NCBI RefSeq assembly: GCF_000341735.1 | Contig: NZ_KB455575.1 | Span: 4,007,924 to 4,071,923, forward strand | From: Methylotuvimicrobium buryatense 5G | Lineage (GTDB): Bacteria > Pseudomonadota > Gammaproteobacteria > Methylococcales > Methylomonadaceae | Direction: 5' to 3' | DNA length: 64,000 bases | In this document: positions 1-64,000 of the stretch, in pieces | Layout: every line of letters begins with the position of its first letter | Numbering within the stretch: the stretch's first letter is position 1 | Position numbers and translations under genes: made by a program | Notes under the pieces: generated by a model | Told to the model about the DNA's origin: nothing | Databases searched by the model: none | The model's input: only the letters and a program-made list of their open reading frames with translations

Positions 1-205
1 CATGGGCGCCCGCAAACGGCAGGGAAACATTACGCGGCCGAGTCAATAAAACCCGTCCGGCGGGAGATTTAGCGGCGAGGGTGAAAACGATGGGTTTCGG
101 CTTCCGCCTCTACCCATCCTACGCAAGAGCCACCCTGTAGGATGGGTAGCAGCGAAGCGCAAACCCATCATGGGCGCCCGCAAACGGCAGGAGCCACGCC
201 AATCC
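1..205. repeat. R1 hairpin repeat block
   Basis: Two R1 half-units face each other: GATGGGTTTCGGCTTCCGCC near 89 and its inverse GCGCAAACCCATCATGGG near 156-176, separated by CGCAAGAGCCACCCTGTAGG. Each is followed by the conserved tail CCCGCAAACGGCAG. The strand can fold into one long stem. The same unit recurs in most gaps up to 28 kb. No coding evidence. Confidence 0.85.
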
Positions 206-346
206 CGTATTCCGCTACGCTGCATACGGGCTACGTGCTCCGGGTGGTGACCATTGTGAAGTTTCGCCAAGACTTTAGTTGATGTTTGGTGTTGATGTTG
301 TTGCATGCATCTCTGTTGGGGTGGCAACACCCCTTTTTTTGAATTT

Positions 347-490
347 ATCGTTCGCACGGTCCGGTTATCGTTCCCGCGGTTCGGCCATCGTTCCCGCTCT
401 CTAGCTATCGTTCCCACGCTCCAGCGTGGGAATGCATCCCACACCGCTCCGCGGTGCGAGGACGCTGAAGCGTGGGAGCCAACTTGATAG
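347..490. repeat. Four 20-bp tandem units running into an R2 hairpin
   Basis: ATCGTTC starts at 347, 367, 387 and 407, so the unit is exactly 20 bp with degenerate interiors. The last unit becomes the left arm of an R2 hairpin (CCCACGCTCCAGCGTGGGAA), followed by a second GC-rich palindrome to about 480. The stretch 206-346 shows nothing I can identify. Confidence 0.75.
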
Positions 491-494
491 GGTG

Positions 495-615
495 TTGTAA
501 AACCCGTCCGGCGGCAGATTCGGCGGCGGGGTGAAAAAAGATGGGTTTCGGCTTCCGCCTGTACCCATCCTACGCAAGCTTATCGTTACCACGCCGGAGC
601 GTGGAAACGAGATGG
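495..615. repeat. R1 half-unit plus R2 half-unit
   Basis: AACCCGTCCGGCGG leads into a single R1 arm (GATGGGTTTCGGCTTCCGCC) without its inverse, then a degraded R2 arm (CACGCCGGAGCGTGG). It is a truncated composite of the two families. Confidence 0.7.
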
Positions 616-693
616 GGGAAAGTTGTCCTCATTCCTTAGCGCAGGCTTCGGAATGGGGTTTTTATTTACATTTGCATTGAGATTTGAAACTTT

Positions 694-1089
694 ATGAAAA
701 AGAGCACTTTACTTATTACCGCACTGCCTTTGTTGCTTGCCGCGAGCGTGGCCAGCGCCATGCAGCCGCCTGCGCCTATCGTCATCAACCCGTTCGGAAA
801 CCAAGGCAATGGCGGCTGCAATATCGCCTCGGAAGCGGGCGATAGCGTATATCACGGCCCTGCCAGCGTTAAAGTCACCATCAACAAAAACTTCGCGATC
901 GCTTCTTGTACCGTCACTCCGGATACCGACGGCGATGTGCAACCGGCTTTCGTCGAACGCGACGACGTGCCTTGCCGGATTAAATACGATCATCCAGGGC
1001 CTTACTTTTACAACGGCTTCGGCGGCTTCACCGCCACGCCTAGCGGCAATGTCATTGCCCGTTGCAAGGCCGAATTAACTTCTGAATAG
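694..1089 (+). CDS. Secreted hypothetical protein with four cysteines
   Basis: 131 residues. Residues 1-22 form a clear Sec signal peptide (MKKSTLLITALPLLLAA, cleavage after ASA). The mature part is about 109 residues with cysteines at 42, 72, 94 and 124, enough for two disulfides in the periplasm or outside, and a Gly/Phe-rich stretch at 103-112. I recognise no family. It lies between repeat blocks and upstream of the secretion locus on the same strand, so it may be a cargo or an accessory, but repeats on both sides argue against a shared transcript. Ribosome-binding site is weak. Confidence 0.7.
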   Translation: MKKSTLLITALPLLLAASVASAMQPPAPIVINPFGNQGNGGCNIASEAGDSVYHGPASVKVTINKNFAIASCTVTPDTDGDVQPAFVERDDVPCRIKYDHPGPYFYNGFGGFTATPSGNVIARCKAELTSE

Positions 1090-1095
1090 GTTGCG

Positions 1096-1236
1096 TGGAT
1101 AGAGGGATTTGGCGGCGGGGGTGAAAACGATGGGTTTCGGCTTCCGCCTCTACCCATCCTACGCAAGCCCCCCGTTGTAGGATGGGTAGGAGCGAAGCGG
1201 AAACCCATCATGGGCCCCCGCAAACGGCAGGGAAAC
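1096..1236. repeat. R1 hairpin repeat
   Basis: Full R1 unit: GATGGGTTTCGGCTTCCGCC at about 1128 and the inverse GCGGAAACCCATCATGGG ending near 1215, then CCCGCAAACGGCAGGG. It starts directly after the stop of the preceding gene. Confidence 0.85.
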
Positions 1237-1262
1237 GTAACTTATAGAGAGAATAGATTTAC

Positions 1263-1832
1263 ATGGCGCTACCTTTTCGTTTTTTATCGTTGCTGTTACT
1301 CGCGGCATGTACGGCTTTCGCATTGGGCCCTTGGTGGACGATGCGTTCGATTGCCCAGGCCGCGGACGAGCGGGACGAGGCGCAATGGCATGCGCTGGTG
1401 AGAACCGATCATTTGCAAACCTATGCCGGTAAGTTGCTCGAAGCCATGTTGGATTTGCGCATGTACGCGGATATGAAAAACGACACGCGCGAAGCATTGC
1501 GCGACAATTCGGACGGCAAGCGGCTGGTCGAAAGCACCGCGCGGCTGTTGGCCGGGCCGCAAGGTTTCAGGCATTTGCTGTGCGGCGAGTTGACCGATGA
1601 CCCGAACGGCGAAGCGCAGGGCCAAGCCGGTTGTTGGGCGCTGGACGGTTCCGTCCGTTGGGAGTCGCCGATCAAGGCGCGGGTCAGCTTTACCAATCCC
1701 GAAACGCTTTGGCAATCCGAATTGGTTTTGCTGCGCATCGGTTTGTTTCAATGGCAAGCGATCGCGGTCGATTTGCCGGCCGATGCCATTTTAAAACGCT
1801 TTACTCAGTCGCTGGGGTTGGAGTCTAAGTAA
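1263..1832 (+). CDS. DUF2939-like membrane-anchored protein
   Basis: 189 residues. An N-terminal hydrophobic segment (about 4-22, LPFRFLSLLLLAACTAFA) ends in GPWWTMRSIAQAADERDEAQ. A start of this kind, a helix followed by a Gly-Pro-aromatic turn and then a short helix describing small substrates, is typical of DUF2939 proteins, whose function is unknown. The Cys at 16 is a poor lipobox, so a signal anchor is more likely. Two further cysteines lie near 107 and 124. It stands between repeat blocks and upstream of the MSHA-like genes on the same strand. Family assignment is from the N-terminal pattern only. Confidence 0.65.
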   Translation: MALPFRFLSLLLLAACTAFALGPWWTMRSIAQAADERDEAQWHALVRTDHLQTYAGKLLEAMLDLRMYADMKNDTREALRDNSDGKRLVESTARLLAGPQGFRHLLCGELTDDPNGEAQGQAGCWALDGSVRWESPIKARVSFTNPETLWQSELVLLRIGLFQWQAIAVDLPADAILKRFTQSLGLESK

Positions 1833-1837
1833 GTTTT

Positions 1838-2125
1838 AAACGATGGGTTTCGGCTTCCGCCTCTACCCATCCTACGCAAGTGCCACATTCCTCGTTCCCA
1901 AACTCTGTTTGGGAATGCCTACCCGGACGCTCTGCGTCCAACAACGCGGAGCGTTGCGACATGAATTCCCATGGAGACCGTAGGAACTGGAAATAAAACC
2001 CGTCCGGCGGGAGATTCGCCGGCGGGTTAAAAACGATGGGTTTCGGCTTCCGCCTCTACCCATCCTACGCAAGAGCTTCGTTGTAGGATGGGTAGAGGCG
2101 TAGCGGAAACCCATCATGGGCTACT
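1838..2125. repeat. R1 and R2 repeat block
   Basis: A lone R1 arm at about 1841-1880, an R2-like palindrome (TTCCCAAACTCTGTTTGGGAA) at 1893-1913, GC-rich GACGCTCTGCGTC, then a complete R1 pair at 2034-2120 preceded by ACCCGTCCGGCGGGAG. The rest of the gap to 2205 shows no clear promoter. Confidence 0.8.
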
Positions 2126-2205
2126 TAAGCTGTTTTTTCAGAAGTGCTGTAGCGCCGATACTTTTTTACTTGTTATTTTCGGTAGTCGGATAATTATTAC
2201 TCTAA

Positions 2206-3603
2206 ATGAAACTGCCTCAATTTTTTTCACGTCCATCCCATACGCTGCTGTATATCACCGAAGTCAAAACGTTCCGTATCGATACCGACCGCAAGGGCGC
2301 TATCACAGACGCTTTGAACGTGTTCGACATTGACTGCGACAAGGCCGGAAAGCTGCCGGCCGCGCTTGAACAGATTATTTCCAAATCGTCTCCGCTGGGC
2401 CGCAAGGTCTGGGTGTTCTATGTCCGTTTGAATACGCACGCGTTGAGTTTGCCTTCGGCGCAGGTTGAAGGCATCGAGGGCGACATGCTGGAGCAGGCCT
2501 TGCAATTCGAATATGAGGCGATGACCGGCAGGTCTATCGGCAAAAACCGTTTGGCGTATTGCTTTCTCGGCAGCGATGAAGACATGAGTCATTATTGGTT
2601 GAATTTGATCGCGGAGGAAACTTTGGCCGACACCGCGGCCGTTTTAAAAAAAGCCGGTTGCGCGTTGGCCGGTTTGTCTCATCCGGGCGGCTTGCCTGTG
2701 CTGCTGTCCGAAGACGGCAAGTCGAGTTGGTGGCGTATCGAGTGTTGGTCGACGACGGTTTTCGCGCTTGCAAAAACGCCGGACCAGGGGATGACGTTGC
2801 AAATCATGATCAAGGAGCAACATCCGCAGTGGCATGAAGAACTCGATCAATGGCTGCTGGAAATCGGCGCGGTCGATAAGACCGAAGTGTTGTTGAATAA
2901 TCAGATCGAATTTACTCCCGAGTCCGATGCGAAATTTCATTTGACCGATGAGGCCGCTTTGACGCAGTGGCTGGCGCACTGGGCGAAGCATCTGATCAAG
3001 CAGGATGCAGTCGGCGTACCGCTGTTGAATCCTAAGGTTCCGATCAATCGGGAGTTGTTTTATATGATCGGCAGCGGCGTTTCGGCGGCGTTGCTGTGCG
3101 TAAGTCACAGCGCCTGGCTGTTGTATCAAACGCAGGATTACGAATACAAGACCGAAGCGTTGACGCAAGCGGAACAAGATCTGAAAGTTTATCGCGAGTC
3201 GGTTTATAAAAATCAGCAGGAAATCGGCAAGCTCGATAAGAAGATAAAGACTTTGCAGGGTAATGTCGATTTGGTTCCGAAGGCGTTGAGCGCGTTTAAG
3301 GCGCGTCCGGCCGCGCTATTGAAGCATTTGGCCGTGGCCAGTCCCGATGATTTGTTGATCGAGAGCGTTGAGGTTGTCAATGGGGGTTTGCGGGTGTCGG
3401 GCGTCGCGCTAGAGGCCGATTTACCGAACCGGCTGAGCAATCGCTTGGAGCCGGTTTTGTCGACGCTCGGTTGGCGTGTCAATGCGCCGTCCAAGAAGGA
3501 TATGGTCTTGCTTGAAGGGGGCGGTCCCTGGGAGTTTTCCGTGATGATCGACGATAACGGGTTGAGCGGTTTTATCGAGCATGCGGAGCAGACGCCGCTA
3601 TGA
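2206..3603 (+). CDS. MshI/GspL-like inner-membrane assembly protein (PilM-PilN type)
   Basis: 465 residues. Residues 1-285 have the look of the actin-like cytoplasmic domain of PilM/GspL. One membrane helix follows (about 286-308, FYMIGSGVSAALLCVSHSAW), then a heptad-rich coiled coil (about 315-355) and a PilN-like periplasmic ferredoxin fold (about 365-450). This cytoplasm-to-periplasm order matches MshI of MSHA pili and GspL of type II secretion, which link the ATPase to the periplasmic ring. It overlaps the next gene by four bases (ATGA), so the two are translationally coupled. Start context is poor in Shine-Dalgarno sequence. Placement by architecture, not by a diagnostic motif. Confidence 0.75.
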   Translation: MKLPQFFSRPSHTLLYITEVKTFRIDTDRKGAITDALNVFDIDCDKAGKLPAALEQIISKSSPLGRKVWVFYVRLNTHALSLPSAQVEGIEGDMLEQALQFEYEAMTGRSIGKNRLAYCFLGSDEDMSHYWLNLIAEETLADTAAVLKKAGCALAGLSHPGGLPVLLSEDGKSSWWRIECWSTTVFALAKTPDQGMTLQIMIKEQHPQWHEELDQWLLEIGAVDKTEVLLNNQIEFTPESDAKFHLTDEAALTQWLAHWAKHLIKQDAVGVPLLNPKVPINRELFYMIGSGVSAALLCVSHSAWLLYQTQDYEYKTEALTQAEQDLKVYRESVYKNQQEIGKLDKKIKTLQGNVDLVPKALSAFKARPAALLKHLAVASPDDLLIESVEVVNGGLRVSGVALEADLPNRLSNRLEPVLSTLGWRVNAPSKKDMVLLEGGGPWEFSVMIDDNGLSGFIEHAEQTPL

Positions 3604-4253
3604 CGCCCGAGCAAAAGCGCGAGCGTCTGCTGAAACGGATTTTACCGGGGATGGCGATTACTGTGATTTATTTTGTGTTCGTTAGCGGGTTGCTATCCGA
3701 AAAGATGCAAAAGGCCGAAGAGACTTATCAGGGGCTGTATCGGCAAGGGATTTCGCCGGCGGCGCTGCCGGGCGTGATGAATCAGGTCGATCAAACGCGG
3801 CAGCAAATCGATACGCTGCAACGGCAGCAGTCCGAGCTGGGCAAGAAAATGTTGGAGATTGCCGGTTTTTTAAGCGGCGAGTCGTCGATCAACGAGGCGA
3901 CGGCGCTGCTTTCCGAGATCATGATGCGGCATAACATTTGGGTGATCGAGGAAAAGCGCGAAAGTTTTCCGGCGGAGCAATTGAGCGTGTCGTTGCGGGA
4001 GGTGTTGCAATGGGTCGAGCCGGAGGGCGGATCGGATAGTTCCGGAGCCGGTAAAGGTCAGGGCAAATCGGCGCGGACGATTCTGGTCGGCCGGTTGTCG
4101 TTGCGCGGCGCTTATTTGGATATGTACCGGGCGATGGCTGAGTTGGCCGCGAGCGGTTTTAAGGGGGTGCCGGTGCAATTGACGATGCAGACGCCGGAAG
4201 ACGGCGCGCTCAGGCAGGGCGAGTTGGAGTGGGAGTTGATTTTGTGGATGTAG
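3600..4253 (+). CDS. MshJ/PilO/GspM-like inner-membrane protein
   Basis: 217 residues: short cytoplasmic tail rich in Arg/Lys (EQKRERLLKRILPGM), one membrane helix at about 16-34, a coiled coil at about 38-90, then a periplasmic alpha/beta domain. This is the standard layout of PilO/GspM/MshJ, the partner that dimerises with PilN/GspL under the outer-membrane channel. Its start codon overlaps the stop of the preceding MshI-like gene. A Gly/Ser-rich linker near residues 143-155 interrupts the periplasmic domain. Confidence 0.75.
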   Translation: MTPEQKRERLLKRILPGMAITVIYFVFVSGLLSEKMQKAEETYQGLYRQGISPAALPGVMNQVDQTRQQIDTLQRQQSELGKKMLEIAGFLSGESSINEATALLSEIMMRHNIWVIEEKRESFPAEQLSVSLREVLQWVEPEGGSDSSGAGKGQGKSARTILVGRLSLRGAYLDMYRAMAELAASGFKGVPVQLTMQTPEDGALRQGELEWELILWM

Positions 4254-4520
4254 TTATCGTTCCCGCGTTTCGGCGTGGGAATGCAGCCCGGTAGAGCTGT
4301 AGGATGGGTAGCAGCGAAGCGGAAACCCATCATGGGGACCCCGCAAACGGCAGGGAAACATTACGCGGCCGAGTCAAGAAAACTCGTCCGGCGGGAGATT
4401 TGGCGGCGAGGGTGAAAACGATGGGTTTCGGCTTCCGCCTCTACCCATCCTACGCAAGAGCCGCCCTGTAGGATGGGTAGTAGCGAAGCGGAAACCCATC
4501 ATGGAAGCGGCTCAGCGCCG
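4254..4520. repeat. R2 remnant and two R1 repeats
   Basis: Right after the stop is a degraded R2 (ATCGTTCCCGCGTTTCGGCGTGGGAA). An R1 right arm at about 4300-4336 and a full R1 pair at 4421-4505 follow, with the ACCTCGTCCGGCGGGAG-type linker between them. The repeats split the locus between the MshJ-like gene and the ATPase. Confidence 0.8.
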
Positions 4521-4589
4521 GGTTGCTGGAGCGTGGGGAAGCATAGTTTTAGCCGAAGACGGCACAATGAATTCTAATAAGTTGAAGAT

Positions 4590-6398
4590 ATGACGCAATT
4601 ACCGGGGTTTTCGTTGAAGAATTGGCAAAATCAGGCGCAACAAAGCCATGAGGAATTACGTGCTCAGGCGCGGGAGCCGGTTCAGGATGGCGAGGCGATT
4701 TTATTTACCGACGATGTTCTGTCGCTGACCACGGCTGTCGAGGATATCTCTTCGGGTGGAGCCGGTTTGGTGCTGCGCGACGAGGTTTGCGCAATCCGGG
4801 AAAACGTGACCTTGACCTTGACGATACAGTCTGGGCATCAGCGCATGACGCGTCAGGCGGTCGTGCGATGGGTCAAGGTGTCGGGCCCGGAAACGCGCTT
4901 AGGTATCCAATATATCGATCATGTTTGTTTGTCGCCGGATTCGCATCGGTTGGACATTGAAAGCGTGCGCATCGATCCTTCTTGCGCGTTGCGCATTCCG
5001 GCATCGATCGCGGTGCGCCGAAAGTTGCTGCCGTTTTTGGCGATGGACGGGGTCGTGCATGTCGCGACGGGAAGCCTGATCAATGCCGGCTTGACCAATG
5101 CGGTGGAGCGGCTGGTCAAGTCGCCGGTTCGTTTATGGGATGTCGACAAGTCCGCATTGGATAAGGTCATTCACGAGGTTTACGGCAACGCCTTGACGGT
5201 CAAGGCGTTGCCGGTGGCGGGCGCGGCAAGCAACGATGCGGTCGACTTGGGCGATAAGTTGCTGTATGCGGCCTATATTCGCCAAGCTTCGGATATTCAT
5301 ATCGATCCGGGTTTCAACGGGGCGCGCATCCGGTTTCGCGTCGACGGTCAATTGGAAAATTACGATGTGGTTAAACACGGGGCCTATACCGAGTTGGCCA
5401 GCCGTCTGAAAGTCATGGCGAATTTGGATATCGCCGAAAAACGTTTGCCGCAAGACGGACGTTTTTCGCATCAATTCGTCAGAGGCGGGCGGCGCGTCGA
5501 CATTCGCGTCGCGACACTGCCGACCAAATACGGCGAACGCATCACGATGCGGCTGTTGGCCTTGCAAACCGGCGCTTTGACGTTGGACCGGCTGGGCTTT
5601 ATCGGCGAGCATCAGCGCATTATCGAAAGTTTTCTGCGCCGGACTCAAGGCATGATGATTTTGACCGGGCCGACCGGCAGCGGCAAAACGACGACGTTGT
5701 ACGCGGCGATTCGGATGCTGCTCGAAAGCCGCGATTTAAACGTCATTACGATAGAAGATCCGATCGAATACGAAATCGAGGGCGTCGCGCAGTGCGAGGT
5801 CGATCCGACGTCGAACAAGGTCGATTTCGCGAAGGCCTTGCGCAGTATTTTACGGCACGACCCCGATGTCGTGATGCTCGGCGAGATTCGCGATCAGGAG
5901 ACTGCGAATATCGCGATCAAGGCCGCGTTGACCGGGCATATGGTGCTTGGAACCTTGCATACCAATTCGGCGGCGGCGACCGTGACGCGCTTGATCGATA
6001 TGGGCGTGGAGCCTTATTTGGTCGCGGCGGCGTTGCGTTTGGCGGTGGCCCAGCGCTTGTTGCGGCGCTTGTGCAAGCATTGCCGCATTTCGCGTCCGTT
6101 GACGGAACAAGAGGCGTTGATTTTAGGGCGAGCTAATTTGACCGGCGCGCGAATTTACGATCCGACCGGTTGCGTGTATTGCGGCAATCGCGGTTATGCC
6201 GGGCGTATCGGTTTGTACGAGTTGTTGGAGCTGCGTGCGGATTGGGCCCGCGATGTCGCGCAAGGTCGCGGCGAGGCGCAATTGGTCGAAAATATGCGCG
6301 AAGCCGGTATGCACGGTTTGATAGACGATGCGATCGACAAGATGATAACCGGGGAGACGTCGTTTCATGAGGTGCTGCAAGTGGTTTCTTCATGGTAG
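4590..6398 (+). CDS. PilZ-GspE/MshE-type secretion ATPase
   Basis: 602 residues. Residues 20-115 form a PilZ domain with the full c-di-GMP motif: RAQAR at 24-28 and DISSGG at 52-57, followed by a strand ending RLGIQYI. Residues 125-200 resemble the GspE N-terminal domain. The hexameric ATPase follows: Walker A GPTGSGKTTT (near 362), Asp box, Walker B region MLGEIRDQETA, His box GTLHTNSA, and the C-terminal zinc module CKHC...CVYC. The protein should power pseudopilus or pilus assembly from the cytoplasm with GspF and the MshI-like protein. Canonical MshE binds c-di-GMP through its own MshEN domain; here a PilZ domain is added or substituted, so output of the GGDEF/EAL proteins at 46.7-50.5 kb could control it (inference). 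Confidence 0.9.
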   Translation: MTQLPGFSLKNWQNQAQQSHEELRAQAREPVQDGEAILFTDDVLSLTTAVEDISSGGAGLVLRDEVCAIRENVTLTLTIQSGHQRMTRQAVVRWVKVSGPETRLGIQYIDHVCLSPDSHRLDIESVRIDPSCALRIPASIAVRRKLLPFLAMDGVVHVATGSLINAGLTNAVERLVKSPVRLWDVDKSALDKVIHEVYGNALTVKALPVAGAASNDAVDLGDKLLYAAYIRQASDIHIDPGFNGARIRFRVDGQLENYDVVKHGAYTELASRLKVMANLDIAEKRLPQDGRFSHQFVRGGRRVDIRVATLPTKYGERITMRLLALQTGALTLDRLGFIGEHQRIIESFLRRTQGMMILTGPTGSGKTTTLYAAIRMLLESRDLNVITIEDPIEYEIEGVAQCEVDPTSNKVDFAKALRSILRHDPDVVMLGEIRDQETANIAIKAALTGHMVLGTLHTNSAAATVTRLIDMGVEPYLVAAALRLAVAQRLLRRLCKHCRISRPLTEQEALILGRANLTGARIYDPTGCVYCGNRGYAGRIGLYELLELRADWARDVAQGRGEAQLVENMREAGMHGLIDDAIDKMITGETSFHEVLQVVSSW

Positions 6399-6412
6399 TG
6401 CGCGGCGCTGTT

Positions 6413-6675
6413 CCAGCAATTCCCAGTTTGAGCAGTTTCGCCGATCTTAGGGTGTGGGGTATGCCTGTCGAGGAACGCCGTAAACCCATCCATGGGGGCT
6501 TGGCGGCAGCTAAGCGCCAAGGATGGCGTGAATGCAGATTTTGCATTACGCCATGGATGGCGTGTATTAGGGCAATGCAGGAGCAATTGCCGAGGAGCAA
6601 AAATCTGTCCCGCTGCCGACATCCTCGCCAAGCATACCCCACACCCTTTTTGATCCCCAAATTGGGAATTGCTGG
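6413..6675. mobile_element. R5 transposase-less element
   Basis: 263 bp bounded by perfect 13-bp inverted ends, CCAGCAATTCCCA (6413-6425) and TGGGAATTGCTGG (6663-6675). Just inside are the second inverted pair GGGTGTGGGGTATGC and GCATACCCCACACCC. The interior repeats GATGGCGTG several times and codes for nothing. It sits between the ATPase and GspF genes. I see no obvious target duplication. Confidence 0.8.
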
Positions 6676-6698
6676 CGACATTCATCGGTGATTGCATA

Positions 6699-7916
6699 AT
6701 GGCGTTATTTACTTATACCGCCCGCGATCGTGGCGGGCAGCAAGTCGCTGACAGTATCGAGTCGCCGAACCGGGAGCGCGCGATTGCCGCTTTGCGCAAG
6801 CAAGGTTTGTTGGTGCTGGGTATCGACGAGCAGAAACCCAAAGGCGAAGGCGGGCAATTTAGTCTGAATCCGCTGGATTACCGGTCGATGCATAACGGCG
6901 ATATCGAGCATAATTTTCATCAAATCGCGGTGATGTTGCGTAGCGGTATCAGTTTATTGGAAGCACTGGAGTTGACGTTGGCGCATGCGCGGTTCGGCAC
7001 CCGCAAGACTTGGCGCAAGCTGCGCGATCGGATTCAAGAAGGCAGTTCGTTTACCGAGGCGTTGGCGGAACATTCGATTTTTAGCCAGTTTACGATTCAG
7101 TTAGTGCGCGTCGGCGAGCAAACCGGTCATCTGGGGACGGTGCTGGATCAGGCGGCGCATGAGGTAAAAGCGAGCCGCAAGTTGAAAAAACAGATTATTT
7201 CGGCATTGAAATACCCGCTGTTTACGTTGTTGTTTGCGATCGGTTTGGTCGTTTTTATGTTGACCAGTCTCGTGCCGGAGATCAAAAAATTGCTGCAGAT
7301 TACCGGTAAGCCGATGCCGCCGATTACGCAGGCGCTGATCGATGTGTCCGATTGGTTTTTGGCGAACGGTGTGTTTATCGGAATCGGTTTGGTATCGGCG
7401 GCGGCCTGTTTTATCGCGTTTTATAGTTGGCCGACGAGTCGTTGGTGGATAGACCGTTACGCGTTGCGGGTGCCGGTGTTCGGCTATGTTTTTCGTTTGT
7501 CCGGTACGGTGATGTTTTCGCGGGCGATGGGCTTATTGCTGCGTAGCGGCGTGGTGATCGTCGAAGCGTTGGAAACGATGGAAAAGCTGCATGTCAATCA
7601 ATATATGGCTAGCTGCGTTGGTCATGCGCGAGACAGTATTTTGCACGGCGTCGCGCTGGGCGATGCGCTATCGCCGCGATCGGGTTATATGCCGTTGATG
7701 TTGCAAATGGTCCGTGTCGGCGAAAGTTCGGGCACATTGGATCAGCTCTTGCAGGAGATGGCTGACTATCACGATGAGCTGTTGCAACGGGCCATCGCGA
7801 CCTTGACCGGGATGATCGCGCCGGCGATGACGATTATCGTCGGCGGCGTGGTCGGTTTTGTGTATGCCGCTTTTTTGGTGGCGATGTTTTCGGCCGCCGG
7901 AGGCAGTCCGTCATGA
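6699..7916 (+). CDS. GspF/PilC/MshG-type inner-membrane platform protein
   Basis: 405 residues from the ATG at 6699; an in-frame ATG at 6669 lies inside the R5 element end and is unlikely. N-terminal FTYTARDRGGQQV is the family signature. Two T2SSF domains follow (about 65-190 and 270-390), each with the helix bundle and GESSGTLD/GEQTGHLG motifs (VRVGEQTGHLGTVLDQ, VRVGESSGTLDQLLQ). Three membrane helices lie near 165-190, 220-245 and 375-398. It should rotate on the ATPase and lift pilin subunits out of the membrane. It overlaps the next gene by four bases (ATGA). Confidence 0.93.
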   Translation: MALFTYTARDRGGQQVADSIESPNRERAIAALRKQGLLVLGIDEQKPKGEGGQFSLNPLDYRSMHNGDIEHNFHQIAVMLRSGISLLEALELTLAHARFGTRKTWRKLRDRIQEGSSFTEALAEHSIFSQFTIQLVRVGEQTGHLGTVLDQAAHEVKASRKLKKQIISALKYPLFTLLFAIGLVVFMLTSLVPEIKKLLQITGKPMPPITQALIDVSDWFLANGVFIGIGLVSAAACFIAFYSWPTSRWWIDRYALRVPVFGYVFRLSGTVMFSRAMGLLLRSGVVIVEALETMEKLHVNQYMASCVGHARDSILHGVALGDALSPRSGYMPLMLQMVRVGESSGTLDQLLQEMADYHDELLQRAIATLTGMIAPAMTIIVGGVVGFVYAAFLVAMFSAAGGSPS

Positions 7917-8377
7917 GGTTTTGGTTAGGAGTGTCGATGCTGGCTGCGATATGCGGTTCGGCTACCGGCGAAGTTGCCGGTGAAGATCGGGCGCCGCAAG
8001 CGGATGTTGTGCGCAGCAAGGCGTTGACGCGAGGCAATATTGCCGAAGCGACCGAGGTTTTGCGCGACCCGACGCAAATGAGCGGTAATTTTCGTCAAGC
8101 GGTGAAAAACATGGCGCCGGCTCAAGCCCCCTCATCAAGCGCCGGAGCCGCCCGGCAAAATTTTCCGACGATAGAGTTGGTCGCCAAGGCGATGCGCACC
8201 GAAAAGGCGGGCAAGGTTGTGTTACGCGTCGGCAATAGCTTGCTGCATATGCGGTTGGATAATAGCGTGTCGATCATGCACAACGGCGCGCTGTTGAACT
8301 TGCGCATCGATGAAATAACGGCCGAGCATGTTCAAGTTCATCTACTTGAATTCAATCAAACGTTGATTTTGCAGTGA
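7913..8377 (+). CDS. MshK/PilP/GspC-like periplasmic protein
   Basis: 154 residues with an N-terminal signal or anchor (about 1-19, FWLGVSMLAAICGSATG), a low-complexity linker to about residue 85 and a small beta domain at 98-152 (KVVLRVGNSLLHMRLDN...LILQ). Such a C-terminal beta domain after a flexible linker is the plan of MshK/PilP/GspC, which join the inner-membrane complex to the secretin. The position immediately before the secretin gene agrees. Its last 43 bp are duplicated twice downstream (see the triplication). Confidence 0.65.
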   Translation: MRFWLGVSMLAAICGSATGEVAGEDRAPQADVVRSKALTRGNIAEATEVLRDPTQMSGNFRQAVKNMAPAQAPSSSAGAARQNFPTIELVAKAMRTEKAGKVVLRVGNSLLHMRLDNSVSIMHNGALLNLRIDEITAEHVQVHLLEFNQTLILQ

Positions 8378-9247
8378 TGCTCGGTGTTTAGGTTTTTTCG
8401 GATTTAAGAATGCTCAGGATTTTTCGTTTTTGCGTATTGTTGGCCGGTTTGTTTATCGTTCCCACGCTCCAGCGTGGGAATGAATACCGAGACGCTCCAG
8501 CGTCTCGTGCCGTTGGGGCGGTACTCAAGCGTTCTCACGCAGAACGGGGGAACGATAAAAGTGCGGGCGCGTGGGGGAGGGTGCGGTCACTCGCCCGACA
8601 GGACGCCGTGAATACGTCCCTGTAGGCTCGACGGCGGCTTTCCCTGCCGCCGACGCCTGCCGGTCGAGCAACCGCACCCTCCTCGGAACCGGCATTTCTA
8701 TCGTTCTCACGCAGAGCGTGGGAACGATAAAGTTCATCTGGTTGAATTCAATCAGTCTTTGATTTTGCAGTGATGCTCGGTGTTTAGGTTTTTTTCGGAT
8801 TTAAGAATGCTCAGGATTTTTCGTTTTTGCGTGTTATTGGCCGGTTTGTTTATCGTTCCCACGCTCCAGCCGTGGAATGAATACCGAGACGCTCCAGCGT
8901 CTCGTGCCGTTGGGGCGGTACTCAAGCGTTCTCACGCAGAACGGGGGAACGATAAAAGTGCGGGCGCGTTGGGGGAGGGTGCGGTCACTCGCCCGACAGG
9001 ACGCCGTGAATACGTCCCTGTAGGCTCGACGGCGGCTTTCCCTGCCGCCGACGCCTGCCGGTCGAGCAACCGCACCCTCCTCGGAACCGGCATTTCTGTC
9101 GTTCTCACGCAGAGCGTGGGAACGATAAAGTTCATCTGATTGAATTCAATCAGTCTTTGATTTTGCAGTGATGCTCGGTGTTTAGGTTTTTTTCGGATTT
9201 AAAAATGCTCAGGATTTTTCGTTTTTGCGTGTTATTGGCCGGTTTGT
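8335..9247. repeat. Triplicated gene junction separated by two R2-R3 composites
   Basis: A segment of about 119 bp occurs three times, starting at 8335, 8731 and 9129. It contains the last 43 bp of the MshK-like gene, the spacer, and the first 14 codons of the secretin gene (MLRIFRFCVLLAGL, ATGs at 8410, 8807 and 9205). Between copies lie two near-identical composites of about 276 bp, each an R2 hairpin, a GACGCTCCAGCGTC hairpin, an R3-like core and a closing R2 arm. Periods are 396 and 398 bp. Only the third copy continues into the secretin; the first two open frames run into repeat DNA and stop within about 70 to 120 codons. Confidence 0.92.
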
Positions 9248-11586
9248 GGGCCGGGCTTTGCTTTCATACTTCGGCGCATGCGCTAAGGAGCCCGGAGCAG
9301 AAAATCGCGCAATTGGATTTTCGCGATATCTCTGTCGGCGATGCGCTGAAAGTCCTGTCGGATCAATCCGGCTTGAATGTGATCGCTTCGCAGGAAGCGG
9401 CGCAGATTCACATCACGATGTATTTGCAAGACATTACGCCGATGGAGGTGATCGATGCACTCTCCAAAACCTACAATTTGTGGTATCAGCACGACGGCAG
9501 CGCCAACATCATTCGTATTTACACGATCAAGGAATATCGGATGGAGCAGGTGGAGTTTAAAAGGGAAGAAACCGAAATCTTCACGATGAAGAACGCAAAG
9601 AACGCGCTGGATTTGGCCGAAACGATACAGAATTTGTTCATGGAGCGGGTGCGCTTGAGCTACGGGCGCAACCAAAACGAACTGATGATGGATTTGAGTC
9701 AGCGTTTTCAACGCTTCAATATGTTGGATAGCCAGACGACGCTGGGCTCCGGCGGGTCGCGCGGCGGCGGCGGAATGGGCGGAATGAGCGGCGGCATGGG
9801 AGGCATGGGCGGCGGCATGGGCGGCGGCATGGGCGGCGGTATGGGAGGCATGAGCGGCGGCATGGGTGGCGGTATGGGAGGCATGGGCGGCAGTATGGGA
9901 GGTATGGGCGGCCAACAAAACATGCGCTCCAATCGTCAAGTCGAAATGGACGAACAAATGCGTCTCCAGACCGAGTTGATGCGTAAATATGCGGACGACC
10001 CGCAAACCTTTCTGGCGGGCGATTCCGAACGCGGACGTACGTTGTTGAGAGAAAGCGTGCAATTGCAGGCGCCGATCTATGTCGGCGTTATCAAGCACCA
10101 GAACCGTGTTTTGGTTCGCACGCGCGATTTCGATGCGATGCAGGAAATACGTCAGTTGTACAAAACACTGGATACCGAGAGTTCCATGTTGTTGATGGAG
10201 GTCAAGATCCTGTCTCTGGATTTGTCGGACGGTTACGACTCTTTATTCGATTTCAAGATTCGTCAGGGCGATGCCAATATTTCGACCTTGAATGCGACCA
10301 GCGCGCTCAATAGCGCCATCAATACCGCGGCCGCCGTGTTCGATCCGAGTTTGCTGGCGACCGTGATCAGCGAAAAGTTCGAGATGCGTTTGCAGTTATT
10401 GGAAAAGGAAGGCCGCGTGACCGAGTTGGCGACGCCGATGTTGATGACCACCAACCAGGAAGTCAGCCGCGTGTTCGTCGGCGAGGAACGGCCGATCGTC
10501 AGCGGTTATTCGGCATCGAGCACGCCGGGCGGAACCGGCACCGTCCAGCAAATCGTTCAACCGATTCTGGTGCCGGAAACCGATACCCGCGCGATCGGCA
10601 CGACTTTGTTGTTGACGCCGAATATCAATGCCGACCGCACCGTGACCATTCAATTGTTGGTCGAGCAATCCACGATCGCCAACGATCAAGCGACGATTCC
10701 GGTACAGGTGGCTAATGCGCTGGTCGAGGCGCGTATTGATTTGGTCCAGGAACGGACTTTCAGCGGCACGGTTGTCGCCAATGACGGTTCGTCGATCGCG
10801 GTCGGCGGCTTGATCGAGGAAGGCGCGCGCAGCCGGGAAAACAAGGTGCCTATCTTGGGCGATTTGCCCCTATTGGGTTTTTTCTTTCGCGAAGAGGCGC
10901 AGGCGCGCGAGCGGCGCGAACTGGTCATCGTCATCAAGCCGCATATCATCGGCACGCCGGCCGAAGCGCAAGACGTGAGCCGAGCCATGGCCGAGAAAAA
11001 CAGCGTGCATCCGAACGCGCCGATGATGGACAACATGGATGTCTACAGCAATCCGGACCGGCGGCATAAAGGTTATGTGCTCGAACAGCCCTATAAGCAA
11101 TACATGAAGCAAGATGCGACCGATAAGTATCGGGGGCGCGGGGATTCCAGAGAGTTTCCTGGACGATCCGGCGCTTCGCGCTCGGAATCGACTTCGGCGC
11201 AGCAAACTTATATGGACTTGACGCGCTATGCGGCCGAATCGATTCGGGTATTGCCGGAACAGCGCCAACCCCATGCCAAAATTCAACCGGCCGCATTGCA
11301 ACAACAAACACCGCTGGCATTGTTGCCGAACGAGTCGATTCGGATATTGCCGTTTGAAAGTTGGCGGCAAGGCGGGGTTTATGTCACTGCGCTGGAAGTA
11401 CGCAATGCGTCGCCGCAACCGGTCGCGATCGATCAAAGGCAGCTCAAGGGGCGCTGGCTGGCGGCGACTTTGGAGGGCGATCATCTTGCCGCGCAAGGCG
11501 ATTTCGGCGATTCGACCTATTTGTATCTGATCTCCGCCGAACCGTTCGACGATATCATCGCCCATTTACCGGTAGGCGGAGGTTAG
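9205..11586 (+). CDS. MshL/GspD-family secretin with a C-terminal TraK-like domain
   Basis: 793 residues from the ATG at 9205; the in-frame ATG at 9178 lies in spacer shared by the other copies. Signal peptide 1-25 (cut after AHA). An N0/STN domain follows (about 32-110, KIAQLDFRDISVGDALKVL), then a Gly-Met block (about 181-236), further N-domains and the secretin pore (about 385-600) with VPILGDLPLLGFFF and RRELVIVIKPHII at its end. Residues about 715-790 (YVTALEVRNASP, GRWLAATLEG, YLYLISAEPFDD) look like the C-terminal part of conjugative TraK-type proteins (TIGR03749/DUF3438), which I do not expect in a secretin. It should form the outer-membrane exit channel. Its TAG stop coincides with the edge of an R3 element. 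Confidence 0.9.
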   Translation: MLRIFRFCVLLAGLWAGLCFHTSAHALRSPEQKIAQLDFRDISVGDALKVLSDQSGLNVIASQEAAQIHITMYLQDITPMEVIDALSKTYNLWYQHDGSANIIRIYTIKEYRMEQVEFKREETEIFTMKNAKNALDLAETIQNLFMERVRLSYGRNQNELMMDLSQRFQRFNMLDSQTTLGSGGSRGGGGMGGMSGGMGGMGGGMGGGMGGGMGGMSGGMGGGMGGMGGSMGGMGGQQNMRSNRQVEMDEQMRLQTELMRKYADDPQTFLAGDSERGRTLLRESVQLQAPIYVGVIKHQNRVLVRTRDFDAMQEIRQLYKTLDTESSMLLMEVKILSLDLSDGYDSLFDFKIRQGDANISTLNATSALNSAINTAAAVFDPSLLATVISEKFEMRLQLLEKEGRVTELATPMLMTTNQEVSRVFVGEERPIVSGYSASSTPGGTGTVQQIVQPILVPETDTRAIGTTLLLTPNINADRTVTIQLLVEQSTIANDQATIPVQVANALVEARIDLVQERTFSGTVVANDGSSIAVGGLIEEGARSRENKVPILGDLPLLGFFFREEAQARERRELVIVIKPHIIGTPAEAQDVSRAMAEKNSVHPNAPMMDNMDVYSNPDRRHKGYVLEQPYKQYMKQDATDKYRGRGDSREFPGRSGASRSESTSAQQTYMDLTRYAAESIRVLPEQRQPHAKIQPAALQQQTPLALLPNESIRILPFESWRQGGVYVTALEVRNASPQPVAIDQRQLKGRWLAATLEGDHLAAQGDFGDSTYLYLISAEPFDDIIAHLPVGGG

Positions 11587-11767
11587 GAATATGCACAAAA
11601 TAACTTCGCGAAACAGTCAGCTTTGTGGAGGTTCGGTAACTCGCTTGACAGGCCGCCGTGATTACATCCTTGTAGGCTTGACGGCGTCTGTCCCTGCCGC
11701 CGACACCAGTCAAGCGAGCCACCGAACCCCCTTCCTGCATTTGAAGAAGTTATTTCATGCTCGCTCT
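11583..11767. mobile_element. R3 element, degraded copy
   Basis: Left end TTAGGAATATGCACAAAATAACTT, inner stem ACTCGCTTGACAGG...CCGTGATTACATCC, and right end AAGTTATTTCATGCTCGCTC, which is the imperfect inverse of the left end. The same 188-bp element is intact at 50545 and 57729. It fills the entire gap between the secretin stop and the beta-barrel gene and contains a misleading open frame with an ATG at 11591. Confidence 0.8.
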
Positions 11768-11806
11768 TTAATCGTAACAGGACCGGACAACATTCGACGG
11801 AGCCTT

Positions 11807-12841
11807 TTGGAAAAGCGGTGTCGGTTTCTTGCGCTAGTGGGATTGGTTTCCGTTTCGGCGTGGGGACAAGTGCCCGAGCTTAACATGCATGTCTTCGAGA
11901 CGCCGCCCGCGCCGATTCCGGTAACGAATATAACGGCCGGACTCGATCAAGATGAAATGACGTCCTTTCAAATGGTCATTTTCGACCCGGAGGCCGAAGC
12001 CGAAACCTTGGACGAATATCCCCGGCATCGGCAACGGCGGCAGGTGGTCGACGATTTTAGCGTTTTGGTCGCCGGCGATATCGGTTATCAACGGGAAAGC
12101 CTGGCGTGGAGCGTCGCTTCGGCGGATGGTGCGATAGACCCGATTACGCGTGTCGAATGGCAAGACCTCGACACCTGGAAGTTAAAAGGCCGCATGGATA
12201 TCGTTTCGCCGAGCGGCATTACGCTACGCGGCGATGCCGGTTACGCCTGGGTTTTGAACGGCAGCGGACAGGAAGCCGGCTTCGACGGCGCTCCGAATTC
12301 TCAAAATGCCGGTGACGGTTATAGTTGGGATGTCTCGGTCGGACTAGGCTACCGCCTACAGGTCGGCGATACCGAATCGGTTGCCTTCGCCGCGACGCCT
12401 TTGGCGGGTTATGCCTGGCGTCGGCAACGTTATGTAATGCAAGGCGTGGAAGAAAACCGCTATGCCGCGAGTTGGCAAGGGCCTTGGGTCGGCCTGGATA
12501 CGTCTTTGACCTGGCTCGACTATCACCAGTTGTTTGTTTCCGCGCAGTATCATTGGGCTGATTACGAGGCATCCGGCGACTGGCGGCAGTTGGCCGATGT
12601 GCGTCATCCCGATAGTTTCGAGCATGAAGCCGATGCAACCGGTTATCTGGGATCGTTGGGATACCGTTATATGCGTCCCGAGGGCTGGGGCTTGAGTCTG
12701 AGTTTCGATTATCAAAAATGGCAGGGCGATCCAGGGCAGGAGCGGTTTTATTTTGCCAACGGCGAGGTCGTGGAGTCGCGATTCAAAGACCTGTCGCGCG
12801 AGTCGGTCGGCGTGAATTTAGGCATTAATTTACAATTTTGA
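11807..12841 (+). CDS. Outer-membrane beta-barrel protein
   Basis: About 344 residues from a TTG at 11807, which has GGAG four bases upstream (11799-11802) and gives a normal signal peptide (RFLALVGLVSVSAWG). The frame is open back to an ATG at 11591, but that part is R3 element. The mature protein alternates polar and hydrophobic residues in about 8 to 12 strands, is rich in Trp/Tyr/Gly and ends ESVGVNLGINLQF with the terminal Phe typical of BAM substrates. Omptin- or porin-like size, but no omptin active site that I can identify. It may be a surface component of the secretion locus. Start uncertain. Confidence 0.7.
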   Translation: MEKRCRFLALVGLVSVSAWGQVPELNMHVFETPPAPIPVTNITAGLDQDEMTSFQMVIFDPEAEAETLDEYPRHRQRRQVVDDFSVLVAGDIGYQRESLAWSVASADGAIDPITRVEWQDLDTWKLKGRMDIVSPSGITLRGDAGYAWVLNGSGQEAGFDGAPNSQNAGDGYSWDVSVGLGYRLQVGDTESVAFAATPLAGYAWRRQRYVMQGVEENRYAASWQGPWVGLDTSLTWLDYHQLFVSAQYHWADYEASGDWRQLADVRHPDSFEHEADATGYLGSLGYRYMRPEGWGLSLSFDYQKWQGDPGQERFYFANGEVVESRFKDLSRESVGVNLGINLQF

Positions 12842-13323
12842 ATGCGTATGTTGGGAGCGATCCGGCTCCTTGTGGGCGCGACGCCTTCGTCGCGAATTCG
12901 AAGCGCTGCAGGATGGGTTTCCGCTTCGCTGCTACCCATCCTACAAGGCGGCTCTTGCGTAGGATGGGTAGAGGCGGAAGCCGAAACCCATCGTTTTCAT
13001 GCCTCCGATGGATATTTTGCCGGATAGAGGTCATAAACCCGTCCGAAACCTTTTAATGGTTCCCACGCTCTGCGTGGGAACCCAGGCGGGGACGCTCCAG
13101 CGTCCCCGAACCGCGGAGCGGTTCGGGCTGCATTCCCACGCCGGAGCGTGGGAACGATGGGATGTTGGGAGCCATCCGGCTCCCTGTGGGAGCGACGTCT
13201 TCGTCGCGATTTCGAAGCGCTGCAGGATGGGTTTCCGCTTCGCTGCTACCCATCCTGCAAGGCGGCTCTTGCGTAGGATGGGTAGAGGCGGAAGCCGAAA
13301 CCCATCGTTTCACTTAAATTTGA
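12842..13323. repeat. R6, R1 and R2 repeat block between beta-barrel and protease genes
   Basis: In order: an R6 half (GTGGGCGCGACGCCTTCGTCGCG), an R1 pair (12912-12994), an R2 palindrome series (13059-13158, GTTCCCACGCTCTGCGTGGGAA and GACGCTCCAGCGTC), R6 again (13176-13215), and a second R1 pair (13227-13308). The two R6-R1 modules are near copies of each other. No gene. Confidence 0.85.
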
Positions 13324-16008
13324 ATGCTTATGATGAATCGATACCGTTTAGTGTTTTTATTGATGGTCTGTTGCGGCGTGTCGGCACAGGGCGCGGACAT
13401 ACGCTTGAGCAGTCATCTGCAACGCTTGCAAGCCGAATTCCGTCAGCATAGCGCTGCCGGCAAACCCGTTCAGAGTTTCGTTTCCGCCGACCGAACGCTG
13501 TCGGTGATCGATCATCGCTATGTCGTGATCGACATTTCGGCAGCCGATTCGGCACAGGCCGAAACGCTGCTCGAACACTTGCAATCACTCGGCATGATGC
13601 ACGCGGTCCGCTATAAACAACTCGTTTCCGGCGTGTTTCCGATTGAAAGCTTGCATGAGCTCGAAGGATTGTCCGGCGTCAATTGGGTGCAAGCATCGAG
13701 CGCATCGCGCCATGCGCTGGGACCGCCAGGCGGCTTGGCCTACAACGCGGCCGATGCGGCGATGTTCACCGATGTCGTGCGCAAACGCTATAACGTCGAC
13801 GGCAGCGGCGTGACGATCGGCGTCTTGTCCGACAGCTACAACTGTTTGGATGGCGCGGCGGACGACGTGCTAAGCGGCGATCTGCCGGACGATGTCGTCG
13901 TGTTGCAGGACTATCCGTTTTGCGATGAGGGTTTAAGCGACGAAGGCCGGGCGATGATGCAATTGGTTTACGACATCGCTCCGGGGGCGAAGCAGATGTT
14001 TTATACCGCATGGATGGGCGCGGCCGGCTTTGCCCAAGGCATTCAGCGTTTGGCCGATGCCGGCGCCGATATCATCGTCGACGACATCGCATACCTGACC
14101 ATGCCGATGTTCCAAGACGGGCCGATCGCGCAATCGGTCGACGAAGTCAAGGCGCGCGGCGTCGCTTATTTTTCTTCGGCGGGGAACATGGCCAGGCTGT
14201 CTTACGAAAACGATTTCGTGTCGGGCCGCGAGCCCTTGTCGTACGATACTGCGCATGATTTCGGCAAGGCGGCGGGGCAGGCTTCCGATTTTTATCAGAA
14301 AATCACAATACCTCAAAACACGGGTGTGCGCATCGTGTTGCAATGGGACGACCCGGCTGAAATCGCCGGCGGAGCAGGCGCGAAAACCGATCTGGATTTG
14401 TTTTTATTGGATCACAGCAAACGGCGCATCGTGACCAGCAGCCAGGACAGCAATATCGGACACAATCCGGTCGAGATTCTTGGCATCGAACACTCGATGG
14501 AAACGACCGAGTTTTATTTATATATCAGCCATCGGGCCGGGCCCGCGCCCAAGCATGTTAAATATGTAATGTTCGGCCCGCCCGCGCCTTGGCCGGATGC
14601 AAAAGAAGACGAATTGGTACAGCTTAGCGTGCAATTTAACAACGGCGCCCCGGCTTTGGTCATGCCCGATGGGCAAGTGATGCAGCGAGGCAAGGCCGTT
14701 GTCGTATTGGAACGTGAAATTGTCGAAATCAATACGCAAGAGAGACCTTTATTTCTGGGCAGCGACAGCAATGTTCTAATCGAATACAAAGACGAATTTC
14801 ATCGCATCGGTGCACCCTATTTGTCTATTTGGTTCATTCCAGAAGGTTTCAAGGCCGCGTTGATCGGCCGCGAACTGATTCTTTACCGCGATATCGAAGA
14901 TGTCGTGCCCTTGACTATCGACCACTACCCCACCCACAGCGGCACCGTTTACGGTCATGCCAACGCGGCCGGCGCGATGGCGGTCGGCGCGATTCCCTAC
15001 GAGGAAACGCCGTGGTTCGGAACGCCGATTACAGACAGCAAAATTCAGTATTTTTCATCGGCGGGCGGCACGCCGATTTATTTCAATCGGGACGGTATCA
15101 GGCACAATCAGGCAGAACAGCGCCTTAAACCCGATATCGTCGCGCCCGATAATAGCGACACGACATTTTTCGGCAATGACAACGACGGCAGCGGCTTTCC
15201 CAATTTTACCGGCACCTCGGCAGCAGCGCCGAATGCCGCCGCCTTGGCGGGCTTATTGAAACAGGCGTTTCCGTTTTTAAGCCCCGATCAAGTTCATCTG
15301 GCGATGCGTAAAGGCAGCCTGGCGCTACACGATCCCGCAGGCAATGTTTCACAACCGGCTCCACCCAATCCGGACTGTGAATTCGCGGACGACTTCAACT
15401 GGGGGACCGGTTGCGGTCTGGTAAAGGCGGACCGGATTTTTAGCGAAGCCGGTAATGCGGCCGACTCCGTGTATTTAACCCTAAAGGCAATCGAGCCTCT
15501 CGTCATTGCCGGCCGCGAATTCGCCTATCGCTTCGAAGTGCACAATTTCAGCGGACAAACCTTGACCAATTTACAGGTAAGCGCCAAGGGTCTGCCGAAA
15601 TTCCTCCGCTATCGCTACGTCGACGGCTGCCCGAGCTTCAACAGAAAGAAAGTCGAATGCAAACTCCCCGACTTGCCTTCCGGCGGCACGGCGGCTTTTA
15701 GCATCGGCGTGATGCCGAGAAACAATCCGACCCGGCGCTTACTGCTCGAAGCGGAAGTGTCGACCGACGCGCCGGTCGATTTAAGCGGCGCGCAAGCCGT
15801 GCTGGATATCGAACTACTGGCGGTGCCCGGCGATATCAACGGCGACGGCTGCGTGGACAAAGCCGATTGGCGCCGCCTGTTCAGCGCCTATCGACGGGGC
15901 GATCATAAACCGGCCTACGACTTGGACGGCGACGGCCTGGTCGGACAAAGCGATTTGCAGATATTGAAAACGCTCTACTCCAGACCGGGAGGTAGACGAT
16001 GCCGTTGA
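13324..16008 (+). CDS. Secreted subtilase/sedolisin-like protease with dockerin
   Basis: 894 residues; ATGs at 13324, 13330 and 13333 are all possible, and the signal peptide ends near VSAQGA. The protease core spans about 130-690: Asp170 in GVLSDSYN, the oxyanion region SSAGN near 289 and Ser632 in FTGTSAAAP. Where subtilisins have HGT, this protein reads DEGRAMMQL, so Glu207 replaces His, as in the E/D/S triad of S53-like proteases. Residues about 715-825 form a beta-sandwich with two conserved cysteines. Residues 837-884 are a type I-like dockerin (DINGDGCVDKADW and DLDGDGLVGQSDL calcium loops). It overlaps the next prepilin gene by ten bases, so it is probably a partner or cargo of the secretion locus. 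Confidence 0.9.
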   Translation: MLMMNRYRLVFLLMVCCGVSAQGADIRLSSHLQRLQAEFRQHSAAGKPVQSFVSADRTLSVIDHRYVVIDISAADSAQAETLLEHLQSLGMMHAVRYKQLVSGVFPIESLHELEGLSGVNWVQASSASRHALGPPGGLAYNAADAAMFTDVVRKRYNVDGSGVTIGVLSDSYNCLDGAADDVLSGDLPDDVVVLQDYPFCDEGLSDEGRAMMQLVYDIAPGAKQMFYTAWMGAAGFAQGIQRLADAGADIIVDDIAYLTMPMFQDGPIAQSVDEVKARGVAYFSSAGNMARLSYENDFVSGREPLSYDTAHDFGKAAGQASDFYQKITIPQNTGVRIVLQWDDPAEIAGGAGAKTDLDLFLLDHSKRRIVTSSQDSNIGHNPVEILGIEHSMETTEFYLYISHRAGPAPKHVKYVMFGPPAPWPDAKEDELVQLSVQFNNGAPALVMPDGQVMQRGKAVVVLEREIVEINTQERPLFLGSDSNVLIEYKDEFHRIGAPYLSIWFIPEGFKAALIGRELILYRDIEDVVPLTIDHYPTHSGTVYGHANAAGAMAVGAIPYEETPWFGTPITDSKIQYFSSAGGTPIYFNRDGIRHNQAEQRLKPDIVAPDNSDTTFFGNDNDGSGFPNFTGTSAAAPNAAALAGLLKQAFPFLSPDQVHLAMRKGSLALHDPAGNVSQPAPPNPDCEFADDFNWGTGCGLVKADRIFSEAGNAADSVYLTLKAIEPLVIAGREFAYRFEVHNFSGQTLTNLQVSAKGLPKFLRYRYVDGCPSFNRKKVECKLPDLPSGGTAAFSIGVMPRNNPTRRLLLEAEVSTDAPVDLSGAQAVLDIELLAVPGDINGDGCVDKADWRRLFSAYRRGDHKPAYDLDGDGLVGQSDLQILKTLYSRPGGRRCR
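15987..15993 (+). promoter_or_regulatory. Strong ribosome-binding site GGGAGGT
   Basis: Lies five bases before the ATG at 15999 and inside the 3' end of the protease gene. It fixes the start of the Cys-module prepilin and shows that the two overlapping genes are read together. Confidence 0.85.
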
Positions 16009-17483
16009 TAGCGACCGACAGAATCGACCGAATGCCCGCCCCGAAACGTCGCCAGCGAGGACTCACCCTAGTCGAACTGACCGTAACGCTGTTGATACTA
16101 ACCGTACTGGCAACCATCGCGATACGCTCGACCAACGACCTAGGCTTTCAAGTGCGTTACGAACAAACCAAAGAACGCCTGGAAATGATCCGAAACGCAA
16201 TCCTCGGCAATCCGAGGTTGATCATTAACGGCCAGCAAGCGATTAGCGGGTTTGTGGCGGATATGGGGCGGTTGCCGGGGAGCGTACGTGATCTACTTCA
16301 GGCCAGTGCTTGCATAGTTGGCGGTGTCGCTACTCAAAAATCTTTATTGGAGTGTGAAAGTGATGGTGGATCGTGGACATGGTTTGACACTCCGTGTACT
16401 GATGATGTTTCCACAACGCAAATAGATTGTTCGATAGCTGGTGGTCTCTGGCTTGGTTGGCAAATTCATTTGGAGTCAGGCTTAGGTTATGGATGGCGCG
16501 GCCCATATCTAAATGTGTCTGGTAATCCCGATGGCACGGATACATTTACTGATGGTTGGGGACGAACAGGAGTGGATAAACCCGGAACTCTTTCAATTGA
16601 TGAGGCAATAAGCAATTATGGTTGGGAGTTGGAAAATACACCAAGTATCAACGATTTAAAAATTATCAGTTACGGAAAGGATCAAGTCTATGACGGTGGT
16701 AGTTGTTCAAATGATTTCAATTGTGATTTCTTCACGCAGATTCTAGTAAGCGATTATCAAAAAGATATTTTCCCCGGCATTACTGTGAAACTCCAAGGAA
16801 GAGTGTTTTCAATGGATAGTCATTGCAGCAATGCGTCTTATACAACTCGGGTAGATTGCGAAGCAGCTCAAGGAATATGGTATGGCGGATGTAGTGAAGG
16901 TATTCCGGGCTCTCCTAGTCCTAGTTATTCCAATAAAACAACTTGTGAAGCTGCTAGTAAAACATGGAAATCCTGCAGCCTAGCAGTCTATACAACACAA
17001 ACTGACTGCGAAGATAATGATGGTATTTGGTATGGCGAGGGATATGGTTGTTCCGATGCAGCATATTCTAATAAAACGGCTTGTAAAGATGCAGATGCTA
17101 GTAATACATGGAATAGTTGTAGTGATAAAGATGAAGAGACTCGTGCTGGTTGTGAGGCTACAACACCAGCATCTAACTGGTTTGGGGATGGAGTGGCTGG
17201 CGAGTCAAGGTTGGTTTGCCTCAGGGTATATCATTATTCAAATGGATCAATAGACACACTTATTCCAACATCTACGCCAGTTATTTATGAAGATGGAGCA
17301 ATACATAATTTAGTCTTCGATTTTCCAGTAAACAGTTTGATCAAAACAGGTGAAGCACGTATTGCAATTTATTACCAGAGAGGTGTTGATGGCTGCAAAA
17401 CCACGATACCTTATCCCTGGGAAAGTAAGCCACAACCAATAACAATATATCCCAGAACTTCATTGCCAGTAATAAATTGGTAG
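15999..17483 (+). CDS. Large prepilin-like protein with cysteine-rich modules
   Basis: 494 residues. Prepilin leader and helix: RRQRG then LTLVELTVTLLILTVLATIA, with Glu at +5; Leu replaces the usual Phe at +1. The body is far longer than an ordinary pseudopilin. It carries about seven Cys modules, two near 104-150 and five near 274-395, of the form C-x(n)-Y-[TS]-[TN]-x-x-x-C-E-x-x-x-G-x-W (YTTRVDCEAAQGIWYG, YTTQTDCEDNDGIWYG, YSNKTTCEAASKTW). Base composition falls sharply after about 16305: the 5' 300 bp match the GC-rich neighbours while the rest is AT-rich, suggesting a replaced or acquired distal part. Likely a minor tip subunit (inference). Confidence 0.85.
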   Translation: MPLIATDRIDRMPAPKRRQRGLTLVELTVTLLILTVLATIAIRSTNDLGFQVRYEQTKERLEMIRNAILGNPRLIINGQQAISGFVADMGRLPGSVRDLLQASACIVGGVATQKSLLECESDGGSWTWFDTPCTDDVSTTQIDCSIAGGLWLGWQIHLESGLGYGWRGPYLNVSGNPDGTDTFTDGWGRTGVDKPGTLSIDEAISNYGWELENTPSINDLKIISYGKDQVYDGGSCSNDFNCDFFTQILVSDYQKDIFPGITVKLQGRVFSMDSHCSNASYTTRVDCEAAQGIWYGGCSEGIPGSPSPSYSNKTTCEAASKTWKSCSLAVYTTQTDCEDNDGIWYGEGYGCSDAAYSNKTACKDADASNTWNSCSDKDEETRAGCEATTPASNWFGDGVAGESRLVCLRVYHYSNGSIDTLIPTSTPVIYEDGAIHNLVFDFPVNSLIKTGEARIAIYYQRGVDGCKTTIPYPWESKPQPITIYPRTSLPVINW

Positions 17484-17860
17484 AAAAACGATGGGTTTCG
17501 GCTTCCGCCTCTACCCATCCTGCAGCGCTTCGAAATCGCGACGAAGGCGTCGCTCCCACAAGGAGTCGGATCGCTCCCAACATTCCATCGTTCCCATGCT
17601 CCGGCGTGGGAATGCAGCCCGAACCGCTCCGCGGTTCGGGGGCGCTGGAGCGTCCCCGCCTGGGTTCCCACGCCGGAGCGTGGGAACCATTAAAACGTTT
17701 CGGACGGGTTTATGATCTCTATCCGGCAAGATATCCGTCGGCGAGGCGAAAAACGATGGGTTTCGGCTTCCGCCTCTACCCATCCTACGCAAGAGCCACC
17801 TTGTAGGATGGGTAGCAGCGAAGCGGAAACCCATCATGGGTTCCCGCAAACGGCAGGAAA
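17484..17860. repeat. R1, R6, R2 and R1 repeat block
   Basis: Begins two bases after the prepilin stop with one R1 arm (17490-17521), an inverted R6 half (17528-17575), R2 palindromes (17587-17690) and a full R1 pair (17756-17840) with the GCAAACGGCAGG tail. It is essentially the inverse complement of the block at 12.85-13.3 kb. No gene. Confidence 0.85.
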
Positions 17861-17896
17861 CCCGTTCGGCAGCATGTATTTTGAGGATTTGAGCGA

Positions 17897-18598
17897 ATGA
17901 AACGATGTTCTTGTTTTTTGCAACGCGGTTTGACGTTGTTGGAGTTGAGTGTTGTCTTGCTGGTGTTGATTGCGCTGGCCGGGTTGATGGTGCCTTATGT
18001 CGTCGGCACCGGGCAAATGGCGATGTGCCGGGCGACCGATGCGTCGATGACGGTTGTGAAAGAGGCAATCATGGGTGGTTCTGCGGGGCCGGGTTATTAC
18101 ATGGATACTTTGGGCCATTATCCTTCACCAAAAGACAATCCCGATCATAAATATGGCTTGCATTATTTATTCGTGGCTGGAGGTCGGGATAAATATAATC
18201 CCAAGACCGCAGTCGGTTTGCGAGATCCGTATTTATCGACCGGTGGCAGATCAACTGATCAATATCATGCCAGCTTCGGCGCTGTTTTTGATTCGTCGAG
18301 CAATCCAAACGGTACGGTGCATATCGATCACAATGATCTGGACCTAGATTTGTATCATGTATTCGACGCCTGGGGCAGACCGATTGTTCTACAAGTTCCA
18401 ATCGATACCAGCGACTCAGAAGATCCCTTTAAATACGCGCGGTTGGTTTCGGCGGGACCTGGGCATGGGCTTGGGCCAAAAGACGCCGCAATTGATACCA
18501 CGATTAGCAATCTAGATGCCTCCGACCGCAACGACGACCGGGTGCTTTATCTACGCATGCCCGATCCCGGTCGTAATGAGCCTTGCGATAACTATTAA
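17897..18598 (+). CDS. Second prepilin-like protein (pseudopilin)
   Basis: 233 residues. Short leader ending LQRG, then LTLLELSVVLLVLIALAGL with Glu at +5, again Leu at +1. The C-terminal part keeps the GspG-like YHVFDAWGRPIVLQVP and ARLVSAGPG features (DAWG... and SAGPDG-type loop), which are typical of T2SS pseudopilins and bind calcium in GspG. Asp/Asn-rich loops agree with that. It forms a pair with the Cys-module prepilin, both sharing the unusual +1 Leu, and presumably makes the shaft beneath it. Confidence 0.85.
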   Translation: MKRCSCFLQRGLTLLELSVVLLVLIALAGLMVPYVVGTGQMAMCRATDASMTVVKEAIMGGSAGPGYYMDTLGHYPSPKDNPDHKYGLHYLFVAGGRDKYNPKTAVGLRDPYLSTGGRSTDQYHASFGAVFDSSSNPNGTVHIDHNDLDLDLYHVFDAWGRPIVLQVPIDTSDSEDPFKYARLVSAGPGHGLGPKDAAIDTTISNLDASDRNDDRVLYLRMPDPGRNEPCDNY

Positions 18599-18664
18599 CA
18601 CTGTTGCGGGTTCTGGCGGCACTGACCTGCGCGACATTATTTTCGACCGAGAAGGATTGACAGT

Positions 18665-19570
18665 ATGGAACATGACTTAGAAGCGTTAATTAACCAAGCG
18701 AATCAAATTATTCTGGGTAAGGATCGGCAAATTCGATTGGCGGTGTGTTGTTTGCTGGCCAAAGGGCATTTGTTGATCGAGGATTTACCCGGCGTGGGGA
18801 AGACGACTTTGTCGCATGCGCTGGCTAAATTATTCGGTATGGATTATCAGCGTTTGCAATTTACCAGCGATCTGTTGCCGGCGGATATTATCGGTTCGTC
18901 GGTGTTTATGGCGAATGAGCATGCGTTTAAGTTTCATCCCGGCCCGATTTTCAGGCAAATGATCTTGGCCGATGAAATCAATCGCGCTTCGCCGAAGGCG
19001 CAAAGCGCTTTGCTCGAGGCGATGGAGGAACGGCAAGTAACGGTAGACGGCGAAACGTATGCTTTGCCCGAGTTGTTTTTTGTGATCGCCACGCAAAACC
19101 CGAATCATCATGTGGGTACGTTTTCTTTGCCCGAGTCGCAATTAGACCGGTTTTTGATGCGGATCGAGCTGGGTTATCCGGATCATCGCGCCGAGTTGTC
19201 GTTGTTGTCCGGCGAGGCGCGCTATCGCTTGCTTGAGGATTTGCCGGTGATGATGCCGGCAGAGCGTTTGTTGCAGTTGCAGGATCAAGTGGCGCGCGTG
19301 TATGCCTCGCCGGCTTTGTTGAATTATGTGTTGGCGGTCGTGACGTTTACTCGGCAATCCGATCAGTATCATTGCGGTTTATCGCCTCGGGCCGGTTTGG
19401 CTTTGCTGAACGCGGCTAAGGCTTGGGCGTTGTTGGCCAATCGCGACGCGGTGTTGCCCGAAGATGTGCAAGCGGTATTGCCGGCGGTTGCGGGGCACCG
19501 GATTCGTTCCGGGGTGGGGAATTCGGAGGCTATCGTGGCGCCGATTTTACAAAACGTGCCGGTGGTTTAA
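18665..19570 (+). CDS. MoxR-family AAA+ ATPase
   Basis: 301 residues. Walker A GVGKTT near 42-47, MoxR sequence DLLPADIIGSSVF, Walker B ILADEINRASPKAQSALLEAMEE, and sensor motif ATQNP. A good Shine-Dalgarno (AGAAGGA) precedes the ATG. MoxR proteins act as chaperone-like ATPases for protein or metal-centre maturation and commonly pair with DUF58 and transglutaminase proteins, as here, although about 750 bp of repeats separate it from those two genes. Confidence 0.93.
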   Translation: MEHDLEALINQANQIILGKDRQIRLAVCCLLAKGHLLIEDLPGVGKTTLSHALAKLFGMDYQRLQFTSDLLPADIIGSSVFMANEHAFKFHPGPIFRQMILADEINRASPKAQSALLEAMEERQVTVDGETYALPELFFVIATQNPNHHVGTFSLPESQLDRFLMRIELGYPDHRAELSLLSGEARYRLLEDLPVMMPAERLLQLQDQVARVYASPALLNYVLAVVTFTRQSDQYHCGLSPRAGLALLNAAKAWALLANRDAVLPEDVQAVLPAVAGHRIRSGVGNSEAIVAPILQNVPVV

Positions 19571-19617
19571 GTGCTGTCTTTACCTGCCGCCGACGCTCCG
19601 GTAAATGAAAGTTTGAG

Positions 19618-19815
19618 ACGTGGGGGAGGGTGCGGTCACTCGCCCGACAGGACGCCGTGAACCCAGCACCTAAATTATCCAAGATAGTTAACCATAGCCA
19701 ATGGGCTATGGAATTTAGGTGCTGGGTGAATACGTCCATGTAGGCTCGACGGCGGCTTTTCCTGCCGCCGACGCCTGTCGGTCGAGCAACCGAACCCTCT
19801 TCGGAACCGGTATCT
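19618..19815. mobile_element. R3-like core interrupted by R10
   Basis: GGGTGCGGTCACTCGCCCGACAGGACGCCGTGA continues after the 67-bp R10 insertion as GAATACGTCCATGTAGGCTCGACGGCGGC and ends with the inverted arm GGTCGAGCAACCGAACCC. It matches the cores inside the 8.3-9.2 kb triplication more closely than the R3 copies at 50.5 and 57.7 kb, and lacks the GGAATATGC ends. Confidence 0.8.
19661..19727. mobile_element. R10 67-bp nested hairpin element
   Basis: Perfect 16-bp inverted ends ACCCAGCACCTAAATT and AATTTAGGTGCTGGGT, with an inner palindrome CCATAGCCAATGGGCTATGG. It splits the R3 core CCGTGA/GAATACG; GA is repeated at both borders (19659-19660 and 19728-19729), consistent with a 2-bp target duplication. 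Confidence 0.85.
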
Positions 19816-19874
19816 GAGCAGGACGGGGTTTAAACCCCGTCCTAAACGTTTCGCCCGTGGCCAAAGCAAACCGA

Positions 19875-20010
19875 AAGTAACTATTCAGTCCCCCGGAAAT
19901 TATCGTTCCCACGCTCTGCGTGGGAATGCCTGAGTACCGCTCCAGCGGTACGAGACGCTAGAGCGTCTCGGTTTTCATTTCCACGCCGGAGCGTGGGAAC
20001 GATAGGGGCT
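19875..20010. repeat. R2 hairpin series with R9-like end
   Basis: AGTAACTATTCAGTCCCC resembles the left end of R9 (GTAAGTATTCAGTCCCC). It is followed by TCGTTCCCACGCTCTGCGTGGGAA, GTACCGCTCCAGCGGTAC, GACGCTAGAGCGTC and the closing arm CCACGCCGGAGCGTGG, i.e. several short palindromes in series. Confidence 0.75.
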
Positions 20011-20101
20011 GTGAATAATTACAACCGAAATGTTTGGAGCAAATCGAAACGTTCGGAGCGGGTTGAATAACCCGCCCCGCGCTCATCGTTATACATAAAT
20101 T

Positions 20102-20195
20102 GTAGGGTACGCTGCGCGTACCAAAGCCGTGCCCTGACGGTTCGGCTGGCGCATGAACATCGAGGGGTTACCATGGTACGCACAGCGTACCCTAC
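20102..20195. repeat. R7 94-bp hairpin
   Basis: GTAGGGTACGCTGCGCGTACC at the left and GGTACGCACAGCGTACCCTAC at the right are nearly perfect inverse complements of 21 bp. The loop holds GCCGTGCCCTGACGGTTCGGC. Seen only once in this window. The DNA from 20196 to the DUF58 start shows a good Shine-Dalgarno (GAGGTG, 20311-20316). Confidence 0.8.
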
Positions 20196-20320
20196 GCGGA
20201 TCAACTAGCGTTAGGTGTGGGATATCCAAGGGTGTTAAGTGACAATAAATGGTATCGAGGTCTCATTGGTTAAGATTGCGAAAGGTATATTTTGAAACGA
20301 ATTACGGTTAGAGGTGTGGG

Positions 20321-21295
20321 ATGAACGCAGATCTAGCGTCATTGAAGCAAGGTTTCGGGTTCGGGCGTTTTTTCAGGCGGGGCGAGTCTGCGAGCGGTCC
20401 GTTGGAGTTGACGCGGCGGCGGGTTTTTATTTTGCCGACGCAGCGGGGGCTGAGCTTGGTTTATACCATTGTGTTATTGTTGTTGATCGCTCTGATTTAT
20501 AACAATAATTTGGTGTACGGCTTGGCGTTTTTTCTGGCTAGCCTATTTTTTGTGTCGATTTTGCATACCTATCGGGCGCTGGCCGGGTTGGTGGTAAAAA
20601 CCGGTTATGCGGCCCCGGTTTTTGCCGGCGAATCGGCGGGTTTGTCATTGACGGTGAGTAATCCGACGGACACTCGACGCTATGCTTTGTCGGCGCATCT
20701 GGAAAACGAGTCGGTTTTCGATTTGGAGGCTCGGCAAAGTAAAACGCTCACCTTATATATGCGTACTCAACAACGCGGTTGGCATTCGATTGGCGCGATA
20801 ACGCTGGCCAGTCATTATCCGTTGGGTCTTTTCCGGGCCTGGTCGCCGCTGCGCTTTAGCGATCGGATTTTGGTTTATCCGAAGCCGGCTCGGGATGTCG
20901 TGCCTTTTCCGGACGCAAGCGGGTCTGACGCAGCCGGGCAGAGCGTTAGCGACCGCGGCGGGCAAGACGATTTTATCGGCACTCGCGAATATCAGGCGGG
21001 AGATTTGTTGCGCCAGATTCATTGGAAGGCTTATGCCAAGGGTCAAGGCTTGTTGTCTAAACAATATGCCGGCGAGTCGGTCGGCACCGAGTTGTGGTTG
21101 GATTATGGGCAGGCTTTCGGGGAGCGAACCGAAGATCGTTTGAGCAGTTTATGCCGCTGGATTTTGGATGCCGATACGGCCGGTTTGCGTTATGGCTTGC
21201 GTTTGCCGGGCTGCCGTATTCCGCCGGATCACGGTGCTTCGCATCGAGCCCGCTGCTTGAAGGCTTTGGCTCTTTTTGAGGGCGAGCGATCATGA
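20321..21295 (+). CDS. DUF58 domain protein
   Basis: 324 residues. Two N-terminal membrane helices (about 48-85), an extracytoplasmic beta domain and the cytoplasmic DUF58 core with the signature GTREYQAGDLLRQIHWKAYAKGQGL near 220-245. GAGGTG four bases upstream fixes the start. It overlaps the transglutaminase gene by four bases. DUF58, MoxR and TgpA-like proteins form a conserved but poorly understood trio. Confidence 0.92.
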   Translation: MNADLASLKQGFGFGRFFRRGESASGPLELTRRRVFILPTQRGLSLVYTIVLLLLIALIYNNNLVYGLAFFLASLFFVSILHTYRALAGLVVKTGYAAPVFAGESAGLSLTVSNPTDTRRYALSAHLENESVFDLEARQSKTLTLYMRTQQRGWHSIGAITLASHYPLGLFRAWSPLRFSDRILVYPKPARDVVPFPDASGSDAAGQSVSDRGGQDDFIGTREYQAGDLLRQIHWKAYAKGQGLLSKQYAGESVGTELWLDYGQAFGERTEDRLSSLCRWILDADTAGLRYGLRLPGCRIPPDHGASHRARCLKALALFEGERS

Positions 21296-23241
21296 ATGCA
21301 GGTATCTTGCGAGGCTTGTTATTTGCGGTCGCTTTGATCGTGCTGCCTCACGTCGGTCATATTCCGCCGCTTTTATCCGTATTTTTTGGGGTGTTGTGGT
21401 TTTGGCGTTTTTGCGGTATTCGTTATCCGAATTGTCTGCCTAAGGGCATGGCTGCTTCGGTGTTGATGTTGGTCGGTATCGGTTTGCTGGTCGCTCATCA
21501 TCGAGGCGAATGGGGGATCGGTAGCGGTACGGCCTTGTTTGTGACGGCCTTGGGCTTGAAGTTGTTGGAGTTGAATAAGCCGCGCGATGTTTATTTGATT
21601 GCTTATTTGGGCTTTATCGTCATTGCCGCTCAGTTTTTGTATTGGCAAAACATCGTTGCCGCCGTTTATGGTTTGTCGGTCAGTTTGTTGTTGTTGGCCT
21701 GTTTGGTCGCCGTGAATCAGCATGGCCGTCTGTTTCGCGTCGATGTATTGCGCAGGATTTCGTATTTGTTTTTGCAGGCCCTGCCGATGACGGCAATTTT
21801 ATTCATGGTGTTCCCTCGGGTGCAGGCGCCTGCCTGGGCATTTTTGAATGACGATAAGCATCGGGCGCAGTCGGGCCTCGGCGATATTTTGGAGCCGGGC
21901 GCTTTCGATCAATTGGCTTTGTCGCCCAAACTGGCGTTCCGGGTCAAGTTTGACGGGGCGATGCCGCCTAAGGATCAATTGTATTGGCGCGGCCCGGTGT
22001 TTAGTTTTACCGACGGTGTTCGGTGGCGCAGGTCTACTAATGCTCATGCCAAGTATTATCAAGAACCCTTGCAGGTATCCGGTCAATCGTATGCCTATCG
22101 CTTGTTGCTGGAACCGCAAGCTCACTCATGGGTGTATGGGCTGGAGATGCCCGTCGAGTTTGATGACTCGTTGCGGCGCGATGCCAATTATCAGTTGCTT
22201 AGTCGGGTTCGGAGCGAGGAGGCCGCCGAATTTAAGCTGGTGTCTTATTCGCACTACAACACCGGTCGTATTACGCGTTCGGAGTATGCGGAAAACCGGC
22301 AATTACCCGGCGAGCCTTCCGTTGAAGTCGAGTCTTTGGTTCGGCAATTACACGGTTTTGACGAGGCGCCCGAGCGGTATTTGAATAATGTGTTGGCGTG
22401 GTTTCGGCGGCAGGGTTTTCAATACAGTCTGACACCGCCTTTGATGCCGGATCGTCCGATTGAAACATTTTTGTTCGAGGCCAAAACGGGTTTTTGCAAT
22501 CACTATGCGACGGCGTTTGTTTATTTATTGAGGGTCGCCGATATTCCGGCCCGTGTGGTTACGGGTTATCAGGGCGGCGAGTTCAATAAAATCGGCCGAT
22601 TTTTAGAAGTCCGGCAATCGGATGCGCATGCCTGGGCTGAGGTTTGGCTGGACGGCAAGGGTTGGGTTCGGGTCGATCCTACGAGTGCCGTTATGCCGGT
22701 TCAGACCTCGCAAGATTCGCTTAGGGATGAGCGTTCGGAGTTCGGAGAGGCGGGCGCGGCGCCCATTGACCGGGAAATTCGAGATTCCTGGTCCGATTTG
22801 AAGCCGGTCGAGCAGTTTTGGAATAGTTTGGAATATTACTGGCAGCGCTGGATCGTGAGTTATGGCAGCGGAACGCGTAGCGATCTGTTGAATCGCCTTC
22901 ATCTGAAGCATTGGCAAGAGGTGTTGTTCGGCTTGCTGGCCGTATGGCTTGCGGTGATGTTGATTTTGGCGGGTATGTTGTTGAGGCCTTGGGGCAAGCG
23001 TGACGATCCGGTGGTGAAATTGTATCGGAAATTTTGCCGGAAAATGACCCGGTTGGGCGTGGAGAGAGCAAGCAGCGAAGGACCGATCGATTTTGCGCAA
23101 AGAGCAAAGGTGCATTGTCCGGAATTGGCGCGCGATATCGATGAGATTACCGAGATATTCGTTAGATTGAAATATCAGCGTGCGGATTCGGACGGCGATT
23201 TTAGGCGCTTGAGAAGGAAGGTTTCGGGGTTGCGATGTTGA
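21292..23241 (+). CDS. TgpA-like membrane transglutaminase
   Basis: 649 residues. Five to six membrane helices in residues 5-185 (DUF3488 region), a periplasmic transglutaminase domain at about 340-470 with Cys in TGFCNHYATA, His in SDAHAWAEVW and Asp in RVDPTSAV, then one more helix (about 545-565) and a DUF4129-like cytoplasmic tail (LYRKFCRKMTRLGV). Cys, His and Asp of the papain-like triad are all present, so activity is expected. The homologue TgpA is essential in Pseudomonas aeruginosa. Coupled to the DUF58 gene by overlap. Confidence 0.93.
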   Translation: MNAGILRGLLFAVALIVLPHVGHIPPLLSVFFGVLWFWRFCGIRYPNCLPKGMAASVLMLVGIGLLVAHHRGEWGIGSGTALFVTALGLKLLELNKPRDVYLIAYLGFIVIAAQFLYWQNIVAAVYGLSVSLLLLACLVAVNQHGRLFRVDVLRRISYLFLQALPMTAILFMVFPRVQAPAWAFLNDDKHRAQSGLGDILEPGAFDQLALSPKLAFRVKFDGAMPPKDQLYWRGPVFSFTDGVRWRRSTNAHAKYYQEPLQVSGQSYAYRLLLEPQAHSWVYGLEMPVEFDDSLRRDANYQLLSRVRSEEAAEFKLVSYSHYNTGRITRSEYAENRQLPGEPSVEVESLVRQLHGFDEAPERYLNNVLAWFRRQGFQYSLTPPLMPDRPIETFLFEAKTGFCNHYATAFVYLLRVADIPARVVTGYQGGEFNKIGRFLEVRQSDAHAWAEVWLDGKGWVRVDPTSAVMPVQTSQDSLRDERSEFGEAGAAPIDREIRDSWSDLKPVEQFWNSLEYYWQRWIVSYGSGTRSDLLNRLHLKHWQEVLFGLLAVWLAVMLILAGMLLRPWGKRDDPVVKLYRKFCRKMTRLGVERASSEGPIDFAQRAKVHCPELARDIDEITEIFVRLKYQRADSDGDFRRLRRKVSGLRC

Positions 23242-23254
23242 ATTCGGAAGGGCT

Positions 23255-23615
23255 ACGCAAGAGCGACCCTGTAGGATGGGTAGCAGCGAAGCGGAAACCC
23301 ATCATGGGTTCCCACAAACGGCAAAAAACATTACGGTCGGATTGATAACACCCGTCCGGCGGGAAAACCGGCGGCGAGGCGAAAAACGATGGGTTTCGGC
23401 TTCCGCCTCTACCCATCCTACGCAAGAGCGACCTTGTAGGATGGGTAGCAGCGAAGCGGAAACCCATCACGGGTACCCGCAAACGGCAAAAAAGCATTGC
23501 GACCGGATTGATAACACCCGTCCGGCAGGAAAACCGGCGGCGGCGAAAAACGATGGGTTTCGGCTTCCGCCTCTACCCATCCTACGCAAGAGCGACCCTG
23601 TTGGATGGATTGTTA
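23255..23615. repeat. Three R1 repeats in tandem
   Basis: R1 arms at about 23270-23310, a complete pair at 23388-23470 and a left arm at 23552-23593. They are joined by two similar linkers carrying CACCCGTCCGGC and GAAAACCGGCGGC. The unit linker plus hairpin repeats at about 165 bp. The last unit lacks its right arm and abuts the GH57 stop. Confidence 0.85.
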
Positions 23616-23625
23616 CCTACCGACT

Positions 23626-25725
23626 TCATGCCAAATAAATCCTCTCCAATGCACTGCGCGAGACATTGCCGCGTGAGTCTTCGGCTTCGATGTAGTAGCG
23701 CACATTGCCTGCCCCGACCGGTAAGGACGCGGTGCAATAATCGGCCGATACCGAGGCGCCGGTGTGGCTTGGATATGGGCCGTGATTGTTGAGATCTAGG
23801 CGTTTCTCGCCGGAAGCTGTGCGCAGTACGAGTGTCGAGCGCTTCAGGCCCGATAGATCGTGGATGAAAGTATGCAACGTGGCTTCTCTCGGCGCGGCTT
23901 TAAGACAACCCTGTCCCCAACAATCGCCGCCCGGGTTTTCCGGCGTAACCCAGGGGGCGAAAATGGTAGGTCCGGTGCTGTCGCCGACTTGTTTAACGGC
24001 GCTGCCGAGTAATTGCCAGCCTTTATTGGCCGCTTCGGTGACTTGTTTATCCCAGACGTCCTGACCGGTCCAATACCAGTAACAGCTGGTTTCGGCCGTG
24101 AGCATCAAGCGCGAGGCTTCTTGCAGCGCGGCATGTTCCGGCGCGCTGTCTTCGATCGTATGCACGAGGTTTTGCAGTGCCGTTAGAACGGCCCACGAGT
24201 TTAGGTCCGGTGAGTAGGGTTGGTCGTAGCGGCTGAACCATTTCATGAATTGCGGATCGCCGTTATCGGCACCGCTCCAGGAGCCGGGTTCGATATGCAC
24301 GGCCTGAGCCGGGTCGGGCGGGAAACGCTGCAAATAATCCTCGCTGGTGGTCAGTTCGAAGCGCGGGTCTTGATGCAGCCAGCGCACCAGTTCGCCGGTG
24401 TTGTGATGATAATAACTGTCGGCACCGCCTCCGTGATTGTCGCCGTCTGAATGGAGCAGAAAAAAAGGCGGATGTTTCGGATCGAAACTGCCGGTTTCGA
24501 CGATTCGATCGTAAACCTGACCGAGTACGTCAGCATATTGTAAGGCGCCGAAGCCGCCCCGGGCGTCTTCGTTGCCGATGTAGCGCTCGGCCGGAATGCC
24601 GATGATTTTATGAATCTTGCCGTCAGGGTCTTCGTAGGCGATATATTCGGGCCGCATCAGGCTTGGAGAAATTTTCGAGCCGGCCCAGATGTTGTGCAGT
24701 TGCAGCCAATCGTCGATCGGCGGGTTGACTTGTTCCGCGGGGTTGGGCGGCAGCATGCCTTCGTTGATACCGGCGTAAGGATAGTCGCGGCAGGCGCGGT
24801 AGCGGTGGATGGAATCGTAGATCACCGCCTCGATGCCTGCCTCCTTCAGTGCCGGAATCATGCGTACATGGAAGGCGGTCTCCGGGGGAAACAAGACTTT
24901 GGAGGCTTCGGCTCCGAAGTGGGCGCGTATGGCGTCTTGGTGCCACTGAATGTGGCGCACGATGTTGCGCTCCGGGATCAGCGCCATCAGCGGATGAAAG
25001 TAGCCGAACGCGGAAAAAGCCATGCGGGGATTGCCGAGTGCGGTTTTGGCGCCGGCGATGCCGCGCAACTCGTTTTTCCAGCCAGAGAAACGGCCGCCGC
25101 ACAAGCCTTGCGCTTCGCAGCGATCGAGTTGTTCGATCAGCGAACCGCTCCAGCTGGTGGATAGGCCGGCATGCGGCAAGTTTCCTTCGTCATATTGGCG
25201 CACCGCGGCCGGTAGGAAACCGGTGTAATTGCCGACGCGGGAGCCGAAGATCTCGTCTTTTTCGCCATCCCAATAATCGGGGTCGGCCGCGCGGTAATAA
25301 GGTTGGTGCATGTGTTTGTGAATGCTGAAGTACACCTTGATGCCGTCTGCAATCTCTATTTTTCGTGCGGCGCGGGGAGGAGCTTCTAGCCGGAGATCTC
25401 GGTAGACTTTGATCCAGTCGTCTCCTCCGGCCCGGCTCAAGTCGGCCTGGCGGCAGCCTTCGATCTGTATATGGATGTGATTTGCGGCAAATAAACCGGC
25501 CGGTATCTTTGCGGTATAAATATAGCCGCCTTTGTCGTCGGCCCGGCTGCCGATCGCCTCATCCTTTATGATTTTTTGCCGGCCTTCGCCATGCAATATC
25601 ACTTGGGGAAACGGGATTATGCCGTCGGCGCGAAAGCTGATCTCGAATGATGGATTTTTTCCCGAGGCATCGCAAGCAAGCGATTCGGGGCAATTGATAT
25701 CCGATAGTTTGGAAAAAATACTCAT
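23626..25725 (-). CDS. Glycoside hydrolase family 57 protein
   Basis: 699 residues on the minus strand, preceded by AGGAC six bases from the ATG. An N-terminal domain of about 120 residues resembles a carbohydrate-binding beta-sandwich. The GH57 barrel then begins with the motif HKHMHQPYY (HxHxxxP type) near 134, includes FPPETAF near 281 as the likely nucleophile region and LLHSDGDNHGG near 420, and ends with a further beta domain. No signal peptide, so it is cytoplasmic. GH57 enzymes act on alpha-glucans (amylase, branching enzyme, amylopullulanase); storage glycogen is a plausible substrate. Exact specificity cannot be read. Confidence 0.88.
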   Translation of the reverse strand: MSIFSKLSDINCPESLACDASGKNPSFEISFRADGIIPFPQVILHGEGRQKIIKDEAIGSRADDKGGYIYTAKIPAGLFAANHIHIQIEGCRQADLSRAGGDDWIKVYRDLRLEAPPRAARKIEIADGIKVYFSIHKHMHQPYYRAADPDYWDGEKDEIFGSRVGNYTGFLPAAVRQYDEGNLPHAGLSTSWSGSLIEQLDRCEAQGLCGGRFSGWKNELRGIAGAKTALGNPRMAFSAFGYFHPLMALIPERNIVRHIQWHQDAIRAHFGAEASKVLFPPETAFHVRMIPALKEAGIEAVIYDSIHRYRACRDYPYAGINEGMLPPNPAEQVNPPIDDWLQLHNIWAGSKISPSLMRPEYIAYEDPDGKIHKIIGIPAERYIGNEDARGGFGALQYADVLGQVYDRIVETGSFDPKHPPFFLLHSDGDNHGGGADSYYHHNTGELVRWLHQDPRFELTTSEDYLQRFPPDPAQAVHIEPGSWSGADNGDPQFMKWFSRYDQPYSPDLNSWAVLTALQNLVHTIEDSAPEHAALQEASRLMLTAETSCYWYWTGQDVWDKQVTEAANKGWQLLGSAVKQVGDSTGPTIFAPWVTPENPGGDCWGQGCLKAAPREATLHTFIHDLSGLKRSTLVLRTASGEKRLDLNNHGPYPSHTGASVSADYCTASLPVGAGNVRYYIEAEDSRGNVSRSALERIYLA

Positions 25726-25936
25726 CTTTATGTCCTATGATTTCAACGGCCGAGAATGATAAAAGTGTAGGTCTTCTTAATCAATCTGTCGACTATGCCG
25801 GCCGCTGCTTTTTGCACAATTGGTATATTTATACTTGTGTATAACGGTGAGAGCTACTGCTTGGGAAGGCGAGGAAAATTATAACTAATTAGATATTTTC
25901 GTGATTTGCGTGTGTTTTGTGGGCAACATGCTTGGG

Positions 25937-26338
25937 TTAATCATCGTCTTCCAGCAATTCGACGCCGATTCTGCTTCGATGCACGCAGTCGGCGTAGATA
26001 TCGTCTGCATTCGACAAGCCGCGAGCTTCCAAATAACACTGGCGCGAAACAGTCAAATAGTCTTCTAAATCGATCTTAGGCGTTTTGTGTCCGGCAAAAC
26101 GCATGCAGTTTGTAAAGGTGCCGGCATCGTAAAATATGGGGATTTCGACCTCGGTCATACCGCCCCCGGCCGGCACTTTTATGCGCTCCTTGCGCATCGA
26201 AGTTTTGAAGCAATTCGAGGCATCTATGAAGTAACCTCGATTGTTTTCTAGGGGTTCGGTTTGGGTGAATATACCAGAGCAACTTTGTAAAATAATCATC
26301 GCTATCGGCAAGGCGGCTTTTTTAAAACTGAGCATCAT
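25937..26338 (-). CDS. Small lipoprotein of unknown function
   Basis: 133 residues from the ATG at 26338 (a second ATG follows at 26335). The frame is open further upstream, but the start chosen gives a normal lipoprotein signal: FKKAALPIAMIILQSC with lipobox LQSC. The mature part has cysteines near 46, 81, 104 and 117 and an acidic tail (ELLEDDD). I recognise no family. It stands alone between GH57 and a repeat element. Confidence 0.65.
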   Translation of the reverse strand: MMLSFKKAALPIAMIILQSCSGIFTQTEPLENNRGYFIDASNCFKTSMRKERIKVPAGGGMTEVEIPIFYDAGTFTNCMRFAGHKTPKIDLEDYLTVSRQCYLEARGLSNADDIYADCVHRSRIGVELLEDDD

Positions 26339-26497
26339 TATTAATTGGGGTAAAAGGGGCGACAGGTTATTATCGAGCCGAAATATGACAATTAAATGAA
26401 TCGGCAATTTAGTTGGATCGAAACGATTTATGACTGACCATTCGAAGAGTTTCGTTGAGTTCTCGATTATCAAGGCAATCAATATTCAATAAATAAA

Positions 26498-26841
26498 CCT
26501 AAAAAGAGCAGTTGACATGTGTTGTAGACCGTTCGTGCTGAGCCAAGTCGAAGCCTGAAGGGTCTACAACACTATCACCGTAAGTATTCAGTCCCCCTCT
26601 TTGAAAAAGAGGGGCTAGGGGAGATTTTTTAAATAAATCCCCCTCAATCCCCCTTTTTCAAAGGGGGAGGCCAACAATTGCGACTGAATGGCGGTAATTT
26701 GCCAACGGGGTCTGAATACTTACCTATCACCGGCTTGGTGAAGCCTCAAACTACCGATCACCCTTCGACAGGGCTCTCCTGAGCGCAGCCGAAGGGCTCA
26801 GGGCGAACGATAGTTTGAGACTCTCAACTGCTCTTTTCAGG
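26498..26841. mobile_element. R8 element, copy 1, interrupted by R9
   Basis: Ends CCTAAAAAGAGCAGTTG (26498) and CAACTGCTCTTTTCAGG (26841) are inverse complements with one mismatch. ATAAA flanks both sides (26493-26497 and 26842-26846), a clean 5-bp target duplication. Internal palindromes TGTTGTAGACC...GGTCTACAACA and ATAGTTTGAG lie inside. Without the R9 insertion and its duplication it would be about 192 bp, close to the 168-bp copy at 50830. Confidence 0.92.
26580..26723. mobile_element. R9 144-bp element nested in R8
   Basis: Perfect 12-bp inverted ends GTAAGTATTCAG and CTGAATACTTAC. CTATCACC is repeated exactly at 26572-26579 and 26724-26731, an 8-bp target duplication. The R8 copy at 50830 shows the uninterrupted site (TTCACCGGCCTGGTG). 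The interior has CCCCTCTTTGAAAAAGAGGGG and its relative, and codes for nothing. Confidence 0.93.
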
Positions 26842-26919
26842 ATAAAAGCTTATTTTATCGTTCGGTAATGTATGGTCTGTTGTTATTAAAGGGTTTTTTA
26901 AAATTTAACGGGGCGGGGT

Positions 26920-27783
26920 ATGAGTGAAGATATTCGAATGGGTCCGGTACGTTTGATTCAAGGTATTGAAGTCCCGAGTTTCTTTTATGGGACGGCCTGG
27001 AAGGAAGAACGGACCGAGGCATTGGTTTTGGCCGCGATCGAAGCCGGCTTCCGGGCCGTCGATACCGCGAATCAGCGGCGGCATTATTACGAAGAGGGCG
27101 TCGGACATGCGCTAAGCAAGGTGCTGGGGGAGGGCCGACTTAAACGCGGCGAGCTGTTTCTGCAAAGCAAGTTTACCTATGCGGCGAGTCAAGATCATCG
27201 GCTTCCTTACGATCCCGATGCGGATTACGCCACGCAGGTCGAGCAGTCGTTCAGCCGCACGCTAAAGCATTTGGGCACCGATTATCTGGATTCCTACATT
27301 TTGCATGGGCCTTCGCTAGGCCAAGGTCTGGCCGAAGCGGATCGCGAAGTATGGCGAGCGATGGAAAGTCTCTGCAAATCCGGTTCGGTTCGATTGATCG
27401 GCGTTTCGAATATCAGTGAGGATCAATTAAGGCTCTTGATTGAATTTGCCGAGATTAAGCCGGCATTCGTGCAAAACCGATGTTTTGCGCGGACGCAATG
27501 GGATTCCGAGGTTAGAAAGCAATGTCGCGATCATGGCATCGTTTACCAAGGCTTTTCGTTGTTGACGGCGAACGTTTCCGAATTGAACCGCCCTATCATG
27601 GATCAGGTTACAAAGCGTCACGGCTGTACCAAGGCACAGGCCGTGTTTCGTTTCGCGTTGCAACTCGGTATGATTCCGTTGACCGGCACGAGCGATCCGG
27701 AGCATATGAAACAAGACTTGTCGGTATATGACTTCGCGTTCAATGCAGATGAAATAGCTATGATTGAAAATGTTGCGGCTTGA
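26920..27783 (+). CDS. Aldo/keto reductase
   Basis: 287 residues, one AKR barrel. The catalytic tetrad is readable: Asp in FRAVDTANQ, Tyr in RRHYYEEGVG, Lys in LQSKFTY and His in SYILHGP. NADPH-binding elements near the C-terminus include IPLTGTSDPEHM. It reduces carbonyl substrates in the cytoplasm; the substrate is not evident. Monocistronic, with R8 upstream and R1/R6 repeats downstream. Confidence 0.9.
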   Translation: MSEDIRMGPVRLIQGIEVPSFFYGTAWKEERTEALVLAAIEAGFRAVDTANQRRHYYEEGVGHALSKVLGEGRLKRGELFLQSKFTYAASQDHRLPYDPDADYATQVEQSFSRTLKHLGTDYLDSYILHGPSLGQGLAEADREVWRAMESLCKSGSVRLIGVSNISEDQLRLLIEFAEIKPAFVQNRCFARTQWDSEVRKQCRDHGIVYQGFSLLTANVSELNRPIMDQVTKRHGCTKAQAVFRFALQLGMIPLTGTSDPEHMKQDLSVYDFAFNADEIAMIENVAA

Positions 27784-27835
27784 ATCGATGATTCGAGTCA
27801 TTGTTCAATGATCCTCGTTCCCGCATGCCGGCAGT

Positions 27836-28354
27836 GGTTATGAGTTTCCGCTTCCGCCTCTACCCATCCTAGGCGAGAGCCATTTGATAGGGGCGGCTCG
27901 GCGTCGGGGGTAGCAGGGTAGTAGGATGGGTAGTAGCGAAGCGGAAACCCATCATGGGGAGCGGCAAGCGCTAGGCGATGCAGCTTGCACCGCTACCCGT
28001 CTGGGAATGCTGATCTTGTCTCGGTAGCCAAGGTAGGGATTCCCACGGAGGACCGCGCGAAGTATATATAAGTCATAAATTATCCTTATGCAATCTTAGC
28101 TAATGAGGCCTCGATACCATTTTATGTCACTTAACATTGTCGGCCTCGAAATCGCGATCAGGGGATCGCTCCCACAGCGCTTGCAATCCTCTGTGGGAGC
28201 GACGCCTTCGTCGCGACTATCGAAGCCACCGATACTCGGCAGCCGGGGATTTTATCGAAGCTCCCGATGCCACTTGCCGGACGGGTTTTATAAACCCGTT
28301 CGCAACGTTTTATCACCCTAAGATGGGTTTTCGCTTCGCCTCTACCCATCCTAC
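27836..28354. repeat. R1 and R6 repeat block
   Basis: A diverged R1 pair at 27843-27957 with an R2-like CCCGCATGCCGGC at its left, then an R6 hairpin at 28150-28225 (GGATCGCTCCCACAGCG and CTGTGGGAGCGACGCCTTCGTCGCG), then GGACGGGTTTTATAAACCCGT and an R1 arm (28323-28351). The segment 27960-28140 shows no clear feature. Confidence 0.75.
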
Positions 28355-28443
28355 TGCATTTTTTCCTGGTTCTCACGGTCCTCCGTGGGACCCCATACAC
28401 ATTTAGGGATGTTATTTTTACCGTATCTTAAGAGGAATTTGCG

Positions 28444-28791
28444 ATGCCTTATTTAAAACTCAATACCAATACGCCCATCACCGATGAAAAATCTTCGCCA
28501 TTACTGGCCGAAATGTCGCAACTGATGGCCAAAGAGACCGGTAAGTCGGAGCGCTATGTCATGGTCGAGCTGGCTTCCGGCAAGCCGATGTTGTTCGGCG
28601 GCAGCGATAAGCCATTGGCTTATCTCGAATGTAAAAGTATCGGCTTGAGCGGCGCTCAGGCGCGTTCGTTGTCGGCGTCATTAAGCCGCTTGCTGGAAAA
28701 GGAATTGTCGATACCGCCCGATCGCGTTTATATCGAATTCAGCAATTGCCCGGCGGAATTATGGGGATGGAACGGTTCAACATTCGGATGA
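28444..28791 (+). CDS. MIF-type tautomerase family protein
   Basis: 115 residues, the normal length for the MIF/D-dopachrome tautomerase family. It begins Met-Pro, so Pro1 is available as catalytic base after Met removal. Lys at position 32 of the family is not certain, but the strand MLFGGSDKPLAYLECKSIG and the tail RVYIEFSNCPAELWGWNGSTFG follow the family pattern (Asn-Gly-Ser-Thr-Phe end). AGAGGAA provides a good ribosome-binding site. Cytoplasmic trimer with keto-enol tautomerase activity on phenylpyruvate-like compounds; physiological role in bacteria is unclear. Confidence 0.88.
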   Translation: MPYLKLNTNTPITDEKSSPLLAEMSQLMAKETGKSERYVMVELASGKPMLFGGSDKPLAYLECKSIGLSGAQARSLSASLSRLLEKELSIPPDRVYIEFSNCPAELWGWNGSTFG

Positions 28792-28799
28792 GCGAGTGA

Positions 28800-29040
28800 T
28801 AGGTTGCGCGGCGACTGTGCAGATTTGCCCTGCGATTCAGCCTTGGATAATTGTGATCACCTAACGTACATGAAGGTGCTATTATCACTCCGGCAAATGA
28901 AGGCTCGACGGCGGAATCTGATTGCCATGGATGGCGTGAATGCCGATTTTGCATGGAGCAAAAATCGGCCCTGCCGCCGACGCGCTTGTCGATCGAGCAA
29001 CCGCACTCTCTTCGGAGCCGGCATTTTCGTTGCTGAGTTT
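28800..29040. repeat. R3/R5 composite fragment
   Basis: GGCTCGACGGCGGAATCTGATTGCCATGGATGGCGTGAATGC and the inverted part GCATGGAGCAAAAATCGGC...GCCGACGCGCTTGTCGATCGAGC form one imperfect hairpin mixing R3 arms with the R5 interior. The rest of the gap up to the PII-like gene holds only its strong ribosome-binding site. Confidence 0.65.
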
Positions 29041-29108
29041 TTGTATATCGAAAATTAGATAAAGAGTCTAAATCTACGAACTTTCACAGTAAGGAGAAAG
29101 GAGGTTTT

Positions 29109-29456
29109 ATGTTATTTAAATTGATTATGGTCTTTGTCGATGAGGACAAGGTTGAAGACGTTATGGACGCGTCGAGAAACGCCGGTGCGACTGGTGCGAC
29201 GATCATCAGCAAGGCTCGTGGGCAAGGTCTCGAAAAAGTCGTCGGTATTTTGGGTTTCGAAATATTGAGCCCGCGTGCGGTCGTGCTGATACTGGCCGAG
29301 GCGAGGCGGGCCGAACGTATTTTGGAGGCGGTTACCGAAGCCGGCAATCTCGATGAAAGTCTCGGCACCGGCATCGCGATTCAGCTCGATGTCGACAAGG
29401 CCTTGGGGCTCAGCGAGCATGTCAAAGAACTGGAAAAAAAGAAGCCGTTCGTATGA
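29109..29456 (+). CDS. PII-like signalling protein
   Basis: 115 residues with the PII ferredoxin fold: FKLIMVFVDEDKVEDVMDASRNAGATGATII, a T-loop region RGQGLEKVVGILGFEILS that lacks the Tyr51 uridylylation site of GlnB/GlnK, and the strand AVVLILAEARRAERILEAV. Its ribosome-binding site is unusually strong (AGGAGAAAGGAGG). It is followed 58 bp later by a CPA2 antiporter, suggesting that it binds a nucleotide and gates that transporter, as other PII-like proteins do for their neighbours. Ligand unknown. Confidence 0.8.
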   Translation: MLFKLIMVFVDEDKVEDVMDASRNAGATGATIISKARGQGLEKVVGILGFEILSPRAVVLILAEARRAERILEAVTEAGNLDESLGTGIAIQLDVDKALGLSEHVKELEKKKPFV

Positions 29457-29514
29457 GCGACTGCCGTTGCTTTGAGTTATTTAACATTTTATTCGAAAAC
29501 AAGCGCACCAACCG

Positions 29515-31491
29515 ATGATAGAACAAGCCTTTGTGCAGATATTATTGATGCTCGGCACGTCCGTGGCTGCCGTCATCCTGTTTCAGAAACTGCACATTCC
29601 TTCAAGTCTCGGCTATCTGATGGTCGGGGTGCTGTTCGGCGCGCATACGCCGGGGCCGGTCATCGACGTTCAACAGATTCGGGAAGTTGCCGAATTCGGT
29701 ATCGTGTTTTTGCTGTTCACGATCGGTCTGAGTTTTTCGTTGCCACAGATCCATGCCTTGCGCGGTCAAGTTTTGAGTCTCGGCACCGGGCAAGTCGTTT
29801 TGACGACAGCGTTGATCGGCACGGGCTGTTGGTTGCTCGGTTTGCCGCCGGCGACCTCGTTCGTGATCGGCGCGGTGTTCGCACAATCGTCGACGACGAT
29901 CATCAGCAAACAACTCACCGAGCAGGGGGAGGAAAATAGCCGGCACGGCCGATTGGGTGTTGCGATGTCAGTGTTTCAGGACGTGACAGCCGTGCCTTTG
30001 ATTGTTGTCATTCCGGTGCTCGGCGTGCTTGATGACGATGCCGGCGTGTTGTTCGAATCGCTCGGCTGGGCAATGGCCAAGGCTATTGTCGCATTTTTGC
30101 TGGTTTTCATGCTGGGCAGATGGTTGCTTCGCCCGTTGTTTCATAGCGTCGCGGCAAGGCGTTCCACCGAGCTGTTCACGCTGACGGTGCTGTTCGTATC
30201 GCTGTTGGCTGCGTGGACGACCAGCCAGCTCGGTTTGTCGATGGCGTTTGGCGCGTTTCTGGTCGGCATGATGCTCGGTGAGACCGAGTTTCGCCATCAG
30301 GTTGAATCGACGATCAGGCCGTTTCGCGATGTCTTGATCGGTTTGTTCTTCGTCAGCATCGGCATGCTGTTCGATCCTGCCGCAATTCCTCAGAATTGGC
30401 AATGGGCAACGATCGGCACCATCGCGATGCTCGTGTCGAAAACGGTCTTGGTCGCGCTGATCGTGCGCTGGTCGGGTCTCGACGGTCTGACTGCATGGCG
30501 TACCGGGTTCTTGCTCGCGGTCGGCGGAGAGTTCGGCTTTGCGTTGCTTGCGATCGCGCTCGACGTCAATGCCATTGCCAATCAATATTCACAGATCGTC
30601 TTTACTTCGGTATTGTTTTCAATGATAGTGGCGCCTTTTCTGATTCGCTATAACCATGTTCTGGCCGGCTTGTTGGTACGACGGTCGGTAAGGCGTCAAA
30701 ATGATCCCGAAACGTTGCCGGTTAGTGCCGATGCGACGCAACATCTACACGATCATGCGATCATTTGCGGCTACGGTCGTATCGGACAGAGTGTCGGTCA
30801 TTTTCTCGAAGAGGAAAAAATTCCTTATGTCGCGGTCGATCTCGATTCGGCGCGTATCAAAGAGGCTCATGTCGCTGGTGAACCGGTCTATTACGGCGAC
30901 TCGTCGGAGCGCGACATTCTCGAGGCCTTGGGCATCGATAGCGCCAAATTGCTCGTGATCAGTTACGACGATGTGTTGTTGGCGAAAAAGATTTTGCATC
31001 ACGTTCGCGCATTGCGTCCGGATTTGCCGGTCATGGTGCGAACGCGCGACGAGGCCCATGTCGATGAATTGCGGCAAGCCGGCGCGACCGAAGTCGTGCC
31101 CGAGGTGCTCGAAGCTGGACTGATGATTGCGTCTCATGCGTTGTTGTTGCTAAACGTGCCGTTCAAGCGTGTCGTGCGCAGGATGCAGCAGCAGCGGGCC
31201 GGCCGTTACCGGCTGCTGCGCGAATTGTATCGCGGCGAGGATGTGTTTTCGGATAATCCGAATATTCTGACGGAGGACGGGCTGCGCAGCGTTTTGATGT
31301 TGCCGGGTAGTCGGGGAATCGGCAAAAAACTTTCCGAGTTTGCTTTCGACGGCGTGACGGTTTCGTCTTTGGTCAGGCAAGGGAGCAGAGAGGAGGATCC
31401 GCTCGATGTGTTCATCGTCGAAGGTGATGTCGTCGTGCTGTTCGGAGCGCCCGGCACTTTGGACCGGGCCGAGCGGCTTTTGCTCGGTTGA
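29515..31491 (+). CDS. CPA2 (KefB/KefC-type) monovalent cation:proton antiporter
   Basis: 658 residues. About 12-13 membrane helices in residues 5-385, a TrkA-N/RCK domain at about 408-525 with the nucleotide-binding motif GYGRIGQSVG and acidic residue VDLDSARI, and a TrkA-C domain at about 575-655. This is the Kef-type layout: potassium or sodium in exchange for protons, gated from the cytoplasm by the RCK domain. It probably shares a transcript with the PII-like gene upstream. Start has a poor Shine-Dalgarno. Confidence 0.92.
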   Translation: MIEQAFVQILLMLGTSVAAVILFQKLHIPSSLGYLMVGVLFGAHTPGPVIDVQQIREVAEFGIVFLLFTIGLSFSLPQIHALRGQVLSLGTGQVVLTTALIGTGCWLLGLPPATSFVIGAVFAQSSTTIISKQLTEQGEENSRHGRLGVAMSVFQDVTAVPLIVVIPVLGVLDDDAGVLFESLGWAMAKAIVAFLLVFMLGRWLLRPLFHSVAARRSTELFTLTVLFVSLLAAWTTSQLGLSMAFGAFLVGMMLGETEFRHQVESTIRPFRDVLIGLFFVSIGMLFDPAAIPQNWQWATIGTIAMLVSKTVLVALIVRWSGLDGLTAWRTGFLLAVGGEFGFALLAIALDVNAIANQYSQIVFTSVLFSMIVAPFLIRYNHVLAGLLVRRSVRRQNDPETLPVSADATQHLHDHAIICGYGRIGQSVGHFLEEEKIPYVAVDLDSARIKEAHVAGEPVYYGDSSERDILEALGIDSAKLLVISYDDVLLAKKILHHVRALRPDLPVMVRTRDEAHVDELRQAGATEVVPEVLEAGLMIASHALLLLNVPFKRVVRRMQQQRAGRYRLLRELYRGEDVFSDNPNILTEDGLRSVLMLPGSRGIGKKLSEFAFDGVTVSSLVRQGSREEDPLDVFIVEGDVVVLFGAPGTLDRAERLLLG

Positions 31492-31534
31492 TGGCGCAAG
31501 CCTTGTTAGCCGAACGTTTTGCCGCGGCTAATAT

Positions 31535-31564
31535 CTGACAGAAAATTGGACACTCCGATATAAT
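31535..31564 (+). promoter_or_regulatory. Probable sigma-70 promoter of tgt-yajC-secDF
   Basis: CTGACA at 31535-31540 and a perfect TATAAT at 31559-31564, 18 bp apart, about 56 bp before the tgt ATG. Confidence 0.7.
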
Positions 31565-31577
31565 AGCGCGCTTTTAG

Positions 31578-32735
<1,158 letters not shown>

Positions 32736-32778
32736 TGGCGGCCTTTTTGTATAACAACTACTATAAAAGAGGATAACA

Positions 32779-33126
32779 ATGAGTTTCTTAATTTCCGATG
32801 CCATGGCGCAAGCCGCGCCGGCGGCTCAGCAACCCGGTTTTGAAGGATTGCTGTTTCCGCTAGGGATTCTGGTGTTTTTCTATTTTTTGTTTCTGCGGCC
32901 GCAATCTAAGCGCAGCAAGGAACACAAGCAGATGATCGACTCGTTGACTAAAGGCGTCGAAGTCGTGACGAATGGCGGCATTCTGGGTAAGGTCGCGGAT
33001 TTAGACGATAATTTTGTCAAGCTTGAAATCAGCGAGAATGTCTTCATTCAGGTTCAACGCCATGCCATTGGCAGTTTAATGCCGAAAGGCACCTATAAAG
33101 CGATCGCCAAAAAACCGAAAGTTTGA
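32779..33126 (+). CDS. yajC: Sec translocase accessory subunit YajC
   Basis: 115 residues: short periplasmic N-terminus with Ala/Pro/Gln, one membrane helix (about 24-45, LLFPLGILVFFYFLFLRPQ), then a basic cytoplasmic domain with the family sequence GVEVVTNGGILGKV. AGAGGA precedes the ATG. Part of the SecDF-YajC complex. Confidence 0.96.
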   Translation: MSFLISDAMAQAAPAAQQPGFEGLLFPLGILVFFYFLFLRPQSKRSKEHKQMIDSLTKGVEVVTNGGILGKVADLDDNFVKLEISENVFIQVQRHAIGSLMPKGTYKAIAKKPKV

Positions 33127-33153
33127 TCGCGGGTTTAAAGTCGGAATAATAAA

Positions 33154-35001
33154 ATGCAAAATCGTTTCCCACTCTGGAAAAATCTATTAATCCTGATCGT
33201 CTTTTTGATTGGGTTTATTTATGCCTTACCCAATCTTTTCGGCGACGATCCGTCGGTTCAGGTGTCCTTCTCGAATGTCAGTACGGTCGAGACCGCCCAG
33301 GTTCAGCAGATAGAAGAATTGGTCAAGCAAGCCGGAATGACCATTAAAGAAGTTGAAACCGGTAATGGCAATATCTTGATCCGTTTCAACGATACCAACG
33401 ACCAATTGAAAGCGGCGGATTTACTGAGGGATAGACTGGGAAACGATGCTACGGTCGCGCTTAACTTGGCGCCCGCGACGCCGGGTTGGCTGCGCGCGTT
33501 CGGTGCAAGCCCTATGTATCTGGGCCTCGATTTGCGAGGCGGCGTGCATTTTATGCTTGAAGTCGATATGGATGCCGCGGTTAAGCAAGCCGAGGAGCGT
33601 TATAATGATGACGTTCGTTCGGCCTTGCGCGATGCCAAAATCCGTTACCAATCGGTGTCGCAAGAAACCGGCTATATCCGCGTTAAGCTTAGAGACGAGG
33701 AAGATACCAATGCTGCCGTTGCGGTGCTGGACAAGGATTTTTCGACGCTGAATATCGAACGGCCGAATGTCGAGAACGAGCTTTGGCTAAAAATTACCGA
33801 AGCCGAGCAAAAAGAAGTTAAAAAATTCGCTCTGGCGCAAAATATCACGACCTTGCGTAACCGGGTTAACGAATTAGGCGTTGCCGAGCCGGTCATTCAA
33901 CAGCAAGGTAATAATCGTATCGTCGTGCAATTGCCCGGCATTCAGGACACGACCCGTGCCAAGGATATTCTAGGTACGACCGCGACATTAGAGTATCGCT
34001 TGGTCGATGTCGAGCATGACGTACAAAAAGCTTTACAAGGACGGCCGCCGGTCGGTAGCCGTATCTATTATGAGAAAAACGGTAATCCGATTCTATTGGA
34101 TAGGCGAATTATCGTGACCGGCGATCAGATCGTCGATGCATCGTCCGGATTGGATCAAAATAATTCGCCCTCGGTATTTGTGACCTTGAACGGTATCGGC
34201 GCGAAGAAAATGGGTAAGGTGACCAGCGAGAATATCGGCCGGCCGATGGCGGTCGTGTTCGTCGAATATAAAGTAAAAACGCGTGAAGTTAACGGCGAAA
34301 AAGTTCGGACCAAGGAAAAGGTTGAAAAAGTGATCAGCGTCGCGACGATTCGCGATGCCTTTAGTAAGCGTTTCCAAACGACCGGTCTCGATAGCACTAC
34401 GGAAGCCCGTAATTTAGCTTTATTGCTTAGAGCGGGCGCCTTGGCCGCGCCGGTCGATATCGTCGAAGAGCGCACCGTCGGTCCGAGCCTCGGCCAAGAT
34501 AATATCGACCAAGGCATGCGGTCGGTCATGGTCGGTTTTGTTCTGGTGCTGTTATTCATGGCGGCTTATTACCGCGTGTTCGGTTTGGTCGCAAATCTGG
34601 CGTTGGGGTTCAATCTCGTCGTTATCGTAGCAATCTTGTCGATGTTGCAGGCGACGCTGACCATGCCGGGCATTGCCGGGATCGTGCTGACTATCGGTAT
34701 GGCGGTCGATGCTAACGTATTGATTTTCGAACGCATTCGCGAGGAGATCAAAAACGGTAACACGCCGCAATCGAGTATTTATGCCGGTTACGAAAAGGCT
34801 TTCGGGACAATTTTCGACGCCAACATTACAACGCTTTTAGTGGCCTTGGTCTTGTTCGGATTCGGCACGGGGCCGGTCAAAGGTTTCGCGGTGACTTTGT
34901 CGATCGGTATTTTGTCGTCGATGTTTACGGCTATTTTAGGCACCCGGATGGTTATTAACTGGATATACGGCAGTCGCCGTGTCGAGAAATTATCCATTTA
35001 G
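33154..35001 (+). CDS. secD: Protein translocase subunit SecD
   Basis: 615 residues. N-terminal helix (8-28), a large periplasmic P1 domain including YLGLDLRGGVHFMLEVD (the D1 motif) and TLRNRVNELGVAEPVIQQQG, and five membrane helices from about 450 onward with the D4 region GMAVDANVLIFERIREE. Uses the proton gradient to pull translocating chains from SecYEG. Confidence 0.97.
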   Translation: MQNRFPLWKNLLILIVFLIGFIYALPNLFGDDPSVQVSFSNVSTVETAQVQQIEELVKQAGMTIKEVETGNGNILIRFNDTNDQLKAADLLRDRLGNDATVALNLAPATPGWLRAFGASPMYLGLDLRGGVHFMLEVDMDAAVKQAEERYNDDVRSALRDAKIRYQSVSQETGYIRVKLRDEEDTNAAVAVLDKDFSTLNIERPNVENELWLKITEAEQKEVKKFALAQNITTLRNRVNELGVAEPVIQQQGNNRIVVQLPGIQDTTRAKDILGTTATLEYRLVDVEHDVQKALQGRPPVGSRIYYEKNGNPILLDRRIIVTGDQIVDASSGLDQNNSPSVFVTLNGIGAKKMGKVTSENIGRPMAVVFVEYKVKTREVNGEKVRTKEKVEKVISVATIRDAFSKRFQTTGLDSTTEARNLALLLRAGALAAPVDIVEERTVGPSLGQDNIDQGMRSVMVGFVLVLLFMAAYYRVFGLVANLALGFNLVVIVAILSMLQATLTMPGIAGIVLTIGMAVDANVLIFERIREEIKNGNTPQSSIYAGYEKAFGTIFDANITTLLVALVLFGFGTGPVKGFAVTLSIGILSSMFTAILGTRMVINWIYGSRRVEKLSI

Positions 35002-35028
35002 GCGCATTTCGGATTAAGAAGACTGATT

Positions 35029-35955
35029 ATGAATATTAAAACGATAGATTTTTTGGGAAAGCGTCAGTGGGCTTATATTTTTTCCTCGTTGCTGCTGCTC
35101 GTTTCGATCGGATCGTTAGCGACTCAGGGTTTAAAGATGGGCATCGACTTTACCGGCGGTACGTTGGTTGAAGTTGCTTATCAAAATGCGGCCGACTTGA
35201 CGGTGATGCGCGCGGCGCTTGCCGATGAGGGGTTCGGAGATGCAATGGTGCAGCATTTCGGTAGCTCCAGGGACGTCTTGATCCGCTTGAAGCCCGATGA
35301 GACTGTGTCGAGTGCCGAGCTCAGCGCGCAGGTCGTTGCGGCGATCAATAAAAAAACGGCGGAACCGGCCGAATTGCGCCGTGTCGAATTCGTCGGGCCG
35401 CAAGTCGGCGATGAATTGGCCGAAGACGGCGGTTTGGCAATGCTGTATTCGATGTTCGGGGTGTTGATTTATATCGCGTGGCGTTTCGAATACAAATTTG
35501 CGTTGGGATCGGTTGCTGCCTTGATTCACGATGTCATCATAACGCTCGGCTTTTTTTCGCTGTTCGGGCTTGAGTTCGACTTGACGGTATTGGCTGCGTT
35601 GCTGGCGGTTATCGGTTATTCGCTGAACGATACGATCGTCGTATTCGACCGAATTCGCGACAATTTTAGACTTTTAAGACAGGTTGGTTCCGAGGAGGTC
35701 ATGAATACTTCTTTAAATGAAACCTTGAGCCGTACCCTGATGACCTCGTTCACGACGATTTTAGTGTTGATCGCATTGGCTGTGCTCGGCGGCGAAATTA
35801 TTCATAATTTTTCAGTGGCTTTGTTGGTCGGTATTTTGATAGGGACTTATTCTTCCATCTTTGTTGCGAGTCCGATCGTACTGGCATTAGGTATCACGCA
35901 AAAAGATTTGATGGTGCCGGTCAAAGAAGGTACCGATGTCGATGATTTGCCTTAA
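35029..35955 (+). CDS. secF: Protein translocase subunit SecF
   Basis: 308 residues. First helix (about 16-35), the motif GLKMGIDFTGGTLVEV, a small periplasmic domain, then five helices with LAVIGYSLNDTIVVFDRIRDN, the SecF counterpart of the SecD D4 motif. Follows secD by 27 bp; last gene of the operon. Confidence 0.97.
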   Translation: MNIKTIDFLGKRQWAYIFSSLLLLVSIGSLATQGLKMGIDFTGGTLVEVAYQNAADLTVMRAALADEGFGDAMVQHFGSSRDVLIRLKPDETVSSAELSAQVVAAINKKTAEPAELRRVEFVGPQVGDELAEDGGLAMLYSMFGVLIYIAWRFEYKFALGSVAALIHDVIITLGFFSLFGLEFDLTVLAALLAVIGYSLNDTIVVFDRIRDNFRLLRQVGSEEVMNTSLNETLSRTLMTSFTTILVLIALAVLGGEIIHNFSVALLVGILIGTYSSIFVASPIVLALGITQKDLMVPVKEGTDVDDLP

Positions 35956-36013
35956 ATTAAGTATTTGGTAATCGATCGGGGTAGTTGGGAAATGAATGAT
36001 TTAGCTTATCATT

Positions 36014-36083
36014 GTTAGCAGTTAGCAGTTAGCAGTTAGCAGTTAGCAGTTAGCAGTGAATAGTGAATAGTGAATAGTGAATA
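36014..36083. repeat. Two adjoining heptamer arrays
   Basis: GTTAGCA is repeated six times without change (36014-36055) and is followed directly by GTGAATA four times (36056-36083). Both units are 7 bp and stay in the same phase. The array lies 59 bp after the secF stop, outside any gene. Confidence 0.97.
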
Positions 36084-36094
36084 GGTCCGGCCTT

Positions 36095-36690
36095 AGAAAA
36101 GCTATGTCTCGTTCCCAAGCTCCAGCTTGGGAACGCCTACCTTCAAGCTCTGCTTGACGAAGCTCGTAGGATGCGGTGAGGCGCGAACCGCATCGATCGC
36201 GACCTGTGCGGCGCACGTTGTTTAACGCATCCTGCACGCCTTCACAGGCTCTTTGGTTTGGGAAACCTTTTAGTTAAGCTCTTGCTTACCGGTTACGAGA
36301 AGCTGGAGCTTCTCGTACTGCATTCCCAAGCTGGAGCTTGGGAACGAGTGAAACAGAGGCTATCGAATATCCGGGAACGGTGCGGTTTGACAAATCTGCG
36401 GATATTGAACGGCAGTGGCTTCGAAATCGCGATCATGGGATCGCTCCCACAGAAGCATCCGCCCCCTTGTGGGAGCGACGCCTTCGTCTCGATTTCGAAG
36501 TCGGGCGCGCTAAGTGACAATAAATGTTATCGAAGTCGCATTAGCTAAGATGGCAAGATGGTAATGCGCATTTTATGTATAACGATGAACGCTCTGCGTG
36601 GGAATGCCTGAGTACCGCTCCAGCGGTACGAAACGCAAGAGCGTCTCGGCCTACGTTCCCACGCTGGAGCGTGGGAACGATAGAAAAGCG
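36095..36690. repeat. R2 and R6 repeat block between secF and ndk
   Basis: R2-like hairpins with AAGCTCCAGCTTGGGAA (36116-36135) and AAGCTGGAGCTTGGGAA (36331-36350), a GATGCGGTGAGGCGCGAACCGCATC hairpin at 36172-36195, an R6 hairpin at 36419-36502 (TCGAAATCGCGATCATGG to CGTCTCGATTTCGAA), and an R2 series at 36590-36680. The remaining DNA up to ndk is AT-rich with no further structure visible. Confidence 0.8.
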
Positions 36691-36754
36691 ATCACACTAT
36701 CGGATAGGTATTTGGTAGTTTAATTTTTTTAATATAATTTGGAGTTATTTAAGA

Positions 36755-37186
36755 ATGGCAATAGAACGTACTTTTTCAATCATTAAGCCTGATGCAGTTG
36801 CGAAAAACGTCATTGGCGAAATTTACAGTCGCTTTGAAAAAAACGGTTTGCAAATCATTGCCGCGAAAATGCTGCACATGACCCGCGAGCAGGCCGAAGG
36901 TTTTTATGCCGTTCATAAAGAGCGTCCTTTCTTTAAAGACTTGGTCGATTTTATGATTACGGGTCCTGTTATGATGCAGGTTTTGGAAGGCGAAGATGCG
37001 ATTGCGAAAAACCGCGATTTAATGGGCGCGACCAATCCTAAAGAAGCGGCGCCCGGAACGATTCGCGCCGATTTCGCCGACAGCATCGACGCTAATGCCG
37101 TACACGGTTCCGATGCGACTGAAACCGCTCAGCAAGAAATCGCTTTCTTTTTTACAGAAAATGAACTTTGCCCTCGCACCCGCTAA
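36755..37186 (+). CDS. ndk: Nucleoside diphosphate kinase
   Basis: 143 residues, the full bacterial length. [15 protein letters not shown] at the start, catalytic His in [16 protein letters not shown], and the normal end ENELCPRTR. Balances NTP pools by ping-pong phosphate transfer through the His. Its last 26 bp overlap the rlmN start. Confidence 0.97.
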
Positions 37187-38273
37187 ACTGAACAAGATCA
37201 ATCTACTCGATTTCGACAGAAAAGGGCTCGAAGCCTTTTTCGTCGAAATCGGCGAAAAGCCTTTTCGCGCGACGCAATTGCTCAAATGGATTTACCAGGA
37301 AGGCGTCGAGGATTTTTCTCAAATGAGCAATCTGAGTAAGGCCTTGCGCACGCAGTTAGCCGAACAATGCTCGCTCGATACGCCTGAAATCGTGCTCGAA
37401 CAACTCGCTTCGGACGGCACGCGTAAATGGGTCTTGGAGACTTCTTGCGGAAACCGTATCGAAACGGTATTTATACCGGAAGAAGGGCGGGGTACCTTGT
37501 GCGTATCTTCGCAAATCGGTTGCGCATTGGCGTGTACTTTTTGTTCGACCGCTCAGCAAGGGTTTAACCGAAATCTGACGACGGCCGAGATTATCGGTCA
37601 GTTGTTCGCCGCGCAAAAGCGTTTGGGTTCGGCACAAAAAATCACCAACGTCGTGATGATGGGCATGGGCGAGCCCTTGCTTAATTTCGACAATGTCGTA
37701 GCGGCAATGAATCTGATGATGGACGATTTCGCCTATGGTTTGTCGAAGCGGCGCGTGACGATCAGTACGTCCGGCATCGTGCCGGCGATGTACCGTTTGA
37801 CCGAAGTTTGCGATGTTAGTCTAGCGGTGTCATTGCACGCTGTGACCGACGAACTGCGCGACGAGTTGGTGCCGATCAATAAGAAATACCCGTTAAAGGA
37901 ATTGCTGGCGGCTTGCCGCGATAATGTTAAAAGTTCCCCGCGTCGTAGGATTACTTTCGAATATGTGATGCTCGAAGGCATTAATGATTCGGTGCAGGAT
38001 GCTAAAGCAATGATCAGGCTATTGAAAACCGTACCGTCGAAAATTAATTTGATTCCTTTCAATCCTTTTCCGAATTCGTCCTATCGTTGTTCGAGCAGCG
38101 ATGCAATCGATCGTTTTCGCGCTGTTTTGCATAATGCCGGCATGGTCACGACGATTAGAAAGACGCGCGGCGATGATATCGACGCCGCCTGCGGGCAGTT
38201 GGTCGGCAAAGTTCAGGATAAAAGCCGCCGACACTTAAAATTACAGTTGGCAGGATCTGAACGTGCCGCATAG
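37161..38273 (+). CDS. rlmN: Dual-specificity 23S rRNA/tRNA A2503/A37 methyltransferase RlmN
   Basis: 370 residues from the ATG at 37161 ([21 protein letters not shown]); an in-frame ATG at 37095 would lie deep inside ndk and add residues unlike the family. Radical SAM motif CALACTFC within [17 protein letters not shown], the MGMGEPLLN motif and the C-terminal Cys in [15 protein letters not shown] (methyl-carrying cysteine, with the second in the QQ region). Order ndk-rlmN-pilF-hisS is standard. Confidence 0.96.
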
Positions 38274-39042
38274 GATGGCTCTATTTTGCCGCTTGGTTTC
38301 GGTAGTCAGTGTGTTGCTTGCAATGCCTGCATGTTCTTTGTTCGATTCTCGCGGTGACAAAGTGGAAGCCGCCGATACCCAATTACAATTGGGGGTCCGC
38401 TATATGAGCATGGATAAACTGGCCATTGCTAAGCAGCATTTGGAGCGATCTGTCGATTTAAATTCAAAAAATGTCGAGGCACATAATGCCTTGGCATTTT
38501 TGTATGAAAAGCTTAATGATGAGGAGTCGGCCCGGGAAAGCTATGAGTACGCCTTGAAATTGGATGCCGAGGATTTGAGCGTATTGAATAATTTCGGGCG
38601 TTTTCTTTGCGAACGAGGCGAATACCAGGAAGGCATGGCTTATCTGGAAAAGGCGGTGCGCAGTCCTTTGAATAATCGCCAGTGGCTTGCGGCAACGAAT
38701 GCAGGGCGTTGCGCATTGACGCAAAAGAAGTCGACGATGGCCGAAGCCTACCTGAGGCAGGCATTACAGCGGCAACCCAATTATGCGCCGGCGCTTCAAG
38801 CGATGCAAAAGCTCAGTTATCAAAATGGCGATTATTGGGCGGCGAAGGGGTTTTATGAGCGTTATAGTAATGTTTCCCGGCAATCAGCTGAAGCGCTGTG
38901 GTATGCCTACCAAACCGAACGGGCGCTCGGCAATCAAGAGATCGCCGAGCGATACAAAAGTCAATTGATGGAATCATTTCCGTTGGCGGAAGAGACTCAG
39001 CGGATTTATTCAACGCAAGAAAAATTAAAACATGGCAAATAA
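38263..39042 (+). CDS. PilF/PilW-type TPR lipoprotein (type IV pilus pilotin)
   Basis: 259 residues from a GTG at 38263 with AGGA seven bases before it; an ATG at 38275 is the alternative. Lipobox MPAC at the end of the signal peptide, then about six TPR helices pairs ([31 protein letters not shown] pattern; quoted in part). Homologues guide the PilQ secretin to the outer membrane. It overlaps rlmN by 11 bp and hisS by 11 bp. It could also serve the MshL-like secretin in this window, which lacks a classical S-domain (inference). Confidence 0.88.
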
Positions 39043-40303
39043 TATTCAGGCAATCCGTGGAATGCATGACATTCTGCCGGATCAATCGCCGCTTTGGCAG
39101 TATGCCGAACGGATAATTTCGGAAGTGCTAGGATCCTACGGGTACAGCGAAATAAGGTTGCCGATCGTCGAAAAAACCGAATTATTCAAGCGCTCGATCG
39201 GCGAGGTGACCGATATTGTCGAAAAAGAAATGTATACCTTCGACGACCGTAACGGCGATTCGTTGACGCTACGCCCCGAAGGCACGGCAGGTTGTTTGAG
39301 AGCCTCGCTCGAGCATGGCTTATTGCATAATCAAATGCATCGGTTATGGTATTACGGGCCGATGTTTCGGCATGAACGTCCGCAGAAAGGCCGTTACCGC
39401 CAGTTTTACCAATTGGGCGTCGAAGCTTATGGTATGCCGGGGCCCGATATCGATGCGGAATTGATTTTGCTGAGCCATCGATTTTGGCAGCGCTTAGGAA
39501 TTGCCGATAAAGTCGAATTGCAGCTTAATACGCTCGGTACAATCGAAGAAAGGTTGGTATACCGCGAGAAGTTGGTCGATTATTTCAGCGAGCATCTTGA
39601 ATTACTCGACGAAGATAGTCGCCGGCGTTTGCACACGAATCCACTACGGATTCTTGACACTAAGAATGAAGGGATGCGCGAGTTGATCGCTAATGCGCCC
39701 GAATTGACCGACTTTTTGGGCAGCGATAGTCAAGCGCATTTCAAGTCGTTAACCGAGACTTTGAAGACATTGGGTATAGAATTTGTCCTGAATACTCGTT
39801 TGGTGCGAGGCCTCGATTATTACAGTAAGACTGTTTTCGAATGGGTGACGGCCGAATTAGGCGCGCAAGGCACGATCTGTGCGGGCGGTCGTTATGACGG
39901 TTTAATCGAGCAATTGGGCGGAAAAGCCAATCATGCGGTCGGCTTTGCGATGGGTATGGAGCGTATTTTGGCTTTGATGGAAACTTTGCCGAATTTGCCG
40001 ATCAAACCGGTAGTCGACGTTTATATGATTCGAGTCGGCGAACAAGCAGAGCGAATTAGCATGGAATGGGCCGAGACTATTCGCAATGAGTTGCCCGGAT
40101 TAAGACTGCAAATTAATTGCGGCGGCGGCAGTTTTAAAAGTCAATTCAAGAAAGCCGATAAAAGCGGCGCCGAATATGCTTTGATCATCGGTGACGATGA
40201 AGCGGTGCGTGGAGAAGTGGGTATTAAAGCGCTGCGTCAGAATCAAGAACAGCAAAATCTGCCGCTGCAGCAAGCTTTGGAATTTTTAAAAAGTCGTTTT
40301 TGA
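39032..40303 (+). CDS. hisS: Histidyl-tRNA synthetase
   Basis: 423 residues. Class II motif 1 region IRGMHDILP, motif 2 [18 protein letters not shown], His-specific [15 protein letters not shown] and motif 3 GFAMGMERI. Normal length. Starts within the 3' end of the PilF-like gene. Confidence 0.97.
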
Positions 40304-40426
40304 ATTGCTGGTAAGGCAGGAATCGGATAAGACAAAGTTTACGGATTGCGTCTCATTAAATAGAACGCTGATTGTGCTTAGGATTTGGTCATAAATTAAG
40401 CACCTCAAATGGTTCCCAACCTCTGT

Positions 40427-40572
40427 ATCACTGCCATTAAGTTAAGGTAAGCCCGTCATTCCGCCATGGACTGGCGGAATCCAGTGCCATGGATGGCAAG
40501 CTTTTGAGGCACATTAGAGCCTGAATGCAAGCATTACTTATCTCTGTGACGGCTTAACTTAATGGCAGTGAT
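40427..40572. mobile_element. R11 145-bp element inserted in an R2 repeat
   Basis: Inverted ends ATCACTGCCATTAAGTTAAG (from 40428) and its perfect inverse complement ending at 40572. CCTCTG flanks both sides (40421-40426 and 40573-40578) and belongs to an R2 arm (CCAACCTCTG / CCTCTGCATGGGAA), so the element split an R2. The interior contains GTCATTCCGCCATGG and TGGCGGAATCC. A second left end (CACTGCCATTAAGTTAAG) sits in another R2 at about 44498. Confidence 0.88.
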
Positions 40573-40690
40573 CCTCTGCATGGGAACCCCGTGCGGGACG
40601 GGTTATTTAACCCGTCCCCAAAGTTTCGAATTGTTTTAGCCACAGTCGAAACGTTCAGGACGGGGTTGTAAGCCCCGTCCCGCATAAGAG
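40573..40690. repeat. Rest of R2 and GGGACGGG palindromes
   Basis: CTCTGCATGGGAACCCC closes the interrupted R2. GCGGGACGGGTTATTTAACCCGTCCC forms a short hairpin, and AACGTTCAGGACGGGGTTGTAAGCCCCGTCC another. The region 40304-40420 between hisS and the repeats shows nothing further. Confidence 0.7.
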
Positions 40691-40804
40691 CGCTGATCGT
40701 TCAAGTCAGTAATGTCCGTGTTCAATTAAAATAGTCAACGAACAAAACCAATTCAAAAAATCTGAGCAATCACTAATTTTTAGCAAAAGCACGATAGAGT
40801 ATTT

Positions 40805-41443
40805 ATGGCAATTTACGAAACAGAAGAAGAACAGGTCGAAGCCCTTAAACGTTGGTGGAAAGAAAATGGACGCTCTACGATTACCGGCGTGATTGTCGGT
40901 GTTGTGATTATCGTCGGCTGGAATATTTGGCAGGATTATAAGCAAAGCCAGGCTTTGCAAGCATCGGCTTTGTATGCGCAATTACTGAACGCGCAAACTG
41001 AAGGTAATTTGGAATCTGCCGAAAAAATCGCCGAACGGATACAGGACCAATTCGGTGGTACTGCTTACAGCGATTACGCTGGGCTATTCAATGCAAAAAA
41101 CAAAGTGCAGCAGGGTGATTTAGCCGCTGCAAAACAAAGTCTCGAAGCAGTTGCAAAAAAGGGCAGCGACGAAATTGCTCAAGTTGCAAGGCTCGGCTTG
41201 ATTCGTATTTTGCTGGCAAAGGGCGAGTATGAACAGGGTTTACAAATGATTGCCGAAGCAAAATACAGTGACGGGTTCTCCGGTGCTTATGACGAGCTGA
41301 AAGGCGATTTGTATGTTGCGCTTGAGCGGTTGGGAGAGGCGCGGACGGCTTATCAAGCCGCATTGCGTAGCGGGCATAAATCGCCGTTGTTGCAATTTAA
41401 GCTGGATGACATAACTGAAGCTGAAATCATTGTTAAGCAATAA
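40805..41443 (+). CDS. YfgM-like tetratricopeptide protein, BamB partner
   Basis: 212 residues. Cytoplasmic N-terminus EEEQVEALKRWWKENGRS is the YfgM signature; one helix (about 25-42), then a periplasmic TPR-like domain. In E. coli YfgM works with PpiD at the SecYEG exit. The stop is immediately followed by the BamB start with no gap. Confidence 0.9.
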   Translation: MAIYETEEEQVEALKRWWKENGRSTITGVIVGVVIIVGWNIWQDYKQSQALQASALYAQLLNAQTEGNLESAEKIAERIQDQFGGTAYSDYAGLFNAKNKVQQGDLAAAKQSLEAVAKKGSDEIAQVARLGLIRILLAKGEYEQGLQMIAEAKYSDGFSGAYDELKGDLYVALERLGEARTAYQAALRSGHKSPLLQFKLDDITEAEIIVKQ

Positions 41444-42625
41444 ATGAGACTTTTACTTGTTGCTCTGTTTGGCTTGAGCGTGGCGGGGTGTACGGCCCTG
41501 GAATCGTTAAGCGGGATTACCGATTATTTTTTAGGCGGTGAGGACAACACCGACCCGCCGAGCGAACTGACCCAGTATGAGCCTGAAATTGAATTAGAGT
41601 ATCTATGGAAAGAGTCGGTCGGTTCGGGATCCGGCGAGAAGTTTTTAAAGTTGATTCCAGCGGTACATGAGGGAAAAATTATTGCCGCCGATACTAAAGG
41701 ACTTGTATTGGCGTTGGATTTGAAAACCGGCGACGAGATTTGGGAAGCCGATACCGAGGCTAAATTTGCCGGAGGGCCGGGCGTTTCCGATTCGACCGTC
41801 GTGCTCGGTACCAACGACGGCAATGTTGTGGCGCTGAACATGGCCAATGGTTCGGTACGCTGGACCGTTCCGGTTTCGAGCGAAGTGATTTCGGTTCCGG
41901 TAATTTCCCAAGGCGTTATTGTCGTCAGAACGACCGACGGTAGAGTGATGGCGTTGAATGAAACCGATGGCGCCACGCTTTGGGAATACGAGCTTAGCGT
42001 CCCTGCGTTAAGTATCCGCGGCACCGGCGCGCCAATCGTGCTCAATGAAAATGTTATCTGCGGGTTTGCGAATGGAAAATTATTGTCGTTGAGGCTAACC
42101 GACGGTAAGCATATTTGGGAAACCAGTATTGCAATTCCGGGCGGGCGAACTGAAATTGAAAGACTGGTCGATTTAGTTGTCGACCCGGTCGCAACCGATG
42201 GCGTGATTTTTATTGCCAGTTATCGTGGTGGAACGAGTGCGGTGCTGGAGCAAAATGGCGATGTTATTTGGCGTAATGCCGATGTTTCGTCTTATACCGG
42301 TATGAGTCATGATTGGCGTTATCTTTATGTTAGCGATGTCAGCAGCGATGTATGGCAACTCGATCAGCGTAACGGCGCTTCATTATGGAAGCAAAGCGAT
42401 TTACATCAACGAAAGCTAACGGCGCCGGTAGCCTACGATAATTATGTCGTGGTCGGCGATTTCGAAGGTTATCTGCATTGGTTGTCTAAAAGCGACGGCA
42501 GGCAGGTGGGGCGCATTCGGATTACCGATGCGGCGATCGACGCGCAGCCGGTCGTCGTTGACGACGTGCTGTATGTCTATGCAAAAAACGGCGTTCTTGC
42601 CGCATTAAAGGCACGGTTATTATAA
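41444..42625 (+). CDS. bamB: Outer-membrane assembly lipoprotein BamB
   Basis: 393 residues. Lipobox LSVAGC at the end of the signal peptide (Cys16), then eight PQQ-like beta-propeller blades with repeated W/G patterns ([17 protein letters not shown] and similar). The scaffold lipoprotein of the BAM complex. Two bases separate it from der. Confidence 0.95.
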
Positions 42626-42627
42626 AT

Positions 42628-44016
42628 ATGTTACCTGTGATTGCCCTAGTCGGGCGCCCCAATGTCGGTAAATCGACATTGTTCAATTATTTAACACGAA
42701 GCCGCGAGGCTTTAGTTGCCGATTATCCAGGGTTGACTCGCGACCGGCAATACGGTCGAGTCAAACGAGGTCAGCGCGATTGTCTGGTCGTCGATACCGG
42801 CGGGATTGCCGATGACGCGGACGGTATCGACAGCTTTGCCAAAAAGCAAGTGCAAGTCGCGCTCGAAGAGGCCGACGTGGTTTTTTTTATCGTCGATGCC
42901 CGCGAAGGACTCAATGCCTCCGATCAAAGCATTGCCGAAAATCTTAGAAGACTCGATAAGCCGGTCGTCTTAGTCGTCAATAAAATCGACGGCGTCGATG
43001 CGAATGCGGCTGTCGCCGATTTTTATGCGCTGGCGCTCGGCGAGCCTTATAAGGTCGCCGCGACACACGGGCGCGGCGTTTTCGAGTTATTGGCGCATGT
43101 CGATGAATTGCTGCCTATGACCGAGGCGGACGAGACCGAGGTCGATGCCGGAATCGGCATTGCAATCGTCGGACGGCCTAATGTCGGTAAATCGACGCTG
43201 GTTAATAGGTTATTGGGGGAAGAGAGGGTCGTCGTTTTCGATGAGCCGGGTACGACTCGCGATAGCATCTATATTCCGTTTGAGCGTAACGGTCAAAAAT
43301 TTACGCTGATCGATACGGCCGGGATGCGGCGGCGGTCTAAAATTGCACTGACCGTTGAAAAGTTCAGTGTCATTAAATCATTGCAAGCGATCGAAAAAGC
43401 CAATGTGGTCATTTATTTGATCGATGCCGCCGAAGGCGTGACCGATCAGGATGCGCATTTGTTGGGGCTAGTCTTGGAAGCAGGGCGGGCATTGATTATC
43501 GGCTTGAATAAATGGGACGGGTTGGGCGTCGATCAAAAGGATCTGATCAAACGGCAACTGGATATTAAGCTGTCTTTCGTCGATTTTGCGCAAAAGCATC
43601 CGATTTCCGCTTTGCACGGAAGTGGAGTCGGTAAATTGTTCGATGTCGTGCATGAATTATATGATGCGGCGATGATCGATATGTCGACTCCGGTGCTGAC
43701 CAACTTATTGAAGGATGCGGTGACCACACACCAACCGCCGCTGGTTAATGGACGGCGCATTAAGCTGAAATATGCGCATCAAGGAGGCAGAAACCCTCCG
43801 GTCGTGGTGATACACGGTACGCAAACCGATGCTTTACCGGGATCGTATAAACGGTTTTTGATGAATTATTTCCGTGATCGTTTGGGGCTCAAAGGGACGC
43901 CGATTCGTCTCGAATTCAAATCGCCGGTCAATCCGTTCGCCGGAATCAAAAATAAGTTGACCGATCGTCAAGTCAAGAAAAAGCAAAGACTGGTCAAGCA
44001 TGCGAAAAAAAAATAG
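42628..44016 (+). CDS. der: Ribosome assembly GTPase Der (EngA)
   Basis: 462 residues with two tandem G domains: [11 protein letters not shown] and [12 protein letters not shown]-loops, DTGGI and DTAGMRRRS switch II, NKID and NKWD base motifs, then a C-terminal KH-like domain and a Lys-rich tail ([13 protein letters not shown]). Acts in 50S subunit maturation. The order yfgM-bamB-der is standard. Confidence 0.97.
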
Positions 44017-44079
44017 CTCTCTCATCATAATGCTGTTTACAACCTATGTTTTACTCCCTTTTGATCGAAAAACCGTCTA

Positions 44080-44550
44080 AGAATAAAAGGTATGGGATGT
44101 GTCTTTCGAGGAACGCCGTTAACCCATCCATGGAGGCTTGACGGTAGCACTCGAACGCCATCCTCGCTATACCCTTTGCTGGTCAAATTTCGGCGCCGGG
44201 ATGTCCGTCAAAGGACGCCGTGAATACGTCCCTGTAGGCTCTGTGACAGCATCCCTGCTGTCAAAGCCTTGGCGTTCGAGCTGCCGCCAAGCCCCTATGG
44301 ATGGGTTTACGGCGTTCCTCGACAGGCATACCCCACACCCTAAAATCGGCGAAACTGCTCAAACTGGGAATTGCTGGCATGCACCGATTGCGATCCTATT
44401 GACCTGAAGATGCTTTCATCCTCTCGGAGAATTAATATTGCTTGTAACTATTCAGTCTCCCGGCAATTATCGTTCCCACTCTCTGCTTCACTGCCATTAA
44501 GTTAAGAACTTTTCCGTTCATCCTGAGCCCTTCGGCTGCGCTCAGGAGAG
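44080..44550. repeat. R5 element interrupted by an R4 half, then R2 and R11 fragments
   Basis: R5 right end ...GCATACCCCACACCC...TGGGAATTGCTGG closes at 44377, while the left part starts near 44092. Inside lies an R4 half (TATACCCTTTGCTGGTCAAATTTCGGC to GCTGTCAAAGCC, about 44165-44270). GTAACTATTCAGTC (R9-like), an R2 arm and an R11 left end follow. CCTGAGCCCTTCGGCTGCGCTCAGG at 44524-44548 is a separate hairpin. Nothing recognisable lies between 44550 and the kinase start. Confidence 0.7.
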
Positions 44551-44673
44551 CCTTGTCAAAGGGTGTAATGTTAACCCATGCCAAAAAAAATCAATCATTG
44601 CTGGTTTTTTTGACGTAATAAATGTACAAAGTGGCCTTTGAAATAACCATGAGAATGTTGCTTTAATTGATTT

Positions 44674-46266
44674 ATGGACGATTTAAATTCAGTAAGAGCG
44701 ATAAGCGATCAGGAACTTTCCGATCGTCTAGCGCTTATCCAATTGTCGGCTCGCGATATCGAGTTACTAAAAAACTTGCATGTTCGGTTGAAAGGCATTC
44801 GCATGGACTTTCTCGATGAATTTTACGTGCAAATGTTACAGTTTGAGGAAACGAGCAGGCTTTTATCGGATCCCGAACAAGTCGAACGCTTGAAAACAAA
44901 ACAAGCTGCCTATTTCGAACGTTTAATTGAAGGTCGATATGACCACGATTATGTCAAGGATAGGGTGCAAATCGGCGCAACGCATCATCGCATCGGTTTG
45001 AAGCCGCAATGGTATATTGGCGCTTATCATTTTTACTTGGCTTGGCTTTTCGAGCAAATGCAACACACACCGCATACAGAAGACAAGGAGTGTTTTGCGG
45101 CTTTGTTGGCCGTTATCAAAGTTATTTTGTTCGATATTGAATTGGCGATCGACGCGTATTTTCAGGCCGATCACGATATGCTCAGGCTCATGGCTCAAGT
45201 GTTCGAAAGCAATGTCGAGGGAGTGCTAATTAGCGATACTCGAGGGCGCATCCTGCATGCAAACCGTAAAGTTTCGTCGATTGCGGGCTATTCGCATGAG
45301 GAATTATTGCGTTTGCCGGTGACAACTTTATTGGCGCCGCAAGAGCGGAACGTGTTTGTCGACTACTGGCAGGGCATTAACGTCGGATCGCCTTGGCAAG
45401 GCGAAACGTATTTGCAAAAACGTGACGGAAAATCGTTTCCAGCCTGGGTTAATGTCAGTGCAGTGATGGATGATAATAATCGGGTGACTCATTTTGTCAT
45501 CGAATTTTCCGATATTAGCGCTTATCGCTTAGCGCAAGAAGCATTGCAGCAACGTACCGAGGAGTTGGCAAGATCCAATAAAGAATTGGAGCAATTTGCC
45601 TATGTTGCATCGCATGACTTACAAGAACCGCTGCGCATGGTGGCCAGTTTTACGCAATTATTGGCGCGCCGGTATGAGGGTAAGCTGGATGCCGATGCCG
45701 ACGAGTTTATTCATTATGCGGTCGATGGCGCGACACGAATGCAAACCCTGATCAACGATTTGTTGGCATATTCCAGAGTTGGAACGCGTGTGAAACCGTT
45801 CGAGCTGGTGAGTCTTGAAATCGTGTTGCAAAAGGCCTTGGATAATTTACGGCTTGCTGTCGAGGAAAGCGGCGCGGAAATCGTTCGGCCAACCCTGCCT
45901 ACTATCTTGGGCGATACTGTCCAATTGACTCAATTGTTTCAAAACTTGATCGCTAATGCGATCAAGTTCCGTGGCGAAGCATCACCGAAAATAAATATTT
46001 CGGTATCATGCTCGGACGATTTTTGGCGAGTCGAATTAAACGATAACGGAATCGGAATAGCGCCTGAATTTTTTGAGCGTATTTTTGTAATTTTTCAACG
46101 CCTGCATACGAAGGAGGATTATCCCGGAACCGGAATCGGCCTTGCGATCTGCAAAAAGATCGTCGAGCGACACGGAGGAACGATTAGCGTCGAATCGGAG
46201 CCCGATCAGGGCGCTACTTTTATTGTGATATTACCTAAAATCAAAAGCGAGGAAGTGAACCAATGA
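44674..46266 (+). CDS. Globin-coupled PAS histidine kinase
   Basis: 530 residues. Residues 15-170 form a sensor globin: [20 protein letters not shown] gives the proximal His (His104 by the family pattern) and the WYIGAY element. A PAS domain follows (about 180-295, [17 protein letters not shown]), a short coiled coil, HisKA with [14 protein letters not shown] near 305-320, and HATPase with [15 protein letters not shown] and [13 protein letters not shown]. Haem-based sensing of O2 or another gas is expected, which suits a methanotroph. It overlaps the receiver gene by four bases. Entirely cytoplasmic. Confidence 0.92.
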
Positions 46267-46718
46267 GTCTGGAAGAGATTGGCCGTGCTGCGGAGTTTTT
46301 GCTGGTAGAGGATAATCCGGGCGATGTGCGCTTGACTAAAGAGGCTTTGACAGAGAGTAAAGTCAAAAATAATTTGAACGTGGTCGGCGATGGCGAGGAA
46401 GCAATGGCTTTTTTGAGGCGGCAGGGAAAATATGCCGAAGCGCCAAGGCCCGATGTTATTCTGCTCGATCTCAATTTACCCAAAAAAAACGGGCGCGAAG
46501 TCTTGGAAGAAATTAAAGCCGACCCGAGTCTAAAGCGAATTCCGGTTGTCATTATTACCTCTTCCGAAGCCGAACAGGACGTTTTGAGAACTTATGATCT
46601 GCATGTCAATTGTTATGTCAACAAGCCGGTGGATTTAGAACAATTTGTCAAGGTGGTGCAATCCATCGAAACGTTTTGGTTGACAATCGTCAAGTTGCCT
46701 TCCGAAATAGAGGAATAA
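46263..46718 (+). CDS. Single-domain response regulator (Rcp1/CheY type)
   Basis: 151 residues, one receiver domain with acidic pair VEDNPGD, phospho-acceptor Asp in [13 protein letters not shown], Thr/Ser in IITSS and Lys in VNKPVD. The extended loop is that of Rcp1-type partners of PAS/phytochrome kinases. Coupled to the globin kinase by an ATGA overlap, so it is its likely target. No output domain. Confidence 0.93.
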
Positions 46719-46720
46719 TG

Positions 46721-48448
46721 ATGAGCCAGGTTGCCGCTAAAGTATTGCTGATAGAGGATAATCCGGGCGATGTTAAATTAGTTCAAGTATTGCTGGAGTC
46801 GAGTGATGAGCATCAGCAGCCTTTTGAATTGATTAGAGTCGGGCAGCTAAGCGATGCTTTTCCTCTTTTGTCGAAAGGCGGCATCATGGCGATATTGCTC
46901 GATTTAGGGCTGCCGGATGGTAACGGGATCGATACCTTGATTCGAGTACATGCTGCCGCACCTATGATTCCGATAGTCGTACTCAGCGCCGAGGAAGATG
47001 AAATGCTGGCGATACGCTCGGTACAATTGGGTGCACAGGATTTCCTGGTCAAACAGGGTATTTCGGGGATGTTACTCAGGCGGGCGATCTGTTATGCGAT
47101 GGAACGAAAACGCTTGATGGAGCAATTGCAATATTTGGCTCATTACGATGTATTGACAGGACTGGCCAATCGAAAGTTGTTTTACGATAGGTTGAAGCAT
47201 GATGTCATCGGAGCAAAGCGTTCGAAAAAATCATTGGCATTGATTTTTCTCGATCTGAACGACTTTAAACAAGTTAATGATTCTTTGGGGCATCATGCCG
47301 GCGACGAATTGCTCAAAAATGTTGCGAAACGTTTATCCGGTAGTGTGCGCGCTAGCGATTGCGTGGCCAGAATGGGAGGCGATGAATTTACGATTATCCT
47401 CAATGGTTTGAATAACGCAGAGGAAGCCGCCTTGATTGCCGATAAGATTTTGAAGGCTTTGGTCGAGCCGTTTCAGCTTGGCGGTTCCGTGATGGTCATT
47501 CGCGCCAGTTTGGGAATCGCAACCTATCCCGATGATAGCGATGAATTGGACAAGCTAATCGGGGCGGCCGATTCGGCAATGTACAAAGCCAAAGAGTCGG
47601 GCAGCGAAAAAATCAGCCGGTTTTGTTTTTATTCGGCGGCAATGACTGCCAAGGTCCAGCATGAGGTAAAAAAAGTTCATCAACTTAAGCGAGCCCACGA
47701 AAACGGCGAGTTCGAGTTGTATTACCAGCCGGAAGTCGACGTGCATAGCGGAAAGATCATTGGTATGGAAGCTTTGTTGCGTTGGCGCCATCCCAATCAG
47801 GGAGTTTTGACGCCGTCCTCGTTTATGCAGGATTTAGAAGATACCGGTCTCATCGTTCCTATCGGCGAATGGGTCATCCGGAAAGCCTGCGAGCAATGCA
47901 AAGTTTGGCAAGACCAAGGTTTTCCGACATTGACGGTGTCGATCAATATATCGGCAAAACAATTTCGTCATAATGGTTTTGCCGATGGTGTATTGGGTGC
48001 TATTGATCAGTTAAGTGTGAATCCGGCTTTGGTTGAGTTGGGTTTTAACGAAGAGACTCTATGGGAAGAAGAGGCGCGTTCCGTTATCGTGCTTGACCGA
48101 TTAAGCAAAGCCGGTGTGAAATTGTCGTTGGATCATTTCGGTAGTGGATCGATTTCTTTTAAAACGTTAACGCGCTTTCCGATTCACGCCATTAAAATTG
48201 ACCATGCGTTGATTGCCCAGGCGTCATCTGACTCGGCTGAAACGGCGATAGCCAAGGCAGCTATCGAAATTGCTCACGTATTCAATATCAAAGGCTTGGC
48301 TGGAGGTATTGAAACTCAGGACCAACTCGATTGGGCTCGCCGAATCGCTTGCGACGAGGTGCAGGGACATCTCTATAGTAAGCCTCTCCCGGTTGACGAG
48401 GCGACCGAATTAATGGCTCGGCATGATTTCTTGAGTCCGCAAGACTAA
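46721..48448 (+). CDS. Receiver-GGDEF-EAL protein with degenerate EAL
   Basis: 575 residues from the ATG at 46721, with AGAGGA six bases before it; the frame is open further upstream within the preceding gene. Receiver (5-125) with Asp in AILLDLGLPDGNG. GGDEF domain (about 145-305) with intact MGGDEF and LIFLDLNDFKQVND, so cyclase activity is expected. The EAL domain (about 325-565) keeps EALLRW but reads DHFGSG for DDFGTG, LAGGIE for VAEGVE and ELGFNEE for ELELTES, which removes metal ligands and the catalytic Glu loop. It is probably a c-di-GMP-binding or regulatory module without phosphodiesterase activity. Confidence 0.92.
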   Translation: MSQVAAKVLLIEDNPGDVKLVQVLLESSDEHQQPFELIRVGQLSDAFPLLSKGGIMAILLDLGLPDGNGIDTLIRVHAAAPMIPIVVLSAEEDEMLAIRSVQLGAQDFLVKQGISGMLLRRAICYAMERKRLMEQLQYLAHYDVLTGLANRKLFYDRLKHDVIGAKRSKKSLALIFLDLNDFKQVNDSLGHHAGDELLKNVAKRLSGSVRASDCVARMGGDEFTIILNGLNNAEEAALIADKILKALVEPFQLGGSVMVIRASLGIATYPDDSDELDKLIGAADSAMYKAKESGSEKISRFCFYSAAMTAKVQHEVKKVHQLKRAHENGEFELYYQPEVDVHSGKIIGMEALLRWRHPNQGVLTPSSFMQDLEDTGLIVPIGEWVIRKACEQCKVWQDQGFPTLTVSINISAKQFRHNGFADGVLGAIDQLSVNPALVELGFNEETLWEEEARSVIVLDRLSKAGVKLSLDHFGSGSISFKTLTRFPIHAIKIDHALIAQASSDSAETAIAKAAIEIAHVFNIKGLAGGIETQDQLDWARRIACDEVQGHLYSKPLPVDEATELMARHDFLSPQD

Positions 48449-48465
48449 TATGGCTATCCGTTAAA

Positions 48466-50535
48466 ATGAAAATTTTACTAATTGAGGATCATAAGCCGGA
48501 TGCGATATTGCTGCGTGAATTGTTGAGCGAAAATAGCACCGATCAGATTCATTTATTTCATTTGGAGCGATTAGGCGATGCGCTTGAGGCTCTGAAAAGT
48601 AGGGAGTTCGATATTGCCTTACTCGACTTGTCGTTGCCGGATGCCTTTGGACAGGAAACCTTTCGACGCTTGAATCGAGTTGCGCCGAGTCTGCCGATCA
48701 TTGTCTTGACCGGGACCGACGATCAAGAGCTGGCAATGGATTTGGCGCAGGCGGGGGCTCAAGATTATCTAGTCAAGAGCGAATTGAGCAGCGGGCTTTT
48801 GCACCGTTCGCTGCATTATGCGATAGAACGTAAACGGACCGAATTAAAACTTCGTTTAGCGGCCACGGTATTCGAAAGTACGCTCGAAGGCATCATGATT
48901 ACAGATGCCAAAACTAATATCATCAGCGTCAACGAGGCATTTTGCGAAATCACAGGCTATAGTACCGAGGAAATAGTCGGGTGTACGCCTACGATGTTCG
49001 AGTCGGAGCGTCATAGTAAGGCTTTTTTTCGTCAATTATGGGATATTCTCAATAAAACCGGTCAATGGCGAGGAGAGATATGGAATCGTCGTAAAAGCGG
49101 TGAGGTGTTTCCAGCCTGGGTTAATATCAGCGCGGTACCCAACATAGCGGATGATAAAATCGGACATTATGTCGCGGTATTTACAGAAATTACCGAACTT
49201 AAATTATCCGAAGAAAGGTTAAATTATCTGGCGCATCACGATCCGTTAACCGGGCTTCCCAATCGCTTATTATTTCAAGACCGATTGGCGCAAGGCATTC
49301 TGCAAGCGCAGCGCGGAAAGAGCATGATTGCCGTAATGTTTTTGGACTTGGATCGGTTTAAATTAATCAACGATACGCTCGGTCACCCGATTGGCGACGA
49401 GCTTTTGGTTGCGGTTGCCGAGCGTCTTCGTCGATGTGCGCGCGAAACCGATACGATTGCCCGTTTGGGCGGTGATGAGTTTGCGGTTGTTTTATCGAGC
49501 ATGACGCATGAAGAAGATGTTGAGCATGTGGCGCAAAAGATTATTCAAGCCTTGTCTTCGGTGTTTTGCGTGGGCGGGCATGAGGTCTTCGTCACCACGA
49601 GTATCGGAATTACATTTTATCCGGGACTCAATAACGATCGAAGTAAATTGTTAGAGCAGGCCGATGTCGCCATGTATCATGCGAAAAAGCAAGGCCGCAA
49701 TAACTATCAATATTATACGGCGGATATGAATGCCGCAGCGTATGAGCGGTTGATGCTCGAAACAAATTTGCGAAGAGCGTTGGAAAGGGAAGAATTCAGG
49801 CTGTACTATCAACCTCAGATTGATGTTCAAAGTGGGGCTGTGACCGGTGTCGAGGCGTTGATTCGTTGGCAAAGTCCGGAGCTTGGCTTGGTTTCTCCGG
49901 GCGGATTCATTCCTTTGCTGGAAGAGACCGGTTTAATCGTTCCGGTTGGCGAATGGGTTTTAGAAACCGCTTGCCGGCAAATGAAAGAATGGCTTGATGC
50001 CGGTTATCCGGCCATGACGATGGCGGTTAATTTATCCGCAAGGCAATTTCATCAAGCCGATTTAGTAGAAAGAATCGCGCAGATTTTACAAGAGCTTGAT
50101 TTACCACCTGAGTTGTTGGAGTTGGAATTGACCGAAAGCATGGTTATGGAGAGCGTCGATTCGGCAGTTGAAATTCTGCACAAGCTAAAGCGAATGGGCG
50201 TCAAGGTGGCAATCGACGATTTCGGCACGGGGGTTTCATCTTTGGGGTATTTAAAGCATTTTCCGATCGATACCCTAAAAATCAGTCATGATTTCGTGTT
50301 GAATTTGCCCCGCGATTCGGTGGATGCCTCCATCGCTTCGGCGGTCATTAATCTTGCGCGTAATATGCAGTTAAGTAGTGTCGCCGAAGGCGTGGAAAAT
50401 TCCGAGCAAATGGATTTTTTGCGTAACCAAGACTGCGAGCGATTACAAGGATATTTATTCAGTCGCCCGATTCCTGCAGAAAAGATGTCTGAATTGCTCG
50501 GAACTTGGCAAGCGATGCCGAAAAAATCGGGCTGA
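48466..50535 (+). CDS. Receiver-PAS-GGDEF-EAL bifunctional c-di-GMP enzyme
   Basis: 689 residues. Receiver (1-120) with Asp in IALLDLSLPDAFG; PAS (about 130-250, EITGYSTEEIVG); GGDEF (about 255-420) with LGGDEF and FLDLDRFKLINDTLG; EAL (about 430-680) with every active-site motif: EALIRW, LELELTES, AIDDFGTG, VAEGVE. Both synthesis and degradation of c-di-GMP are possible. It follows the degenerate-EAL protein by 17 bp, so kinase, receiver and both c-di-GMP proteins form one operon of four. Confidence 0.95.
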   Translation: MKILLIEDHKPDAILLRELLSENSTDQIHLFHLERLGDALEALKSREFDIALLDLSLPDAFGQETFRRLNRVAPSLPIIVLTGTDDQELAMDLAQAGAQDYLVKSELSSGLLHRSLHYAIERKRTELKLRLAATVFESTLEGIMITDAKTNIISVNEAFCEITGYSTEEIVGCTPTMFESERHSKAFFRQLWDILNKTGQWRGEIWNRRKSGEVFPAWVNISAVPNIADDKIGHYVAVFTEITELKLSEERLNYLAHHDPLTGLPNRLLFQDRLAQGILQAQRGKSMIAVMFLDLDRFKLINDTLGHPIGDELLVAVAERLRRCARETDTIARLGGDEFAVVLSSMTHEEDVEHVAQKIIQALSSVFCVGGHEVFVTTSIGITFYPGLNNDRSKLLEQADVAMYHAKKQGRNNYQYYTADMNAAAYERLMLETNLRRALEREEFRLYYQPQIDVQSGAVTGVEALIRWQSPELGLVSPGGFIPLLEETGLIVPVGEWVLETACRQMKEWLDAGYPAMTMAVNLSARQFHQADLVERIAQILQELDLPPELLELELTESMVMESVDSAVEILHKLKRMGVKVAIDDFGTGVSSLGYLKHFPIDTLKISHDFVLNLPRDSVDASIASAVINLARNMQLSSVAEGVENSEQMDFLRNQDCERLQGYLFSRPIPAEKMSELLGTWQAMPKKSG

Positions 50536-50544
50536 GTTGGATTA

Positions 50545-50732
50545 TTAAGGAATATGCACAAAGTAACTTATACAAGTAGTAGGCTTTGTGGCGGTTTGGT
50601 GACTCGCTTGACAGGACGCCGTGAATACGTCCATGTAGGCTTGACGGCGGCTATCCCTGTCGCCGACACCTGTCAATCGAGCCACCAAACCTCCTCCAAC
50701 AGTTGTCTAAGTTATTTCATGCTCGTTCCTAA
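50545..50732. mobile_element. R3 element, intact copy 1
   Basis: 188 bp from TTAAGGAATATGCACAAAG to CATGCTCGTTCCTAA. The ends are imperfect inverse complements (ATAACTT-type inner part, TTAGGAACGAG/TTAAGGAATAT outer part). Inner arms GGCGGTTTGGTGACTCG and CGAGCCACCAAACC pair in full. Nearly identical to the copy at 57729. It begins ten bases after the stop of the c-di-GMP enzyme. Confidence 0.85.
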
Positions 50733-51135
50733 TAGGCTTTTCGGCGATTCGGTGACTCGTTTGACAGGATGCCGTGAATACTTCCATGTAGGCTTGACGG
50801 CGGAATCTGATTGGCATGGATGGCATGAACCTAAAAAGAGCAGTTGGCATGTGTTGTAGACCGTTCGTGCTGAGTAAAGTCGAAGCATGAAGGGTCTACA
50901 ACACGTTCACCGGCCTGGTGAAGCCTCAAACTACCGTTCACCCTTCGACAAGTTCAGGGCGAACGGTAGTTTGAGGATCTCAACTGCTCTTTTTAGGATG
51001 AATGCAGATTTTGCAGGAGCAAAAGTCTGTCCTGCTGCCGACATCCTCGCCAAGCATACCCCACACCCTTTTTGATCTCCAAATTGGGAATTGCTGACCG
51101 AACCCCTCCCAGAAGTTGTCGAAGCTATTTCATGT
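50733..51135. repeat. R3/R5 composite carrying an R8 insertion
   Basis: A second, partial R3 core (50745-50810) merges into the R5 interior (GGCATGGATGGCATGAA). This is split by R8 at 50830-50997 and resumes with ATGAATGCAGATTTTGCAGG, GCATACCCCACACCC and TTGGGAATTGCTG (R5 right end). It ends in an R3 right end (CATGTTCGTTCCTAA). Confidence 0.75.
50830..50997. mobile_element. R8 element, copy 2, uninterrupted
   Basis: 168 bp with perfect 17-bp inverted ends CCTAAAAAGAGCAGTTG and CAACTGCTCTTTTTAGG. ATGAA flanks both sides (50825-50829 and 50998-51002), a 5-bp target duplication. It gives the empty site for the R9 insertion in copy 1 and is itself inserted in the R5-type repeat. A solo left end is seen near 57659. 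Confidence 0.93.
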
Positions 51136-51173
51136 TCGTTCCTAAAAATTAATCCCGAGCGAGTAAACAAGTC

Positions 51174-51605
51174 ATGTGGATTCAAAAGCAAATTAAAATA
51201 AGCTCAAAAAAACGCGGCTTTCATTTAATCTCGCATGAAATTCGTCAAGGCTTTCCTGAGATAGGCGCGATGAAGTGCGGGTTATTACATCTATTTATAC
51301 AGCATACTTCGGCATCGTTGGCGATTAATGAAAATGCCGATCCCGATGTCAGAATGGATATGGAGGCTTATTTTTCCAAAACGGTCCCGGAAAATGAACC
51401 TTATTATAGGCATACGCTCGAAGGGAGTGATGATATGCCGGCGCATTTAAAAAATATTATGATCGGTTGCCAGTTGACGATACCGGTTGGTTCGGGTCGA
51501 ATGCTGTTGGGTACATGGCAAGGCATTTATTTGTGCGAGCATCGGGAAGATGCGGGTGCTAGAAACATAATTGCGACCATGACGGGTGATCTGCTTCACG
51601 AATAA
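51174..51605 (+). CDS. YjbQ/UPF0047 family protein
   Basis: 143 residues, normal for the family. Conserved HTSASLAINENADPDVRMDME with the His that binds metal, SDDMPAHLKNIMIG and GRMLLGTWQGIYLCEHRE. Members show weak thiamine phosphate synthase activity; physiological role not settled. Single gene between repeats. Confidence 0.93.
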   Translation: MWIQKQIKISSKKRGFHLISHEIRQGFPEIGAMKCGLLHLFIQHTSASLAINENADPDVRMDMEAYFSKTVPENEPYYRHTLEGSDDMPAHLKNIMIGCQLTIPVGSGRMLLGTWQGIYLCEHREDAGARNIIATMTGDLLHE

Positions 51606-51620
51606 ATAGTGAGGCTACCT

Positions 51621-51783
51621 ATTTACCCATCGGAGATCAAAATTCGGCGCCGAGGTGTTCGTCAAAGGACGCCGTGAATACGTCCATGTAGGCTCTATGC
51701 CAGCTCCATGCTGGCAAAGCCTTTGCCGAACACCCCGGTGCCTCCATGCGTCAATGCCCAAATTTGAAGCGCAATGGGTATGC
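51621..51783. repeat. R4 hairpin element
   Basis: Starts TTTACCCATCGGAGATCAAAATTCGGCGCCG and ends CAAATTTGAAGCGCAATGGGTATG. Inner arms GGTGTTCGTCAAAGG and GCCTTTGCCGAACACC pair, as do GCCAGCTCC and the sequence ATGCTGGC. One of at least seven R4 copies between 44 and 61 kb. Confidence 0.8.
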
Positions 51784-51857
51784 ATTCTCCGAGGCGGGAA
51801 AAAGTTGGGTGAGGTCAAATGAAAAATAATTTCTTGTCGATTCCATAGGAGTAATTA

Positions 51858-52313
51858 ATGAAAAAAATATCGGCGATAATGATTATGTTGCCTTTTGTTT
51901 TTGCCGGAAGCTTAGCTCGGTCTGAAATTGGAGAGGTTAAGGATGTTGTGGTTTATCGAAGTCCTTCGTGTGGATGTTGTGGAAAATGGGTCAAACATCT
52001 TAAGGATAATAACTTTAATGTGATTGACAATATTGTTCACGATGTGGACTCGGTTAAACGTAAATATGGGGTTCCCAGCGAGTTGGCTTCCTGTCATACG
52101 GCGATAGTGGGCGATTATGTGATCGAAGGTCATGTGCCTGCCGAAGATATCGAAAAGCTCTTGAGTTTAAAATCCGATGTTTCAGGTATTGCCGTACCGG
52201 GGATGCCTGTCGGGACGCCTGGAATGGAAATGGGCGATCGCAAAGACGCTTATAAAGTCATTGCTTTCGATAAGGAAAGCCGTAAGCAGGTTTTTAGTGT
52301 GCATGAAGAATAA
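51858..52313 (+). CDS. DUF411 periplasmic metal-binding protein
   Basis: 151 residues with a signal peptide (residues 1-22) and the DUF411 core: VYRSPSCGCCGKWVKHL, with its CxCC cysteines, a further Cys in ELASCHTAIVGDYVIEGHVPA, and a tail with GMPVGTPGMEMGDR where Met/Gly suit copper binding. DUF411 proteins occur in copper and metal resistance loci. Good Shine-Dalgarno AGGAG. It lies 2.2 kb before pmoCAB on the same strand; a role in copper supply to the copper enzyme pMMO is an inference. Confidence 0.92.
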   Translation: MKKISAIMIMLPFVFAGSLARSEIGEVKDVVVYRSPSCGCCGKWVKHLKDNNFNVIDNIVHDVDSVKRKYGVPSELASCHTAIVGDYVIEGHVPAEDIEKLLSLKSDVSGIAVPGMPVGTPGMEMGDRKDAYKVIAFDKESRKQVFSVHEE

Positions 52314-52323
52314 GATTATTTAC

Positions 52324-52470
52324 TGTGCCAGCCAAGTTTCGGCGTCGGGAGGTCAAGAAGGCAGTAAATACCTCTATCAAAGAACGTTATGATTCTAGGC
52401 GCGAGGCTGAAGTCTTTGCGATTCGCCCCGGATACTGCTTGGCCGATGCCGAAATTTGACGTGCGATAGG
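52324..52470. repeat. Degenerate R4 hairpin
   Basis: GCCAAGTTTCGGCGTCGGGAGG at the left and CGATGCCGAAATTTGACGTGCGATAGG at the right, with the middle decayed. It lies between the DUF411 stop and the terminator. Confidence 0.55.
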
Positions 52471-52488
52471 CATGATTTAAAAATCGGC

Positions 52489-52522
52489 AAAAAAATGCCC
52501 TCTAAAAGAGGGCATTTTTTTT
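52489..52522. terminator. Bidirectional rho-independent terminator
   Basis: TGCCCTCT-AAA-AGAGGGCA, a perfect 8-bp stem, with seven A before it and eight T after it, so it works from both sides. It serves the DUF411 gene and the converging gene at 52556. Confidence 0.93.
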
Positions 52523-52555
52523 GCGGCGAATTGGGTTGAGGAGGCGCTTATCGGT

Positions 52556-52993
52556 TTATAGCTCGTCAATGCCCGATAATCCGTCAACCGACCAATTGTC
52601 AGTATTCAAAATGCCCGATTGATCATCGCCTTTTTTGTATTTTATCCGGCAAGCATATCTTCTTGTTATGCTTGCCGTGTCAGGGCTCGCTATTTCAACT
52701 TCCGCATTGATGACATATTGATAGTTGCCGATGCCCCATGCATTAAGCGGCTGTGCCGAAAAGAATGCCGAATACTTAGTATCAAGCTCTTCTTTTATAT
52801 AGTTGTTACAGAAGGTAAAAGCAAGATCGGTCATTTCATTGGAAATGCTTTCTAAATCACCGATGTCCTGTGAGTCAACGAGAAAAAGGTCGGAGCTGAC
52901 TACTTTATGTACAAAAGGCATGATGGCTTCACGCTGAAATAAGATAAGCCCGATGAAGCCGATGATAATAAACAAGAATTTAAAATTTTTCAT
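52556..52993 (-). CDS. Membrane-anchored hypothetical protein
   Basis: 145 residues on the minus strand. A helix at 4-20 (FKFLFIIIGFIGLILFQ) then a soluble, mostly polar domain with two cysteines (near 62 and 113), probably in the periplasm. I recognise no family. Lower GC than the genes at the left of the window. It converges on the DUF411 gene across a shared terminator and diverges from the pmo leader. Confidence 0.65.
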   Translation of the reverse strand: MKNFKFLFIIIGFIGLILFQREAIMPFVHKVVSSDLFLVDSQDIGDLESISNEMTDLAFTFCNNYIKEELDTKYSAFFSAQPLNAWGIGNYQYVINAEVEIASPDTASITRRYACRIKYKKGDDQSGILNTDNWSVDGLSGIDEL

Positions 52994-53304
52994 TGAGGTT
53001 TTTAGTATATGGGGTTATGAAAACAAATGCGATTCTAACAGAATTCAGGCTGTAGGAAACTCAATTTGACAATATGAAAAGTATTGTGATTTTAGACTGT
53101 TAGCGTAAAAAACGGTCAGTGTAGCAAGTCGTTAACAAGTCTGGACAGTTGAAACAAGTCGATCAATGAAGACTCAAGAATAATGATAGCTAATTGTCAT
53201 TAAGCATTTTTATCAGGCGTGATGCTTGAGTCAATAGCTAATTACTTGCAGATGGAATAAAGCCTTGAATTTTTAATCAAGCTGTCCGAAAAAAGACGAT
53301 AAGC

Positions 53305-54160
53305 GCGAAGATTTTATTTCGGCACCAGGGGGCCCGTCAAAGGGCGTTGTGAATACGCCCATGCAGGCTCTATGCCGGCATCCATGCCGGAAAAGCCTTT
53401 GCCGAACATTTCGGCGCTTCCTTAAGCAATGCCGAAATTCGAAGTGCGAAAGGTATAGTTATCACGAAATCCTTGCTCTTGGGAGTCGACACCAAGATGG
53501 TGATTGTATAGTCACCGAAGCAATCGACTATGGCATTGAAAAAATTGATAATCGCTACCGTAACGTCATAACTACCAGCTCAATATGTCGTTACGGCAGT
53601 CCATAGCGGAATAACGAAGCATTAATTAGGTATGTGTAAATGCCCGGTCGGAAATGGAAAGTTTGCCTTCGCCTCTTGCGCATGTTGCCTAACAGCTTAT
53701 TTATTTTTCCTGATTAGCAAGATGCTTCGGCTTGCCAAAGCCAGGTGTCGGAGCAGGGTCCAGTCGTAGTCGCAAAAACTAAAATATGCTGTTACCCAAG
53801 CTCCAACGCTCATCGTTATACATAAGTCAAAAATTTCTCTTTTGCAATCTTAGCCAATGAGACCTCGATGCCATTTATTGCCACCCAACGAAACCGGCTT
53901 CGAAATCGCGGATCAGGGGATCGCTCCCACAGAGCGTTCATCGCCGCCTTCGTCGCGACTATCGAAACCAATGACGATCAATATCCACAGATTTATCAAA
54001 CATCAACGCTCCCAGTGATTCGATAAACTCAGTTCAGCAAGTGTGCCGGCACTTATGTATAACGATGAGAGCTCTAGCTTGGGTAACCTGTTCAGGAAAC
54101 TGGAGCTTCCGGGGGGGGGGGCTTTCCTAAGCTGGATCTTGGGAAAGAGCGTGATGTGGC
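53305..54160. repeat. Repeat-rich upstream region of pmoCAB
   Basis: R4 copy at about 53305-53457; an AGCTCCAACGCTC arm near 53793; R6 at 53889-53965 (CTTCGAAATCGCGGATCAGG, GGGATCGCTCCCACAG, CGCCTTCGTCGCGA); AGCTCTAGCTTGGG and ACTGGAGCTTCC R2-like arms at 54069-54145 with an 11-G run at 54111-54121. Short open frames here fall in repeats and look non-coding. The segments 52994-53300, 53460-53780 and 54160-54420 show nothing else I can identify. Confidence 0.65.
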
Positions 54161-54422
54161 TTGGCCGTTTTTAGCTTGACGCGCATGGCTTACGAACTCC
54201 GTCCTGCTAGGGAGATGCTGAATCTTTGGGCTTTAGCTGAAGAAACTTGCTAATCAGGTTATTTTTTGGCATTGCTATGATCGAAATGGAATGAAAATGA
54301 TCCGAAAAACAGGCTTTTGTAAGCAACCGATAAATAAGAGGTTAAGGGCTGGAAGATAAATGAAAATCAGGGTGGATAAAGAACTAATGATTAATAGCGC
54401 ACTAGATCGGTCATAAATTAAG

Positions 54423-54450
54423 TTGACAAGCCTTTTCGAAATGATAAACT
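54423..54450 (+). promoter_or_regulatory. Candidate sigma-70 promoter of pmoCAB
   Basis: Consensus TTGACA at 54423-54428, 16-bp spacer, then TAAACT at 54445-54450 (four of six). The transcript would have a leader of about 95 bases. Other weaker sites exist in the 1.5-kb gap, so start sites need mapping. Confidence 0.55.
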
Positions 54451-54500
54451 GAGCAGCACCAAATTGGACTGGTAGAGCTTAAATAAAAGCGTTAAAGGGA

Positions 54501-54549
54501 TGTTTTAAAACAACCGCCCTTCGGGGTTTTTAAAAATTTTTTAGGAGGT
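54501..54549 (+). promoter_or_regulatory. Leader structures and ribosome-binding site of pmoC
   Basis: TGTTTTAAAACA is a perfect 12-bp palindrome (54501-54512). CCC-TTCG-GGG (54517-54526) is a stable UUCG tetraloop hairpin, followed by an A/T run and the perfect AGGAGGT at 54543-54549, four bases before the ATG. Confidence 0.65.
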
Positions 54550-54553
54550 AGAA

Positions 54554-55306
54554 ATGGCTGCTACAACTGAGTCAGTTAAAGCTGATGCTGCAGAAGCACC
54601 ACTTTTGAACAAAAAAAATATAATTGCCGGTGCATCTTTGTACCTGGTATTTTATGCTTGGGTTCGTTGGTATGAAGGCGTTTATGGCTGGTCCGCCGGT
54701 CTTGACTCTTTCGCTCCGGAATTCGAAACTTACTGGATGAACTTCCTGTACATCGAAATGGTTCTGGAAGTATTGACAGCTTCTATCTTGTGGGGTTATA
54801 TCTGGAAAACTCGTGATCGTAAAGTGATGTCAATCACTCCACGTGAAGAGTTGAGAAGACATTTTACTCACTGGACATGGCTAATGATGTACGGCATCGC
54901 GATCTACTTCGGTGCTAGCTACTTCACAGAGCAAGACGGTACATGGCATCAAACCATCGTACGTGATACTGACTTCACTCCAAGTCATATCATTGAGTTC
55001 TACTTGAGCTACCCAATCTATATCATCACTGGTGGCGCTTCTTTCTTGTACGCTAAAACAAGACTTCCAACTTACCAACAAGGTTTGTCTCTGCAATACC
55101 TGGTTGTTGTTGTAGGTCCATTCATGATTCTGCCAAACGTTGGTTTGAACGAGTGGGGTCATACTTTCTGGTTTATGGAAGAATTGTTTGTTGCTCCTCT
55201 GCACTATGGTTTCGTCTTCTTCGGATGGTCGGCTCTGGGTGTATTGGGTGTAATCAACATCGAGTTGGGCGCATTGTCCAAGCTGCTGAAAAAAGACTTA
55301 GCATAA
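54554..55306 (+). CDS. pmoC: Particulate methane monooxygenase subunit C
   Basis: 250 residues, about six membrane helices. The CuC ligands are present as Asp128, His132 (QDGTWH) and His145 (PSH), and the CuD ligands as Asn199, His203 (LNEWGH) and His217 (PLHYG); spacing equals that in the structurally solved enzymes. Together with PmoA and PmoB it oxidises methane to methanol in intracytoplasmic membranes. Codons are strongly biased to GGT, CCA, TTC and ACT, unlike the GC-rich genes at the left, as expected for one of the most abundant proteins in the cell. First gene of the operon, behind a perfect ribosome-binding site. Confidence 0.98.
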   Translation: MAATTESVKADAAEAPLLNKKNIIAGASLYLVFYAWVRWYEGVYGWSAGLDSFAPEFETYWMNFLYIEMVLEVLTASILWGYIWKTRDRKVMSITPREELRRHFTHWTWLMMYGIAIYFGASYFTEQDGTWHQTIVRDTDFTPSHIIEFYLSYPIYIITGGASFLYAKTRLPTYQQGLSLQYLVVVVGPFMILPNVGLNEWGHTFWFMEELFVAPLHYGFVFFGWSALGVLGVINIELGALSKLLKKDLA

Positions 55307-55333
55307 GTTAGGTCTGTAAAAACTATCTCCTGG

Positions 55334-55359
55334 TCGCTTCTTCTTCATTGAAGAAGCGA
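55334..55359 (+). promoter_or_regulatory. pmoC-pmoA intergenic hairpin
   Basis: TCGCTTCTTC and GAAGAAGCGA form a perfect 10-bp stem with a 6-base loop (TTCATT). No T-run follows, so it is more likely a processing or stability element between pmoC and pmoA than a terminator. Confidence 0.75.
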
Positions 55360-55414
55360 TACAGAAAATAGTAAAAATAAATAATAATTTTTAAATCCTT
55401 TAGGAGGTAAGCTA

Positions 55415-56158
55415 ATGAGCGCATCTCAATCAGCTGTTCGTTCACGCGCAGAAGCTGTCAAAGTTTCTCGTACGTTCGACTACATGATTCTCTTTACGGC
55501 GTTTTTTGTTGTTCTCGGTGGTTATCATATCCACTATATGTTGACTGGCGGTGACTGGGATTTCTGGACCGATTGGAAAGATAGACGTCTATGGGTAACT
55601 GTAGCGCCAATCGTTTCAATTACTTTCCCTGCTGCGGTTCAAGCTGTACTTTGGTGGCGCTATCGCATCGCTTGGGGTGCAACTCTGTGTATCTTAGGTC
55701 TGTTACTCGGTGAGTGGATCAACAGATACTTCAACTTCTGGGGATGGACATACTTCCCAGTTAACTTTGTATTCCCTTCAAACCTGATGCCAGGTGCGAT
55801 CGTATTAGACGTTATCCTGATGCTTTCTAACAGCATGACTCTGACTGCGGTTGTTGGTGGTTTGGCTTGGGGCTTACTGTTCTATCCAGGTAACTGGCCA
55901 ATCATTGCTCCATTACATGTTCCTGTTGAATACAACGGCATGATGATGACTCTGGCTGACCTTCAAGGTTACCACTATGTTAGAACTGGTACTCCTGAGT
56001 ACATCCGTATGGTTGAAAAAGGAACACTGAGAACATTTGGTAAAGACGTTGCTCCAGTATCAGCGTTCTTCTCTGGTTTCGTAAGTATCTTGATTTACTT
56101 CTTGTGGCACTTCTTCGGAAGATGGTTCGGAAGTGAAAAATTTGTACAAGGTTCTTGA
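55415..56158 (+). CDS. pmoA: Particulate methane monooxygenase subunit A
   Basis: 247 residues, the standard PmoA length, with about seven membrane helices. Family sequences GGDWDFWTDWKDRR, WTYFPVNFVFPSNLMPGA and the end WHFFGRWFGSEKFVQGS identify a type I methanotroph PmoA rather than an AmoA. AGGAGGT six bases upstream. Same high-expression codon use as pmoC. Confidence 0.98.
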   Translation: MSASQSAVRSRAEAVKVSRTFDYMILFTAFFVVLGGYHIHYMLTGGDWDFWTDWKDRRLWVTVAPIVSITFPAAVQAVLWWRYRIAWGATLCILGLLLGEWINRYFNFWGWTYFPVNFVFPSNLMPGAIVLDVILMLSNSMTLTAVVGGLAWGLLFYPGNWPIIAPLHVPVEYNGMMMTLADLQGYHYVRTGTPEYIRMVEKGTLRTFGKDVAPVSAFFSGFVSILIYFLWHFFGRWFGSEKFVQGS

Positions 56159-56251
56159 TACAAACTTAATAATCAAAAAACCACGGTATATTCATTTCGA
56201 ATCTACTGGATGCTTATAAAACTATTAATTCTCTGTAATAGAGGAGGATAT

Positions 56252-57496
56252 ATGAAAATAATAAAAGACAAAGTTGCTAAATTGTCCTTTGTCGCACTGC
56301 TCGTATCTGTAACGGCAGCGATGTTTTACACTCCGACAGCATCTGCTCATGGTGAGAAATCACAGGCGGCGTTCATGCGTATGCGGACCATTCACTGGTT
56401 CGATTTGAACTGGTCTAAAGACCAAGTTGCAGTCAATGAAACTATGTCAATTTCAGGTAAATTCCACGTATTCGCGGGATGGCCGGAAACTGTCGATAAG
56501 CCAGAAGTTTCTTTCTTGAACATCGGTATTCCTGGTCCTGTATTTATTCGTGCAGGTTCTTGGATCGGTGGTCAATTAGTTCCTCGTTCAGTAACTTTGG
56601 AACTTGGCGAAACTTATGAGTTTAAAGTTTTATTGAAAGCACGTCGTCCAGGTGACTGGCACGTTCATACTATGATGAACGTTCAAGGCGGTGGTCCTAT
56701 CATTGGCCCAGGTAAATGGGTAACTATTACTGGTAAAATGAGCGATTTCAGAAACCCAATCACTACTTTGACCGGTGAAACCATTGATCTGGAAAACTAT
56801 GCATTAGACGGTGTCTATGGATGGCATTTGTTCTGGTACGTTTTGGGTATTGCTTGGATGGTATACTGGTGCCGCAAGCCTGTATTCATTCCACGTAGAA
56901 TAGCTGTCGATGCTGGTAAAGCCGATTCATTGATCACACCAACTGACAAAAAAGTTGGTATGGCTTTCGCTGCTGGTACTATGGCAATCGTTGCTATCTC
57001 AATGGGTCAAGCCAACGAGAAATATCCTGTTACGACTCCATTGCAAGCAGGTTTGATGCGCGGTATTAAATCTTTAGAACTTCCACAACCTACAGTTTCT
57101 GTAAAAGTTGTTGACGCTTCTTACCGTGTACCAGGTCGTGCAATGCAAATGACTTTGGAACTCGTTAACAACGGTGATTCTGCAGTTCGTTTGGCTGAGT
57201 TCAACACAGCTGCTGTTCGTTTCTTGGATTCTGAAGTGTACGAAGACGACACTAACTATCCAGATGATTTGTTAGCCGAAGACGGTTTGACTGTTAGCGA
57301 TAACAGCCCGCTGGCTCCAGGCGAAACAAGAACAGTTGAAGTTACTGCTTCTGACGCAGCATGGGAAGTTTACCGTTTAGCTGACTTGATCTACGATCCA
57401 GACAGCCGTTTCGCGGGTCTGTTGTTCTTCATCGATGAAGACGGCAACCGTCAAATGGTAATGGTAGATGCACCATTGATCCCAACATTCATCTAA
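56252..57496 (+). CDS. pmoB: Particulate methane monooxygenase subunit B
   Basis: 414 residues from the ATG at 56252 (GAGGAGG at 56241-56247); an upstream in-frame ATG at 56210 has no such site. Signal peptide 1-32, so the mature protein begins with His33, which with His137 and His139 (DWHVHT) makes the CuB site; His48 and His72 of the bis-His site are also present. Two periplasmic cupredoxin domains flank two membrane helices (about 190-210 and 235-255). Confidence 0.98.
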   Translation: MKIIKDKVAKLSFVALLVSVTAAMFYTPTASAHGEKSQAAFMRMRTIHWFDLNWSKDQVAVNETMSISGKFHVFAGWPETVDKPEVSFLNIGIPGPVFIRAGSWIGGQLVPRSVTLELGETYEFKVLLKARRPGDWHVHTMMNVQGGGPIIGPGKWVTITGKMSDFRNPITTLTGETIDLENYALDGVYGWHLFWYVLGIAWMVYWCRKPVFIPRRIAVDAGKADSLITPTDKKVGMAFAAGTMAIVAISMGQANEKYPVTTPLQAGLMRGIKSLELPQPTVSVKVVDASYRVPGRAMQMTLELVNNGDSAVRLAEFNTAAVRFLDSEVYEDDTNYPDDLLAEDGLTVSDNSPLAPGETRTVEVTASDAAWEVYRLADLIYDPDSRFAGLLFFIDEDGNRQMVMVDAPLIPTFI

Positions 57497-57535
57497 TGAA
57501 TAGCTTGGTCTAATTATATAGACTAAGTAGGGTTA

Positions 57536-57569
57536 AAGCCCTCGTGCTGAAAAGCACGGGGGCTTTTTT
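57536..57569 (+). terminator. Rho-independent terminator of pmoCAB
   Basis: AAGCCCTCGTGCT-GAAA-AGCACGGGGGCTT: a 13-bp stem with one G-T pair, a GNRA-type loop and a run of T after it. Lies 40 bases after the pmoB stop. Confidence 0.95.
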
Positions 57570-57728
57570 ATTTGTATCGAAAAAGTGAGAGTGTTTGATT
57601 TAGCTTGAATGCGCGACTGGCTAAGGGGTTAAGTAGAAAAACCAGTGGAGAGTTGTCATAAAAGAGCAGTTGACATGTGATGTAGTCGGAGCATACCGTT
57701 TTCGTATTCCTCTGCGCTGCATAAGGGG

Positions 57729-57916
57729 TAAGGAATATGCACAAAATAACTTATACAAGTAGTAGGCTTTGTGGCGGTTTGGTGACTCGCTTGACAGGAC
57801 GCCGTGAATACGTCCCTGTAGGCTTGACGGTGGCTATCCCTGCCGCCGACACCTGTCAATCGAGCCACCAAACCCCCTTCCAACAGTTGTCTAAGTTATT
57901 TCATGCTCGTTCCTAA
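57729..57916. mobile_element. R3 element, intact copy 2
   Basis: 188 bp from TAAGGAATATGCACAAAATAACTT to CATGCTCGTTCCTAA, nearly identical to the copy at 50545. A solo R8 left end (AAAAGAGCAGTTGACATGTG) sits 70 bp before it, near 57659. Confidence 0.85.
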
Positions 57917-58017
57917 GTGATTTAATAGCAACTTGGAAAGAGTGGATATGTATTGGGTGTTTTACTCCCTTTTGATTGAAAAACCGCCTAAGAATAAAAG
58001 GTATGGGATATGTCTAT

Positions 58018-58130
58018 CGAGGCAGCAATTCCCAGTTTGAGCAGTTTCGCCGATTTTAGAGTGTGGGGTATGCCTGCCGACATCCTCGCTAGCTGCACCC
58101 AATATCTTCATAAAGCTAACCATTTTTTGA
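58018..58130. repeat. R5 left-end fragment
   Basis: AGCAATTCCCAGTTTGAGCAG, GAGTGTGGGGTATGCCTG and GCCGACATCCTCGC are the R5 left end joined directly to its right-interior sequence, i.e. an internal deletion. The matching right end (CCCAAATGGGGAATTGCTG) lies near 58845-58863, and a related CATCCTCGCTAGCCACACC piece near 60642. Confidence 0.6.
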
Positions 58131-58170
58131 GTATAAAGGGAGTAGCTTGATGCGTATGGTGTGTATGTCT

Positions 58171-58322
58171 TTTGCACTTCAAATTTCGGCAGTGCCAGAG
58201 GAGGAGCCTGGGTGTCCGATAAAGGCTTTGCCAGCATGGAGCTGGGATAGGGGCTACATGAACGTTTCACGGCGCCCTTTAGCGGACACCCAGGCGCCGA
58301 ATTTTGATCTACGACGGGTATT
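58171..58322. repeat. R4 hairpin element
   Basis: TTTGCACTTCAAATTTCGGC at the left and GCCGAATTTTGATCTACGACGGGTA at the right, with CCTGGGTGTCC and GGACACCCAGGCG inner arms. The stretch 58323-59173 that follows holds only the R5 right end near 58850; I see no gene in it. Confidence 0.8.
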
Positions 58323-59173
58323 ACTCCCATTTGGTTGAAAAACCGTTAAACCTAAATTCGGAAGTTTAACCATGAAGTTGATGGAGTTCATAAAGCATTT
58401 CAAGAAATTATAAACATTCTCGCTAACCGTCTTGGTGAGCCAATGATCTATGTGTATATTCTGGCCCAAACTGAACACTTTCCGGATTTTCCAGAATCGG
58501 TGTTCCAGTTACCAGAATCCCATCTAACGCATTGTTTATCTAATCAGTTTATCCTTCCCGCCTTATTGTGGAAAAGATAAGGTCAGCGAATAGAACGGCC
58601 ATTCGAAAATTACGAGAAGTACTCAGGCTTCGCTACAGCGCCGTATTAAACAAAAAAACCTAAATTCGCAAGTCAGGCCACTAAAATCACGAAATACACC
58701 ATAGAGTAGACACTAAGTTGGCGCTTATGGAGGGGTGAACGGCGGCTTGAAGGGTAAGTGTTGGCAACTCAAAGCAGAAAAATGCTCTTGAATGCTCAGC
58801 ATTCATTACATCTTTGCCAAGCACATCCCACGCCCTTTTTGATCCCCAAATGGGGAATTGCTGCTAGCTAAGCCTTATACCTTCATGAGGTTAGCTAATT
58901 TTTGACTGCAAATCTAGAAAAAATTCACTATGAAGATCATAAAGAATAAGAAGTTGATTCAATAAATTGGTGTGCCTTCTTATGGGGGTGGGCAGCGCAA
59001 TGTTTATAGCTTGTTTTTTATTGCCATGAGGATAATGAAGGGAAGAGAATTGAGTGCTTTGTGAGCGGTCTCAATATCACGAATGAACTCAATAGATAAA
59101 CTCAATGCGGTAATACAGCATTTTCAAATCAAACACTCCAATGGCAATAATGATGACATAGACTGTTAATGGT

Positions 59174-59333
59174 TATACCCATCGCACTTCAAATTTCGTC
59201 ATTGACGCGTGGAGGTGCCGGGGTGTTCGGCAAAGGTCTTGACAGCAGGGGTGCTGTCAAGAGCCTACATGGACGTTTCACGGCGTCCATTGACGAACAC
59301 CCCTGCGCCGAAATTTGACCAGCAAAGGGTATA
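59174..59333. repeat. R4 hairpin element, best copy
   Basis: 160 bp from TATACCC to GGGTATA. Arms GGGGTGTTCGGCAAAGG / TTGACGAACACCCC and CTTGACAGCA / TGCTGTCAAG pair, making a three-part stem. Between the arms is GAGCCTACATGGACG, also found in the other copies and, inverted, as CGTCCATGTAGGCTC in R3. Confidence 0.88.
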
Positions 59334-59552
59334 GTAACGCGATTAAATAGAATACGCTGTGTCTTCAAGTTATTCATACTCTTCATGGTAGAACTAAAAT
59401 CATATTTTTTTGAATCAACGCCCGTTCTTATAAAGATTTAGCTCGCCCGATAGGTTAGCGGGACTGCACGGTTAATATAGTGAGTGACTTAATGAGCTTC
59501 AGGCGCTTAATGGTTAAGCTATCAAATTTAGGATATAGGGAATAATTATATA

Positions 59553-59706
59553 TTTCCTATGTCAAATTTCGGCACTGCTTGAGGAGGCGCCGGGGGGTGC
59601 GGAAAAGGCTTGGCCAGCATGGAGGTGGCATAGAGGCTGCTAGTATGTATTAACGGCGTTCTTTGACGGACATCACGGGGCCGAATTTTGATCTACGATG
59701 GGTATA
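59553..59706. repeat. R4 hairpin element
   Basis: TCCTATGTCAAATTTCGGC and GGCCGAATTTTGATCTACGATGGGTATA at its ends, with a diverged middle. Followed by AT-rich DNA to 59970 without features. Confidence 0.75.
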
Positions 59707-59974
59707 CGTCTAAAAGTTTTGATGGGTGGGCTCTATGGATGGGCTCTTAATTCGCTACATATATTGAAAACTATTGCGGCAATTAATGTGGAGATGGGGC
59801 TGATCGCATGGGAACCTGCTTAAAGAATTAGAAATATAATTCGAAGCGCGGTAAAGGCTATTAAAAAGTTGGAAAGCTGAGGAGAATATTTCTAAGAAAA
59901 ATTGCGGAAGGAGCAGGGAGAGGAATAAGGTGACGAGATGATTGTATGGAGTTGAGAAAGCTAAAATTGAATAT

Positions 59975-60006
59975 GAATCCAGCTTATTTGAAAACAAGCT
60001 GGATTC
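59975..60006 (-). terminator. Hairpin after the small lipoprotein gene
   Basis: GAATCCAGCTT and AAGCTGGATTC form a perfect 11-bp stem around a 10-base loop, 14 bases beyond the stop of the minus-strand gene. The following T-run on that strand is weak, so it may be a stabilising 3' structure. Confidence 0.65.
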
Positions 60007-60019
60007 ATTAGGTCAAAGC

Positions 60020-60136
60020 TTACAATCTAATAGTTGTATTTTCAACTTTTTGTTTGGAGCTATCAGGATCGTCCAGGCAGCCTGTTAAACCAACGATCAT
60101 TAATGCCATAGCTAAAAGTGATAAAACTTTTTTCAT
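60020..60136 (-). CDS. 38-residue lipoprotein
   Basis: Read directly from the minus strand: MKKVLSLLAMALMIVG then lipobox LTGC, and a short mature peptide CLDDPDSSKQKVENTTIRL. A near-perfect ribosome-binding site GGAGGATA (60139-60146 on the plus strand) precedes the ATG. The size and plan resemble entericidin- or Lpp-type small lipoproteins but without their repeats. A hairpin follows the stop. I recognise no family. Confidence 0.8.
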   Translation of the reverse strand: MKKVLSLLAMALMIVGLTGCLDDPDSSKQKVENTTIRL

Positions 60137-60893
60137 ACTATCCTCCAAAAGAATTTATTTTTATATTAATAAAATTACAGTACTAAATGCTTAGCACGGT
60201 ATTTTTATATCATGGCAAAAATATCTATGCAACATTTAAATTAAAATGAGCGTAGATGTCATAATGGTAGGGGGGGAGATTTATGCTAAAAAGTATGTTG
60301 TTGTTTATAGTAAGCTATTGTTCTAAAAAGAAACATAAATAATGAGAATTAACTCGATGCTTACTTGGGTTATTCGAATAGTTCGCTCGTAACTCACGCA
60401 GCTGTATGGTGAAGTCACTCAAGCTTTAGAATGGAGGAATTGTCTGGTCCGGCAATCGGTTTTGGTAAATATTTAGTCCTCCTCTTTTAAAAAGACGACG
60501 GCATGGACAACTAGAGGTAGAACGCAGGAGCAGTTGCCGAGGGGTTAGGTGAAGTTTTTTTAATGAATAACTTTATTCAAAGGGGTAGAGTCATAAGCGC
60601 CAGATTAGAGCCTATTCTCCTCCCTAAAATCTGCGACATCCTCGCTAGCCACACCTCATACCTTCATAAAGCTAACCATTTTTAGAGTATAAAGGGAGTA
60701 TGGTGCGTTTATGGCTTTATTCGTCATATCGGTATGGGTTGTCGATATCCATGGTGCATTGATGTGGTGCTACGCATTGCCATCCTTGGTCCTGGATTCC
60801 GCCAATCCCTGGCGGAATGACGCGTTCCTTCCTTAAATTAGTACTTATGGGGTATAAGTATCTACACATTTTTATCATTTAAAATCATGCTGT
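60137..60893. other. Gene-free AT-rich stretch
   Basis: No frame of useful length with a start site. It contains an R5 remnant near 60630-60660, and GGATTCCGCCAATCCCTGGCGGAATGACG at 60796-60824, a hairpin also seen inside R11. Confidence 0.6.
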
Positions 60894-61053
60894 TATACCT
60901 TTTGCACTTCAAGTTTCGGCGGTGCCCGAGGAGGCTCCGGGGTGTCCGACAAAGGCTTTGCCAGCATGGAGCTGGCATAGAGCCTACATGGGCCTATTCA
61001 CGGCGTCCTTAGGTGAACGCCCCGGCGCCGAATTTTGATCTACGATAGGTATT
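60894..61053. repeat. R4 hairpin element
   Basis: TATACCTTTTGCACTTCAAG at the left and GATCTACGATAGGTAT at the right; arms GGGGTGTCCGACAAAGG and GTGAACGCCCC, with GCCAGCATGG/AGCTGGC inside. Last R4 copy in the window. Confidence 0.83.
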
Positions 61054-61194
61054 TAAAGTTTCTTCTGGTTTATTATGAAGATAGGGACTAAAAATTGAAG
61101 TTTTTAGTCTACTTTTTTATCCTAGATAACAGAAAAATTAACTTAACTAATTGTTTTATAAAGCTGAAAACTTGTGTAGATACCTATGGCTTAT

Positions 61195-61207
61195 GGGGGG
61201 GGGGGGG
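61195..61207. repeat. 13-G homopolymer
   Basis: Thirteen consecutive G, 76 bp beyond the stop of the HTTM gene. An 11-G run lies at 54111-54121. Neither is in a gene or between clear promoter elements. Confidence 0.9.
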
Positions 61208-61283
61208 CTGCATGTTTGAAATGTAGGGGTCTGAATAATTACTATTTATGAGTATAAGGGGAGTAAATTGCAAAACCTTGTCG

Positions 61284-63233
61284 TTATTCAGGTGTGACAG
61301 TAGGCCAATAGCTTGATTTAAGGGAGGCATGATTGAGCAGCATTTGGCTTAGGTTGCTATGGAATTGCTGATGTTTCCAATGGACTGTGCCAAGGTTTGA
61401 CCATTCTCCACTGAGGTTTTGATTCAGCAAGTCATAAACCCAGAATGATGGCGCCGAGTTTGTCTTGATCTTGATGGTGAACACAGTGTCATCAAGGTTT
61501 AGCTCAAGTCTATGGGACCAGTATGCAGTGATTTTCATGATCAGTTTGTTGAGCCTGATAACATCGATATTCGGTGTGACGGCAATATTGGCCCACATTG
61601 AATGAACGCGTCCCCAGTGAGGGGCAAGTATTCGCCCTTCTTGGTTGATGAACGGTAACCAGGCTTCATCTCCTTCATTATTGGTATAGGTGATTGCGAG
61701 TAATGAGTCATAGCCCTCAAAATGGTCGTGTAAATAAAGAGCGTGGGGTGTTATACCGATGAATGAATGGGATAGTAACAAAATCGAATTGCTGGCCTGG
61801 GTTAGTGTGAGCGTCATAGGGTTGTTGCGTGTGTCGACATTAAGTCGATATAGCAGTCCGTAGTGCAAGGAGCTATTGATTTGTAGTATACAAATGATAA
61901 AAAGGGCTTTAGACAGCGTTTTTAAGTTTTTTCTTAAACGAGGGTTGTCGGTCTCAAATAAGCGGTCATAAAAGGTGGGTAATTTACATTGGGTTGTATT
62001 TGGGATGATGCAGTCTTGATTGCATGGCGTGCGTTGTCTGTTGTCGGCTATGTTGCGATAGATTGTTTTGGTCAGATGATAAATGCCAGGAATACTCATT
62101 AACCAGCCGAATAAGAATGGATAGCGCATTTTTATTAGGATTCGTATATAGGTATTGATGCCGCTATAAACTTTTCCGTTTTCATCGACGGCATAAAGAT
62201 CCGTTAGTAGGGTGTTTAGTGGTATGGAAGATAGAGCGGGTTGTTTATTTGAAAAGGTTTGAGCGTCTTTAAATTCAATGCATTTGAAAATATCGAAATG
62301 ATTGACGGTTAATGCGGTCCGGTTGCATAAAGGGCAGTCTTTGTCGTAATAGACAAGTAATAAAGGCTGAGTGGGTCTTAAGGTTTTCGCTAAGCAACGC
62401 CACCATGAAAATGGAACCAGTAGAATGTAAAAAATGAGCATGCTAAGGCCAAACGGATAAATGTTTAGAGAAATCGTTATGCCAAGGTGTAAGCCAATGC
62501 CAATAAAAAGGTAGATGGGGCGTAAGTGACGGTTTGAAAATAAGAATAGAAAGCTGAATTGAAAAATGATAATGGTATAGCCAATCATCTTTTGTAAGAC
62601 TTCCTGGTTGAGCAGCCAGGACATATTGATCGCGGATACATAATAAGGCTGTGTGGACGGAAGCCAGGCGCCTAGGCCGTTTCGCCAGTGTTCAGCAAAT
62701 AATTTATGAATCGCCGAGTCGAAATATAGAAAGCCCAGGCAGATCAATATAGGGAGGTGGTAGCTGAGGATTGAAACAGTAGGTTTTTGATGTTGCGAAT
62801 AATGACGAAAAGGTGTGCTGAGTTTTAGCCTTAATTGATCAATTGCAAAGGCTTTGTCGGTCGGCATGAAGAGTAGAAAAAATCCTGCTCCGGTCATAAA
62901 TGCATCGAATCCGCCGTCAAAGTCGCGCTGCATGGGGGTAAATTGTACAAAGACGATCCAAAAAATGTAGCTGACAATCAGGGCGTATTGGCATTGGTAG
63001 CCAGCGATTATGAATAAGGCAGCAATCGCCCAGAGGCAAAGAAAAAAAGGAATGAGTGGGAATTCGACGTCAATGTAAGGAGTAGGGTCGAAAATTAGAT
63101 GGTTGAAATATAACAAGAAGCAGATTTCTTGAAATAACACCATTCCGTAGAATAGTCGGAATAAGCCGATGCCGGTGGCTGGGGCGGGTTTAGTATGGAG
63201 TTGGTATATCTTGGTGTAAATAAAATGATACAT
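61284..63233 (-). CDS. HTTM-family membrane protein fused to a DCC1-like thioredoxin domain
   Basis: 649 residues. Residues 15-300 contain about eight membrane helices with the HTTM pattern (vitamin K-dependent carboxylase-like: RLFYGMVLFQEI, MQRDFDGGFDAFMTGAGFFLLFMP, YFDSAIHKLF). Residues about 305-420 form a DCC1-type domain beginning LLVYYDKDCPLCNRTAL with the DxxCxxC motif. Another helix (near 450) and a soluble C-terminal domain of about 180 residues follow. Such fusions may couple thiol redox chemistry to a membrane reaction; the reaction is unknown. It stands alone, with AT-rich codon use. Confidence 0.87.
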   Translation of the reverse strand: MYHFIYTKIYQLHTKPAPATGIGLFRLFYGMVLFQEICFLLYFNHLIFDPTPYIDVEFPLIPFFLCLWAIAALFIIAGYQCQYALIVSYIFWIVFVQFTPMQRDFDGGFDAFMTGAGFFLLFMPTDKAFAIDQLRLKLSTPFRHYSQHQKPTVSILSYHLPILICLGFLYFDSAIHKLFAEHWRNGLGAWLPSTQPYYVSAINMSWLLNQEVLQKMIGYTIIIFQFSFLFLFSNRHLRPIYLFIGIGLHLGITISLNIYPFGLSMLIFYILLVPFSWWRCLAKTLRPTQPLLLVYYDKDCPLCNRTALTVNHFDIFKCIEFKDAQTFSNKQPALSSIPLNTLLTDLYAVDENGKVYSGINTYIRILIKMRYPFLFGWLMSIPGIYHLTKTIYRNIADNRQRTPCNQDCIIPNTTQCKLPTFYDRLFETDNPRLRKNLKTLSKALFIICILQINSSLHYGLLYRLNVDTRNNPMTLTLTQASNSILLLSHSFIGITPHALYLHDHFEGYDSLLAITYTNNEGDEAWLPFINQEGRILAPHWGRVHSMWANIAVTPNIDVIRLNKLIMKITAYWSHRLELNLDDTVFTIKIKTNSAPSFWVYDLLNQNLSGEWSNLGTVHWKHQQFHSNLSQMLLNHASLKSSYWPTVTPE

Positions 63234-63292
63234 TTAATAAAGCAATGTGCTGATTAAATGTACAAATTATAAGGTATTTAGGCGGCGAGTGG

Positions 63293-63345
63293 ATAAAAAA
63301 ACAAAGGCCGCCTCTAATACTTTAACGGAATTAGCAGGGGCGGCC
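63293..63345 (-). terminator. Terminator of the 43-residue gene
   Basis: GGCCGCC (63306-63312) pairs with GGCGGCC (63339-63345), extended by TAAT/ATTA inside. On the minus strand the stem is followed by TTTGTTTTTTTA. A second small hairpin AAACTAAC/GTTAGTTT covers the stop codon region (63361-63381). Confidence 0.85.
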
Positions 63346-63379
63346 TTGTAATCTTTATTTAAACTAACGGAGTGTTAGT

Positions 63380-63511
63380 TTATTTGTCTTCGTCGTTAGG
63401 CTCAGCAAAAACCCATTTTACTAAGAAGTAACCGGCTGCGATAACGACAATCGCACCGATCATGCCAGCTGGTTCTTTTAACATTTCAGTCAAATCTAAG
63501 ATCGCACCCAT
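63380..63511 (-). CDS. 43-residue single-helix membrane protein
   Basis: Read directly: MGAILDLTEMLKEPAGMIG, then a helix IVVIAAGYFLVKWVF and an acidic tail AEPNDEDK. One membrane helix (about 17-35). Codons are the same optimal set as pmoCAB (GGT, ACT, CCA, TTC, AAA), the promoter is near consensus and the terminator is strong, so high expression is likely. A ribosome-binding site AGGA lies upstream. No family recognised. A structural subunit of a membrane complex, possibly pMMO itself, is an inference from expression signals and proximity only. Confidence 0.85.
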   Translation of the reverse strand: MGAILDLTEMLKEPAGMIGAIVVIAAGYFLVKWVFAEPNDEDK

Positions 63512-63573
63512 GAGTGTCCTACCTGTATTTTTATATTTTAGAAAATGCTATAGACATAGCAAATGAGCCATCA

Positions 63574-63601
63574 ATGATACTTTAGACACAGCTAATGTCA
63601 A
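63574..63601 (-). promoter_or_regulatory. Near-consensus sigma-70 promoter of the 43-residue gene
   Basis: On the minus strand TTGACA (63601-63596), a 16-bp spacer, and TATCAT (63579-63574). The leader would be about 55 bases. Same -35 and spacing as the pmoC candidate. Confidence 0.8.
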
Positions 63602-63675
63602 GATTTATTGTTGAAATTTTAAAGCGATGCACAATAAGTTAGGGGAATGTAAAAACTAGAGTAGCGGTGGGTGTG

Positions 63676-63684
63676 TGTTATAAT
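63676..63684 (+). promoter_or_regulatory. Extended -10 promoter of the final gene
   Basis: TGTTATAAT: a perfect TATAAT (63679-63684) with the TGn extension, 39 bases before the ATG at 63724. No clear -35. Confidence 0.65.
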
Positions 63685-63723
63685 CCGAAAGACCTATAAA
63701 ATTCAAAGTAAAAAGGTGGGAAA

Positions 63724-64000
63724 ATGAATATAAAAATGAGAATACATGCAATATGGCCCGCTGTTTTATTGGCTTTTGCAGCGAATGCGGAAGTCTTATT
63801 GAAAGATCAGTCTGAAATTTTGGGAAGTTGGAATCTCTATGCGGAATCTGCTAAGTTGGATGGAGAGAAAAAAGCGTTAAGCGTCGAGTGGGATTTTAAA
63901 ACTGACGGGGTGTTGAACACTAAATCGATCGATACGTTCGGGCGAACTAAGACGTTTGAAGTGGCATTAAAATATTCTGTCGAAGATGGCATGATTAGAA
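63724..64000 (+). CDS. Secreted hypothetical protein, cut by the window end
   Basis: The first 92 residues are visible. Signal peptide to about residue 22 (AIWPAVLLAFAANA), then a mature part starting EVLLKDQSEILGSWNLYAES. The ILGSWNL turn followed by beta strands (VEWDFKTDGVLNT) resembles small lipocalin-like domains. GGTGGGA precedes the ATG. It is divergent from the 43-residue gene. The end lies outside the window. Confidence 0.75.
   Translation, partial: MNIKMRIHAIWPAVLLAFAANAEVLLKDQSEILGSWNLYAESAKLDGEKKALSVEWDFKTDGVLNTKSIDTFGRTKTFEVALKYSVEDGMIR

What the first reader, a model, noticed from the sequence alone, without database searches (positions are those of the whole stretch)
63380..63601. 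Strongly expressed 43-residue membrane protein near pmoCAB
It has a near-consensus promoter (TTGACA-16-TATCAT), optimal pmo-like codons, a strong terminator and one membrane helix. Structures of some methanotroph pMMOs show extra helices that were not assigned to PmoA, B or C. This protein is a reasonable candidate for such a subunit, or for a factor shaping intracytoplasmic membranes.
Basis: partly seen in the sequence, partly recalled or inferred. Interest (0 to 1): 0.65.

Follow-up and report, generated by a model that had tools for sequence, protein, structure and literature searches.

The report
Tiny conserved partner of methane monooxygenase
A 43-residue membrane protein that has no entry in the family databases searched is found almost only in bacteria that carry the copper methane-oxidising enzyme pMMO, which makes it a strong, testable candidate for a missing small subunit of that enzyme.

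Summary
Window 63380-63511(-) encodes a conserved 43-aa one-helix membrane protein (median dN/dS 0.13) with pmoCAB-like codons (index 0.684; 0 of 310 background segments as high), a conserved promoter and a strong terminator.

Pfam, NCBIfam and solved chains give no significant match. In the Beijerinckiaceae-like sample 11 of 11 pmoA+ and 1 of 138 pmoA- genomes carry it; 0 of 6 genomes with an sMMO-chain match but no pmoA do. In Methylococcales 107 of 107 pmoA+ genomes of families f1, f2, f4, f6 carry it; no match was found in 15 pmoA-like genomes of f3/f7/f8 or in three-copy amoA genome G162. Methylocystis, whose pMMO structure shows an unidentified helix, encodes it.

Most likely it is a small accessory subunit of methanotroph pMMO (0.6). 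Binding is not shown. Against: no solved chain matches; 18 Methylococcales genomes carry it without a pmoA hit; pmoA is near in 8 of 80 named loci, while another gene (HTTM-like/DCC1) is near in 77. The 2025 supernumerary-helix paper could not be read.

The parts
63380..63511 (-). ORF of 43 aa, MGAILDLTEMLKEPAGMIGAIVVIAAGYFLVKWVFAEPNDEDK: amphipathic N-terminal helix, break before Pro14, one membrane helix, conserved K/R-W near its end, acidic tail
63574..63601 (-). promoter TTGACA-16-TATCAT
   Evidence: position conserved in 108 of 122 distinct gamma leaders
63512..63567 (-). 5' leader (start assumed from the promoter) with Shine-Dalgarno AGGTAGGA; small inverted repeat TGCTAT-GTCT-ATAGCA
   Evidence: the leader as a whole does not fold better than shuffles
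63286..63382 (-). terminator region: hairpin starting at the stop codon and a GGCCGCC/GGCGGCC stem followed by a T-rich tail
   Evidence: z -5.2
54554..57496 (+). pmoC, pmoA, pmoB (pmoCAB), the proposed partner enzyme
   Evidence: Pfam AmoC, AMO, Monooxygenase_B
61284..63233 (-). 649-aa membrane protein with a DCC1-like domain and an SdpB-like stretch (HTTM label recalled), next gene on the same strand; conserved neighbour
   Evidence: in the held flanks of 77 of 80 named loci
63724..64000 (+). start of a divergent 129-aa gene with a signal-peptide-like N-terminus; neighbour in 38 of 80 named loci

Best explanation
A small one-helix accessory subunit of methanotroph particulate methane monooxygenase. 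Shown: the gene is real, under purifying selection, has pmo-like codons, and its presence tracks pmoA in two proteobacterial classes. Inferred: it is made in amounts comparable to pMMO, lies with helix 2-12 at the membrane surface and helix 14-34 through the membrane, and packs against the membrane part of PmoA/PmoC or between trimers, stabilising the enzyme or its arrays. In that case it would account for the unassigned helix in Methylocystis pMMO structures. Stoichiometry, position and effect on activity are guesses.
For: Co-occurrence: family of G247 (taken to be Beijerinckiaceae) 11 of 11 pmoA+ against 1 of 138 pmoA- (Fisher 9e-16, genomes not independent); order of G247, 1 of 150, and the same genome is the only pmoA+ one; Methylococcales families f1, f2, f4, f6: 107 of 107 pmoA+ carry it. 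pMMO rather than methanotrophy: 0 of 6 genomes with an sMMO gamma-chain match and no pmoA carry it, and inside genus g361 the pmoA+ genome G704 has it while G623, G656, G721 (sMMO match, no pmoA) do not. Codon usage like pmoCAB. Conserved promoter. Named Methylocystis plasmids (M. parvus OBBP, strain MJC1) encode it, and the Methylocystis Rockwell pMMO crystal structure contains an 'unidentified helix' (PMC8098663, passage read).
Against: No physical evidence. No PDB chain matches significantly in four queries (window, Methylococcus-like, profile A1, Methylocystis-like; best E 0.72, 1.1, none, 0.58), although pMMO entries 9cl1-9cl5 are in that copy; as I recall these are native-membrane structures whose paper reports identifiable supernumerary helices, which may be other proteins. 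18 of 151 Methylococcales genomes have it with no pmoA hit; 15 with a pmoA-like gene and the three-copy amoA genome G162 gave no match. The profiles were built from the families that have it, so divergent forms could be missed. One weak hit (E 0.006) in a genome without pmoA, G367, is a 31-aa ORF with some likeness (L137), so a distant relative outside pMMO organisms is not excluded. Usually unlinked to pmoCAB, whereas an HTTM-like/DCC1 gene is near in 77 of the 80 named loci, which are the best matches and so biased to one lineage. Extra densities in the M. capsulatus ICM map are attributed by their authors potentially to lipids (PMC9445010, passages). The two-class pattern may rest on very few gain and loss events.
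Confidence: 0.6

Rival explanations
1. A factor that shapes or seeds intracytoplasmic membranes (curvature or lipid packing) rather than a part of the pMMO complex.
For: Amphipathic helix plus membrane helix, pmo-like codon usage, presence with pMMO, which sits in ICMs and may itself trigger ICM formation (PMC9445010, passages).
Against: No match in the three-copy amoA genome G162, which I take to be an ammonia oxidiser; ammonia oxidisers also have ICMs (recalled). One short protein, no oligomer evidence.
Confidence: 0.14
2. A partner or substrate of the neighbouring HTTM-like/DCC1 membrane protein (61284-63233), for instance in maturing pMMO or disulfide handling.
For: That gene is in the held flanks of 77 of 80 named loci, its match centre within 1.5 kb in 76 of them, and also near the gene in family f2 (L047, L048).
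Against: Not found beside the small gene in the fetched loci of families f4 (6 loci of 10 kb) and f6 (5 loci of 6-10 kb), in the alphaproteobacterial loci, or in some f1 loci (L010, L016, L019, L032, L039); a strong terminator separates the genes; its codon index is 0.405, that of an ordinary gene.
Confidence: 0.12
3. A small subunit of another electron-transport complex (for example the quinone or cytochrome partner that feeds pMMO) confined to pMMO methanotrophs.
For: Single-helix small subunits of oxidases are known (CcoM, 36 aa, named in the abstract start of PMC10433244 in the listing; CydX recalled).
Against: Methanotrophs that use only sMMO share downstream C1 and respiratory enzymes (recalled), yet 0 of 6 genomes with an sMMO-chain match and no pmoA carry it.
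Confidence: 0.1

Closest known systems
Unidentified helix in the Methylocystis sp. Rockwell pMMO crystal structure 4PHZ
   Same: One extra helix of unknown sequence in pMMO of Methylocystis (PMC8098663, passage); Methylocystis encodes a 37-aa homologue.
   Different: No solved chain matches our sequences significantly, and chains of unknown residues are not in that library; fit to density not tested.
AmoX, AmoY, AmoZ of archaeal ammonia monooxygenase (PMC10030591)
   Same: Small, mainly helical accessory subunits conserved with the enzyme and highly expressed; in one archaeal family their genes are scattered (passages).
   Different: Described there as unique to ammonia-oxidising archaea and larger (AmoY and AmoZ 9.6 and 12.8 kDa); no sequence comparison was made here.
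CydX / CcoM-type single-helix oxidase subunits
   Same: Under 50 aa, one membrane helix, accessory to a bioenergetic membrane enzyme (works-like; recalled apart from the listing of PMC10433244).
   Different: No family match above cut-off in Pfam or NCBIfam.
PmoD
   Same: Methanotroph membrane protein linked to copper/pMMO (recalled).
   Different: PmoD is larger with a periplasmic domain (recalled); not compared here.

Membership tests
pMMO subunit | present in genomes with a methanotroph pmoA (PF02461 match) | tested here: met
   107 of 107 (Methylococcales f1, f2, f4, f6; three of these pmoA matches are weak or partial: G769, G808, G823) and 11 of 11 (family of G247)
pMMO subunit | absent where pmoA is absent | tested here: inconclusive
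   137 of 138 pmoA- genomes of the G247 family lack it, among them 6 of 6 with an sMMO-chain match, but 18 Methylococcales genomes have it without a pmoA hit
pMMO subunit | physically bound to PmoABC | not testable with these tools
   needs native gel, cross-linking or density fitting
pMMO subunit | sequence found as a chain in solved pMMO structures | tested here: not met
   no significant match; chains of unknown residues only are not in that library
Unidentified helix of Methylocystis pMMO | encoded by Methylocystis, one helix of suitable length | tested here: met
   helix length from AlphaFold on the window homologue only
Unidentified helix of Methylocystis pMMO | side chains fit the density | not testable with these tools
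   no maps available
Core subunit of all copper membrane monooxygenases | present with every amoA/pmoA homologue | tested here: not met
   no match in 15 pmoA-like genomes of f3, f7, f8 or in G162 with three amoA copies; a highly diverged form could be missed
CydX/CcoM-type small oxidase subunits | sequence family match | tested here: not met
   no such family among the hits, all below cut-off
Obligate partner of the HTTM-like/DCC1 gene | adjacent wherever the small gene occurs | tested here: not met
   77 of 80 named loci, but not in the fetched f4, f6 and alphaproteobacterial loci

The most novel reading that the evidence does not exclude
An ancient fourth subunit of methanotroph pMMO, shared by alpha- and gammaproteobacterial methanotrophs and missed because it is 37-46 residues long; it is the unassigned helix seen in Methylocystis pMMO and marks methane-oxidising copper monooxygenases off from ammonia- and other hydrocarbon-oxidising ones.
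Probability: 0.38. Interest if true: 0.82.

Novelty: new member of a known kind. Interest (0 to 1): 0.62.

Why it matters
pMMO loses activity when taken out of its membrane, and structures show a helix or densities that were not assigned (PMC8098663 and PMC9445010, passages). A short sequence that goes with the enzyme gives structural groups something to fit and geneticists something to delete, and it may be needed for active recombinant pMMO. If confirmed, it would also give a sequence marker separating methanotroph pMMO from related monooxygenases.

Tried and rejected
Chance ORF: rejected by conservation, dN/dS and codon usage. Known family: the Pfam and NCBIfam hits of the small protein and its homologues all lie below cut-off; weak Pfam names such as DUF6019, SieB and FeoB_associated are treated as chance. 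Phage or plasmid gene: no match in phages; in viral contigs 26 stretches matched the pattern and none was confirmed; the window protein has no plasmid match, but the alphaproteobacterial form lies on three Methylocystis plasmid records. Nine weak hits of the phylum scan (E 6e-4 to 9e-3) were set aside: none of those nine genomes has a PF02461 match, and a regular-expression look at the matches found no short ORF with the MGAIL-type start. One of them, L137, does show a 31-aa ORF with partial likeness (LEL...TPL...FFRWV); it could be a distant relative. Structured leader RNA: no Rfam match at 53000-64000; the window leader folds no better than shuffles (z -0.2); inverted repeats in 119 leaders are only slightly longer than in shuffles (5.2 against 4.6). 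General linkage to pmoCAB: rejected. Transcript ranking: the Methylomonas DH-1 paper says four of its ten most expressed genes encode hypothetical proteins (PMC6373157, passages), but the table is in a supplement not readable here. The CRISPRi screen in M. capsulatus (PMC13108547, passages) and the quantum-refinement paper (PMC12576850, passages) gave nothing on this protein in what I saw. Literature: nine searches, five with capped lists (20 of 257, 20 of 29, 25 of 27, 25 of 214, 25 of 38 shown), listed no paper that by title and abstract start describes this protein. Tucci and Rosenzweig 2025 (reference seen) and two earlier structure papers are not held, so prior description cannot be excluded.

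Full report
Names. I call the window's order Methylococcales because the named relatives bear such titles; Beijerinckiaceae and Rhizobiales for the family and order of G247, Methylococcus-like for genus g32 and ammonia oxidiser for G162 are inference. 'pmoA+' means a match to Pfam PF02461, which also catches amoA and other relatives.

What is there. On the minus strand at 63380-63511 lies a 43-codon ORF with ATG, a strong Shine-Dalgarno and a TTGACA-16-TATCAT promoter at 63601-63574. The stretch from the stop on folds into two hairpins, the second a GC-rich terminator (z -5.2). The pmoCAB genes (54554-57496, Pfam confirmed) are 5.9 kb away, facing it. The window's PmoA best matches the solved chain 6cxh, which I recall as Methylotuvimicrobium alcaliphilum 20Z; the window genome has one PF02461 match.

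Is it real. In the window genome and 60 relatives, 49 of 61 encode it. The median dN/dS is 0.127 over 2378 pairs, from 115 distinct gammaproteobacterial coding sequences, after dropping pairs that were nearly identical or saturated. Against a reference set of the three pmo genes its codon adaptiveness is 0.684; the pmo genes score 0.68-0.71 on themselves (optimistic), their 43-codon segments 0.42-0.84, and none of 310 segments of 43 codons from other ORFs of the window exceeds 0.549. The small gene was not in the reference. The promoter pattern TTGAC[AT]-16-TAnnnT sits 87-105 nt before the ATG in 108 of 122 distinct gamma leaders, 0 of 12 alpha leaders, and 0.2% of shuffled leaders.

What it looks like. 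Invariant residues across 28 diverse members are M1, G2, L5, P14 and W33. AlphaFold with 24 sequences gives a helix 2-12, a break at residue 13 before Pro14 and a helix 14-34, mean pLDDT 84, pTM 0.48. Residues 2-12 are amphipathic by inspection. The members read out are 37-46 aa; the alphaproteobacterial ones end right after the membrane helix (37 aa).

Who has it. Methylococcales sample (151 genomes; profile A2): f1 77, f4 36 and f6 10, each of all printed genomes of those families, and f2 2 of 3; the remaining genomes (f3, f5, f7, f8 and two whose rows were not printed) none. Against PF02461: both 107, pmoA only 15 (f3 1, f7 12, f8 2), small protein only 18 (f1 2, f4 13, f6 3), neither 11; I counted these from the printed rows and inferred the unprinted ones. 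Three of the 107 pmoA matches are weak or partial (G769, G808, G823). Fisher p for that table is 0.002, modest because of the 18 and the 15. The profiles were built from f1, f2, f4, f6 (A1) plus alphaproteobacterial members (A2), so a strongly diverged form elsewhere could be missed.

Phylum sample (398 genomes; profile A1): 11 reach E 0.01, but only the window genome and G247 are strong; G247 has two pmoA. The PF02461 scan of 398 genomes of the phylum found four matches, three over the cut-off: the window genome, G247, and G162 with three copies; G162 is not among the 11 matches, whose sample I take to be the same. Order of G247, 150 genomes: one match to each, the same genome. Family of G247, 149 genomes: small protein in 12, pmoA in 11, all 11 among the 12; the twelfth, G601, is in the same genus as five of them. 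The sMMO gamma chain PF02964 is in 11; six of these lack pmoA and all six lack the small protein; one of the six, G701, is a much weaker sMMO match (135 bits against 267-297 for the best match of the others) and may be another monooxygenase. In genus g361, G704 has pmoA and the small protein, while G623, G656 and G721 have an sMMO match and neither of the two. Genomes of one clade are not independent, so these counts amount to a handful of evolutionary events.

Named examples. The collection scan found 183 confirmed relatives and kept the best 80; 72 of the 80 titles name a methanotroph genus, family, order or symbiont, 8 say only 'uncultured proteobacterium' or 'Gammaproteobacteria bacterium'. 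Methylocystis parvus OBBP (two records) and Methylocystis sp. MJC1 carry it on plasmids, with no gene listed at the place (regions of two of the three read); that gene table is known to be incomplete.

Neighbourhood. pmoA lies in the held flanks of 8 of 80 named loci; of 38 loci with both flanks near 10 kb, 3. By contrast the 649-aa HTTM-like/DCC1 gene is present in 77 of 80 (match centre within 1.5 kb in 76) and the divergent secreted-protein gene in 38 of 80. These 80 are the best matches and so mostly one lineage. The HTTM-like/DCC1 gene was not found in the fetched f4, f6 and alphaproteobacterial loci, nor in some f1 loci (L010, L016, L019, L032, L039). In one alphaproteobacterial genome, G684, pmoA and the small gene are 13-14 kb apart on one contig, and in an f2 genome, G044, 8-9 kb. 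The near-constant neighbour is therefore a lineage feature, while the link to pMMO is by co-occurrence.

Mechanism. A 43-residue protein of one membrane helix, with pmo-like codon optimisation and presence tied to pMMO and not to sMMO, is best read as a small accessory subunit of pMMO. Steps shown: gene reality, selection, codon bias, co-occurrence. Steps inferred: abundance, insertion, contact with PmoA/PmoC or between trimers, effect on stability or arrays. Published context: an 'unidentified helix' is drawn in the Rockwell structure (PMC8098663, passage); the M. capsulatus ICM map has densities not fitted by the model, which the authors say potentially correspond to lipids, and array formation goes with higher activity (PMC9445010, passages); archaeal AMO has three extra small subunits (PMC10030591, passages).

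What speaks against it. No solved chain matches significantly (best E 0.58-1.1 where anything was listed), in a library that holds pMMO entries 9cl1-9cl5, which I recall as native-membrane structures. I recall that their paper (Tucci and Rosenzweig 2025; reference seen, paper not held) calls supernumerary helices identifiable; if those were given sequences, they are other proteins. Chains of unknown residues are not in that library, so the orphan Methylocystis helix could not have been found either way. A weak 31-aa look-alike in a genome without pmoA (L137) leaves a distant relative possible. A divergent paralogue sits in mercury-resistance operons of Methylocystis, so at least one relative does something else. 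The membrane-shaping and HTTM-like/DCC1-partner readings remain open.

Verdict. The family is uncatalogued in the libraries searched; whether it is in print could not be settled.

Noticed in passing
window 61284-63233(-): 649-aa membrane protein with a DCC1-like domain and an SdpB-like stretch below cut-off (HTTM label recalled), in the held flanks of the small gene in 77 of 80 named loci; possible maturation factor.
   Followed up: partly
window 63724-64000(+), continuing in L002 from 1842: Divergent 129-aa gene with a signal-peptide-like start, neighbour in 38 of 80 named loci, no Pfam match and only a sub-threshold NCBIfam hit.
   Followed up: partly
L187 and L140 (G247:C5), L188 and L154 (G692:C2), L195:4001-4114 (Methylocystis rosea plasmid): A divergent paralogue (MCDGEGLGLIQMAMTP...) lies in mercury-resistance operons of Methylocystis-like genomes; in the M. 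rosea record it sits just before annotated merT and no gene is listed there; the operons of L187 and L188 were judged by eye.
   Followed up: partly
families f3, f7, f8; G162: Genomes with pmoA/amoA-like genes in which the small protein was not detected; it may separate methane from ammonia and other hydrocarbon monooxygenases.
   Followed up: partly
L137 (G367): 31-aa ORF MLELPMLTPLIIISVAVYFFFRWVVFDMNRQ, weakly like the family (E 0.006), in a genome without a PF02461 match.
   Followed up: no
window 50546-50695 / 57729-57878, 58163-58322 / 59546-59705 / 60893-61052 and others: Dispersed direct repeats of 41-160 nt around pmoCAB.
   Followed up: no
5' leaders of the small gene, e.g. L022, L078: TTGCTA...TAGCAA inverted repeat recurs in many leaders, GCCA...TGGC in others; weak as a structure signal.
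   Followed up: partly
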